From positions 1 through 42,022 of the forward strand of contig JAGQNR010000007.1 in NCBI GenBank assembly GCA_020427985.1: a stretch of 42,022 nt of DNA. Direction: 5' to 3'. The notes below the pieces were generated by a model, which worked only from the letters and a program-made list of their open reading frames with translations, ran no database searches and was not told the origin of the DNA. The translations under genes and the position numbers were made by a program. This DNA comes from Candidatus Saccharimonadota bacterium (GTDB lineage Bacteria > Patescibacteriota > Saccharimonadia > Saccharimonadales > UBA4665). This document shows, piece by piece, positions 1 through 42,022 of this stretch (position 1 is the stretch's first letter; each line of letters starts with the position of its first letter).

Positions 1-40
1 CAGCACGATAGAGCAAGTTATAACTACGATAAAACGAGAT

Positions 41-855
41 TTAACTGCGGCGCTCGTCTGATTCAGCGGCGAAGTCAAGAGGTGGTAGCTTGATTGAACC
101 GTCGAGCAACCCTTTTAAGTATGGTTTGAAGCGCACTGGAACGTCATTATCTCGTTGTTCTTCGGGAACTTCTACAGGCGTCCAAGCACATCCATTACTT
201 TTTCTCCCAAATATGCAAAATCTTCCTCAATAGCTTGCCAGACGTTATTAAATATCATTCGTGCATCAACTGGATTGTCTGGGTCATGTTTTTCATTTCG
301 CCTATCACCGCTATGCAAAGCATTACGACGTGTTGCCAGCATATTCTGCCATAGCTTCCGATCGCTTCTTGTGACTTCAACAAACTCAGCGGCATTTGGA
401 TGTTCTGCTACAAACTTCTTCGCGCCTTTCTAGAAATACTTGTCGTTTTGAAATATGAATCCAATGTCAAAGCCCAACTCTTTCATAAATAACTAGAATC
501 TATCCTTATACGCCCACCAAATTAAATTTTAAAACGCTACATATTCAGCATGCTGGTCAAAGGTTGGCAACTTATGAAAGTTCCTGTCTTCAATGCGACC
601 CAGATGAACGCGGGCGATGTCGAGCTGTTCCACGACTCTGTCAAAGCGAAAATCTATTTCGTCATTATTTGGTAGCTGTATGAACTTTAGAATCTCTTTT
701 GTTTGAATCCATACACGTGACACAAACAGTTCTTCAGTCCCAAAATTGGCTGCTAACTTGAGCGTGAAGTCAGGCGGTAAATTGCCAGTATACATCTTGC
801 CTTTCGGGCCGCTTTGCTTCTTGCGCTTTGACCTATTTCAGCGTTTCTTGGACAT
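41..855 (-). pseudogene. Decayed gene with four in-frame stops and one frameshift
   Basis: Read from the ATG at 855, one frame gives a coherent protein interrupted by TGA (after MSKKR), TAA (529-531), TAG near 492 and TAG at 430-432. All four are one C-to-T transition from CGA, CAA, CAG and CAG, so the ancestral residues were probably Arg and three Gln. Near 165 the reading shifts by one base, and the last 40 or so codons continue in the next frame to TAA at 41-43. The N terminus is Lys/Arg-rich. The second half holds RRNALH, which fits the Rx4H pattern of HEPN-type RNases, but that assignment is weak. No function is claimed. The 88-codon open piece at 529-795 may still be translated. The mix of TGA, TAA and TAG argues against codon reassignment. 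Confidence 0.65.
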
Positions 856-899
856 GGCTATAGCCTGCCTATGATAACTGTTGTCTAATAATACTTATT

Positions 900-1850
900 T
901 TAGGACAACTGATGGAAATAGTTGCGCTCTAAGCTCTCTGAACGTACAAAAGCATCTTCTATCCGCTTCGACACAAAGAAATCTATGCTGATGCCAGATT
1001 CAAGGTTGGTGTAAATACAGCCCTCCACTTGTCGATCGGAGCCAGCGACATGTACTAATTTTGGCACCTTTTCGAGTGCACCATAACAAGCCTCGGCCAC
1101 ACTCTCGAACTCTGCCTCGACCTCTGCGCTATCTCGATCGCTTATAGCGATAATGTCCAAGTCGCTATACATGCCTGGCCTAATAGCTACGCTTGGTCCG
1201 CTTAGACCGTTGCCGCTACCAGTCAAAAAGTAGTGTATGTTGTTTTTGAAGCCAGCTAGGCGGAGGTGAGCGACAAACATGCAGTCTTCCATAGACAAGT
1301 ATGTATTGCGCATGGCCTCGCTATAAATCTCCATTACGGTTTGGCCTTCAAATACTGACGCTGGTTTTGGGCTATACGCAGTTTGGTGCCTTGATTCAGG
1401 AATGAAGCGACAAACATCGGTTCTATTGGGCGGCAAGATAACGATAGGTGAGCCAGGTAGCAGACGTGGCGCAATCGCGTCATAGGCCGCTCCTGATGGC
1501 AAAACGTGCTTTTCTTTCATGCTCCCTTCGCCAGTAACCAAGATGCCGTAAAGGTCGGCTCCTTCGGGCACTTTAGCCAACGCCATCATAAAAGGGTCTT
1601 CAATGTCGATTGGGCTACGTTCGATCACATGTCCGCCGTAGCCTTTATTTTCTCCCGCTAAGATGCAAGCAATGCGACGACCGCTGAAAGAGGCCTGTGC
1701 TAAGGCCAGCTCACCAAGTAGGTCAGCTTTAACGGGATCGAGCCGTTCGGGGATAGGATTGAGCGGAAAAGCGTCAATTACGACTACATCTTCGGGCATT
1801 ACCCTCGGGACCCGAAACATGTCAATTCCATCAACTATCATCTCGCCCAT
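900..1850 (-). CDS. Nucleotidyltransferase-like protein, unknown substrate
   Basis: This is a 316-aa protein. Residues 209-232 contain a GSG loop followed by SDLDI, and residues 287-293 contain ISIDFF. Together these resemble the G-S ... DxD ... D metal-binding layout of polymerase-beta-type nucleotidyltransferases, although the spacing between GS and DLD (about 17 residues) is longer than the usual 9-13. The first 200 residues match no family I recognise. The start follows the regulator's stop codon by 2 nt, and a GAGGA ribosome-binding site lies inside the end of that gene, so the two are probably cotranscribed and coupled. The substrate is unknown. The neighbouring deoxyribosyltransferase-like gene makes a nucleotide or nucleoside plausible. 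The domain call is tentative. Confidence 0.5.
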   Translation of the reverse strand: MGEMIVDGIDMFRVPRVMPEDVVVIDAFPLNPIPERLDPVKADLLGELALAQASFSGRRIACILAGENKGYGGHVIERSPIDIEDPFMMALAKVPEGADLYGILVTGEGSMKEKHVLPSGAAYDAIAPRLLPGSPIVILPPNRTDVCRFIPESRHQTAYSPKPASVFEGQTVMEIYSEAMRNTYLSMEDCMFVAHLRLAGFKNNIHYFLTGSGNGLSGPSVAIRPGMYSDLDIIAISDRDSAEVEAEFESVAEACYGALEKVPKLVHVAGSDRQVEGCIYTNLESGISIDFFVSKRIEDAFVRSESLERNYFHQLS

Positions 1851-1852
1851 TA

Positions 1853-2563
1853 CTAATAGTCCTCTAGGTTGTAGGTTAGGTCTTGAGATGTAAAGAACTC
1901 ACCATTAACTAAGTTCTCGATAATAGCCAGAGTGGTCGCGAAAACCTTATCCTGCTGACGGATTTCCGCGAGTGTGAGCCAGCTATTTGTGCCGCCGTCG
2001 TAATCATTTGTTAGATCACCTGAAATCTCAGTTGCTTTAAGAACGACGAATAATTTGTCTTCAAGTAAACTTTCTTCATTAGCGTCATAGTCACGAACTC
2101 GACGAAAACTATGCACCTCAAATTTAGCGTCTAAACCAGTCTGACGTTTCAGCTGCCGTTGTGCAGTTGCTTCAAACGATTCACCCCACTCAGCGCGACC
2201 ATGAATCTCGCTCCAATAACTATAAAAAGGATTACGTTGTCGCCTTTGTAATAAGTATGTGGTTTCGCCTTCACCATTCTGTCGAGCAACAATCATAAGT
2301 ATTGAAAGTTTTGGTTGCTTTTCGACCGCTCTTTGTTTCTCATTTAGGTTGTTGGCGTATTCCTTGCCCAAAGCCGTAAGCTGGTATTCACCTTTCTCCA
2401 ACTTGACTACATAACCTAATTTTACGAGCTTTCTGAGATGAAACTTAAAAGTATCACTCGTGTGGCTTGTTGGGTGCATCAAAGCATTAAATCGCTCCGC
2501 TTTCGTATACCGAAGCGAATGCAAAATAGATGCTTGTGTCTTGTGTAATTGAGGATTGTTCAT
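1853..2563 (-). CDS. Winged-helix regulator fused to a degenerate Nudix domain
   Basis: This 236-aa protein has an N-terminal winged-helix DNA-binding domain (about residues 5-75) and a Nudix fold (about 85-225). The Nudix box begins at G122. Against the consensus GX5EX7REUXEEXGU, G122, E128, R136, G143 and L144 are kept, but the REUXEE core reads RQLKRQ, so all three catalytic glutamates are lost. It therefore probably binds rather than hydrolyses a nucleotide, as in Nudix-type repressors such as NrtR (where the order of domains is reversed). The start at 2563 has AAGG 8 nt upstream; a longer frame to 2614 runs back through the promoter. A palindrome lies in the divergent intergenic region and suggests autoregulation. 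Confidence 0.7.
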   Translation of the reverse strand: MNNPQLHKTQASILHSLRYTKAERFNALMHPTSHTSDTFKFHLRKLVKLGYVVKLEKGEYQLTALGKEYANNLNEKQRAVEKQPKLSILMIVARQNGEGETTYLLQRRQRNPFYSYWSEIHGRAEWGESFEATAQRQLKRQTGLDAKFEVHSFRRVRDYDANEESLLEDKLFVVLKATEISGDLTNDYDGGTNSWLTLAEIRQQDKVFATTLAIIENLVNGEFFTSQDLTYNLEDY

Positions 2564-2584
2564 AGCCGACCTTATTTTGTACAA

Positions 2585-2614
2585 ATTATATAACAAAAAC
2601 CTACAAAAAGCCAA
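2585..2614 (-). promoter_or_regulatory. Promoter of the wHTH-Nudix regulator
   Basis: Reading on the minus strand, TTGGCT (2614-2609) is followed after 18 nt by TATAAT (2590-2585). The start codon at 2563 lies 21 nt beyond the -10, leaving room for a leader with the AAGG ribosome-binding site. Confidence 0.55.
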
Positions 2615-2618
2615 CTTT

Positions 2619-2638
2619 TAGGGTACTAATCTACCCTA
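2619..2638. promoter_or_regulatory. Palindromic candidate operator between divergent genes
   Basis: TAGGGTA and TACCCTA are perfect 7-bp inverted arms separated by 6 nt. The site sits 4 nt upstream of the regulator's -35 hexamer and about 80 nt before the divergent deoxyribosyltransferase-like gene, the expected place for an autoregulated divergent operator. Binding by the wHTH-Nudix protein is inference. Confidence 0.45.
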
Positions 2639-2719
2639 GATTGCCACCTCATTTATTTGTTAAGTTACTTCAGCAGATAGGTGGGCAATGCGTTAATAAC
2701 TAATTTCGGGAGAAACCCT

Positions 2720-3157
2720 ATGGCTGGTAATGCAGAAAAAAAGAAATTGTATGTTGGTTGTGGTTTAACACTTGCACCACAGGAATTCAAAGATCGAGTA
2801 GAAGAACTCAAAACTGAACTGGGGCGTGACTGGCATGTGTTGGATTTCCTGGGCTTAGTTGCTGGTACGGCTACTGATGTCTACCAGCGCGACATTGTCG
2901 AAAATGTTGGCAGCTGTGACGCATTCGTTGCTATCGCTGACGAACCGAGTATTGGCTTAGGCTATGAGCTTGCGATAGCAGTAGAACAGCATCGGAAACC
3001 TGTGCTTGCAACCGCTCATGTAAGCTCAAAGGTTACTCGAATGCTGCTTGGTGCTGCCGAAGTCCACCCGAATATGGAATTTGTTCCTTACGAAGACATG
3101 GTTGCAGATGTTCCAGGAATCGTGAGAGTTCAGTTTGCGCATGTATTAGAGGCTTAG
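2720..3157 (+). CDS. Nucleoside 2-deoxyribosyltransferase-like protein
   Basis: The 145-aa protein has the size and layout of the nucleoside 2-deoxyribosyltransferase / nucleotide hydrolase superfamily: an opening strand KLYVGCGL, a central YQRDIVENVGSCDAFVAI region, and then a Gly-rich turn leading into GYELAIAVE with a candidate catalytic Glu. Family members exchange or hydrolyse the N-glycosidic bond of (deoxy)nucleosides or nucleotides. I chose the start at 2720 because CGGGAGA lies 6 nt upstream; an in-frame ATG at 2681 has no such site. The gene is divergent from the Nudix-domain regulator, so its substrate or product may be related to that regulator's ligand (inference). Which reaction it performs cannot be read from the sequence. 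Confidence 0.6.
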   Translation: MAGNAEKKKLYVGCGLTLAPQEFKDRVEELKTELGRDWHVLDFLGLVAGTATDVYQRDIVENVGSCDAFVAIADEPSIGLGYELAIAVEQHRKPVLATAHVSSKVTRMLLGAAEVHPNMEFVPYEDMVADVPGIVRVQFAHVLEA

Positions 3158-3249
3158 GTATGGAATATAACAAAAGCTTATGTAAGCCGGTCTGGCTTCT
3201 TTCTTGTAATTAATGAAATTACCTAAGATCCTGTTTCATACTGTACGAG

Positions 3250-3429
3250 TTAGTTCACTTCCATTCGGTCACTGACAATAAAACGACCTGTATACAACCG
3301 CTTTAAGACTCCCGGTCCATCTTTTTGATAAAACGTTATATGAGCATTACAGCCTTCACAGGTAATATCCAGGACCCGTGAGCGGCCACCGCGCGACTTT
3401 TGATACCTATCAGTCTTAAACATATACAT
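3250..3429 (-). CDS. Small 59-aa CxxC protein
   Basis: This short ORF encodes a basic protein beginning MYMFKTDRYQKSRGGRSR, then CEGC (one CxxC pair), then a KDGPGVLKRLYTGR segment. The Lys/Arg-rich start and the single CxxC suggest a small metal- or nucleic-acid-binding protein. I have the impression that similar short proteins are common in Patescibacteria, but I cannot verify this here. The start is supported by TATAGT at 3441-3436 placed exactly 6 nt before the ATG, the leaderless spacing seen at other genes in this window. A hairpin lies just upstream of that hexamer. The function is unknown. Confidence 0.6.
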   Translation of the reverse strand: MYMFKTDRYQKSRGGRSRVLDITCEGCNAHITFYQKDGPGVLKRLYTGRFIVSDRMEVN

Positions 3430-3519
3430 ATTCTAACTATAGCAAAATCCAGGAGCGTGAATGCTTACTGGATTCTCTGTAAAAAATATGGTTTTGGCTC
3501 ACCTTATAGGTCATGGACT
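3430..3519 (-). promoter_or_regulatory. Intergenic module A: conserved block, hairpin, -10
   Basis: On the minus strand this 90-nt gap contains GGTGAGCCA, a TCCAG...CTGGA stem followed by TTTTG, TATAGT, 6 nt and the start codon. The order and spacing closely match the gap upstream of the kinase gene at 4026: about 65 nt from GAGCC to ATG in both, with TCCAGTAAG and ACGCT in register. The 26 nt at 3494-3519 also match 4373-4398 at about 20 positions. Confidence 0.5.
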
Positions 3520-4026
3520 TAGAACTAGCAGCATCTGATTGACAACCTCATCAATCGACTTGTTGGCATTAATTTCATACTCATTCTCTATATCTTGTAA
3601 TGGATTGTTAACAATCCATTCTAATAAAGCCTCTTCATTAATGGTAGGATTGAAGTCTTTTTTTCTATCTTCTGCAACAACGCGCAATTTAAGATTGTCT
3701 TCACTCACTGCTAGTCTAAATACAAATACATCAGCTCCTAACGTTTTTGCAGCGGCTAGATACGGCTTTATTGATTCTGAGGAGCTGAATCCCCTTGCGA
3801 CAATAACATTTTTATTCTCCTCAATAATTTTCTTCGCCATAGCTAATTCTAAATTATGAATTTCTGAGTAAATACCTCGATCATCACCTACCATACCAGC
3901 TAAAAAAGTCAGAATTGCGTTATGGTCAATAAATATACTGCCAGTTCTTTTAGATAGCAGTTTAGCTGCGGTTGTTTTGCCACTACCAGGATATCCGCGG
4001 ATAATAATCATTTTGCAATTATTCAT
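3511..4026 (-). CDS. P-loop kinase-like protein (AAA_33 type)
   Basis: This 171-aa protein opens with MIIIRGYPGSGKTTAA, a Walker A motif near residues 10-18. It is followed by a short zeta-toxin/polynucleotide-kinase-like fold with IFIDHNA (candidate acidic base) and a later basic LRVVAEDRKK stretch that could form the lid. Such small P-loop kinases phosphorylate nucleosides, nucleic-acid ends, sugars or antibiotics; the substrate cannot be told. I chose the start at 4026 because TATAGT (4038-4033) lies exactly 6 nt upstream; the longer frame to 4101 would include the promoter. It is monocistronic and lies between two related intergenic modules. Confidence 0.65.
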   Translation of the reverse strand: MNNCKMIIIRGYPGSGKTTAAKLLSKRTGSIFIDHNAILTFLAGMVGDDRGIYSEIHNLELAMAKKIIEENKNVIVARGFSSSESIKPYLAAAKTLGADVFVFRLAVSEDNLKLRVVAEDRKKDFNPTINEEALLEWIVNNPLQDIENEYEINANKSIDEVVNQMLLVLSP

Positions 4027-4118
4027 ATCTTTACTATAACAAAAAGCCCAGCGTCTATACTTACTGGACTTCTTGTCACATATATACTCATGGCTCACCA
4101 CAATAGAGGAAGTTATAA
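4027..4118 (-). promoter_or_regulatory. Intergenic module C: conserved block, hairpin, -10
   Basis: On the minus strand this holds GTTATA-like sequence, GGTGAGCCA, an AAGTCCAG...CTGGGCTT stem followed by TTTTG, TATAGT, 6 nt and the kinase ATG. It parallels the gap upstream of 3429. The portion at 4103-4118 matches the first bases of the window (9-24) at 15 of 16 positions, and both lie about 17-50 nt downstream of a minus-strand stop codon. Confidence 0.5.
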
Positions 4119-4130
4119 TCGTAATTAAGC

Positions 4131-4155
4131 TAATTTTAGCTGATAGCTAAAATTA
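4131..4155 (-). terminator. Hairpin overlapping the stop of the 60-aa ORF
   Basis: An 11-bp perfect inverted repeat (TAATTTTAGCT / AGCTAAAATTA) with a 3-nt loop overlaps the TAA of the 60-aa ORF. No U-run follows, but the stem and flank are AT-rich. It could act as a terminator or a 3' stabiliser. Confidence 0.45.
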
Positions 4156-4335
4156 CTCAGCTTTGGTTTCAGTAGTTTCTGGGAATGCTCGGCGAACTTC
4201 CATTTCGAAAGCCAAACGAGTAATGTCTGCTGCCGCTTGCTCTTGAAGCTCATTGCCAGGCTGTACACTTTTAGTCGCTTCCATTGCTGCCGCCACGTGC
4301 GGAAATTGGTCTTCAAATGATGCTGATTTTGTCAT
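4153..4335 (-). CDS. Small hypothetical acidic protein, 60 aa
   Basis: The 60-aa ORF (MTKSASFEDQ..., ending TTETKAE) has a protein-like, acidic, helix-forming composition, but I recognise no family. TATTTT (4347-4342) lies exactly 6 nt before the ATG, and a perfect 10-bp dyad overlaps that hexamer, so the gene has plausible signals and possibly an operator. Downstream is a hairpin, then the kinase gene in the same direction. A second same-strand frame in the region (4125-4316) is judged a shadow because it lacks these signals. Confidence 0.5.
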   Translation of the reverse strand: MTKSASFEDQFPHVAAAMEATKSVQPGNELQEQAAADITRLAFEMEVRRAFPETTETKAE

Positions 4336-4342
4336 ACAACAA

Positions 4343-4364
4343 AAATACCACTAAAGTGGTATTT
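4343..4364. promoter_or_regulatory. Perfect dyad over the -10 of the 60-aa ORF
   Basis: AAATACCACT and AGTGGTATTT form a 10-bp perfect inverted repeat with a 2-nt centre. On the minus strand it runs into TTTTTG, so it could work as an intrinsic terminator of upstream transcription. Equally it could be an operator, because it overlaps the hexamer 6 nt before the ATG at 4335. Confidence 0.5.
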
Positions 4365-4423
4365 AGTCAAACTTGGCTCCCCCTCTCGGTCACGGACTCC
4401 ATAACATGGGTAAAGTGGGACAA

Positions 4424-4460
4424 ATGGGACACTATAGGCGTATGCTCCAAAGTGTCTCAT
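4424..4460 (+). promoter_or_regulatory. Hairpin upstream of a 24-codon ORF
   Basis: ATGGGACACT and AGTGTCTCAT pair at 9 of 10 positions around a 17-nt loop. A GGGACA direct repeat overlaps the left arm. The hairpin lies 25 nt before the short ORF at 4485 and may regulate it, but no function is known. Confidence 0.3.
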
Positions 4461-4484
4461 TTAGATGAACGAGAGGAGTTAAAT

Positions 4485-4559
4485 ATGACGAATGTAGATC
4501 GGAAAATAGAACAAAACCCGCACTTGATGGTGTATAATTACTCTCAATATAAACTTTAG
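4485..4559 (+). CDS. Possible 24-aa leader peptide
   Basis: AGAGGAG sits 7 nt before an ATG that opens 24 codons ending in TAG, 10 nt before the start of the membrane-anchored protein at 4570. The strong ribosome-binding site and position suggest a leader or coupling ORF. The peptide has no codon run typical of attenuation, and a TATAAT inside it (4533-4538) may be the real promoter of the next gene, in which case this ORF could be spurious. Confidence 0.3.
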   Translation: MTNVDRKIEQNPHLMVYNYSQYKL

Positions 4560-4569
4560 CGAGGTTCTT

Positions 4570-5163
4570 ATGAATAAAAAAGTAGTTATTTCTATAGTTG
4601 GTATCATCCTTCTAGTTGTTGCCGGTGGCTATATGCTGACGAAGAAGGACAGTAACAAATCAACCGCAACAGATGTATCGAAAACATCCACGACAATCGA
4701 GCAAAAGGACGCAGAAGATCTAGGGCTTTGCAACATAGTAGATATCTCCACAATTAAATCAGCTCTAGGCGCCGCAGCAGAAAAGCTTACCGGTCCAAAC
4801 AACACCGGCGTGACTAGCCTAGGTGGCGGTGATAAAGGTCAAACTTGTGTATATCCATTTAAAGAAGGTGGAAACCAATCTGACAGCTTTTACACAGATT
4901 TAGCAGATTACAGTAAAGAATCTTTTGATAAAGTCGCTGATATTACAGCAAATAGCGGTACAGATATTAGCGGTATTGGTGATAGAGCTAAATTCACTTC
5001 TAGCGAACCTCTTACTGGCGGTGTTGAATTCACTATCACAGCCGTAAAAGACACAAAGGTTTACTTGTTTGTGATTAGTCAACCAAAAGATGCTACAACA
5101 TTTGATGCGAGCAGTGCTCAAACAGCGTTAACCAAAATCGCTCAAGCGGCCAAACTAAACTAG
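4570..5163 (+). CDS. Membrane-anchored extracytoplasmic protein, DUF3558-like
   Basis: The 197-aa protein has one N-terminal membrane helix (about residues 5-23) after a short basic start. A Ser/Thr-rich linker and a globular domain from about residue 48 would then lie outside the cell. C54 (LGLCNIVD) and C93 (QTCVYPF) bracket a Gly-rich segment, the pattern of DUF3558-type actinobacterial lipoproteins, where the two cysteines probably form a disulfide. There is no lipobox, so the helix itself is the anchor. GAGG lies 5 nt before the ATG, and a strong terminator follows, making this a single-gene unit, or one preceded by a 24-codon leader. The function is unknown. Confidence 0.6.
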   Translation: MNKKVVISIVGIILLVVAGGYMLTKKDSNKSTATDVSKTSTTIEQKDAEDLGLCNIVDISTIKSALGAAAEKLTGPNNTGVTSLGGGDKGQTCVYPFKEGGNQSDSFYTDLADYSKESFDKVADITANSGTDISGIGDRAKFTSSEPLTGGVEFTITAVKDTKVYLFVISQPKDATTFDASSAQTALTKIAQAAKLN

Positions 5164-5181
5164 ATACGCCACATTATTCTA

Positions 5182-5211
5182 AAAACAGCCAGTTTAACCG
5201 CTGGCTGTTTT
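5182..5211 (+). terminator. Intrinsic terminator after the DUF3558-like gene
   Basis: An 11-bp perfect stem AAAACAGCCAG / CTGGCTGTTTT with an 8-nt loop, ending in a short U-run, lies 18 nt after the stop codon. Confidence 0.8.
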
Positions 5212-5231
5212 AGATCTTAGTAACAAATATG

Positions 5232-5260
5232 TTGACATCAATCTCACGAACCTGTACTAT
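5232..5260 (+). promoter_or_regulatory. arsR promoter
   Basis: TTGACA (5232-5237) is followed after exactly 17 nt by TACTAT (5255-5260). The -10 lies inside the left arm of the palindromic operator, so repressor binding would block RNA polymerase directly. Confidence 0.75.
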
Positions 5261-5283
5261 ATGAATATGAATTCATATAGTAC
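5254..5283. promoter_or_regulatory. ArsR/SmtB-type palindromic operator
   Basis: Perfect 13-bp arms GTACTATATGAAT and ATTCATATAGTAC surround 4 nt. The ATATGAA...TTCATAT core resembles known ArsR/SmtB operators. It overlaps the -10 hexamer and the first codons of the repressor gene, implying tight autoregulation. Confidence 0.75.
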
Positions 5284-5626
5284 ACATACACCCACCACAT
5301 CTATCGACAATCTAAGTGCTTTATTAAAGTTGCTGGCCGACCCCACTAGGTTAAAGATATTACTGACGCTACACAAAAACGAACACTGTGTAAGTGATTG
5401 CATGTGTCACCTGCCCGGCGTATCACAAAGCCTACTTTCGCATCACCTAGCAGATTTACGCAAAGCCGGACTTGTCGAGGCCAACAAACAAGGCCTAAAG
5501 GTATATTATTCGCTTTCTAACCGCGGGCAAGAAATCTTGTCTGCATTAACTAACTTAAACAAAGGAGAAGAATCCATGAGTACATGTTCATGCCAAAAAT
5601 GCGTTTGCCAAAATTGTGCTTGCTAA
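5267..5626 (+). CDS. ArsR/SmtB-family metal-sensing repressor with Cys-rich tail
   Basis: This 119-aa winged-helix repressor contains LADPTRLKIL (residues 24-33), the recognition helix SQSLLSHHLADL, and a wing ending QGLKVYYSL. Where metal sensors carry ELCVCDL, it has EHCVSDCMC (C41, C45, C47), suggesting thiol-based metal or arsenic sensing. The last 16 residues add six cysteines (C107, C109, C112, C114, C117, C119) in metallothionein-like CxC/CxxC spacing. The start at 5267 is exactly 6 nt after the -10, so the mRNA is probably leaderless and begins inside its own operator; an ATG at 5261 touches the -10. No efflux or reductase gene lies alongside. A terminator follows. Confidence 0.85.
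   Translation: MNSYSTHTPTTSIDNLSALLKLLADPTRLKILLTLHKNEHCVSDCMCHLPGVSQSLLSHHLADLRKAGLVEANKQGLKVYYSLSNRGQEILSALTNLNKGEESMSTCSCQKCVCQNCAC
5576..5626 (+). CDS. Possible internal-start 16-aa Cys-rich peptide
   Basis: Inside arsR, AAAGGAG (5561-5567) lies 8 nt before an in-frame ATG that would give MSTCSCQKCVCQNCAC, a peptide with six cysteines in 16 residues. The site is as good as any ribosome-binding site in the window, although it also encodes residues of the repressor. Either the repressor simply has a Cys-rich tail, or the same message also makes a free metal-binding peptide. The second reading is speculative. Confidence 0.35.
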   Translation: MSTCSCQKCVCQNCAC

Positions 5627-5642
5627 GCCCAGTCCAAAATAG

Positions 5643-5677
5643 ATAAACGAGCCCTACATCGAGCTCGTTTATTTTTT
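5643..5677 (+). terminator. Intrinsic terminator after arsR
   Basis: The 10-bp stem ATAAACGAGC / GCTCGTTTAT with a 10-nt loop runs into TTTTTT, 17 nt after the arsR stop codon. Confidence 0.85.
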
Positions 5678-5731
5678 ATTGACGCGCATAGCCTTCACCA
5701 ACAAACCTGTCATGTAAAATTCTCACAAATT

Positions 5732-5806
5732 TGGCTCCGGGGACTGGATTCGAACCAGCGACCTAGTGGTTAACAGCCACCCGCTCTACCGCTGAGCTAC
5801 CCCGGA
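5732..5806 (-). tRNA. tRNA-Asn (GTT)
   Basis: The minus strand folds as a full cloverleaf: acceptor TCCGGGG / CCCCGGA, D-arm GCTC...GAGC, anticodon loop CTGTTAA (GTT, Asn), T-loop TTCGAAT and discriminator G. The 3' CCA is encoded in the DNA (complement of 5732-5734). Without CCA the gene ends at 5735. Confidence 0.95.
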
Positions 5807-6056
5807 ATAACATGTTTCAAGACAAACCTACGGTTTTTCTCGACGCGCCGGCAAAAAGTTGTGACTTTTTTGTCGAGCTGCTCTTTTCCCTGTAAAACAA
5901 GAAAAATATGGTGCTCTTGGTGCCCTTCCCGTTTGCGCCTTGTATAAAGACACAATAACCAGGGAACGACATCAAGAGCTATATAGATATAACGTACTTA
6001 CTCCTCGCTAGGAATACAGCTAGTATAATACCGTTTCGTTTCGTATCTGTAAACTA
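5807..6056. other. Gene-free stretch upstream of tRNA-Asn
   Basis: I see no coding region here. CTCGAC (5839-5844) with GTCGAG (5872-5877) and, inside, AAAAAGT (5853-5859) with ACTTTTT (5864-5870) form a two-part hairpin about 33 nt from the 5' end of the tRNA. It may be part of the tRNA leader or a terminator of something upstream. Confidence 0.4.
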
Positions 6057-6084
6057 TTGACAAATATATAAAAAGTAGTATAAT
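6057..6084 (+). promoter_or_regulatory. Promoter of a small hypothetical gene
   Basis: TTGACA (6057-6062), 16 nt, TATAAT (6079-6084): both hexamers are perfect consensus. A TTG start codon lies 9 nt beyond the -10, and an in-frame ATG follows at 6133. Confidence 0.7.
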
Positions 6085-6093
6085 AAAAACGTT

Positions 6094-6309
6094 TTGAACG
6101 GTTTTGAAGTTGAACGGCTCGCAGAGAAAATTATGTTCATTGATGAGACTGCTCGTAAAACAAACACCGCCGGAGCGGCTTTTCTGGACCTGCTTCGCAA
6201 CCCCACGCTGATAGGTGATCTGACAGAAGCGCAGCGCGCAGCAATTTTTTCTGGCCTCTGTTTACTTGGCAAGCCTGCTCAGTCCCCCGACCCAACCGAC
6301 TACTACTAG
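6094..6309 (+). CDS. Small hypothetical protein, 71 aa
   Basis: A consensus promoter drives this short ORF, which encodes an amphipathic, mostly helical protein (FEVERLAEKI..., then DLTEAQRAAIF) with a Pro/Asp/Tyr-rich end. I recognise no family. If the TTG at 6094 is used, the mRNA has almost no leader, in line with other genes here; the ATG at 6133 would give 58 aa with a weak AGAGAAA upstream. It converges on the ABC-F gene, with 36 nt between stop codons. Confidence 0.5.
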   Translation: MNGFEVERLAEKIMFIDETARKTNTAGAAFLDLLRNPTLIGDLTEAQRAAIFSGLCLLGKPAQSPDPTDYY

Positions 6310-6345
6310 TTTTATGCATAAGTGTTGCAGGTGTAGCGCTCTACC

Positions 6346-8004
6346 TTATCCACCGATTTGCACCGTTTCGCCGCCGACGTTCCGGGCAAAAAAGCTGTCA
6401 TGCGAGATGTAAATAACAGCGCCGTGGTAGTGCTCGAGGGCGTCTTCCAGCTCTTCGATGCTCGGCAAGTCGAGGTGGTTGGTCGGCTCATCGAGAATCA
6501 GTAGTAGCGGCGAGGCTGCGAGCATGCGTATAAGCTGCAGACGGGCCTTTTGCCCGCCACTTAGATCGGCTACCCGCATCGCGCCGTCGACGGCCGGGTC
6601 AAACAGGTACTCGCCCAGCAGTTGTTTAATCTTCTGCTCCGAAGCGACCAGCCCGGCCTCTTCGTAGACAAGCTCGATAGCGTCGTGGAGTGTCAGCGGC
6701 AAGTAGTGGGCATCTATTTCCTGCTGGTACACACCTATACTCAAGCTCTCCTCGGAGGCCAGCGAGCCATGGAGGGTGTCGCTAGTCGGAGCCGAGTCCG
6801 AGGCCTTCGCAACTAGGGCGTTCACTAGTGTAGTTTTGCCCGCGCCGTTACGACCATGCAGACGCAAACGTTCGCCTTCGTGCACCGCAAAACTGACCCC
6901 AGTAAAGAGCGGTATGCCTCCGTACCCGAGTGAGAGGTCGTGCGCCTGAACCAGCAAGCGTGACGACTTGCTCGCGGTCTTTTGGGTGCTGAGGTGGATG
7001 TTTTTGGCTTTGTACTTTTGGTAAGCGGCCGTCATTTTCAGATCAAGTTGCTCGGCGCTTTCGCGGTCAATCCAGAACGACGGCTTTTCGGCCTTAGATA
7101 GTTTGGCCAGTTCTGCCGCAGCTTTTTCCTCTTGGGATTTAAACCGTTTGATAGTGCCCGGGTCACGGGACTTTTCTTTCAGTCGCCGAAAGCGTATCAC
7201 GTCTGCGGTCAGGTTTTGGATGCGCCGCTGCGCTAGATCATACTCGTTGACCTGCGAAGTGATCTGACCTTTGTTGGTCCGCAGATATTGCTCGTAGTCG
7301 CCCCGAAAGGCATAAGCCCGGCCATCGCGAATTTCGATGATCTTGTCGACATGGGCCAGCACGTCGCGGTCATGGGTAATGACAACCACGGCTTCCTCAG
7401 CGGCGTCAAGCCATTTGATAAACTCGGTTTTAGCGACGAAGTCCATATGGTTGGTCGGCTCATCTATGAGTGCTAAATCGCCTTTGGCACGCTGAATCTT
7501 TATCAGCTCCACCATGCGTTTTTGTCCCCCGCTCAGTTCAGACAGCGGTGCCTCAAGTTTCTGTGGAGCCAACTGATAGGCCATAAAGGCCTGACCAAGC
7601 TCGTCTTCAACCTGAAAGTACCCTAGCTGCGTAAACCGCTCGAGTGCGTCGCTGTAACGCTGAATCATCTTCTCGTCGTCGCCCATAGTGAGCGGATAGG
7701 TGGTAAGTATATGGTGCAGGCGCGCAAACTCTGGTAAATCGCCCTGTATATACTCCAGCACTGGAGTTGTTTCGTGACCGTGGTGTTCCTGGCGGCTGGC
7801 AATGATGGTGGTGCCGCGCTTCACTGAAATTTCTCCCTGATAGTCGGTGTCGTCCCCGGTAATCATATGCAGCAAGGTCGATTTACCTGTGCCGTTACGC
7901 CCGATAATGCCTAGCTTTTCGCGGGGCTGGATGTCAAACCGCAAGCTATCATAGAGCAGCTTGTTACCAAAAGACTTTTCGGTGATGTCTACCGAGACGA
8001 TCAT
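6346..8004 (-). CDS. ABC-F family ATPase (ribosome-associated type)
   Basis: The 552-aa protein has two ABC ATPase domains and no membrane segment, as in ABC-F proteins that bind the ribosomal E site. Domain 1 has Walker A GRNGTGKST (about residue 36), signature LSGGQ and Walker B with EPTNHMD. Domain 2 has GRNGAGKTT, LSGGQ and EPTNHLD. The linker between them (about 250-330) is Lys/Arg-rich and helical, the P-site tRNA interaction motif region of the family. Members act as translation factors or protect against ribosome-targeting drugs; which applies cannot be decided. Its ATG overlaps the smpB stop by 4 nt (ATGA), so it is coupled to a ribosome-rescue gene. Confidence 0.85.
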   Translation of the reverse strand: MIVSVDITEKSFGNKLLYDSLRFDIQPREKLGIIGRNGTGKSTLLHMITGDDTDYQGEISVKRGTTIIASRQEHHGHETTPVLEYIQGDLPEFARLHHILTTYPLTMGDDEKMIQRYSDALERFTQLGYFQVEDELGQAFMAYQLAPQKLEAPLSELSGGQKRMVELIKIQRAKGDLALIDEPTNHMDFVAKTEFIKWLDAAEEAVVVITHDRDVLAHVDKIIEIRDGRAYAFRGDYEQYLRTNKGQITSQVNEYDLAQRRIQNLTADVIRFRRLKEKSRDPGTIKRFKSQEEKAAAELAKLSKAEKPSFWIDRESAEQLDLKMTAAYQKYKAKNIHLSTQKTASKSSRLLVQAHDLSLGYGGIPLFTGVSFAVHEGERLRLHGRNGAGKTTLVNALVAKASDSAPTSDTLHGSLASEESLSIGVYQQEIDAHYLPLTLHDAIELVYEEAGLVASEQKIKQLLGEYLFDPAVDGAMRVADLSGGQKARLQLIRMLAASPLLLILDEPTNHLDLPSIEELEDALEHYHGAVIYISHDSFFARNVGGETVQIGG

Positions 8005-8486
8005 TGCAGTTTGATTTCTCGTCGCATGGTGCGGTCTTCGTCTTTTTGTTTTAGCGCTTGGCGTTTATCGTATTGTTTTTTGCCTTTGCCGACCGCTAGG
8101 CGCAATTTGATGTAGCGTCCACGGGTTTGAATTTCAAGTGGCACAATGGTGCGACCCTGCTGCTTTGCCTCAATTAGGGCATCGATTTCACGCCGTTTAG
8201 CCAGGAGCTTGCGGGTGCGCGTTTGGGTGGCCTCGTCTACTGGTACTCCTGCCGAACCATGCACCGCGCCGTTTAGCAGGTAGAGCTCGCCGTCTTTGAC
8301 GGTCACATAGGCGCCGCGAAGCTGACCGTGCCCCATTCGCAGAGCTTTGGCTTCGGCACCGGTCAGTGCCATGCCCACCAGCAAGCTATCGCTCAGCTCG
8401 TAGTCGTGCCGGGCGCGGCGGTTTTGGATAAGTTTGGGTGTGGACGCAGCTTTCTTGTGCCCGCGTCTCCCCTGTTTCTTTGCCAT
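8001..8486 (-). CDS. smpB: SsrA-binding protein SmpB
   Basis: The 161-aa protein carries the SmpB hallmarks: NRRARHDYEL near the start, GxALTGAEAKALR, then GAYVTVKDGELYLLNG, RxRKLLxKRREID, and a basic C-terminal tail (GKKQYDKRQ ... RTMRREIKLQ). It binds tmRNA and delivers it to stalled ribosomes. The tmRNA gene is not in this window. The start at 8486 is set by TACAAT (8498-8493) exactly 6 nt upstream of the ATG, the leaderless pattern; the frame stays open to 8900 but that part has no SmpB features. It is first in a two-gene operon with the ABC-F gene. Confidence 0.95.
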   Translation of the reverse strand: MAKKQGRRGHKKAASTPKLIQNRRARHDYELSDSLLVGMALTGAEAKALRMGHGQLRGAYVTVKDGELYLLNGAVHGSAGVPVDEATQTRTRKLLAKRREIDALIEAKQQGRTIVPLEIQTRGRYIKLRLAVGKGKKQYDKRQALKQKDEDRTMRREIKLQ

Positions 8487-8514
8487 ATCACCATTGTACA
8501 ACAGAGACAAACTA

Positions 8515-8543
8515 TTGACAAATATGTACATTTGGTATATCAT
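8515..8543 (+). promoter_or_regulatory. Promoter for the frameshifted gene at 8605
   Basis: TTGACA (8515-8520) and TATCAT (8538-8543) are 17 nt apart on the plus strand, back to back with the smpB promoter. The first 8 bases, TTGACAAA, match the promoter at 6057, whose sequence also continues AAATAT. Confidence 0.6.
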
Positions 8544-8604
8544 ATAAATGTGAAACAATAGTGCTAAGGTTTGTCTTCGCATCATCTTGGATGAAGAAAC
8601 ATTT

Positions 8605-9068
8605 ATGACGGCCTTTTGGGGTGGTTTTGCCCACGCAAAGGGCAACTGGTCATCAAGCGACTGGAATGAGCAGCTGATTGTTCCCGGCCTAGAAAATGAT
8701 GTCCAGCAAGCATTCAAACGGGTTCGTGAAGTGAAAATGTCTATTGGTGAGCCGTATATAGGTCGCGAGATGAGTCGCGATGACATTGACCAGGTTGGGC
8801 TGATTACTCCTGGTGACCCAGAAATAGCGATTGACGATGTTAAGTATGCGATTGAACAACGGAATACATACGCATCGGCGTTGTACAAAGGCCGTATCAC
8901 ATTTCGGGGCTAACAAACGGCCGCTACTACTCCGATACGCCCGTTGAGCATCTAAATGAGCAGCATATACTTGATGTAGAGCGTTTAGAAACTGGTCAGA
9001 AGCAAGTCAAGTGGGCGGGCTATCCAATCTTAGGGGTAGCGGCGGTAAGAGAGAGTTTTAATTACTAG
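8605..9068 (+). pseudogene. Unknown gene with a one-base frameshift
   Basis: From the ATG at 8605 the frame encodes about 102 residues (MTAFWGGFAHAKGNW..., later EPYIGREMSRDDIDQVG) and stops at 8911-8913. The -1 frame, open from 8910, continues with a protein-like stretch (YYSDTPVEHLNEQHILDV ... WAGYPILGVAAV) to TAG at 9066-9068. Loss of one G in CGGGG near 8905-8909 would explain it. The alternatives are a sequencing error or regulated slippage; there is no classical slippery heptamer. An upstream TTG (8587) could extend the N terminus by 6 residues. The restored product would be about 155 aa. No family is recognised. Confidence 0.5.
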
Positions 9069-9147
9069 CCTAGATTTGACGGTCATATTGACGAGCACAT
9101 TGCAGGGCTGCGCAGGACTATGCCGGCTTTTCTGGCACGGCAAGCCC

Positions 9148-10056
9148 CTACTTTCCCATAGACTGCAAGACGGCTTGCCAGATGGTTTTGTCGCCGTGTT
9201 GCCAGCGCCAGTACCACCACTCGCCTCCCCAGAAATCAATCGGGTAAGCCCTTATTGCTTTGGCCCAGGTAATGTTACGCATGATGTGCTGCGGGCTCAT
9301 TGATTTGTCTTGTTCGCGCGCGTCCATTTGCCAGATGGCTTTAGGCCCCCAAGGCTCGCACTGCAGTTCGTGTATGAATACCGGTCGTCGTAACGCATAG
9401 CGAATAAACCACTTGCGCAGACGGTGCAACCACGGCTTCTGCACGGTGCGACGGTAGGCACCCTTTTGATACATGGTAGTGTAGACGCTAAACCCTATCC
9501 CGCCCCAGGGGATTGGCCGCCGTACGGGTACGCCCCAGCCGTTACTGGTACTCATATATATTGGCGTGTGAGGGTCGAGCTCATGCACAAGGGTGTACTC
9601 AGAGCGCAGGCGTTGTCTATCAATCTCTATCTCGCGGCCAAAGTTGCTAAGCAGTGCCTCGTTTTCGAGCTGATAACTAACGATACAGTCTTTGTCACGA
9701 TAGCGCTCCACAACGGCCTGTATGTAGTCGAGGAGTGCTTTGGTTTTTTGTTGAGAGCTGAGCTGCGCTGTCCACGACGGCCAGTGATATTCGGGCCAGC
9801 GGGGCTGTTTAACACCCAGGCAAAGGGTAATGACACCTCCTGCCTTCTCGACCATAGCAATTTGCCAATCTAGCTGTGTAAAGTCATACTTACCCTGCGT
9901 CTTTTCGTGCTCATTCCAGTAGCTCATGATTCGGAACCGCCGCCAACCGTGCCGCAGTAGCCAGCGCAAGCAGGCCTGAGGATCAACGCCAAAGCCACTA
10001 CATTGTTTTAGGCTAAAGCTGACGCCGTATTTTTCTAGATTAATGTGAGGAATCAT
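9148..10056 (-). CDS. TIM-barrel glycoside-hydrolase-like protein
   Basis: This 302-aa protein looks like a clan GH-A (beta/alpha)8 barrel, as in GH5/GH42-like enzymes. An early strand carries FRIMSYWNEHE, a YDFTQLDWQ segment follows, YQLENE (128-133) supplies the Asn-Glu pair expected for the acid/base, and FIHELQCEPWG (227-237) is the candidate nucleophile strand. There is no signal peptide, so it appears cytoplasmic, unlike its paralogue at 10381-11517. TACATT lies 7 nt before the ATG, a near-leaderless start. The substrate is unknown. The two hydrolase-like genes share YQLENE, the HELQ-EPW motif and the QPRWPE strand, so they come from one duplication. Confidence 0.65.
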   Translation of the reverse strand: MIPHINLEKYGVSFSLKQCSGFGVDPQACLRWLLRHGWRRFRIMSYWNEHEKTQGKYDFTQLDWQIAMVEKAGGVITLCLGVKQPRWPEYHWPSWTAQLSSQQKTKALLDYIQAVVERYRDKDCIVSYQLENEALLSNFGREIEIDRQRLRSEYTLVHELDPHTPIYMSTSNGWGVPVRRPIPWGGIGFSVYTTMYQKGAYRRTVQKPWLHRLRKWFIRYALRRPVFIHELQCEPWGPKAIWQMDAREQDKSMSPQHIMRNITWAKAIRAYPIDFWGGEWWYWRWQHGDKTIWQAVLQSMGK

Positions 10057-10110
10057 TGCAAATAATGTAACAGACTTTGTCGATTACGCAGAGTATAGCA
10101 GGTGGTACAC

Positions 10111-10368
10111 ATGATACAAAAAGGATTCTTTCAAGATTTGAAGCAATACATAACCGCCGAGAACGGTGCGCTTGAGATGCGTCTAGAGAAAAGCCTTGAC
10201 GAGAAGCTTGACCAAAAAATTGACGAGAAACTTGCTCCTATCAAGCACCAAATCAATGACCTTGCCGAATGGGTACAAGACGCCATGGCCACTGCCAGTG
10301 ATGCACACCAGACTCAAATCGATGACCATGAATCCCGCATCACTCGACTCGAAGCCAAACTCGCCTAG
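10111..10368 (+). CDS. Small coiled-coil protein, 85 aa
   Basis: This charged protein is mostly helical, with repeated DEKLDQKIDEKL-type heptads in the first half and a RITRLEAKLA end, so an oligomeric coiled coil is likely. AGGTGG lies 5 nt before the ATG at 10111, which I prefer over the in-frame GTG at 10102. TATAGC at 10094-10099 may be its -10. It sits between the two paralogous hydrolase-like genes on the opposite strand. The function is unknown. Confidence 0.6.
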   Translation: MIQKGFFQDLKQYITAENGALEMRLEKSLDEKLDQKIDEKLAPIKHQINDLAEWVQDAMATASDAHQTQIDDHESRITRLEAKLA

Positions 10369-10380
10369 ACGCTGTAGGTT

Positions 10381-11517
10381 CTAGGGCTTACTTTCTTGGC
10401 CGACGCTTTGCAGAGAATCTTGGCTATAGAGTTCGTGCGCGACCTTCCACACGCTCGGGTCGTGGAGGGTATTTTTGCGGTAGTACCAGTATTCGAGCCC
10501 CCACAAGTCAATATGGCGTATGCCGGTTTGTTTGGCAAAGGCTACCGTGCGACGGAACCGCGCAGCATCAAACGACTTGTTTTGTTCGGCCAGGCTAATA
10601 TCGCGCATGCTCTTGCCTCTTGGCGGCCACGGCTCAGTTTGAAGCTCGTGGATGATGCTATCTTGGCCTTTCACAAGCTTTTGTACACCGGCCAATGCCG
10701 CATAGTGCCAGCTGGGGAACGGATAGTCTAGGTAGCGTTTTGTTATAGAGGCGTCCCAAACGCGGCGGTAAAGCGACAATGCATTGATGTCGGCCGTTGG
10801 TGCGCGCAGCGCAAACCCCGCATAATTATTGCTTCGGCTAATAATAACGGGGTGGCCCGGGTCAAGTCGTTTAATGAGCGCCAACTCGTCGGTCAGGCGC
10901 TGCCGGTCAAAGTTATGACAATCACCAAATTTGTTATAAAATTCGTTTTCTAGCTGGTAGCTTTTAAGTGCACTTGAACTCTTGTACCGCTCAACGACAG
11001 CTTGCATGTAGCGCTCTAATTGGGGCTGCCAGGCACTGCGCGGCTGGCTGGTATTATAAAACGTCGGCGCATGACATTCAGGCCAGCGTGGTTGACGCAG
11101 TCCCATAGCCAGCGACACGGTACCGCCAGCTTTTTCGATAGCCGCAAACTGCCAGTCAAGCTGGCTAAAATCATACGTTCCAGGTGAAACTTCTATCTGA
11201 TTCCAATAGCTAACAAGGCGAAACTGCCGTATGCCTAAGTCATTTAATGCAGCATCGAGCACGGCGTGCGGGTCTTCGCCCAAATACTCGGCATAGGCCG
11301 GAATAAAACTGACGCCCAGTTCGTAGGGTTTGCCCGCCTGGGTGCCCTGATACCAGTGCGCGATACCGTAGCTGGCAATGATTCCTGCAGCCATAACCGC
11401 ACAAACATAGCCAAAGAGCTTTGCCCAAAACTTGCCGGTACGCAGCGACTCCCTCCACGAACCTTTTTTAAACCGTCGTCGTAACTGGATGAAGTGCCCT
11501 GCTCTGTTAAATGCCAT
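10381..11517 (-). CDS. Membrane-anchored TIM-barrel glycoside-hydrolase-like protein
   Basis: The 378-aa protein starts with a basic cytoplasmic segment, has one membrane helix at about residues 34-54, and then a GH-A-like barrel outside the cell. Shared with its neighbour at 9148 are FRLVSYWNQIE, YDFSQLDWQ, QPRWPE, SYQLENE (acid/base Glu after Asn) and IIHELQTEPWP (candidate nucleophile). It could trim cell-surface or host/environmental glycans; that is inference. The start at 11517 is supported by TATAAT (11529-11524) exactly 6 nt upstream. The promoter overlaps that of the divergent glycosyltransferase. It converges with the coiled-coil gene. Confidence 0.7.
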   Translation of the reverse strand: MAFNRAGHFIQLRRRFKKGSWRESLRTGKFWAKLFGYVCAVMAAGIIASYGIAHWYQGTQAGKPYELGVSFIPAYAEYLGEDPHAVLDAALNDLGIRQFRLVSYWNQIEVSPGTYDFSQLDWQFAAIEKAGGTVSLAMGLRQPRWPECHAPTFYNTSQPRSAWQPQLERYMQAVVERYKSSSALKSYQLENEFYNKFGDCHNFDRQRLTDELALIKRLDPGHPVIISRSNNYAGFALRAPTADINALSLYRRVWDASITKRYLDYPFPSWHYAALAGVQKLVKGQDSIIHELQTEPWPPRGKSMRDISLAEQNKSFDAARFRRTVAFAKQTGIRHIDLWGLEYWYYRKNTLHDPSVWKVAHELYSQDSLQSVGQESKP

Positions 11518-11519
11518 GC

Positions 11520-11529
11520 TATGATTATA
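11520..11529. promoter_or_regulatory. Interlocked divergent -10 elements
   Basis: Within 10 bp lie TATGAT on the plus strand (11520-11525) and TATAAT on the minus strand (11529-11524). Each is exactly 6 nt before a start codon: GTG at 11532 (+) and ATG at 11517 (-). The two start codons are only 14 bp apart, so the promoters must compete or be co-regulated. Confidence 0.6.
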
Positions 11530-11531
11530 CA

Positions 11532-12374
11532 GTGTCAAAGCAGCTAAGCGTATCGATAATCATCCCGGTCTACAACGAGGAAAAAGCCATTGCTGCTTGT
11601 CTAAATAGTATCGCGATGCAGTCAATTGCTCCGCTTGAAGTTATAGTCGTAAACAACAATTCAACCGATGCTACTTGCGAAATTGCGGCAGCGTATTCAT
11701 TTGTAACTATTATATCTGAACCAAGACAGGGTGTGGTACACGCTCGCAATGCTGGCTTTGCCGCAGCCCGAGGTAGCATTATTGGGCGTATCGATGCCGA
11801 TACGCGCATTGCCTCAGATTGGGTTGAAACCATCCAAGACTTGTTTAATAGGCACCAGCACATTTCAGCCTTGTCTGGGGGAATCAAATACCATAGCGTC
11901 AAAGGACGGCACTTTTGGAACCTCAGTGACGCAATACTTCGTGCCTACCTTGCTGCAGCTTTGCGCCAGGAAATGATATTGCAAGGGGCAAATATGGCTA
12001 TCCGGCGCTCTGATTGGGCATCAATCACAACAGATACCTGCATCGCGTCGGGCATACACGAAGATTTTGACTTGGCTATTCATCTACAGCAATCGAAGCA
12101 TAAAATTATGTACGCTCCAACGCTTAAAGCTAGTATTTGCTTGCGACAGGTTGAGCACAGTTGGGGTGAATTTACTAAATATATCCTATATTGCTCTAGA
12201 ACCTATGCTACACATGGGCGCATACGTCGACTCTGGATGTATCCAGCTCTTTGGCTAGTGATTGCTTGTTATCCTATGTTGCGGTTCTCATATAAATTAC
12301 ATCAGGGCCATGCTAGTAGTAGACAACAACCTTCCCTCGGACTACGTGTTAACCCAGCGACGTTTGTCGATTAA
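11532..12374 (+). CDS. Family 2 glycosyltransferase
   Basis: The 280-aa protein is a GT-A fold enzyme: VSIIIPVYNEE at the N terminus, VVNNNSTDAT (nucleotide-sugar binding), GVVHARNAGFAAARG, and IDADT with the metal-binding DAD at about 88-90. GIHEDFDLAIHL later supplies the ED acceptor-site motif. A hydrophobic segment near residues 235-255 (YPALWLVIACYP) may tether it to the membrane. It would transfer a sugar from a nucleotide donor to a lipid or surface glycan. The GTG at 11532 is preferred because TATGAT lies 6 nt upstream; an ATG at 11511 would add 7 residues but lies upstream of the -10. The neighbouring hydrolases suggest a glycan locus. Confidence 0.85.
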   Translation: MSKQLSVSIIIPVYNEEKAIAACLNSIAMQSIAPLEVIVVNNNSTDATCEIAAAYSFVTIISEPRQGVVHARNAGFAAARGSIIGRIDADTRIASDWVETIQDLFNRHQHISALSGGIKYHSVKGRHFWNLSDAILRAYLAAALRQEMILQGANMAIRRSDWASITTDTCIASGIHEDFDLAIHLQQSKHKIMYAPTLKASICLRQVEHSWGEFTKYILYCSRTYATHGRIRRLWMYPALWLVIACYPMLRFSYKLHQGHASSRQQPSLGLRVNPATFVD

Positions 12375-12392
12375 AGCTGTAGCTTAGAACGA

Positions 12393-12983
12393 CTATTGGT
12401 CAGTTACGGATACTTCATCTGGGCTGTGCCACTGGCCAGTCAGCGGATCTTGAGTAGGGGCGCAGTTGCCCCACAGCCCCACATGGGAGCCTTGCGCTTG
12501 TTCCATGCTACGGGCAAATTCTTGACTGCGCGCAAATGGAAAGGCGTAAGCAAAGGCATATCCTTTCGCTACCAATTCTTGGTTGAGCAGTGTGCCGTCG
12601 GACAGATAGACATAACGCAGTAGTCGCTCATAGCGGTCGCGGTTAGTCGTGAGCGTGTCGGCAACCAGACGTACTCGGGAGCCGCCGATACGCTGTTTGG
12701 TGTAAGCGGCTGCCGCTGGACCGTAGCACTGCACCGGCGTATTAGGTTTGTGGGTTTCGGGCGTGTCTATGCCAATAAAACGGACTGTTTCGGACGTGCC
12801 ATTCATGTCAACAATGATGGTGTCACCGTCAAGGAACTGTACTATACGGTAACTCCCGGCATCGGCTTTTAGAAACCTGCTAGGGTTCACTGGGTGTATC
12901 CAGCCGCGTTGAAGAGCGAGCAATCCTGTAACGATAACAATTAGCGCTCCCCACACAAATAGTACTTTTCCCCGTCGACTCAT
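12393..12983 (-). CDS. Membrane-anchored thermonuclease (SNase-like)
   Basis: The 196-aa protein has one N-terminal membrane helix (about residues 7-25) and a staphylococcal-nuclease fold outside: DGDT (52-55), VRFIGIDTPET with catalytic R68 and E76, and RDRYERLLRYV with R120 in the position of the second catalytic Arg. It should be a Ca-dependent nuclease at the cell surface, able to degrade extracellular DNA or RNA for nucleotide scavenging, a common trait of Patescibacteria that lack nucleotide synthesis (family knowledge plus inference). TATACT (12995-12990) is 6 nt before the ATG. It is a single-gene unit that converges with the GT2 gene. Confidence 0.85.
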   Translation of the reverse strand: MSRRGKVLFVWGALIVIVTGLLALQRGWIHPVNPSRFLKADAGSYRIVQFLDGDTIIVDMNGTSETVRFIGIDTPETHKPNTPVQCYGPAAAAYTKQRIGGSRVRLVADTLTTNRDRYERLLRYVYLSDGTLLNQELVAKGYAFAYAFPFARSQEFARSMEQAQGSHVGLWGNCAPTQDPLTGQWHSPDEVSVTDQ

Positions 12984-13029
12984 GGTTGCAGTATAACAAA
13001 TTGTCTAGGAAGGCATTCCGAAAGTACTA

Positions 13030-13515
13030 TTACCACAATAACGTCTGGGTGATAACTGGCATAGGAATAGGCAGCGTGACTTCGCCGCCCGTAGTAGTGG
13101 TAACTCTCCAGAAGTGTTCTTTACTATCCGAAAGGTCGAGTGATTCTAGCCCGCACAAAATAACGCTGCCGCAAAAATTTTCTATGGTGAGGTCTTTTAT
13201 GCCAAATCGGTCTTCTTGGTTAAGCAGGCTAGCCGCAAACTGACGGGTGGACTCAAAGCTTCCGCGAACATGTTCCTCAAAGCATATGATTCTGCCAAAA
13301 TAGGCATAGGTACGCATGGCTCGCTGAAACCGCCATTCTTGATCGATGGCGATGAGTAGGTGCTGTGGCGTATGATTGACAGTCGTGGCCCGGGTACTCT
13401 CGCCTATTGGGGGCGTTGTTTGATACCGGCTATATAAGCCTGATGCGTTTGGTGTATGCACGCTTTGTGTAGTACGCGGTATTTCTTGGCTAGGGCCGAG
13501 GTTCAGTTCAGCCAT
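13030..13515 (-). CDS. Hypothetical protein downstream of the adenosyltransferase
   Basis: The 161-aa protein starts at the ATG at 13515, one base after the stop of the cobalamin adenosyltransferase gene, so it is the last gene of a minus-strand operon. The first 45 residues are Ser/Thr/Pro-rich and probably flexible. The rest (HLLIAIDQEWRFQRAM, CFEEHVRG, IENFCGSVILCGLESLDL) looks like a compact alpha/beta domain, but I recognise no family. A longer frame to 13599 runs inside the upstream gene. The cysteines are scattered and form no pair. Confidence 0.6.
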   Translation of the reverse strand: MAELNLGPSQEIPRTTQSVHTPNASGLYSRYQTTPPIGESTRATTVNHTPQHLLIAIDQEWRFQRAMRTYAYFGRIICFEEHVRGSFESTRQFAASLLNQEDRFGIKDLTIENFCGSVILCGLESLDLSDSKEHFWRVTTTTGGEVTLPIPMPVITQTLLW

Positions 13516-13516
13516 A

Positions 13517-14086
13517 TTAGTAGTCGATACCTTTATTGGCAAGGTACTTATCATCATAGTGATGGCGGATTTTAGCCATATCGGTGGCAATGTCAACAAG
13601 TGGGAGGAGCTTTTTAGGAAAGTTTCGTCCTGTCAGACAGAGGCTGGTTGTGGGGTGTCTTTTTTGTATAAGCGCCTTGAGCTGGGTAGTGCTAAGAAGG
13701 CCATCGGCCACGGCATTATTTATTTCGTCGCAAATAACCAGGTGAAACTTACCAGAGGTAGCAGCATTAAATGCGGTGAAATAGGTTTCGGCTGCCGCTT
13801 GCTTGTGCTGATCGGTGGTAATGCCTTCGGCACTTATGTCGCCAGCTGCGTAAAAGCCTTTGCCACCCTTATAAAACAGCAAATCATCGCCAAACACTGG
13901 CTGGATATCTCGTATAAAAGCATGCTCACCTACTCCCCAGTGTTTTATAAATTGTATAAATGCTACCTTCCAGCGGTTGCCCAGCGCACGTGCCATCAGG
14001 CCCACAGCGGCTGAGGTTTTGCCTTTGCCTTCGCCGGTGTACACCACTACCACAGATTCTTTGGTCTTATAATCTTCAAAACTCAT
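13517..14086 (-). CDS. btuR: Cob(I)alamin adenosyltransferase, CobA/BtuR type
   Basis: The 189-aa protein has the P-loop VYTGEGKGKTSAAVGL (residues 15-30), VAFIQF after strand 2, LVICDEINNA (Walker-B-like strand) and an LTGR...LLPLVDIATDM stretch ending with GIDY, all hallmarks of CobA/BtuR. The enzyme transfers adenosyl from ATP to cob(I)alamin. No other cobalamin gene is seen here, so it would act on salvaged corrinoid or has drifted in function. It sits between two hypothetical genes in one direction (14613 to 13030). No clear -10 or ribosome-binding site decides the start, but the P-loop position fits the ATG at 14086. Confidence 0.85.
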   Translation of the reverse strand: MSFEDYKTKESVVVVYTGEGKGKTSAAVGLMARALGNRWKVAFIQFIKHWGVGEHAFIRDIQPVFGDDLLFYKGGKGFYAAGDISAEGITTDQHKQAAAETYFTAFNAATSGKFHLVICDEINNAVADGLLSTTQLKALIQKRHPTTSLCLTGRNFPKKLLPLVDIATDMAKIRHHYDDKYLANKGIDY

Positions 14087-14130
14087 CTACCGCTCAGTAT
14101 GTCAAACTACCCAGCCGATGGCAATGGTGC

Positions 14131-14613
14131 TCAGGAGGCGGTGGTTTGTGCCTGCCATAAGGCTGCCTGAGCGATGCATATCTCTAAACGTCGATAGCGC
14201 AGAGCATCTCTAATATCGAGTGCATGAGGGTTGTCGAAGCGCTCAGACTTGCCTGCACCTACCTTACGTACCAAACTTTGCTGCGCCAGGTGGTCATGGC
14301 GAAGGCGCTGATACGCGTCATCAGCTTGGATGGCAGCCTCTGTTTCGGGGTCATACTCGGCCTCAGAATCGTAGCGCTGAATAAAATATTCTTGTATCAA
14401 ATCTTCAGGGTCACGCTCAAGCGATGTTTGGGTTTTGTTGGTATCGCGGTAGGCAATTGAGCCCTGGAGTGCCGTTTTGCCAACTTTGTGCAGCGCGGCC
14501 AGAAAAGTCTCGGGTTGGGCAGTGATGCCGCGTTCGATGGTGCGTAAACGGCGAATAACATGTTGCGAAGTGTCGTCCCAAGGCTTTATGTGTGGTTGTG
14601 TTGTCCTGGTCAC
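14131..14613 (-). CDS. Hypothetical protein, first gene of the btuR unit
   Basis: The 160-aa protein is charged and helical (QHVIRRLRTIERGI, DPEDLIQEYFIQRYDSEAEY, LRYRRLEICIAQAALW), soluble, and without a family I know. The GTG start at 14613 is supported by GGAGGT about 5 nt upstream. It precedes btuR by 44 nt on the same strand and may share its transcript. Codon use and composition look normal for the window. Confidence 0.6.
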   Translation of the reverse strand: MTRTTQPHIKPWDDTSQHVIRRLRTIERGITAQPETFLAALHKVGKTALQGSIAYRDTNKTQTSLERDPEDLIQEYFIQRYDSEAEYDPETEAAIQADDAYQRLRHDHLAQQSLVRKVGAGKSERFDNPHALDIRDALRYRRLEICIAQAALWQAQTTAS

Positions 14614-14706
14614 GCTGCACCTCCAGCTTACACCTTAGAGTATAAACAGTTACAGTGTTATACCGCAGTAAAAATCCTCACTAGCCAAAGCCTAACTTGG
14701 TACAGG

Positions 14707-14946
14707 TTACTTACTAAGAGCAGCGTCAATGCGGGGTCGGTCAAAGCCAACAATAATCTCGCCGTCAATATCGAGCACTGGTATACCCATTTGGCCAGAC
14801 TTTTTAACCGCTTCTTCGGCGGCAGCGGGGTCTTCGTCGATGTCTTTTTCTTGGTAAGTAATACCCTGCTTGTCCAGGTACTGTTTCGCAGCATGGCAAA
14901 ACCCGCACCAAGGGGCAGAATAAATAATAATTTGCGGTTGTGCCAT
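14707..14946 (-). CDS. Glutaredoxin-like protein
   Basis: This 79-aa thioredoxin-fold protein has the active-site CGFC at residues 14-17 after IIIYSAPW, and a cis-proline at MGIPV (P56). The size and motif fit small glutaredoxins or NrdH-type redoxins, which reduce disulfides, for instance in ribonucleotide reductase. CGGAGG about 8 nt before the ATG makes this a leadered gene, in contrast to many neighbours. A TATACT/TAGTAC region upstream would be its promoter, back to back with the ATP synthase promoter. Confidence 0.85.
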   Translation of the reverse strand: MAQPQIIIYSAPWCGFCHAAKQYLDKQGITYQEKDIDEDPAAAEEAVKKSGQMGIPVLDIDGEIIVGFDRPRIDAALSK

Positions 14947-15008
14947 AGCAATGATCCTCCGTTGTTAAACCAGTACTATCTAGTATACCACTTGGCGGTC
15001 AAAACGGT

Positions 15009-15037
15009 TTGCAGTCCGGCAGCGTATCTGTTACAAT
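15009..15037 (+). promoter_or_regulatory. Promoter of the ATP synthase operon
   Basis: TTGCAG (15009-15014) and TACAAT (15032-15037) are 17 nt apart. The first start codon lies 11 nt beyond the -10, leaving a leader of about 4-5 nt. AAGGAA just before the ATG is too close to act as a normal ribosome-binding site. Confidence 0.65.
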
Positions 15038-15048
15038 CTGTCAAGGAA

Positions 15049-15303
15049 ATGACAGACTCTGTAGAGCAGACACCAGCGCGAGAATCGCGTCGGCGGCAAT
15101 TAACGCTGACTGGGCTATTTGTCGATCTGGCAGATACTACCTGGCGCATGTTTATTCCCACCGTTGGGCTGCTACTGGCTGGACGGTACTGCGACACTCG
15201 TTTTGGTACCAAACCGTGGTTGATGCTGGTGGGGGTACTGGGCGGCGGTGTGCTAGCAGGGCTGCTCATTAAACAACAAATTGCTCGAGGATACGATAAA
15301 TAA
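15049..15303 (+). CDS. AtpZ/AtpI-like small membrane protein
   Basis: The 84-aa protein has two predicted membrane helices (MFIPTVGLLLAGRYCD, then MLVGVLGGGVLAGLLI) joined by a short DTRFGTKP loop, after a charged N terminus. That is the form of AtpZ/AtpI proteins, which lead many atp operons and help assemble the c-ring or carry Mg. Its stop overlaps the atpB start by one base (TAATG), so translation is coupled. The open frame extends far upstream, but only the part from 15049 lies downstream of the promoter. Confidence 0.75.
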   Translation: MTDSVEQTPARESRRRQLTLTGLFVDLADTTWRMFIPTVGLLLAGRYCDTRFGTKPWLMLVGVLGGGVLAGLLIKQQIARGYDK

Positions 15304-16118
15304 TGAATCACTTTTTTGCAATGCAAAGCGTTCACATTAGCCTGCCAACTGAGACGATTTTTCATATTGGTCCACTGCCGGTTACTAACACCATGCTCCT
15401 GGGCGGTTTGGGCGTGGCAATACTACTCGCTTTGTTTTTTCACACGGTACGACAGGTTAAGCGCGGTACACGTACCCGCGTGAGTAGCCTGGTACAGTGG
15501 GCGTTCGAGGGCATGTACGGTGCGGTCTATGACATTGTGCCCGACCGTAAAATGGCTCGTAGTATTGCCCCTTTGGCACTTACGATATTTTTTACGGTGC
15601 TTATTACTTATTGGATGGGTATAGTACCTGGCGTAGGGCCGGTTCATTGGGGCGAGGGACCGCTGCTGCGCGGTCTGCCTACTGACCTTAACTTTACCTT
15701 GGCACTCGCTGTGATATCGATGGTGGCTGTTCAATACTACGCCATAAAAGTACACGGCTTATTTGGCAATATGGGGCGCTACCTCATTAACCCTATTAAA
15801 AATCCCATCGGTGCGTTCGAAGGCTTTTTGGAGCTGATTGGTGAGCTGTCACGTCTGATAGCGCTTTGCTTGCGACTGTTTGGGAACGCTTTTGCCGGTG
15901 AAGTACTGCTCGTCATTGTGGCAGCAATGTCTTCGTATTTTGCCAGTGTGACACTACCGTTTTTCTTTGCGTTTGAGCTGTTTATTGGCTTTATTCAGGC
16001 ATATGTGTTCTATGTTTTGACGCTGATATTTGCCAGCCTCGCCACGGCCAGTCATGGTGGCGGCCATTCTTCTGCTCATGATACTGCTCAGCACAAGGAG
16101 GTGCCTGCATCAACGTGA
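15303..16118 (+). CDS. atpB: F1Fo ATP synthase subunit a
   Basis: The 271-aa membrane protein has five or more helices. The LIALCLRLFGNAFAGEVLLV helix holds the essential stator Arg (the R of LRLFGN) that faces the c-ring carboxylate. FIGFIQAYVFYVLTLIF is the conserved last helix. Subunit a forms the two proton half-channels. The C-terminal tail is His-rich (HGGGHSSAHDTAQHK), which is unusual but without known role. Start and stop fit the operon: a one-base overlap with the preceding gene and a 124-nt gap to atpE that contains a long inverted repeat. Confidence 0.95.
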   Translation: MNHFFAMQSVHISLPTETIFHIGPLPVTNTMLLGGLGVAILLALFFHTVRQVKRGTRTRVSSLVQWAFEGMYGAVYDIVPDRKMARSIAPLALTIFFTVLITYWMGIVPGVGPVHWGEGPLLRGLPTDLNFTLALAVISMVAVQYYAIKVHGLFGNMGRYLINPIKNPIGAFEGFLELIGELSRLIALCLRLFGNAFAGEVLLVIVAAMSSYFASVTLPFFFAFELFIGFIQAYVFYVLTLIFASLATASHGGGHSSAHDTAQHKEVPAST

Positions 16119-16124
16119 GAGATA

Positions 16125-16205
16125 GCGCATCCTGAACGAAGTTGTTGTGGCTTCTCGCCCATCCCAGGTGAAACAGAATCATCAACTACTTCGGTCAGAA
16201 TGACG
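16125..16205 (+). repeat. Imperfect inverted repeat between atpB and atpE
   Basis: Two 23-nt arms (16125-16147 and 16183-16205) match in inverted orientation at about 18 positions, with the core CTGAACGAAGTTGTTG / CAACTACTTCGGTCAG. The hairpin lies just upstream of the c-subunit gene and its strong TAAGGAG site. It may protect or process the message so that subunit c is made in excess, or it may be a small mobile palindrome; the sequence style (CTTCGTTCAGGATG) resembles dispersed intergenic repeats. Confidence 0.6.
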
Positions 16206-16242
16206 AATAATAGTAAATGAAGTTAAATAAGGAGAAATACTA

Positions 16243-16455
16243 ATGGGTAAAGAACTAGCATTTGGACTCACCTATGCATTGCCAGCACTTGGTGCGGCGA
16301 TTGGCGTTGGCCTGATTGGCTTGGGCGCATTGAACGCGGCCGGACGCAATCCAGAAAAAATCGGTGAACTCCGTACACTCATGATTACAGCTATTGTGTT
16401 TGCTGACTCGCTCGCTATTATTGGTATTATTGTAGCCTTTATTGCCAAGGGTTAA
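16243..16455 (+). CDS. atpE: F1Fo ATP synthase subunit c
   Basis: The 70-aa hairpin protein has helix 1 (LPALGAAIGVGLIGLGAL), the polar loop GRNPEK that contacts gamma/epsilon, and helix 2 with the ion-binding carboxylate D55 (IVFADSLAII). No Gln stands in helix 1 at the position used for sodium, so a proton ring is expected. AAGGAG lies 9 nt before the ATG, a much better site than those of most genes around it, in line with the high copy number of subunit c. Confidence 0.95.
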   Translation: MGKELAFGLTYALPALGAAIGVGLIGLGALNAAGRNPEKIGELRTLMITAIVFADSLAIIGIIVAFIAKG

Positions 16456-16465
16456 ACGCGAGTAT

Positions 16466-17035
16466 ATGCACACAATACTAACTAATTTTGCTACTGCCGA
16501 AGCCACCGGTCACGCAGCCGAAGAGGCTTCGGGCAATGTGCTTGATAGTTTGGGAATCGACCCAAAACTATTTGTGTTTCAGCTAATAGCCTTTTTGCTG
16601 CTGCTGTGGTTGCTTAATAAATACGTCTTTCCGGTACTCATGAAGGCGGTTGATGAGCGCCAAAAGACCATCGACGAGAGCTTGCAGGCTGCGCACGATG
16701 CCGAAAAACAGGCAGCCGAAGCCGAAGCCAAAATAGAGGCGATGCTCAAAAAAGCGCGCGGCGAAGCAGCCGATATTGTCACTACCGCCAAAGACGAGGC
16801 TGGCGCACTGGTTACTAAGGCCGAAGAGCGCTCAAAGGCACAGGCCCAGCGGATTGTTGACGATGCCCAGTCGACCATTGCGAAAGAGGTTATTGCAGCT
16901 CGTAAAGCGCTCCACAACGAAACCATCGAACTTGTTGCGCAAGCTACCGAAAAGGTTGTTGGCAAAACACTCGATGGCAAAATCGACAACAAGCTTATCG
17001 AAGCTTCGCTCAACCACAGTGGAGACAAGGCCTAA
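16466..17035 (+). CDS. atpF: F1Fo ATP synthase subunit b
   Basis: The 189-aa protein has a 27-residue polar N-terminal extension, one membrane helix (LFVFQLIAFLLLLWLLNKY) and a long Ala/Glu/Lys-rich helix that dimerises as the peripheral stalk (VDERQKTIDESLQ ... ARKALHNETIELVAQATEKVV). The ATG at 16466 lies 10 nt after the atpE stop; an in-frame start at 16442 would lie within atpE. The ribosome-binding site is weak, so coupling to atpE is likely. Confidence 0.92.
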   Translation: MHTILTNFATAEATGHAAEEASGNVLDSLGIDPKLFVFQLIAFLLLLWLLNKYVFPVLMKAVDERQKTIDESLQAAHDAEKQAAEAEAKIEAMLKKARGEAADIVTTAKDEAGALVTKAEERSKAQAQRIVDDAQSTIAKEVIAARKALHNETIELVAQATEKVVGKTLDGKIDNKLIEASLNHSGDKA

Positions 17036-17038
17036 CCT

Positions 17039-17422
17039 ATGCCAAAACTTTCGCGGCGCAAAATTGCCGAATATGTAGCTAACACAACTAAAGACGGTGT
17101 GGTACCGACTGGGGTGATTGCCGAACTGGCGGCCTATTTGGCCGATTCGCACCGTACGCGCGAATTACCACTAGTGGTACGTACCATCGAAGATGTTTTG
17201 GCCGAACGCGGCCAAGTGGTCGCTCGGGTAACGACCGCTCGTGGGCTAGACGATTCGATTAAACAAAGCATCCGCGCTCAGATAAACGCTAAGGAAGTCT
17301 ATTTTGCCGAAGCCGTTGACCCAAGTGTGATTGGGGGTGTTCGCGTCGAAACACCAGGTAAAACACTCGACGCCACAATTATTCGCAAACTTAACAGCAT
17401 ACGCAGCGCAAAGGCTTCGTAA
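17039..17422 (+). CDS. atpH: F1Fo ATP synthase subunit delta (short form)
   Basis: The 127-aa protein matches the C-terminal half of delta: LAERGQVVARVTTARGLDDS, then the hallmark AVDPSVIGGVRVETPGKTLDATI. The usual protein is about 175-185 aa; here the N-terminal helical bundle that grips the alpha subunits is cut to about 60 residues. The reading frame is intact and well placed (3 nt after atpF, 13 nt before atpA), so this is a genuine compact form rather than a truncation. How it holds the top of F1 is open. Confidence 0.88.
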   Translation: MPKLSRRKIAEYVANTTKDGVVPTGVIAELAAYLADSHRTRELPLVVRTIEDVLAERGQVVARVTTARGLDDSIKQSIRAQINAKEVYFAEAVDPSVIGGVRVETPGKTLDATIIRKLNSIRSAKAS

Positions 17423-17435
17423 AGAAAGGTAAAAC

Positions 17436-18971
17436 ATGGCAGATGTATCTGTAACTGAACTATCCAAGGGTCTGCGTGAAGCCATCGCGCAGCTTGATAC
17501 GGGTGATAAATATGAGTCAACTGGTGTGGTGACTCGCGTGGGAGATGGCGTGGCGTGGGTGCATGGCCTTCGTGACGCTGGTTATGCCGAAGTACTTGAA
17601 ATTCAGACCAAGGCTGGTCCTGTTGAGGCCTTTGCCCTTAACCTCATGGAAGATGAGATTGGCGCCGTGCTGCTTGGCGAAGACAGCCAGGTGGTGGCTG
17701 GCGATGCAGTAAAGCTGAAAGGTGTTGTTTTGGATGTCCCAGTTGGAGAAGAGCTGCTCGGGCGTGTGGTTGACCCGCTCGGTCGCCCACTTGATGGCGG
17801 CGCACCGATTGTCACAAAACAACGCGGGCTTGTAGAACGTTCGGCAGTTGGTGTTATGGGCCGCAAGAGCGTGCATGAGCCACTTATGACCGGTATTGTA
17901 TCGATCGACGCTATGTTCCCAATTGGTCGTGGCCAGCGTGAGCTTATTATTGGTGACCGCCAAACTGGCAAGACGGCCATTGCGGTCGACACCATGATAA
18001 ACCAAGCTCGTCAAAAAACCGGTGTCGTCAATGTTTACGTTGCTATTGGCCAAAAGCTCAGTAAGATTGCACGTCTCGTTGAGCGCCTGAAGCAAGAGGG
18101 CGTTATGGACCAGACCATCGTGGTGGCTACCAGTCCAAGTGATCCTGCTTCACTCCTCTACCTTGCGCCGTATGCCGGTACTGCTATGAGCGAATACTTC
18201 CGTGACAATGGCAAGCATGCCCTGATTATCTACGACGACCTCACTAAGCACGCTGTCGCTTACCGGCAGATGTCGCTACTGTTGCGTCGCCCACCCGGCC
18301 GCGAAGCCTTCCCGGGCGATGTGTTTTACCTGCACTCACGACTCCTCGAGCGCTCCGCTAAGCTGAGCGATGACCTCGGTGCCGGCAGCCTGACTGCCTT
18401 GCCGATTATTGAGACCCAAGCTGGTGACATCTCAGCCTACATCCCGACTAACGTTATTTCTATTACCGACGGCCAGATTTTTATGGAAACCGACCTATTC
18501 TATCAGGGTATCCGCCCCGCTATTTCGGCTGGTCTATCGGTATCTCGCGTTGGTGGTGCTGCTCAGACCAAGACGGTCAAGAGTGTGTCAGGCAGCCTTA
18601 AGCTCGGCCTCAGCCAGTTCCGAGAACTCGCTAGCTTTGCACAGTTTGGCTCTGACCTTGACGAAGCTACAAAGAAGCAAATCGAACGTGGCCAACGCCT
18701 GACCGAACTGCTCAAACAACCGCAATACAGCCCGCTCAGCATTTGGGAACAGTCGGCGAGCATCTTTGCGGTCAACGAAGGGCTGTTTGACGCCGTGCCA
18801 ACTGCCAAAATCAAAGAAGCCCAATCTGCCCTGCTAGCTCGGCTTGCCAAAGACTATCGTAAAGAGATGGATGAACTCAATAAGGGCTCGCAAAAAGTTG
18901 AGAAAGACTCAGATAGTGCCAAGCTCATTCATAAAGTCGCCGAAGCAGTAGCAAAAGGCTTTGAAGAATAG
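17436..18971 (+). CDS. atpA: F1Fo ATP synthase subunit alpha
   Basis: The 511-aa protein is full length, with P-loop [13 protein letters not shown] (about residue 170), [10 protein letters not shown], the catalytic-interface region [17 protein letters not shown] containing the Arg finger neighbourhood ([18 protein letters not shown]), and the signature [17 protein letters not shown]. It forms the non-catalytic nucleotide sites in the alpha3beta3 head. AAAGG lies 8 nt upstream of the ATG. The last 45 residues are charged, as usual. Confidence 0.97.
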
Positions 18972-19013
18972 CATGACATACGAATCACAACAATCCATGC
19001 CCGGAGGAGTCTG

Positions 19014-19875
19014 ATGGCTAGTACACGGCAGCTCAAAGGGCGAATTCGCTCGGTCAAAAACACCAAGCAGATTACTAAAGCTATGCAAATGGTGGCAGCC
19101 AGCAAGATGCGCCGGGCGCAAGACGCTACCAAGGCATCGAGTGATTATACTCGCTCAGCGCAAGAACTTTTGACGCATCTTGCCGCTCAGGGTGCTACCA
19201 ACGGCCATCCGCTTTTTACAGACCGTCCCGTCAAATCTCGTCTATTGATTGTGATTGCTGCCGACAAAGGTCTTGCTGGTGCTTATAACACCAACGTTAT
19301 GAAGGCCTATATCCAATCGCTGAAGTCAGACGACAAAGAGGGTGTACGTAATATGACAATATCGGTTGGGCGCAAGGCTTCACAGTTTGTCAGCCGCATT
19401 AAAGACACTGAGGTCATTGGCACCTACAATGACTTGCCCGACCACCCAGAAGGTTCCGAATTTTATGCTATCCTCAGCACAGCTTGCGATAAGTTTGTTG
19501 AGGGCACAGTTGATGCTGTTGACGTTATTTTCACCCGATTTGTGAGTAGTATGACCCAGACGGCCGAGGTGCAACGCATTTTGCCCGCTGGATTTAGTGC
19601 AGAAACCGTCAGTGAGTTTGTACGCGACGCCACCTATGAGCCATCAGTCAGCGTGGTGCTCGAAGGAGTCGCCCGCCGCATGGTCGGTGCACAGCTATTT
19701 CAAGCATTACTCGACGCTCGTGCTAGTGAGCACAGCATGCGCATGCTAGCCATGAAAAACGCCACCGATAACGCCACCGAACTGGCCGATGACCTTACGC
19801 TCGAAATGAACAAAGCTCGCCAAGCAGCCATCACCCAAGAACTTGCCGAAATTAGTGGTGGCGCGGAGGCCATGA

Positions 19876-19883
<8 letters not shown>
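19014..19883 (+). CDS. atpG: F1Fo ATP synthase subunit gamma
   Basis: The 289-aa central shaft protein has the conserved N-terminal helix (LKGRIRSVKNTKQITKAMQM VAASKMRRAQ) and C-terminal helix (NKARQAAITQELAEISGGAEA) that form the rotor coiled coil, with a Rossmann-like domain between (LLIVIAADKGLAGAYN). GGAGGAG is 5-6 nt before the ATG. Its last codons contain the GGAGG site and ATG of the next, unknown gene, which overlaps by 8 nt. Confidence 0.95.
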
Positions 19884-21946
<2,063 letters not shown>

Positions 21947-21952
21947 ACAGCT

Positions 21953-22378
21953 ATGCGTTTAAAGTTGGTTACCCTATCAGGCACAAAATTTGACGAAGAA
22001 ATCTATGAAGCGACAATTCCGACTGTTGACGGTGAGATTGCGGTGTTCCCTGACCACGAGCCACTTGTAACCCTGGCAAAAGGTGGAGTCATTACCGTGC
22101 GCAAGCACAAGACAGCGTCTGTCGACGATGATGACTTTTTTGCCATTAGCGGTGGCGTGGTCGAAATTAATCCAGGTGAAATTAAAGTTCTTGTCGACGA
22201 AGCCGACCATGGTGACGACATAGTAGAAGCCGAAAGCCAGGCCGCACTCGACCGCGCACTTTCACTCCGCGATGAGGCCAAAGACCAGGTTGAGCTTGAA
22301 AAAGCCCACCAGTTGGTCGACCGTCATATGGTTCGACTCAAGGTGGCCGATCTTCATCGCCGCCGTCGTCGCTCTTGA
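21953..22378 (+). CDS. atpC: F1Fo ATP synthase subunit epsilon
   Basis: The 141-aa protein has the N-terminal beta-sandwich (LKLVTLSGTKFDEEIYEATIP, then FPDHEPLVTLAKGGVI and ISGGVVEINPGEIKVLVDEA) and a C-terminal helical pair (AALDRALSLRDEAKD ... HMVRLKVADLHRRRRRS) of the type that can inhibit hydrolysis. The end is strongly basic. The stop codon TGA lies within the -35 TTGACA of the next promoter. Confidence 0.92.
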   Translation: MRLKLVTLSGTKFDEEIYEATIPTVDGEIAVFPDHEPLVTLAKGGVITVRKHKTASVDDDDFFAISGGVVEINPGEIKVLVDEADHGDDIVEAESQAALDRALSLRDEAKDQVELEKAHQLVDRHMVRLKVADLHRRRRRS

Positions 22379-22403
22379 CAAATTTATAATTTAGGAGTAT
22401 AAT
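22375..22403 (+). promoter_or_regulatory. Consensus promoter overlapping the atpC stop codon
   Basis: TTGACA (22375-22380), exactly 17 nt, TATAAT (22398-22403): a perfect match to the sigma-70 consensus. TGA of atpC is part of the -35. The start codon of the next gene lies 10 nt beyond the -10, leaving a leader of about 3 nt. GGAG at 22394-22397 lies upstream of the expected transcription start and so cannot serve as a ribosome-binding site from this promoter. Confidence 0.85.
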
Positions 22404-22413
22404 AAACAATACT

Positions 22414-23271
22414 ATGAGTTTCACTGGGTCAGAAGTTGAGCTAGCCAGAAGTGTCGAGTTTTTTCAACAACCAACAAGCTATAAGCGTTTTTGGTTAAAT
22501 CGTCACGCACAAATACCTGAAGGGTGTATTGACCCAAGAGATGAAGACCGTCCCGAGGTACATATTATTCGCCAGACACCAGGAGGTGCAGCCGGCCGAG
22601 CGGTGGATACGGCGCTGTCACTCTATGCTTACGACAAAACAGAAGTTGGGCTATGCGAATCGCTTGCGTATGATGAGTCGCTTGGACATTCTATGGTCGC
22701 AACAGCGCACCGCCGCTGTGCATATGACCTTGGTCGCGAGAAAATTATTGATGAAATCATCGACCCCTCTGACTTTACCAAAGAAGCCCTGCATCGTATT
22801 TCCAGAGAGAGTAACTTAGACTATGCTCAGGTTATAAAGCGCGTAGATGCGCTGCGGCTTGCAGCCGAAGCAGTCAAAAAAACAATTGTGAGCGTAGAGA
22901 GTGATGCTTTTTTAGAAAGTGTTAATAGTCTCTTTTCTGCCCATAGTCCGGTTGCTGATGTCAAGGGCGACAATCAAGCCGGGGTGTATATTTGGAATCA
23001 CCATCCGTATGTTGGGCTTGACAGAAATAAAGTGCACCGCGGCAAAACACCGCTTGTTGCGCACGCTTACCATGACAATGTGCGTGCCACAATCGTATCA
23101 GTAAGAAGTACACCAAATATGCCAACTTCTCTGCGTGATTTGCGGATAGCAGCAGTTATACTACGCTCTGCCGTTACACCAGCTGTGGTGGTGGGCAATG
23201 ATGCTCGAGCACGATTGCTTCATGTTAAGCAAGGTCGTGATGGGCTTCTTGTTGAAGAACAGCTGCGATAG
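22414..23271 (+). CDS. Carbonic-anhydrase-like metal protein, paralogue 1
   Basis: The 285-aa protein has GCIDPRDE (C38, D40, R42), a glycine-rich PGGAAG (56-61), then H92, H99 and C102 in AHRRCAYD. CxDxR followed by HxxC is the zinc-site layout of beta-carbonic anhydrases; the PGGA segment is also reminiscent of cadmium carbonic anhydrases (CDCA). The second half (after about 150) is unlike either and contains IWNHHPYVG and LVAHAYHDN. It might hydrate CO2 or be a related non-catalytic metal protein. The gene follows the ATP synthase operon but has its own consensus promoter and a near-leaderless start. Its neighbour at 23319 is a divergent copy. Confidence 0.5.
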   Translation: MSFTGSEVELARSVEFFQQPTSYKRFWLNRHAQIPEGCIDPRDEDRPEVHIIRQTPGGAAGRAVDTALSLYAYDKTEVGLCESLAYDESLGHSMVATAHRRCAYDLGREKIIDEIIDPSDFTKEALHRISRESNLDYAQVIKRVDALRLAAEAVKKTIVSVESDAFLESVNSLFSAHSPVADVKGDNQAGVYIWNHHPYVGLDRNKVHRGKTPLVAHAYHDNVRATIVSVRSTPNMPTSLRDLRIAAVILRSAVTPAVVVGNDARARLLHVKQGRDGLLVEEQLR

Positions 23272-23281
23272 TTTGACGTTG

Positions 23282-23310
23282 TTGACTCTGTGTATCCACT
23301 GACGTACTAT
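23282..23310 (+). promoter_or_regulatory. Promoter of the second carbonic-anhydrase-like gene
   Basis: TTGACT (23282-23287), 17 nt, TACTAT (23305-23310). The ATG at 23319 is 8 nt beyond the -10, so the transcript would have a leader of 0-2 nt. No ribosome-binding site is present. Confidence 0.7.
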
Positions 23311-23318
23311 CTCTAGTT

Positions 23319-24224
23319 ATGACTACAATTTCAGATCTCGGAACAATTACCAACCAAACTAATTGGCGTGGAGGTATTTCGGCTAAAAGGATGCTTGCCG
23401 ATGGTTTTGTGCAAGCTACTACACTCGACATAGCTGCTCGGCAAATGGATACTTTTTTTGTAGCCGAGAACCCACGGGCTGAAGCGCGTTGTATTGATGG
23501 CCGATGCAACGACAACCTGACAGATGATACTCTCGGGGCACAAGTACCTGGCGGTACTCCTGGTTCTGCTCTGGCGTATCGGCTTGGAGTAATTATTGAT
23601 GATTTTTCGACCGGCCGTTTTACAGATGATGCTCATAGGATGCTTGAACAATCGCTCGAGCTTGGGTTTACGCCTGGTGACCACCGCGATACGCACGGTC
23701 ATGGTACCGGATGCGGGGCTATCGACAAAATGGATCAGGCTTTACAAGCACTAGTGGACCCTATGCTCGTTGCCGACAATGAACGCTTAGTGCGAGCAGT
23801 GCTTGGGGAGGCATTTGACGAGAGTATTTATATGCACGTTGTCGGCGCTGGTGTTATTTTAGCCGGACGAGCCGACGAATATTTACAAGAACGTGAAAAA
23901 AGTATTGAAGAAATTGAGGCAAGTCTACAACACCAGGTTATAGTCCTTGAAGGCGACCATCATGAGTGTTTTATGGTGCTCAATACTGTGCCGGGGACAA
24001 CCTTTGCTACCAAACGATTTAGTGATACATTTCAAGGTACACAAGCATTTAACTATGATATTTGGCGCACCTTTGAACTGGCCGAAAAGCTTTTTCCGCT
24101 GCGTGCCGACCAACACAAAAAAATGCGATTTATCCATGCACGTGTGGCCACAGCAATTGCAACGCTTATGGTGCTGACCGATGGCAGCCAAAGACTACTG
24201 GTTCGTACGGTCGAAAAAGAGTAA
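23319..24224 (+). CDS. Carbonic-anhydrase-like metal protein, paralogue 2
   Basis: The 301-aa protein repeats the layout of its neighbour with a fuller motif set: CIDGRCND (C58, D60, R62), VPGGTPGSALAYRLG (76-90), and DHRDTHGHGTGCGAIDK (H122, H126, H128, C132). The C...H...C ligands and CxDGR motif fit beta-CA/CDCA-type carbonic anhydrases; the HGTGCG spacing is closer to CDCA than to plain beta-CA. The rest (LEGDHHECFMVLNT; a C-terminal helical part) is unrecognised. It would be soluble and cytoplasmic. Activity is not proven by motifs. No other carbon-fixation gene is seen, so roles in pH or bicarbonate supply are possible. Confidence 0.55.
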   Translation: MTTISDLGTITNQTNWRGGISAKRMLADGFVQATTLDIAARQMDTFFVAENPRAEARCIDGRCNDNLTDDTLGAQVPGGTPGSALAYRLGVIIDDFSTGRFTDDAHRMLEQSLELGFTPGDHRDTHGHGTGCGAIDKMDQALQALVDPMLVADNERLVRAVLGEAFDESIYMHVVGAGVILAGRADEYLQEREKSIEEIEASLQHQVIVLEGDHHECFMVLNTVPGTTFATKRFSDTFQGTQAFNYDIWRTFELAEKLFPLRADQHKKMRFIHARVATAIATLMVLTDGSQRLLVRTVEKE

Positions 24225-24292
24225 AAAGCTTTACAAACAGCGTACGACTGAGGTAAGCTTGAACTATCACTAAAAAGTGGAGGAAAAATATT

Positions 24293-25078
24293 ATGTTTCG
24301 TAAAAACACACTGGCTATGCTTGTCAGTGAATTTTTGGGGACTGGCTTACTGGCATTGACGGTATTGGCCATGCTCCGTTCACAAGGTGGCACTTTTAAT
24401 ACAGCCGCTGCAGCTGGGCTCATTGTGGGTCTTATGGTGCTCGCAGTTGGTGCAATTTCTGGGGCGGTACTCAACCCTGCCGTAACGGTAGGCTTATGGT
24501 CTGTTCGTAAGCTTCGCTCACTACAAGCTTTGTCATACATTTTGGTACAGTTTGCTGGTGCGGCTGCTGCCTGGTATGCATTTGTTTACTTTACCAAGAT
24601 TGACACCAGCACTATTAAGCACGAAGATTTAACGAAGATGTCGGGACGAGTGTTCTTTGCTGAGCTGCTTGGCACCTTTGTCTTTTGTTTTGCGATTGCT
24701 GCTGCGCTTTATCAGCGCCTAAGTAGCGGTGTTAAAGCCTTTGTGATTGGTGGTGGCTTGATGCTCGGTATCGTTGCGGCCAGTCTTGGTTCTGCCGGTG
24801 CAGTTAACCCTGCAGTCGCTTTTGCTATTCAGCAATGGAACGTTTGGGCATATATGCTTGCTCCTTTGCTTGGCGCAGTACTTGGTTTTACTTTGTACAA
24901 CTTGCTTTTTGTACAAACCGAACTTGCCGAAGTTGCTGAAGCACGAGAAGAAGTTGCAGCGGTAGCAGTGACTGAATCAGTTGTCACCCGCAGCGCTGCA
25001 AAGCCTGTGCGTGCAACGGCTAAAAAAGCACCTGCCAAGAAGGCACCAGCACGCAAACGTGTTGCTACAAAGAAATAG
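24293..25078 (+). CDS. Aquaporin (MIP family) with Lys/Ala-rich tail
   Basis: The 261-aa protein has six membrane helices and both half-helix motifs: SGAVLNPAVT (NPA at 61-63) and SAGAVNPAVAF (NPA at 172-174). In most aquaporins the second motif is NPAR, with the Arg forming the selectivity filter; here it is Val, so the pore should differ in selectivity. After the last helix (about 205) a 50-residue tail ends in histone-H1-like AKKAPAKKAPARKR repeats, probably cytoplasmic. GGAGG about 10 nt upstream marks a leadered start. A strong terminator follows. Confidence 0.85.
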   Translation: MFRKNTLAMLVSEFLGTGLLALTVLAMLRSQGGTFNTAAAAGLIVGLMVLAVGAISGAVLNPAVTVGLWSVRKLRSLQALSYILVQFAGAAAAWYAFVYFTKIDTSTIKHEDLTKMSGRVFFAELLGTFVFCFAIAAALYQRLSSGVKAFVIGGGLMLGIVAASLGSAGAVNPAVAFAIQQWNVWAYMLAPLLGAVLGFTLYNLLFVQTELAEVAEAREEVAAVAVTESVVTRSAAKPVRATAKKAPAKKAPARKRVATKK

Positions 25079-25096
25079 TTTTCTTAAATTCTCGCT

Positions 25097-25125
25097 AAAA
25101 ATACCGTCCAAAGGACGGTATTTTT
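25097..25125. terminator. Bidirectional terminator between aquaporin and helicase
   Basis: A 13-bp perfect stem AAAAATACCGTCC / GGACGGTATTTTT with a 3-nt loop gives U-runs on both strands, serving the two convergent genes. Confidence 0.9.
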
Positions 25126-25153
25126 ATGGTCTTAGGTGCACTCTCATTTACCC

Positions 25154-28100
25154 TTATTCGCTACCGAGCAAACGTGACTCAAATGTCTTCATGTCTTTTA
25201 ATGAGTCGCCCAAGTCGTTGATAGTAGGAAATGCTAGGGCCTGCACGCAAGCCCAGCTGGCCTTAAGAAGCGCTTCTATATGCGCTTGCTCTTTGTCAGT
25301 AAAGGTAACCGTAAGTCGCTGGATTCTTCCATTACTGTCGGGCTCAATAAACATAAGCTGACCGTGTGTAACACGATAAGCTTTGTAGGTGCGAGACCGT
25401 TCAACAAGTAGCTTATAGCAATAAAGCTGAATCTGGTAGCGACGCAGTTTGGCGGCGTCGCTACCCTGTTGCCCAGTTTTGTAATCAATAACAACAATGG
25501 TCTTTGAAGGTTCATCTATTTCTAGGAGGTCAATTTTACCGCCTAAATGTGCCGGTCCCAAGTGTACATTCTCGTGCTTAAAAGATTTTTCAGCAATATT
25601 GCCAGAACGCATGTCTGGAACGATTTGTGCGTAAATGGACTCTAATGCGTTGGCGGCTCGGGCTTCCTGTATGGTTTTTTGTTGCGCTTCTAACGGCTCC
25701 TTGCGTAGATAGGTCGTGGCATACGTGATGGCTTCGGCCAGCGAGGGGGCAAACCCTGTGATGTTGAGCTGGTTTTGCAGCCACTGCATTGTTTCGTGCA
25801 GAGCATTACCAAAACTACTATCTTGGCTCGGTGCACTAGGAAATCGCAGCAGCGTATTTAAAACAAAACTTTCTGGACCACCGTATTTTAGGTCTAGGAG
25901 GTGGGTTAAGTGGGTAGGACTAAGCTGAAAGGATTGTAACCGCTCCGAAAGCAGCTGCTTGAGCGTAGTGTCAAGTCTAAGATGTTTCTGTTGCCAGTTT
26001 AGAGCGAGCAATGAAAGCTCGGGGGCTTGCTCGCTGCTCATAATAATTTCCTGAAACTTTGATGGCAATAAGGCAATAGTGCCTGTTGTATCGGTAGCTA
26101 CCTCATTAAAATACTTAACCGGCTCAGTTGTCTTGCCGCTATAGGTTAGGTCATGGCTCGTGAGATAGAGACCATATTTAGCTCGAGTGAGTGCAACAAA
26201 AAGTAAGCGTAGCTTTTCATCGTCGGTGGTACCGGCGTGGCGAATCGAACGAACATTGGCTGGCAGCGTTAGCTTGTTGCCTTTGCCGGTGGCTTTGCTT
26301 CCCCAGGTGGTGTCATCACACGAAAGTAAAAACACGTGTTCAAATTCTAGCCCTTTGGCCTTATATACTGTCATGAGCTGAACGGCGTTGTCGTGCTGGT
26401 TATAGGGACTTGTGTTAAGCATGGGCTGCTCGGCGATTTCGTAGGCTGCTACAAAATTAATTAAATCCTCAAGATGCATTGTAATTGTTTGATTCGCTTG
26501 GTATTCACGGAGTTTACTGCGTAACACAGTCAGCTGCGTGACTGCTTCGTACAGCACCACGTTGCCACTGTTCTTAAAATAAAAGTCATAGAGCGGTGAG
26601 CGAACGCTTGGCAGCAGGCTGTCATTGGTTTGTACATCAGCCGTGCCAATTAATCGATCGATGATAGTTTCGAGGTTTTCTGAAGCGACTTTGCCGGCAA
26701 GTGTCAGAAACAATAAACCGGCATGTCGAAACAATGGCGTCTCTATAACCTTCTCGCTCCAGCTCTTATGATTATCGTTCGCTTGCCAAGAAAGTTTCCA
26801 GATTGCCTCGGTCGGAAACTGCCAAAAATCATAACTGAGCACCTCTACCCACAGGCTCGACGAAACATGCGCTTGGTTCCTAGAGAGAGCAAGCACAAGT
26901 TTTGCCATCGTAAGAAGTTGCTTGACAATGGGTGTTTCTAAAACATTTTCGCGCTTCTCGTAGCTGACGGGAATGTCATAGTTCTGCAAATAAGGTACAA
27001 GTCCTTCCAGGTGATGGTGTCGAGGTGACAAGACAGCGATTTCACTCGGGTTAACACCCTGACCGATGAGATATTTTACCTCATTTGCAATAGCAGCTCG
27101 TTCTGCAACAACACTTTTATAGCGACGACGAGTAATCGTTCCTACTGGAAGTGAGGCATTTTTGGCCACAAGCTGTTTGGTAGTACCAGGAAAATGCTGG
27201 TGCAGTCGCGATTCGATTTGTGCAGAAACGTTACTCGCAGTAGTCAGGATGTCTGTCGTAGAGCGATAGTTCTCGGTCAGGGTTATAACGGCAACATCCC
27301 GATAGAGCTGAAAGAAATCCAGCATGTTGCTGTACTGGGCGCCTTGAAAGGCGTAGATAGCCTGGTCGTCATCGCCCACTGCTAGCACATTCGGCCGGCC
27401 TTCATCGACTGGATTACTGGTCAGCAGTTCAACTAAACGCAGTTGAGCAGCGTTGGTGTCCTGAAATTCATCGAGCAAAATAAACTGATATTTCTCTTGG
27501 AGGGTGTAGCGTAGGTTGTCATGCTTTTCTAGGGCATGAATGGTGCGAAGTATCATATCATCAAAATCATAGAGACCTCTTTTTTCGAGCGCAGCCTGAT
27601 ATTGTTCGAGTACCGAGGCAAGAGCGCGCAGTCGGGCCGATTCAAGTCCACCCGCAAGCAAAAACTGATTATCAGTGTCTTTGACAAGCCAGGCATTTTT
27701 CCAGGCAGTCAGTGGCTTGGTTGAGGTTTGCTCGGCAGCGAGAGCCAGTGCGCGTTCGAGTTCATCGGCAGCAAGCGCGGCGTAAGGGGCAATATTAGTA
27801 GGATGTGACGACACAGGCTGAGCATGAAGAATAGCGAGTACCTCATCAAATGCAGCCGTTGCAACAGAGTACCTACTTGACATCCGAGAGCTAAAAGCTG
27901 CAGTTGCAGCCGCAACCGCTGACTTGGTTTGAGCAATAGTTGCTATATTGTTATCGGCAATATCTCGCAGCATTGCTGGTGATAAAAGTCCCCGTTTGAC
28001 CTCGCTCATTGTGGCAATCAGATCACCCAGGTGGTGCCGAGTTTGTTTAATTGGACTGCGGTAATCGGTTGCTTCAATAATATCGCGAACAAGCTCATAT

Positions 28101-28459
28101 TTTACGAGGTCATCTATGGGACGTTCGAGCCGTGTCTCGCTAAAATATTCTGGATATTGGTTGATAATAGCACTTCCAAAGGCGTGGTAGGTGCCAATGG
28201 TAACATCATAGGCGGCTTGGCCAATAAAGCTGCTCAAGCGTTGGCGCATGTTCAGGGCGCCATTTTCGGTAAAGGTTAGACAGAGAATATTTTGGGGTGC
28301 GACATCAGTTTTACGCAGTATTTGGGCGACACGAGCGCCGAGTAGTTGGGTTTTGCCTGTACCTGGACCTGCCAGCACAAGAACAGGGCCATAGAGCGTG
28401 TCGACCGCTTTTTTTTGAGCCGAGTTTAGTTGGGTATAGATAGTCTCAAACGACTCCAT
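25154..28459 (-). CDS. UvrD/Rep-family helicase fused to a RecB-type nuclease
   Basis: The 1101-aa protein has superfamily 1A helicase motifs in order: Walker A LAGPGTGKTQLL (29-40), LLDEFQDTNAAQ, VGDDDQAIYAFQGA, LTENYRS, MTVYKAKGLEFEHVFLL and LFVALTRAKYGLYLT. The last 250 residues carry a PD-(D/E)XK nuclease of RecB type: FGNALHETMQ, GGKIDLLEID and VVIDYKTGQ. The layout is that of AddA/RecB-like enzymes or UvrD-nuclease fusions used in recombinational repair or foreign-DNA degradation. A partner subunit is not in the window. The TATAGT at 28471-28466 lies exactly 6 nt before the ATG. It is a single gene. Confidence 0.88.
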   Translation of the reverse strand: MESFETIYTQLNSAQKKAVDTLYGPVLVLAGPGTGKTQLLGARVAQILRKTDVAPQNILCLTFTENGALNMRQRLSSFIGQAAYDVTIGTYHAFGSAIINQYPEYFSETRLERPIDDLVKYELVRDIIEATDYRSPIKQTRHHLGDLIATMSEVKRGLLSPAMLRDIADNNIATIAQTKSAVAAATAAFSSRMSSRYSVATAAFDEVLAILHAQPVSSHPTNIAPYAALAADELERALALAAEQTSTKPLTAWKNAWLVKDTDNQFLLAGGLESARLRALASVLEQYQAALEKRGLYDFDDMILRTIHALEKHDNLRYTLQEKYQFILLDEFQDTNAAQLRLVELLTSNPVDEGRPNVLAVGDDDQAIYAFQGAQYSNMLDFFQLYRDVAVITLTENYRSTTDILTTASNVSAQIESRLHQHFPGTTKQLVAKNASLPVGTITRRRYKSVVAERAAIANEVKYLIGQGVNPSEIAVLSPRHHHLEGLVPYLQNYDIPVSYEKRENVLETPIVKQLLTMAKLVLALSRNQAHVSSSLWVEVLSYDFWQFPTEAIWKLSWQANDNHKSWSEKVIETPLFRHAGLLFLTLAGKVASENLETIIDRLIGTADVQTNDSLLPSVRSPLYDFYFKNSGNVVLYEAVTQLTVLRSKLREYQANQTITMHLEDLINFVAAYEIAEQPMLNTSPYNQHDNAVQLMTVYKAKGLEFEHVFLLSCDDTTWGSKATGKGNKLTLPANVRSIRHAGTTDDEKLRLLFVALTRAKYGLYLTSHDLTYSGKTTEPVKYFNEVATDTTGTIALLPSKFQEIIMSSEQAPELSLLALNWQQKHLRLDTTLKQLLSERLQSFQLSPTHLTHLLDLKYGGPESFVLNTLLRFPSAPSQDSSFGNALHETMQWLQNQLNITGFAPSLAEAITYATTYLRKEPLEAQQKTIQEARAANALESIYAQIVPDMRSGNIAEKSFKHENVHLGPAHLGGKIDLLEIDEPSKTIVVIDYKTGQQGSDAAKLRRYQIQLYCYKLLVERSRTYKAYRVTHGQLMFIEPDSNGRIQRLTVTFTDKEQAHIEALLKASWACVQALAFPTINDLGDSLKDMKTFESRLLGSE

Positions 28460-28517
28460 AACTATACTATACCGGTTTTATAGTCCAAGGAGGAAGTACA
28501 AAACACATAGGAAGTGT

Positions 28518-29732
28518 TTAATCTGGTGCCGAACTAAAGCCGCAGACGGGACATAGATCTTCCTGGTCAAACATGCGGCTCCACTGCTCCGCTGCTTCTG
28601 GGATAGGCTGAATGTCAAGAAATCCTCGTAAATCAGCCGCGCCACGAAGCAGCCAACCTAGCCAGCCGTCAAAATACCAACGTCCCCATTCTACACTGGC
28701 CCAATTTTTTCCCACAGGAGTAATGTAAATTGGCTCTTTGGGTCGATAGGCCAGCTTTGGGTCACCTGCGAGCTGTTTTTGGATGTTGTGTGCCACAAAC
28801 TCGCCGTCATACAAAGCGGTTTGAGCCATACCGCTATAGGGTGTTTCGGCATTGTCGCCAATAATATAGATATCGGTTTTGCCAACCGGTCGAAGAAATT
28901 CATCGACTTGTACTTTGCTGCGTGGGCTTAGAGTAAAATCGTTATTGGTAAAAAATGGGTTATTGGCCACGCCAGCGGTCCAGATGATAGTGTGGCTACG
29001 AAGTGCTTTGCCGGACACTAATAGCTCCTCGGCGTTTGCGCCCTCAACCCGACTGTTCAGATGTAATTTGACACCTAGCTTGCGCAGCCGCCTGGCAATG
29101 CTACGTCCAACCTTTTTGGGCAAACGTGGCATGAGGCTCGTCTGAGCCTCGACCAGGTCAATATGTGGTACGCGATGTGTGATGCCATGTTTTTTGACAA
29201 TTTCACGCAGGTAAAAGCTGAGCGCACCGGCAAGCTCAATACCGGTGGGACCGCCGCCAACTACAATGTAATTCATATCGGGTTTCCCAGCCAATAATTG
29301 GGCATGGAGATGTCGCTTGAGTCGCTCGGCATCTGGCACAGTTTTGATGCCATATGCATATTCTTTGAGCCCCGGAATGTTGAAGTAATTGGTCACAACT
29401 CCTAATGCAAACACGACTATGTCATAAATGATTGAAGACTGACCTTCAATACCTAATATCTTTTGCTCGTGGTTTACAGTGTTAGCGCGCCCAATCTTGA
29501 TAGTAACTGGCTTGCCTGCAAAAATCTGCTCCAGCGGTATAGATGATTCTTCGTCTGCGCCTCCGGTTGCGGTGTGATACAAAGTTGGAAAATAATACAT
29601 GTCCGGTCGCTCTGACACAAGTGTTACATGAACAGAGGGGTTGTCGCACAGTTCAAGAGCGGTCTTAACACCACCAAAACCCCCGCCAACAACGACCACA
29701 TGCGTGGGGGATGATTGTTTTGTATCTGTCAT
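28518..29732 (-). CDS. ndh: Type II NADH:quinone oxidoreductase
   Basis: The 404-aa flavoprotein has two dinucleotide folds: VVVVGGGFGGVKTALEL (FAD, residues 12-28) and YIVVGGGPTGIELAGAL (NADH). TDIYIIGDNAETPYSGMAQTA is the conserved FAD/quinone-side motif. It should oxidise NADH at the inner membrane face and reduce quinone without pumping protons. The C terminus ends with CPVCG, an unusual CxxC that could bind metal. GGAG is 5 nt before the ATG at 29732, so the longer frame to 29939 is not used. It is divergent from the FAD oxidoreductase gene at 29812 and close to the cyo operon, which it can feed with quinol. Confidence 0.88.
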   Translation of the reverse strand: MTDTKQSSPTHVVVVGGGFGGVKTALELCDNPSVHVTLVSERPDMYYFPTLYHTATGGADEESSIPLEQIFAGKPVTIKIGRANTVNHEQKILGIEGQSSIIYDIVVFALGVVTNYFNIPGLKEYAYGIKTVPDAERLKRHLHAQLLAGKPDMNYIVVGGGPTGIELAGALSFYLREIVKKHGITHRVPHIDLVEAQTSLMPRLPKKVGRSIARRLRKLGVKLHLNSRVEGANAEELLVSGKALRSHTIIWTAGVANNPFFTNNDFTLSPRSKVQVDEFLRPVGKTDIYIIGDNAETPYSGMAQTALYDGEFVAHNIQKQLAGDPKLAYRPKEPIYITPVGKNWASVEWGRWYFDGWLGWLLRGAADLRGFLDIQPIPEAAEQWSRMFDQEDLCPVCGFSSAPD

Positions 29733-29811
29733 ATTTACTCCATTGTAACAATAAGCATAAGCATTGTATACAGATTTACCACAAACATAACCGGTATGAT
29801 AAGCTACTACT

Positions 29812-31506
29812 ATGAGAAGTAAATCGGTAGGACAAACTGAATCACTCGATAGCAAAAAAGAGCTTTTAGCGCTGGGTTTTGAGGGAGAGCTCGATGACTC
29901 TTCCGAAACGCGCGATGAATTTAGCCACGACGCCAGCATGTTTGAGGTTCGCCCAACTATCGTAGCACGACCGAAACACTCGCAAGATGTGCAGCGTCTG
30001 GTCAGATTTGTTGCAGCACAAAAGAAGCATCATCCTAGTCTCTCCCTCACTGGTCGTTCGGCTGGTACCGACATGGCAGGTGGTGCCATAAACGATTCAA
30101 TTATTGTGGATTTTGCAACACATTTTACTGCCATGCAACCAGTCAAAGACCTTCATGCCACCACCGAACCAGGAGTATTCTATCGAGATTTTGAACACGA
30201 AACACTCAAGCACAATCTGCTTATGCCCTCCTATCCAGCCTCACGCGAGCTATGCCAGATGGGCGGTATAGTCGCCAACAACTCTGGGGGCGAAAAGTCG
30301 CTCGAATATGGCAAAGTCGCCAACTTTGTTACGCAGCTTAAGGTGGTTTTTGCCGATGGTAAAGAATATATAGTGAAGCCACTTAACAAAAAACAGCTTG
30401 AACAGAAGATTAATAAAAACGACTACGAAGCCAACCTGTATAAGCAAGTGTACGAATTGTGTCTTAGGCACGAAGAGATGATTATGCAGGCCAAACCAAA
30501 GGTGAGTAAAAATAGCATGGGGTATTCCCTGTGGGATGTTTGGAATCCTCAAACAGAAACTTTTGATCTAACTAAGCTTATTGTCGGGTCAGAGGGAACA
30601 CTTGGCCTAGTAACCGAAGCAACATTTAGGCTCGTACCCGCTCGGCCACACTCTGGGCTATTGGTACTTTTTCTGAAAGACGTGGGTAAACTGGGTGAAC
30701 TTGTTAACACAGTGCTGACGCACAAACCGGCTACGTTTGAGGGATTTGATGAAACGACGCTACTGCTTAGCATTAAGTTTATGCCTTACTTCTTAAAGAT
30801 GCTCGGGTTTAAAAAGTTTTTTCACCTGGTAGTTTCGCTTTTACCTGATGCTTTACAGCTGCTGCACGGGCAACCCAAAATGGTACTCATGGTGGAGTTT
30901 GACGGTCAAACCGAAGATGAAGTTCGCGAGAAAGTACGCGCCTTACATAAGTCACTTAGTAAACACAAAGCGCGCTACGAAATCAATGGTTATGAAGAAA
31001 CACCAACCGAGGGTAAAAGCGAAAAATTTTGGATTATGCGCCGCTATGCTTTTCAGATATTACGAAAAAAAGTTAAGGACAAGCACACCGCACCCTATAT
31101 TGATGATTTTGTGGTGGCACCAGAGCACTTGCCAAAATTTTTACCACAGTTACGACGAATAATAAAAAAGTACAAGCTTTTTGCAACTATTCAGGGACAT
31201 ATTGGTGATGGCAACTTCCATGTTATACCACTTATGCGGATAGAGGATGATCGCGAACGTCGCAAAATTGCCCCCTCGCAGCGGGAAGTCAATAACCTAG
31301 TCCTTAAATACGGAGGCAGTCTCAGCGGCGAGCATAACGACGGTTTGGTGAGAGGGCCGTGGCTAGAAGCGCAATTTGGTAAGTCAGTGCTTGGGTTAAT
31401 GAAAGAGATTAAAACAATCTTTGACCCTGAAAATATCTTTAATCCACACAAGAAGACTGATGCGACCTGGGAGTATAGTTACTCGCACATTCGTGAACAT
31501 TTTTAG
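29812..31506 (+). CDS. FAD-linked oxidase, D-lactate dehydrogenase-like
   Basis: The 564-aa protein belongs to the VAO/GlcD family: FAD-binding PP-loop LTGRSAGTDMAGGA (about residues 79-92), MGGIVANNSGGEKSLEYG, VGSEGTLGLVTEATFRLVP, and in the substrate domain GHIGDGNFHVIPL and GSLSGEHNDGLVRGPWLE, ending IFDPENIFNPHK. Relatives oxidise D-lactate, glycolate or D-2-hydroxyglutarate and pass electrons to quinone or cytochrome. There is no C-terminal cysteine-rich iron-sulfur part. Placed between ndh and cyo, D-lactate:quinone oxidoreductase is the best guess. TATGAT (29795-29800) lies 11 nt before the ATG with no ribosome-binding site. Confidence 0.8.
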   Translation: MRSKSVGQTESLDSKKELLALGFEGELDDSSETRDEFSHDASMFEVRPTIVARPKHSQDVQRLVRFVAAQKKHHPSLSLTGRSAGTDMAGGAINDSIIVDFATHFTAMQPVKDLHATTEPGVFYRDFEHETLKHNLLMPSYPASRELCQMGGIVANNSGGEKSLEYGKVANFVTQLKVVFADGKEYIVKPLNKKQLEQKINKNDYEANLYKQVYELCLRHEEMIMQAKPKVSKNSMGYSLWDVWNPQTETFDLTKLIVGSEGTLGLVTEATFRLVPARPHSGLLVLFLKDVGKLGELVNTVLTHKPATFEGFDETTLLLSIKFMPYFLKMLGFKKFFHLVVSLLPDALQLLHGQPKMVLMVEFDGQTEDEVREKVRALHKSLSKHKARYEINGYEETPTEGKSEKFWIMRRYAFQILRKKVKDKHTAPYIDDFVVAPEHLPKFLPQLRRIIKKYKLFATIQGHIGDGNFHVIPLMRIEDDRERRKIAPSQREVNNLVLKYGGSLSGEHNDGLVRGPWLEAQFGKSVLGLMKEIKTIFDPENIFNPHKKTDATWEYSYSHIREHF

Positions 31507-31888
31507 GCCGATGGTGGTGCGTCTTCGCGAGCTGCCCTAAAGCAGCTTGCCCATTTTACTATTATTCTTTTACCGTCCTCAATTGTTTTCACTTCGTTTC
31601 AAATGACCACATCTGTTATTTCATACCTCTTTTCACTCCATTAGTGCTAGGACTCCAGAAGCTTCCGAATACCCAACTAAGTTACAAGCCATTCCTATAA
31701 TTGCGAAATAGTCGTTTTTTTCTAAGCTCTTGCTGTATTTTCGATACCCAATACCCTACACCCTAAGCCCGCAGTATTACGCTCACTACTCTGCTCTTCT
31801 TGTCCCTCTTGGCCTTTGGCGAAAGAGGGTGCTCTTACAACTTTTCTAAGTTCTTCCCATGCGAGCAGGTAGTAACCAGTCCCTCCGC
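31507..31888. other. Gene-free stretch with hairpin and short tandem repeat
   Basis: About 380 nt without a convincing gene. GCGAGCTGC (31527-31535) and GCAGCTTGC (31542-31550) form a hairpin 20 nt after the FAD oxidase stop. At 31743-31770 lie imperfect 7-bp units (ATACCCA, ATACCCT, ACACCCT, AAGCCC). The text at 31588-31612, CACTTCGTTTCAAATGACC, resembles one arm of the atpB-atpE repeat. The minus-strand open frame at 31722-32138 overlaps cyoA and shows no protein features. Confidence 0.5.
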
Positions 31889-31918
31889 TTGCCGGCAGGC
31901 GGCGTGCTCGTGTATAGT
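31889..31918 (+). promoter_or_regulatory. Promoter of the cyo operon
   Basis: TTGCCG (31889-31894), 18 nt, TATAGT (31913-31918). The cyoA ATG is 11 nt past the -10. A GCTTGCCGGCAGGC dyad overlaps the -35 (31887-31900) and could be an operator. Confidence 0.6.
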
Positions 31919-31929
31919 TAGGCATAAGC

Positions 31930-32922
31930 ATGGTAAAGAGAGCTGCACGACTACGATTACCACCGCTACCCCGTTGGGCGGTAGTATGTATATGGGTAGC
32001 GGTTACTGCTATCTTTGCAGCGATTTTGTATCGACTGACTAAAGGCATGAACCACGGAATCCTAAACCCTAAGGGCGAAATTGCCGAGCGCCAACGCAAC
32101 CTGTTAGCCTTTGCCGCCGCTCTTAGCCTACTAGTCATTGTGCCAGTTTATGCAATGTTGTTTGCATTTGTGTGGCGCTACCGTGAGGGCCACAAGCGAA
32201 GCTACAAGCCAAACTGGGATACTCACAAAGTGTATGAAACGATTTGGTGGGGTATACCAATTATGATCATTGGCATTTTGGCAGCCGTTACTTGGGTCAC
32301 ATCACATAGCCTAGATCCCTATAAGCCGTTGGCTTCATCTAAGTCTCCGGTGCAAATACAGGCGGTGGCCATGAACTGGAAATGGCTATTTATATATCCA
32401 GAACAAAACATCGCCAGTGTTAATGAGGTTGTGATCCCAACCAACACTCCAGTAGAGTTTACCATTACGAGCGATGGTCCAATGAACTCATTTTGGATTC
32501 CTCAACTGGCCGGTCAAATATACGCTATGAGCGGTATGTCAACCAAACTGCATATTAATGCCTACGACGTTGGTAGCTACAAAGGTTTATCATCAAACAT
32601 CAGCGGCACTGGATTTTCGGACATGAAATTTGCGGTACGGGCAATGCACCAAACTGACTATGAACAGTGGATATCGACAGCTTACGCTAGCCATGATGCA
32701 TTGAACGAAACGGTCTATAGCCAACTGCGCAAACCATCTATCAATAACCCGGTGGCACTATACCGCGTAATTTCATCTGATTTATACGATACAATTATTG
32801 CCCGCTATATGCATCCCGATTCGTCCCAGGTAAAAACCACAGAGGAAAACCAACCATCCCAGACAAAATTGCCTACTTCTCAAGATACCGACCACCCAAT
32901 GCACGACATGGGGGGTATGTAA
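31930..32922 (+). CDS. cyoA: Cytochrome o quinol oxidase subunit II
   Basis: The 330-aa subunit has a first hydrophobic segment, NPKGEIAERQRNLL (conserved after the anchor in CyoA), a two-helix hairpin, and a cupredoxin domain (VQIQAVAMNWKWLFIYPEQ, PMNSFWIPQLAGQIYAMSGM). The Cu-A ligands (CxxxC, His) are absent, as expected for a quinol rather than cytochrome-c oxidase. Unlike E. coli CyoA it has no lipobox Cys. The last 15 residues are His/Met-rich (HPMHDMGGM), a possible copper-binding tail. It is the first gene of cyoABCDE, 40 nt before cyoB. Confidence 0.92.
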   Translation: MVKRAARLRLPPLPRWAVVCIWVAVTAIFAAILYRLTKGMNHGILNPKGEIAERQRNLLAFAAALSLLVIVPVYAMLFAFVWRYREGHKRSYKPNWDTHKVYETIWWGIPIMIIGILAAVTWVTSHSLDPYKPLASSKSPVQIQAVAMNWKWLFIYPEQNIASVNEVVIPTNTPVEFTITSDGPMNSFWIPQLAGQIYAMSGMSTKLHINAYDVGSYKGLSSNISGTGFSDMKFAVRAMHQTDYEQWISTAYASHDALNETVYSQLRKPSINNPVALYRVISSDLYDTIIARYMHPDSSQVKTTEENQPSQTKLPTSQDTDHPMHDMGGM

Positions 32923-32962
32923 TGAGCTATTTTGTCACAGTAACACAGCAAAGGAGCTGCCA

Positions 32963-34945
32963 ATGAACTTGCTCGCAAGTATCCTCGGTGACCGAATGAG
33001 TTGGGACTATTTTTGGCATGGCTGGGTGCAATTTGGTGGCCAGGCTGCTACTATTGGTGGCGCCTTGGCGGTTGTGGCCGGTCTTACCTACTTTAAAAAG
33101 TGGGGATATATTTGGCGCGAATGGCTAACAAGCCTTGATGCTAAAAAGATTGGCGTAATGTATACCGTAGTAGCGGTGGTAATGTTACTGCGAGGTTTTG
33201 GTGATGCAGTGATGATGCGCTTGCAACAAATGCTGGCGAGTGGCGACTCTAAAGGATTTCTGGACGCTGAGCATTTTCAGCAGGTGTTCACAGCACACGG
33301 TACTATTATGATATTTTTTGTGGCCATGGGGTTGATGTTTGGGCTTATCAACCTAGTGTTGCCTCTCATGCTTGGCGCGCGTGATGTTGCTTTTCCGCTG
33401 CTTAATTCCATTAGTTTTTATCTATATTTAGCAGGCTTTGTGCTGGTCAATTTGTCACTGGTGTATGGTGAGTTTGGTGCTGTAGGTTGGCTGGCATATC
33501 CACCACTTAGCGAGCTACAGTTTAGTCCTGGGCCGGGTGTTGACTATTGGCTCTGGAGTATTCAAATAGCCGGCATTGGTAGTACGCTTTCAGCTATCAA
33601 TTTTATTGTCACCATACTTCGTATGCGCTGCAAAGGCATGACACTTATGCGGATGCCTGTGTTTGCATGGAGCATATTTGCTACCATGATACTCACGCTT
33701 GCGGCCTTTCCCATGCTTACGGGTTCGCTGTTTATGCTGTCGCTTGACCGCATGATGGGCATGCACTACTTTACCTCTGAATTGGGTGGAAATGCTATGA
33801 TGTACATTAACTTAATTTGGGCATGGGGACATCCAGAAGTATATATTTTGGTACTGCCGGCTTTTGGAATTTACAGTGAGGTGGTAGCAACATTTGCCCG
33901 AAAAAAACTTTTTGGCTACACCAGTATGGTCTGGGCATTGATGGCAATCGCACTATTTTCGTATTTGGTCTGGGCTCATCACTTCTTTACAATGGGCGCT
34001 GGGGGGAATGTGAACGCTTTCTTTGGTATTATGACCATGATTATCGCTATTCCAACTGGCGTAAAAGTCTTTAACTGGCTCTTTACGCTCTACAAAGGTC
34101 GCATTCGATTTGATGCGCCAATGTGGTGGTTTGTTGCTTTTGTGACCACTTTTTTGATTGGTGGTGCAACGGGCGTAATGCTTGCGGTGCCTGCCATCGA
34201 TTTTCAGGTACACAACAGCTTGTTTTTGGTAGCACACTTTCACAATACGATTATTGGCGGTGTCGTGTTTGGCTATTTTGCTGGTCTTACCTATTGGTTT
34301 CCTAAAATTTTTGGGTTTAAACTTCACGAACGTTTAGGTAAATTAGCGGCAAGTTTGTGGATTGCGGGCTTCTTTATGGCGTTTATCCCCATATATATAC
34401 TCGGATTCCTGGGAGCAACTCGTCGGCTTGAGAAGTTTGACCCCAGCTATGGGTGGCAGCCGTTATTTATTGCCTCGGCTATCGGTACGGCAGTGATTGG
34501 GCTGGCTGTGGCGACACAACTCGTACAGCTTGGTTATAGTATATGGAAACGCAAGCAGCTACAGGATAAGACTGGCGATCCATGGAATGGCCGAACGCTC
34601 GAATGGTCAGTTCCCTCGCCGGCACCCGAATATAATTTTGCTCGTTTACCAGTAGTGCATTCTCGGGATGCATGGTGGCATGCTAAACAGGGCCAAGCCA
34701 ACATATATGAGGGCGCTTATCGTGATTTTGAACTCCCTAAGAACACTGGAACGGGTGTTGCAATTGGTATTGCGGCTACAATTTTTGGCTTTGCGGCCAT
34801 ATGGCATCTGTGGTGGCTCTGTGTGGTGGCAGTGACAATGGTGGTATGGGTGTTGGTACGACGGATGATGAACGAAGACACCGAAGTACTTGTTACAGCC
34901 GCGCAAGCACGCAAGCTTGATGCAACACGAAAGGCGGCAGCATGA
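32963..34945 (+). CDS. cyoB: Cytochrome o quinol oxidase subunit I
   Basis: The 660-aa heme-copper subunit keeps every key site with a constant offset of 6 from E. coli CyoB: quinol site R77, D81, H104, Q107; low-spin heme ligands H112 and H427; D-channel D141; Cu-B H290, H339, H340 and the H290-Y294 crosslink pair; E292; K-channel K368; high-spin heme ligand H425. It should therefore be a proton-pumping A-type bo3 oxidase that reduces oxygen to water. AAAGGAG lies 9 nt before the ATG. It overlaps cyoC by 4 nt. Confidence 0.97.
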   Translation: MNLLASILGDRMSWDYFWHGWVQFGGQAATIGGALAVVAGLTYFKKWGYIWREWLTSLDAKKIGVMYTVVAVVMLLRGFGDAVMMRLQQMLASGDSKGFLDAEHFQQVFTAHGTIMIFFVAMGLMFGLINLVLPLMLGARDVAFPLLNSISFYLYLAGFVLVNLSLVYGEFGAVGWLAYPPLSELQFSPGPGVDYWLWSIQIAGIGSTLSAINFIVTILRMRCKGMTLMRMPVFAWSIFATMILTLAAFPMLTGSLFMLSLDRMMGMHYFTSELGGNAMMYINLIWAWGHPEVYILVLPAFGIYSEVVATFARKKLFGYTSMVWALMAIALFSYLVWAHHFFTMGAGGNVNAFFGIMTMIIAIPTGVKVFNWLFTLYKGRIRFDAPMWWFVAFVTTFLIGGATGVMLAVPAIDFQVHNSLFLVAHFHNTIIGGVVFGYFAGLTYWFPKIFGFKLHERLGKLAASLWIAGFFMAFIPIYILGFLGATRRLEKFDPSYGWQPLFIASAIGTAVIGLAVATQLVQLGYSIWKRKQLQDKTGDPWNGRTLEWSVPSPAPEYNFARLPVVHSRDAWWHAKQGQANIYEGAYRDFELPKNTGTGVAIGIAATIFGFAAIWHLWWLCVVAVTMVVWVLVRRMMNEDTEVLVTAAQARKLDATRKAAA

Positions 34946-35523
34946 GTCAGTCTGCTACTGCTGTAGTCGCTCACAGTAAAGAAACGTTTGGTTTTTGGCT
35001 ATATCTTATGACCGACTGTTTAGTGTTTGCCACATTATTTGCGACCTTCGCAGTGCTACGGAGCGCAACTGCCGGCGGGGTAACAGGGGCAGACATCTTT
35101 AGCTTGCCCTTTGTTCTGACCGAGACTATGGTATTGCTTGCCAGCAGCTTTGCGGTCGGCATGGCGGTTGTGGCAGCAAATGCAAATAAGCGCCGACCCA
35201 TGCTACGGTGGCTAGCGGCGACAGGGCTGCTTGGAGCGGTATTCTTAGGCATGGAACTATGGGAATTTACCGTACTTTACCAGGAGGGGCATATTTGGAC
35301 TAAGAGTGCCTTTTTGTCGAGCTATTTTGGATTGGTGGGTACTCATGGATTACATATATTGACAGGACTCATTTGGCTGGCAGCTCTTATGGGTCACGCT
35401 CTCAAGCATGACTTGAGCAACCGTGCCAAGCAGCGAATCTTGTACTTCAGCTTATTTTGGCATTTTCTTGATGTTATTTGGATTTGTATCTTTACCGTAG
35501 TATACCTAATGGGGGTAGTATAG
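34942..35523 (+). CDS. cyoC: Cytochrome o quinol oxidase subunit III
   Basis: The 193-aa protein has five membrane helices, starting FGFWLYLMTDCLVFATLFA, with the family motif GTHGLHILTGLIW and an ending LDVIWICIFTVVYLMG. Subunit III stabilises subunit I and its proton uptake. The start overlaps the cyoB stop (ATGA), so the two are translationally coupled. Confidence 0.95.
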   Translation: MSQSATAVVAHSKETFGFWLYLMTDCLVFATLFATFAVLRSATAGGVTGADIFSLPFVLTETMVLLASSFAVGMAVVAANANKRRPMLRWLAATGLLGAVFLGMELWEFTVLYQEGHIWTKSAFLSSYFGLVGTHGLHILTGLIWLAALMGHALKHDLSNRAKQRILYFSLFWHFLDVIWICIFTVVYLMGVV

Positions 35524-35524
35524 G

Positions 35525-35920
35525 ATGAAACAAAAGATTACATATTTGCCCGAGCGAAATCATAATGTCATGATGCGTTATCTGTCAGGGTTCATATTGT
35601 CGGTAGCTCTTACCATAGGAGCTTTTTTGTTAGTATATGCTTACCGTTCCAGCGATGGCGAGCTGTTTGCCAGAGGAGTATTGTTCGGTGTGGTGGGCAT
35701 CTTTGCCGTTATGCAAGTAGCTGTTCAGGCAGTTTATTTTTTGCATCTTTCAAGCGATGAACGCACAAAATGGACACGTTATGCGGTTATTTTTGCGGTG
35801 GCGGTGGCTTTGATTATAATAGTTGGTTCACTGTGGATTATGCAGAATCTTAACTATAACATGATGCCAGAACACACAACCAAATACATGAGCCACGAAG
35901 AAGGTATAACTAGACCGTGA
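35525..35920 (+). CDS. cyoD: Cytochrome o quinol oxidase subunit IV
   Basis: The 131-aa protein has three membrane helices, with VYFLHLSSDERTKW between helices 2 and 3 matching the conserved loop of CyoD, and a longer C-terminal end (MMPEHTTKYMSHEEG) than the roughly 110-aa E. coli form. It aids assembly of the Cu-B site in subunit I. The ATG follows the cyoC stop by one base. The last codons overlap the cyoE start. Confidence 0.9.
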   Translation: MKQKITYLPERNHNVMMRYLSGFILSVALTIGAFLLVYAYRSSDGELFARGVLFGVVGIFAVMQVAVQAVYFLHLSSDERTKWTRYAVIFAVAVALIIIVGSLWIMQNLNYNMMPEHTTKYMSHEEGITRP

Positions 35921-36774
35921 AACTACGAGATTTCATTCTCGTTGTAAAGCCCGGTATAGTGGTGGGCAATTTGATTGTTGCACTTGGGGCATATGCTTAT
36001 AGTGTCAAATGGAGTGGCGCTGCGCTACTAACTTTTGTATGGTTGGCTCTGGGCACATCAGTGGTTATTGCTGCTTCATGCGTCATAAACAATTATCTTG
36101 ACCGAGACATTGACCAACATATGCAGCGAACTGCAGTCCGTCCAACCGCACGAGGCATATTTCCTTTCTGGGTGGTCATTGTCTATTCGGCATTACTGTA
36201 TACTGTTGGCTTTGCGTTACTCTACCGGTACGTTAACCCCCTAACAGCCGCGATTGGTGCCGCAGGCGCGCTGCTCTATATTGCTGCTTACACGCCAGCC
36301 AAACGGTATACGTCATGGGCTGCCCTGATTGGTACTATCCCAGGCGCCACGCCACCACTGGCCGGCTACGCTGCCGCGCACAACCACCTTGATAGTACAG
36401 CCTGGCTTTTGTTTTTGGTAATCGCGGTCTGGCAGGTGCCACATTTTTATGCAATTAGCGTATTTCGTAGCAAGCAGTATGCGCGAGCGAATGTTCCAGT
36501 ATTACCCCTAGCTAAAGGCCTTTCCCGAACAGTACTAGAAATGCGTATATACGGCATGGTATATATTTTGGTTTGTGGTTTGCTTGGCGTGTATGGTGGC
36601 GTACATTTAGTACCCACTATCGCATTGGTGGTGTACGGCATTGGATGGCTACGAGTTATGATGGCTGTCCCGCAAGCTAGTGAATCATGGGCCCGAAGAG
36701 TTTTTTACTATTCGTTACCAATCTTGCCCCTCTTTAGCATGCTATTAGCAACTAATCGCTGGTGGGTCGTCTAG
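35917..36774 (+). CDS. cyoE: Protoheme IX farnesyltransferase (heme O synthase)
   Basis: The 285-aa UbiA-family membrane enzyme has NNYLDRDIDQHMQRT, the first Asp-rich prenyl-diphosphate motif, RPTARG, and YTPAKRYTSWAALIGTIPGATPP, the second conserved loop. It adds a farnesyl group to heme B to make heme O for subunit I. The start is GTG at 35917, overlapping the cyoD stop as GTGA; no ATG lies near. Heme synthesis genes are not in the window, so the heme source is unknown. Confidence 0.93.
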   Translation: MKLRDFILVVKPGIVVGNLIVALGAYAYSVKWSGAALLTFVWLALGTSVVIAASCVINNYLDRDIDQHMQRTAVRPTARGIFPFWVVIVYSALLYTVGFALLYRYVNPLTAAIGAAGALLYIAAYTPAKRYTSWAALIGTIPGATPPLAGYAAAHNHLDSTAWLLFLVIAVWQVPHFYAISVFRSKQYARANVPVLPLAKGLSRTVLEMRIYGMVYILVCGLLGVYGGVHLVPTIALVVYGIGWLRVMMAVPQASESWARRVFYYSLPILPLFSMLLATNRWWVV

Positions 36775-36776
36775 AC

Positions 36777-37715
36777 ATGCAAGTTATGGTAGTCACTCAG
36801 CAGCGACTACGCATTGTGGTAGTCGGCTTGTCGCTAGCACTACTAGGCCTATTTGTGGCCCACAACTGGACAGCGGCCAAAGCTAGCATAACATTGTTGA
36901 GCGGCGTGTCATGGATGACCGTCGCCACCTGCTCGCTACTTGTACTCGGTATGTTTTGTTGTGCTGCCGGGGCTTATGTGTTTTTGGCACTTAGGCCGAT
37001 TCGTTTTACACTTGCACTCGTGATTGAGTTTGCGGCCAATGCGGTCAATAAGCTTATTCCCTCGGGGTTAGGAGGTCTTGGGGTACATGGCGTGTTTTTA
37101 CGCAAACAAAAACACTCTGTGGCTCAGGCAACAGCTATTGCTGGGCTAAACAATTTGCTTGGTGCAATGGTTCACTGCCTGCTACTACTATGTGTGATTG
37201 TATTTGCGCGCTCAGCCTTTGAAGGATTTCACCTAGGAATTACAAATAATAAGAGGTGGATTTTACCTGGGATTGGTACTGGGGCTGTCGTAATAGTTTT
37301 GTTCTTTTTGCGACAAATGACTGCCTTTCGACGCTTTGTTAAGAAGGTGATTACTGCGCTGCAGACCATTAAACAACGACCACTCGCAGTTATGGCAACA
37401 AGTTTTTGTCTGTTGAGTATACCACTGCTTCAAACGGGTGTGCTTGCACTTTTAGCGCAGCATCTGGCGATTGAGCTAAGTGTTGTGCAGCTGTTCGTTG
37501 CACTGAGCACTGGTATACTATTAGGGGCAGTTATTCCTACGCCTGGTGGGCTGGGAGGAGTGGAGGCGGGAATCGTGGCAACATGTGGTGGATTTGGTAT
37601 AGATTTACCGCATGCTATGGCGATTGCACTTGCCTTTCGTGCTCTCACCTACTGGGCGCCATTGCTACCAGGTTTTATGGCTCTTATGTGGGTGCAGCAA
37701 CGTAAGCTTATATAA
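36777..37715 (+). CDS. UPF0104/YbhN-like membrane flippase family protein
   Basis: The 312-aa protein has about eight membrane helices and the family's two hallmark loops: NKLIPSGLGGLGVHGVFLR and VIPTPGGLGGVEAGIVATCGG. Relatives include the flippase half of MprF, which moves lysyl-phosphatidylglycerol, and many proteins of unknown role in lipid transport. No synthetase domain is attached. The ATG at 36777 is 2 nt after the cyoE stop, so it rides on the respiratory operon; in-frame GTG (36762) and ATG (36786) are alternatives. Its link to respiration is unclear. Confidence 0.75.
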   Translation: MQVMVVTQQRLRIVVVGLSLALLGLFVAHNWTAAKASITLLSGVSWMTVATCSLLVLGMFCCAAGAYVFLALRPIRFTLALVIEFAANAVNKLIPSGLGGLGVHGVFLRKQKHSVAQATAIAGLNNLLGAMVHCLLLLCVIVFARSAFEGFHLGITNNKRWILPGIGTGAVVIVLFFLRQMTAFRRFVKKVITALQTIKQRPLAVMATSFCLLSIPLLQTGVLALLAQHLAIELSVVQLFVALSTGILLGAVIPTPGGLGGVEAGIVATCGGFGIDLPHAMAIALAFRALTYWAPLLPGFMALMWVQQRKLI

Positions 37716-37725
37716 ACATAGCGGC

Positions 37726-38709
37726 CTATTTGTGAAGCGGTAAAGCAATTGTAAAGCTACTGCCTTGGCCGAGAGTGCTTTTAACCTGAATATCTCCACC
37801 GTGAGCCGCAATAATTTTATGCGCAAGGGATAAGCCTAAGCCGGCACCAACCGTACCATCGGTATTTCGAGCCGTATCAACTCTATAGAACCTCTGAAAT
37901 AACTTGGGAATGTCAGCTGCTTTTATGCCTATACCCTGGTCAGAAATTGTGATGAAAATGTGTCGGTGCTTTGCTTGAGATGTAACAGTAACGGTCGTTT
38001 TTGGTGCGCTGTACTTTATAGCATTGTCAAGCAAGATAATGATGGCGTCAGTCAGGCTGTCGGCGTGGGCCTGAAGTGCAATACTGTTGGTGTTATTTTG
38101 GATAATAATTTTTTTGTGCTTGGCCTGCATGGCAACGTGTTGCACTGCTGATGAGACAATAGTATTGACAGAGCTCGTTTGCATAGGAAGTTTTTCGTTG
38201 CGCGACAGGGCGAGCAGTCTATTGGTGAGTTGCTGTAAGCGACGTATCTCATCGAGGTTGCTACGCAAAATTGCGGCATAATCAGTTTTGCTGGCTTTGG
38301 TGTTGCGTAACCCAACTTCTGTTTCAAGCAACATGACACTGAGAGGTGTACGTAACTCGTGAGCTGCATCACTACTAAATCTACTTTGAGCCTCAAGCGC
38401 GGCTGCTATGGGGTGCAGTGTTCGGCGGGCGAGCACATAGCTTGCGAGGCCACCGGTTGAAACGGCAACGATGTTGAACAGTAAAAGATTTTGTAGTAGA
38501 TTACGGCGGGCTGTTTCTGCTTGCCGAGACCTAAAATCTTCATAGTACTCAGTCTGAACTTCTGACAGCTTCTGATTAATTGGCCGACCGGGCGGTCGCT
38601 GAAATTCATGGTTGGCAATAGTAAAGACAATAGCGCTAAAAAGCAAACAAAGAACCGCAATAATGGTCAGGTACCATAATGTTAATCTGATTACCGCTGA
38701 ATGAAACAT
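37726..38709 (-). CDS. Sensor histidine kinase
   Basis: The 327-aa protein has two membrane helices (about 7-30 and 72-94) with a short 40-residue external loop, then a cytoplasmic kinase: H-box FSSDAAHELRTPLS (H117), N-box ILLDNAIKYS, G1 DQGIGI, F-box LFQRFYRVD and G2 GAGLGLSLAHKI. There is no full HAMP domain between helix 2 and the H-box (only about 20 residues). It phosphorylates the response regulator encoded just upstream; its ATG overlaps that gene's stop by one base (TAATG). The signal is unknown; the adjacent small secreted protein hints at envelope stress. Confidence 0.92.
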   Translation of the reverse strand: MFHSAVIRLTLWYLTIIAVLCLLFSAIVFTIANHEFQRPPGRPINQKLSEVQTEYYEDFRSRQAETARRNLLQNLLLFNIVAVSTGGLASYVLARRTLHPIAAALEAQSRFSSDAAHELRTPLSVMLLETEVGLRNTKASKTDYAAILRSNLDEIRRLQQLTNRLLALSRNEKLPMQTSSVNTIVSSAVQHVAMQAKHKKIIIQNNTNSIALQAHADSLTDAIIILLDNAIKYSAPKTTVTVTSQAKHRHIFITISDQGIGIKAADIPKLFQRFYRVDTARNTDGTVGAGLGLSLAHKIIAAHGGDIQVKSTLGQGSSFTIALPLHK

Positions 38710-39386
38710 TAGTGCTCGATTCCAAGTTTATAGCCAAAACCTCGAACTGTGTGCAGCAAAGGTGTTGCAAAGGGTTTGTCGATTTTATTACGCAGATAGC
38801 CAACATAGGCTTCGACGGTGTTGGGTAGAATATCGGCATCAAAGTCCCAAACATGTGATATGAGGGTATCTTTTGTTAAAATACGGCCGGTATTGCGCAT
38901 AAAATATTCAAGTAGAGCGTATTCGGTTTGAGAAAGCTTAATGGGAGTGTTGGCCCGCTGTACTACAAAAGTAGCTGGGTCGAGCGTTAGGTCGGCCACA
39001 GATAAAATCGGATTTTTGGCTGCGCTATTACGACGTAACAGCGCTCTAATACGTGCCAGTAGCTCTTCAAAAGAAAAGGGTTTTACCATATAGTCGTCGG
39101 CGCCGGCGTCGAGTCCAGCAACCCGGTCGGCTACAGCATCTTTGGCAGTAAGAAACAAAATGGGCGTGGTAATATTGGCCCGACGAATCTGTTGGCAAAC
39201 TTGTATCCCATCAATGCTTCCAGGCAGCATGCGGTCACAGATAATGACATCATATTCATCGGCTAGTGCCATGGCAAGTCCAGAGTCACCATCAAAACAT
39301 GACTCAACCGTCATTCGCTCGCCGATGAGGCCTAGGGTGAGAACTCGGTTAAGCTTTGGTTCGTCTTCAATAAGTAATAGTTTCAT
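38709..39386 (-). CDS. OmpR/PhoB-family response regulator
   Basis: The 225-aa protein has a receiver domain (LLIEDEP; phospho-acceptor D51 in VIICDRMLPG; LFLTAKDA; DDYMVKPFSFEEL with the conserved Lys) and a winged-helix output domain (LTLDPATFVVQR, LSQTEYALLEYFMRN, AYVGYLRNKID, TVRGFGYKLG). LPGSIDG has one residue more than the common LPGMDG loop. TATACT (39398-39393) lies 6 nt before the ATG. It is first in an operon with the kinase. Confidence 0.94.
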   Translation of the reverse strand: MKLLLIEDEPKLNRVLTLGLIGERMTVESCFDGDSGLAMALADEYDVIICDRMLPGSIDGIQVCQQIRRANITTPILFLTAKDAVADRVAGLDAGADDYMVKPFSFEELLARIRALLRRNSAAKNPILSVADLTLDPATFVVQRANTPIKLSQTEYALLEYFMRNTGRILTKDTLISHVWDFDADILPNTVEAYVGYLRNKIDKPFATPLLHTVRGFGYKLGIEH

Positions 39387-39392
39387 GTTCTC

Positions 39393-39421
39393 AGTATACG
39401 GGGTAATTGCAATTGTAGTAA
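39393..39421 (-). promoter_or_regulatory. Promoter of the two-component operon
   Basis: On the minus strand TTACTA (39421-39416), 17 nt, TATACT (39398-39393), then 6 nt to the ATG, predicting a leaderless transcript. Confidence 0.55.
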
Positions 39422-39430
39422 GAAGCAGTT

Positions 39431-39467
39431 TACCCAGGCCCGGTTATGAGTTGAGCGGGCCTGGGTA
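39431..39467. terminator. Strong hairpin after the DUF2680-like gene
   Basis: A perfect 12-bp stem TACCCAGGCCCG / CGGGCCTGGGTA with a 13-nt loop lies 13 nt past the stop of the minus-strand gene. There is no U-run, so it may be a factor-assisted terminator or 3' stabiliser that also insulates the two-component promoter. Confidence 0.6.
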
Positions 39468-39479
39468 ATGAGCGCAATA

Positions 39480-40025
39480 TTACTGATTCGTGCTTGACGT
39501 CTTGGTAGTTGTGGTTGATTGCTGTGTTGCTTTGCCACGCGTGCCTCTGTCGCCATCTGGTCCATGTCCACGACCATGACCTCCACCGAATACTAAATAG
39601 CGGTAGTCAGTTGGGATGTTGTTGTCTGTAAACCATTTGTCAAGCGCTGTTCGCTTTGTCTCCATTTCGGTATCAGTTGGACGCTGACCATTGGCTTTGT
39701 TTGCTTCGCGCTCTTTTTGTATTTCTGCTCGCTTAGTGGTAATCTTGTCGGCTTGGTCTTGGGTAAGTTTGCCGTCCGTAACAAGCTGAGCAAGCTCGGT
39801 CTTGGCTTCGGCCTCTCTTTCGGCTTGGTTGGCTTGCCGCTGTTCATCAAAGACCTTCTGCACGTCTGTTTTATTGAGTTTAAACTTACTTGCGATTGCG
39901 TCGACGAGTGATGACATTGGATCGTTATTGGTGCTTGAAGTTGCAGCATTTGCCAGACCTGCCACCCCTAGGCTCGTTACGCCCGTGACCGCTGTGACCG
40001 CGGCGACTACTAATGTTTTTTTCAT
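39480..40025 (-). CDS. Secreted DUF2680-like protein
   Basis: The 181-aa protein has a clear signal peptide (basic start, hydrophobic core, ANA near residue 27) and a helical domain with FKLNKTDVQKVFDEQRQ and the hallmark LVTDGKLTQDQADKI of DUF2680-type proteins. A Gly/His-rich stretch (GGGHGRGHGPDGDRG) and a Ser/Thr tail follow. The charged helices resemble Spy/CpxP-like periplasmic proteins only in style. AAAGGGG lies 7 nt before the ATG. It lies beside a two-component system on the same strand and could be its target or signal partner (inference). Confidence 0.75.
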   Translation of the reverse strand: MKKTLVVAAVTAVTGVTSLGVAGLANAATSSTNNDPMSSLVDAIASKFKLNKTDVQKVFDEQRQANQAEREAEAKTELAQLVTDGKLTQDQADKITTKRAEIQKEREANKANGQRPTDTEMETKRTALDKWFTDNNIPTDYRYLVFGGGHGRGHGPDGDRGTRGKATQQSTTTTKTSSTNQ

Positions 40026-40107
40026 GTATTACCCCTTTCGTTTGTCGGCCTTTTTGGCCATAACGATAGTCTAATGGTCAATTATGAGATTTGCCTGAGA
40101 AGACTGG

Positions 40108-41277
40108 TTAGTCGCGGTTATAGATATCGCGGGTGTACACTTTATGAGCAAACGGTGCTAGAGTGGCATCGAGTCGGTTAGCGACTATACTATCTACCCT
40201 GTTGGTAAAATCTGTAAAGTCATTAATAACTTCGTACTTCAAGACGAGCTTGTTAGAAATGAGTGGCTCATAAATTACCACTTCAATATTTTGTTTTTCA
40301 AGTTCCTCAATAATATTCCAAATAGCAGATTGCCTAAAGTTCTCAGAGCCAACCTTCATTACTAAACGATAGATTCCAACGGTTTTAGGGCGAAGCTTTA
40401 GTATTTGTGCAACGATATGGCGTTGACGTTCACTGTTTGAAGCGACAACCGCATCGATGAGTGTGCCTGGAATATCAAGAAATTGTGCTGCTAATTGTTT
40501 GGTGTCTTTTGGTAAACAGTACCCCCCATAGCCAAATGAAGGGTTATTGTAGTAGTCGCCGATTCTAGGGTCGGCACTGACTCCCTGTACAATTGGCGCG
40601 CTATCAAGTCCGTGCGCTTCGGCATAGGTATCGAGCTCGTTAAAAAAAGCAATTCTTATTGCGAGATAGTTGTTGGCAAATAGCTTAACTGCTTCGGCCT
40701 CGGTTGCCCCCATACGTAAGACCTTAGGAGAATTAAGTGCGGCCTTCTGTAACAGTGTGGTAAATTGCTTCACTCGTTTTGGCTCTCCTCCGGCAATGAT
40801 ACGCGATGGATTCAGGTTGTCATAGAGCGCCCGGCCTTCTCGCAAAAATTCGGGCGAAAATATAATGCGTTTTGTTTGGCGCTTATTATTTTGTTCTGTG
40901 GTAAAGCCAATCGGTATGGTTGACTTAATAACAATAAGCGAACTGCTACTCGCTTTCAAAGCTTGGTCAATAACAGCCTCGACACCTTGCGTATCAAACC
41001 TATTGGTTGCGATGTCATAGTTGGTTGGAGTGGCAATGATAACAACATCTGCCTGTGATAACGCTTTAGCAGGCTCGGTGGTTGCATTGAGTTGAAGCTT
41101 TTTTGAGCGAAGCTGTCTAGCAATATCTTTGTCGTCGATTGGAGAAATACCTTGGCTGAGCTTAGTAATTTTTGCTTTATCAATATCTATTGCTGTAACC
41201 CTATGCTCAGGTGCTAATAAGACTGCAAGCGAGCAGCCAACATACCCCATCCCAACCACAACAATATTTTTTGCCAC
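40108..41277 (-). CDS. UDP-glucose 6-dehydrogenase-like nucleotide-sugar dehydrogenase
   Basis: The 389-aa protein has the NAD fold NIVVVGMGYVGCSLAVLL, IIATPTNYD, KSTIPIGFT and SPEFLREGRALYDNLNPSRI (conserved substrate loop), and the catalytic cysteine in FGYGGYCLPKDTKQL. It oxidises a UDP-hexose to a UDP-hexuronic acid for surface polysaccharide. The later FRQSAIWNIIEEL fits the C-terminal domain of the UDP-glucose branch. The GTG at 41277 is chosen as start because TACAAT (41289-41284) is exactly 6 nt upstream; a TTG at 41301 lies beyond it. Its short-form length is normal. Confidence 0.88.
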   Translation of the reverse strand: MAKNIVVVGMGYVGCSLAVLLAPEHRVTAIDIDKAKITKLSQGISPIDDKDIARQLRSKKLQLNATTEPAKALSQADVVIIATPTNYDIATNRFDTQGVEAVIDQALKASSSSLIVIKSTIPIGFTTEQNNKRQTKRIIFSPEFLREGRALYDNLNPSRIIAGGEPKRVKQFTTLLQKAALNSPKVLRMGATEAEAVKLFANNYLAIRIAFFNELDTYAEAHGLDSAPIVQGVSADPRIGDYYNNPSFGYGGYCLPKDTKQLAAQFLDIPGTLIDAVVASNSERQRHIVAQILKLRPKTVGIYRLVMKVGSENFRQSAIWNIIEELEKQNIEVVIYEPLISNKLVLKYEVINDFTDFTNRVDSIVANRLDATLAPFAHKVYTRDIYNRD

Positions 41278-41301
41278 ATCACTATTGTAGCAGCAATTCA
41301 A

Positions 41302-41942
41302 TGGTCAAATGGCAGGCTTGAGACTCAACCACGCCCTTCCTATACCGCTGCAGAAGTTTGCTTGCCTTTACTGGGGAGTATTAGAGAGCGCCAATTGTTT
41401 AAAATCACAATTTGGCTATCTCAAACCATAGAATACATGCAGGTTACGACATATGTCATCCACCATGAAATGATTATCATTGAGTGCAACAGAGGTAATA
41501 AAAACGTACTTCCCTTTTGCTTGTGACGTTCTTACTTGCTTTTATTGCTTGCTGATAAGTTCAAGAAAACTAATTATTTGTCACAATGCTGTCTTGTTGT
41601 CGCTTGCCCCGTGTCTCTTGCTATGAATGTATGGTATACGCTCACGACATTTGTAAATATGAACACACAGCAGGTGAGAGTTATAAAAAATTTGTTTTTG
41701 GTCGCCGTAACGAACTGACGCTCCCGTTTAATTCCATAACTGCCGCTAAAATTTCCTCATCCCCCACTTTTCACTTGTGACTTTAAGCCATATCTCTATT
41801 AGATAACTGGGAGTGAGGGTTATCGGCTAAAGCCTCCTACATTAAAAAGTGACAGGAGCAAGCTCGAGTTTCCCTTTTCGCCACGTCGAACCCACTGAAT
41901 GTTTTTGCTGTTTACTCTGGGCTTCAAGAACTCAATGAAAAA
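41302..41942. other. Gene-free stretch near the window end
   Basis: About 640 nt in which I see no convincing gene, tRNA or known RNA. Short frames at 41536-41718 and 41586-41780 lack start signals and protein-like composition. A 28-codon minus-strand frame at 41681-41767 looks somewhat protein-like but is too short to call. The region could hold a remnant or an unrecognised RNA. Confidence 0.4.
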
Positions 41943-41960
41943 GTCGCCTAAAAAGGCGAC
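41943..41960 (-). terminator. Intrinsic terminator of a gene entering from the right
   Basis: GTCGCC / GGCGAC pair around 6 nt. On the minus strand the stem is followed by TTTTT, 20 nt downstream of the partial reading frame at 41980-42022. Confidence 0.65.
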
Positions 41961-41979
41961 AATTCCGAACTAATCTCAT

Positions 41980-42022
41980 TTATGGCTGGGCGTCATGGTC
42001 AAGGATATTTCGAGATAGCCTG
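41980..42022 (-). CDS. 3' end of a gene running off the window
   Basis: On the minus strand one frame is open from the window edge and ends RLSRNILDHDAQP before TAA at 41982-41980, followed by a U-tailed hairpin. That suggests the C terminus of a real protein, but 14 codons are too few to identify it. Confidence 0.4.
   Translation of the reverse strand, partial: RLSRNILDHDAQP

Follow-up and report, generated by a model that had tools for sequence, protein, structure and literature searches.

What do the two carbonic-anhydrase-like proteins encoded in tandem beside the ATP synthase of this Saccharibacterium do, and to which enzyme class do they belong? The window, meaning here the whole 42,022-nucleotide stretch that was analysed, is contig C43 of a genome of 978,274 bases in 45 contigs (97.6% complete), whose size, gene content and relatives named as Candidatus Saccharibacteria indicate Saccharimonadia. 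A reading of the sequence alone had seen two paralogous genes of this kind in tandem near the ATP synthase, and the pair is indeed there. The open reading frames P1 and P2 lie downstream of atpC, in the order atpC, P1, P2, MIP/aquaporin-like gene, with a promoter-like site before each of the two:

21953 to 22378, + strand: atpC, ATP synthase epsilon subunit (PF02823, E 1.6e-17), adjoining P1 upstream
22375 to 22403, + strand: sigma-70-type promoter-like site TTGACA-17-TATAAT, 12/12 (a consensus match only), overlapping the atpC stop
22414 to 23271, + strand: P1, 285 aa, divergent CDCA-like paralogue with an intact open reading frame
23282 to 23310, + strand: weak promoter-like site TTGACT-17-TACTAT before P2, 9/12, sites of this kind being about as numerous as expected from shuffles
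23319 to 24224, + strand: P2, 301 aa, zeta-class carbonic anhydrase homologue
24293 to 25078, + strand: MIP/aquaporin-like channel (PF00230, E 2.8e-22), adjoining P2 downstream

After the channel gene comes a UvrD-like helicase gene on the opposite strand, and past this lie genes for an NDH-2-like protein, an FAD-linked oxidase of the D-lactate-dehydrogenase type and a cyo-type terminal oxidase. Aerobic respiratory genes of such kind are already known from a soil Saccharibacterium (PMC6031116). Each gene of the pair had also been credited with a strong promoter of its own. This holds for P1 at the level of a consensus match, its site ending 10 nt upstream of the ATG, the sole such case among the 1380 ATGs of the window. 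A strong P2 promoter was rejected, as the 9/12 site is at chance level. Comparable promoter placement is absent upstream of most relatives.

For P2, profile, predicted fold and individual residues point to the zeta class, whose member CDCA1 of Thalassiosira weissflogii (3bob, 3boh, 3uk8, 7bez; PF18484) is the closest known system. The single meaningful Pfam match of P2 is CDCA (PF18484; E 1.4e-6), which scores 28.5 bits against the protein, 0.7 below the curated cut-off, and 29.4 bits, above the cut-off, against P2 as a frame of the genome. The same profile is matched by 21 of the 23 members of the P2 family. When the PDB was searched with P2-family profiles, the significant matches were CDCA1 chains only (E 1.2e-7 and 1.9e-8). 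An AlphaFold2 model of P2 (pLDDT 92.8, pTM 0.91) returned CDCA1 as the first six Foldseek matches (prob 1.00, E 6.6e-6), and this predicted model aligns with CDCA1 3bob at Z 16.9 over 193 residues and 3.1 A; the only other protein in the structural comparison is a beta-class enzyme, at Z 4.0. Neither P2 nor its 23-member family is named in NCBIfam, and a plasmid search with P2 matched none. We file P2, on this profile and model evidence, as a putative bacterial member of the zeta class.

The residues can be compared one by one in an alignment of P2, its relatives and the second repeat of CDCA1 (CDCA1-R2). C58, H122 and C132 of P2, the putative metal ligands, fall one-to-one on C263, H315 and C325, which we take to be the crystallographic ligands of the diatom enzyme; the Asp/Arg dyad D60/R62 falls on D265/R267. 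In lobe 2, H214, E216 and W249 align with H369, E371 and W398, and G212-x-H214-x-E216, N222 and W249 are identical in the diatom repeat; the two agree at every position examined in the metal site, the dyad and lobe 2. The metal site of CDCA1 comprises two cysteines and one histidine, and most of its substrate-binding residues are in the four-stranded lobe (PMC4413181). The sequence-only reading had noticed C-x-D-x-R, a PGG(A/T) loop, a His and a Cys in both proteins, and these are seen, with PGGA and PGGT loops. It was also right that ligand spacing differs, with His-X2-Cys in P1 versus His-X9-Cys in P2, and wrong in its choice of P2 histidine. Because of the alignment to CDCA1-R2, H128 of the "HGTGC" motif is not the equivalent ligand and was rejected; H122 is, with the same His-X9-Cys spacing as H315/C325. 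The alignment likewise makes the C-terminal half of P2 lobe 2, and alignments of the predicted models of both proteins indicate that the long C-terminal parts once described as unrecognised correspond to this lobe of the CDCA fold. Failure of the Cys and His residues to converge on one site is countered, if only indirectly, by the superposition of the whole predicted model and the one-to-one alignment.

P2 and CDCA1 thus share a predicted two-lobe fold, the Cys-His-Cys site with His-X9-Cys, the dyad, the PGG loop, G-x-H-x-E, the Asn and the Trp, at an identity of only ~19%. They differ in architecture and setting: P2 is a single domain of 301 aa from a bacterium, cytoplasmic by its sequence, whereas CDCA1, a cadmium/zinc enzyme of a marine diatom, consists of three repeats of ~210 aa. 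The zeta class has been considered restricted to diatoms (PMC7215798) or, with other classes, limited to a few microalgae and protists (PMC8132391), and a survey of prokaryotic genomes, in its accessible part, tallies zeta-type Pfam genes with no further description (PMC10880623). Our literature searches on Saccharibacteria with carbonic anhydrase or aquaporin found nothing on topic.

P1 is a more distant matter. Compared profile to profile, P1 and P2 are related with a probability of 95.6% (E 1.3e-8). In reciprocal profile searches against a database with 2000 shuffled sequences added, 20 of 22 P2 relatives scored above every shuffle, as did three of five P1 relatives clearly and a fourth barely, with a partial fifth below. 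Judged by these sequence comparisons, the paralogy of P1 and P2 exceeds chance. P1 has no Pfam match at E 10, and CDCA is unmatched by the four-member P1 family at E 1; the CDCA profile is therefore matched by P2 and not by P1, and PF00484, the beta-class profile, by neither. A model of P1 (pLDDT 87.3), built from an alignment that included P2 relatives, aligns with CDCA1 3boh at Z 13.8 over 176 residues and 2.8 A; CDCA was not found when the model was searched by Foldseek alone.

The putative metal ligands of P1 are C38, H99 and C102, with D40/R42 as the dyad. Unlike CDCA1, it has N187, A189 and R224 in place of the lobe-2 His, Glu and Trp, and its His-X2-Cys loop (H99/C102) is short. Its relatives (G008, G014, G025, whose contig is shared with L026, and L036) come from divergent genomes, are 26-39% identical to P1 and each adjoin atpC or a P2-family gene. 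Across the five P1 members the ligands and R42 are kept, the D40 position is Glu once, four have the short His-Cys loop, and all five have lost the His, Glu and Trp of lobe 2. We file P1 as an apparent divergent relative, with neither a CDCA profile match nor the lobe-2 residues; it is best read as a putative metal-binding duplicate whose substrate lobe has been dismantled. A parallel occurs at L041 (8693-9940), where a second tandem P2-related copy of 415 aa with CPDPR has G-P-N-N-A in place of G-x-H-x-E, the same His/Glu loss as in P1.

How widely is this arrangement kept? In a sample of 147 genomes of the class, 33 have a P2-family match and 114 do not, and the P1 profile scores in two. In 25 of the 33 positive genomes the family member follows atpC on the same strand, at most 4 kb away, and 12 of the 33 have an MIP gene no more than 300 bp downstream of it. 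A family member is present in 32 of the 100 genomes that have an ATP-synt_DE_N match and in 1 of the 47 that lack one (p 1.2e-5); for COX1 the figures are 22 of 53 genomes with it versus 11 of 94 without (p 6e-5), both values being inflated by shared ancestry. When 287 genomes spanning the phylum were searched by profile, the one match beyond the order was weak and came from G400. This match (L065 1135-1767) is a 210-aa, single-repeat CDCA-like protein of a more distant phylum member; searched against the PDB, it matches CDCA1 best, and the alignment covers the entire His-X9-Cys stretch.

P2-family genes are also found on Actinomycetota-titled contigs (L027, L029, L031, L032, L035, L037), mostly of GC 0.63-0.73. 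These relatives are 40-47% identical to P2 and are not near ATP synthase genes. Their branches intermingle with those of the Saccharibacterial copies in the tree, but an AU test does not reject their monophyly (p 0.21), and gene transfer is therefore a suggestion and not a demonstrated event. Cultivated Saccharibacteria have their hosts in Actinomycetota, and exchange of the P2 family with this phylum is possible on this sequence evidence. A conserved single-domain bacterial zeta form, shared with that phylum and the leading carbonic anhydrase candidate of a reduced genome, is relevant to where the class came from. A frame at L045 (~10001-10432), from the isolate Propioniciclava sinopodophylli, keeps GDHRD...GCGAID and has lost the recognisable CxDGR part; it is apparently a decayed remnant. 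Within the analysed genome (G000), a third family copy on contig C42 (46011-46701, - strand; L024, L067, L068) is divided between two frames and lacks a start close to CxDGR; it lies away from ATP synthase and looks like a broken gene.

Profile searches of the genome for alpha-, beta- and gamma-type carbonic anhydrases found none. With these three classes covered, P1 and P2 are the only candidates found, and P2 is therefore the best carbonic anhydrase candidate of the genome. We consider it likely that P2 is a zeta-class CO2/bicarbonate enzyme, probably the sole carbonic anhydrase, and that P1 is a duplicate keeping the metal site. What we infer about metal binding, catalysis, the parts played by the dyad and by lobe 2, physiology and the function of P1 is as follows. 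In the two-lobed single chain of P2, C58, H122 and C132 would coordinate Zn (or Cd), the D60/R62 dyad would sit next to the metal, and lobe 2, through G-x-H-x-E and the Trp, would complete the pocket. A metal-bound hydroxide would then interconvert CO2 and bicarbonate in the cytoplasm, a reaction proposed because all examined positions are conserved. As probably the only carbonic anhydrase of the cell, P2 may supply bicarbonate and buffer the cytoplasm beside proton-pumping enzymes, a role suggested because gene order is conserved. P1, with its metal site kept, its loop short as in beta-class enzymes and its lobe-2 residues gone, probably binds metal, with CO2 hydration that may be reduced, altered or lost; it may act together with P2 or be a specialised form of it. 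The conserved neighbourhood is also consistent with coupling of carbonic anhydrase to proton flow, although the Actinomycetota copies are not beside ATP synthase. A broader proposal makes P2 the catalyst and P1 its partner or a sensor of CO2/bicarbonate or of metal. The pair would share an island with the ATP synthase, the respiratory genes and the aquaporin-like channel, and the diatom cadmium enzyme would derive from bacterial genes of this kind; as a whole this proposal seems unlikely.

The same scaffold could instead serve another small substrate in both proteins, such as COS or CS2, or act as some other hydrolase. Beta-class-related folds have been recruited for COS and CS2 hydrolysis, the P2 family is patchy (33 of 147 genomes), unlike an essential carbonic anhydrase, and P1 has already lost pocket residues. 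Every examined position of P2 nevertheless equals that of the diatom enzyme, and the alpha, beta and gamma profiles offer no alternative candidate, which leaves a change of substrate distinctly unlikely. The losses in lobe 2 bear equally on the idea that P1 is a non-functional duplicate in decay, as do its rarity (2 of 147 genomes) and the frame-broken third copy in the same genome. Against this stand the intact P1 reading frame, the 12/12 promoter-like site upstream of it and the same metal ligands in five divergent genomes. Since the ligands are kept at such divergence, plain decay is disfavoured, and we regard it as very unlikely.

Assignment of both proteins to the beta class, to which the sequence-only reading had likened the metal site alongside CDCA, is hardly tenable. 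Like P1 and P2, beta-class enzymes have a Cys-His-Cys site and an Asp/Arg dyad, and C-x-D-x-R, the Gly-rich loop and the His-X2-Cys spacing that P1 shares with them all favour kinship. But PF00484 (Pro_CA) is absent from P1, P2 and the whole genome (the control matched in 9 of 14), structural comparison gives beta-class enzymes Z 4.0 versus 13-17 for CDCA1, and both lobes lie here within one chain. The assignment was rejected on the lack of a PF00484 match and the low Z; the CDCA half of the comparison is the part that survives, for P2.

If P2 is a zeta-class enzyme and P1 its metal-binding duplicate, the two offer small proteins for studying how zeta carbonic anhydrases choose between Zn and Cd, with P1 as a natural variant that is free of the lobe-2 residues.

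Elsewhere in the window, an ArsR-family regulator with a Cys-rich tail (CSCQKCVCQNCAC; 5261-5626, + strand) is possibly a metal sensor. Two adjoining paralogous glycoside-hydrolase-like genes (9148-10056 and 10381-11538, - strand) have weak Glyco_hydro_42 matches, and a corrinoid adenosyltransferase, BtuR/CobO (13517-14086, - strand; E 4.4e-45), is notable for so reduced a genome.
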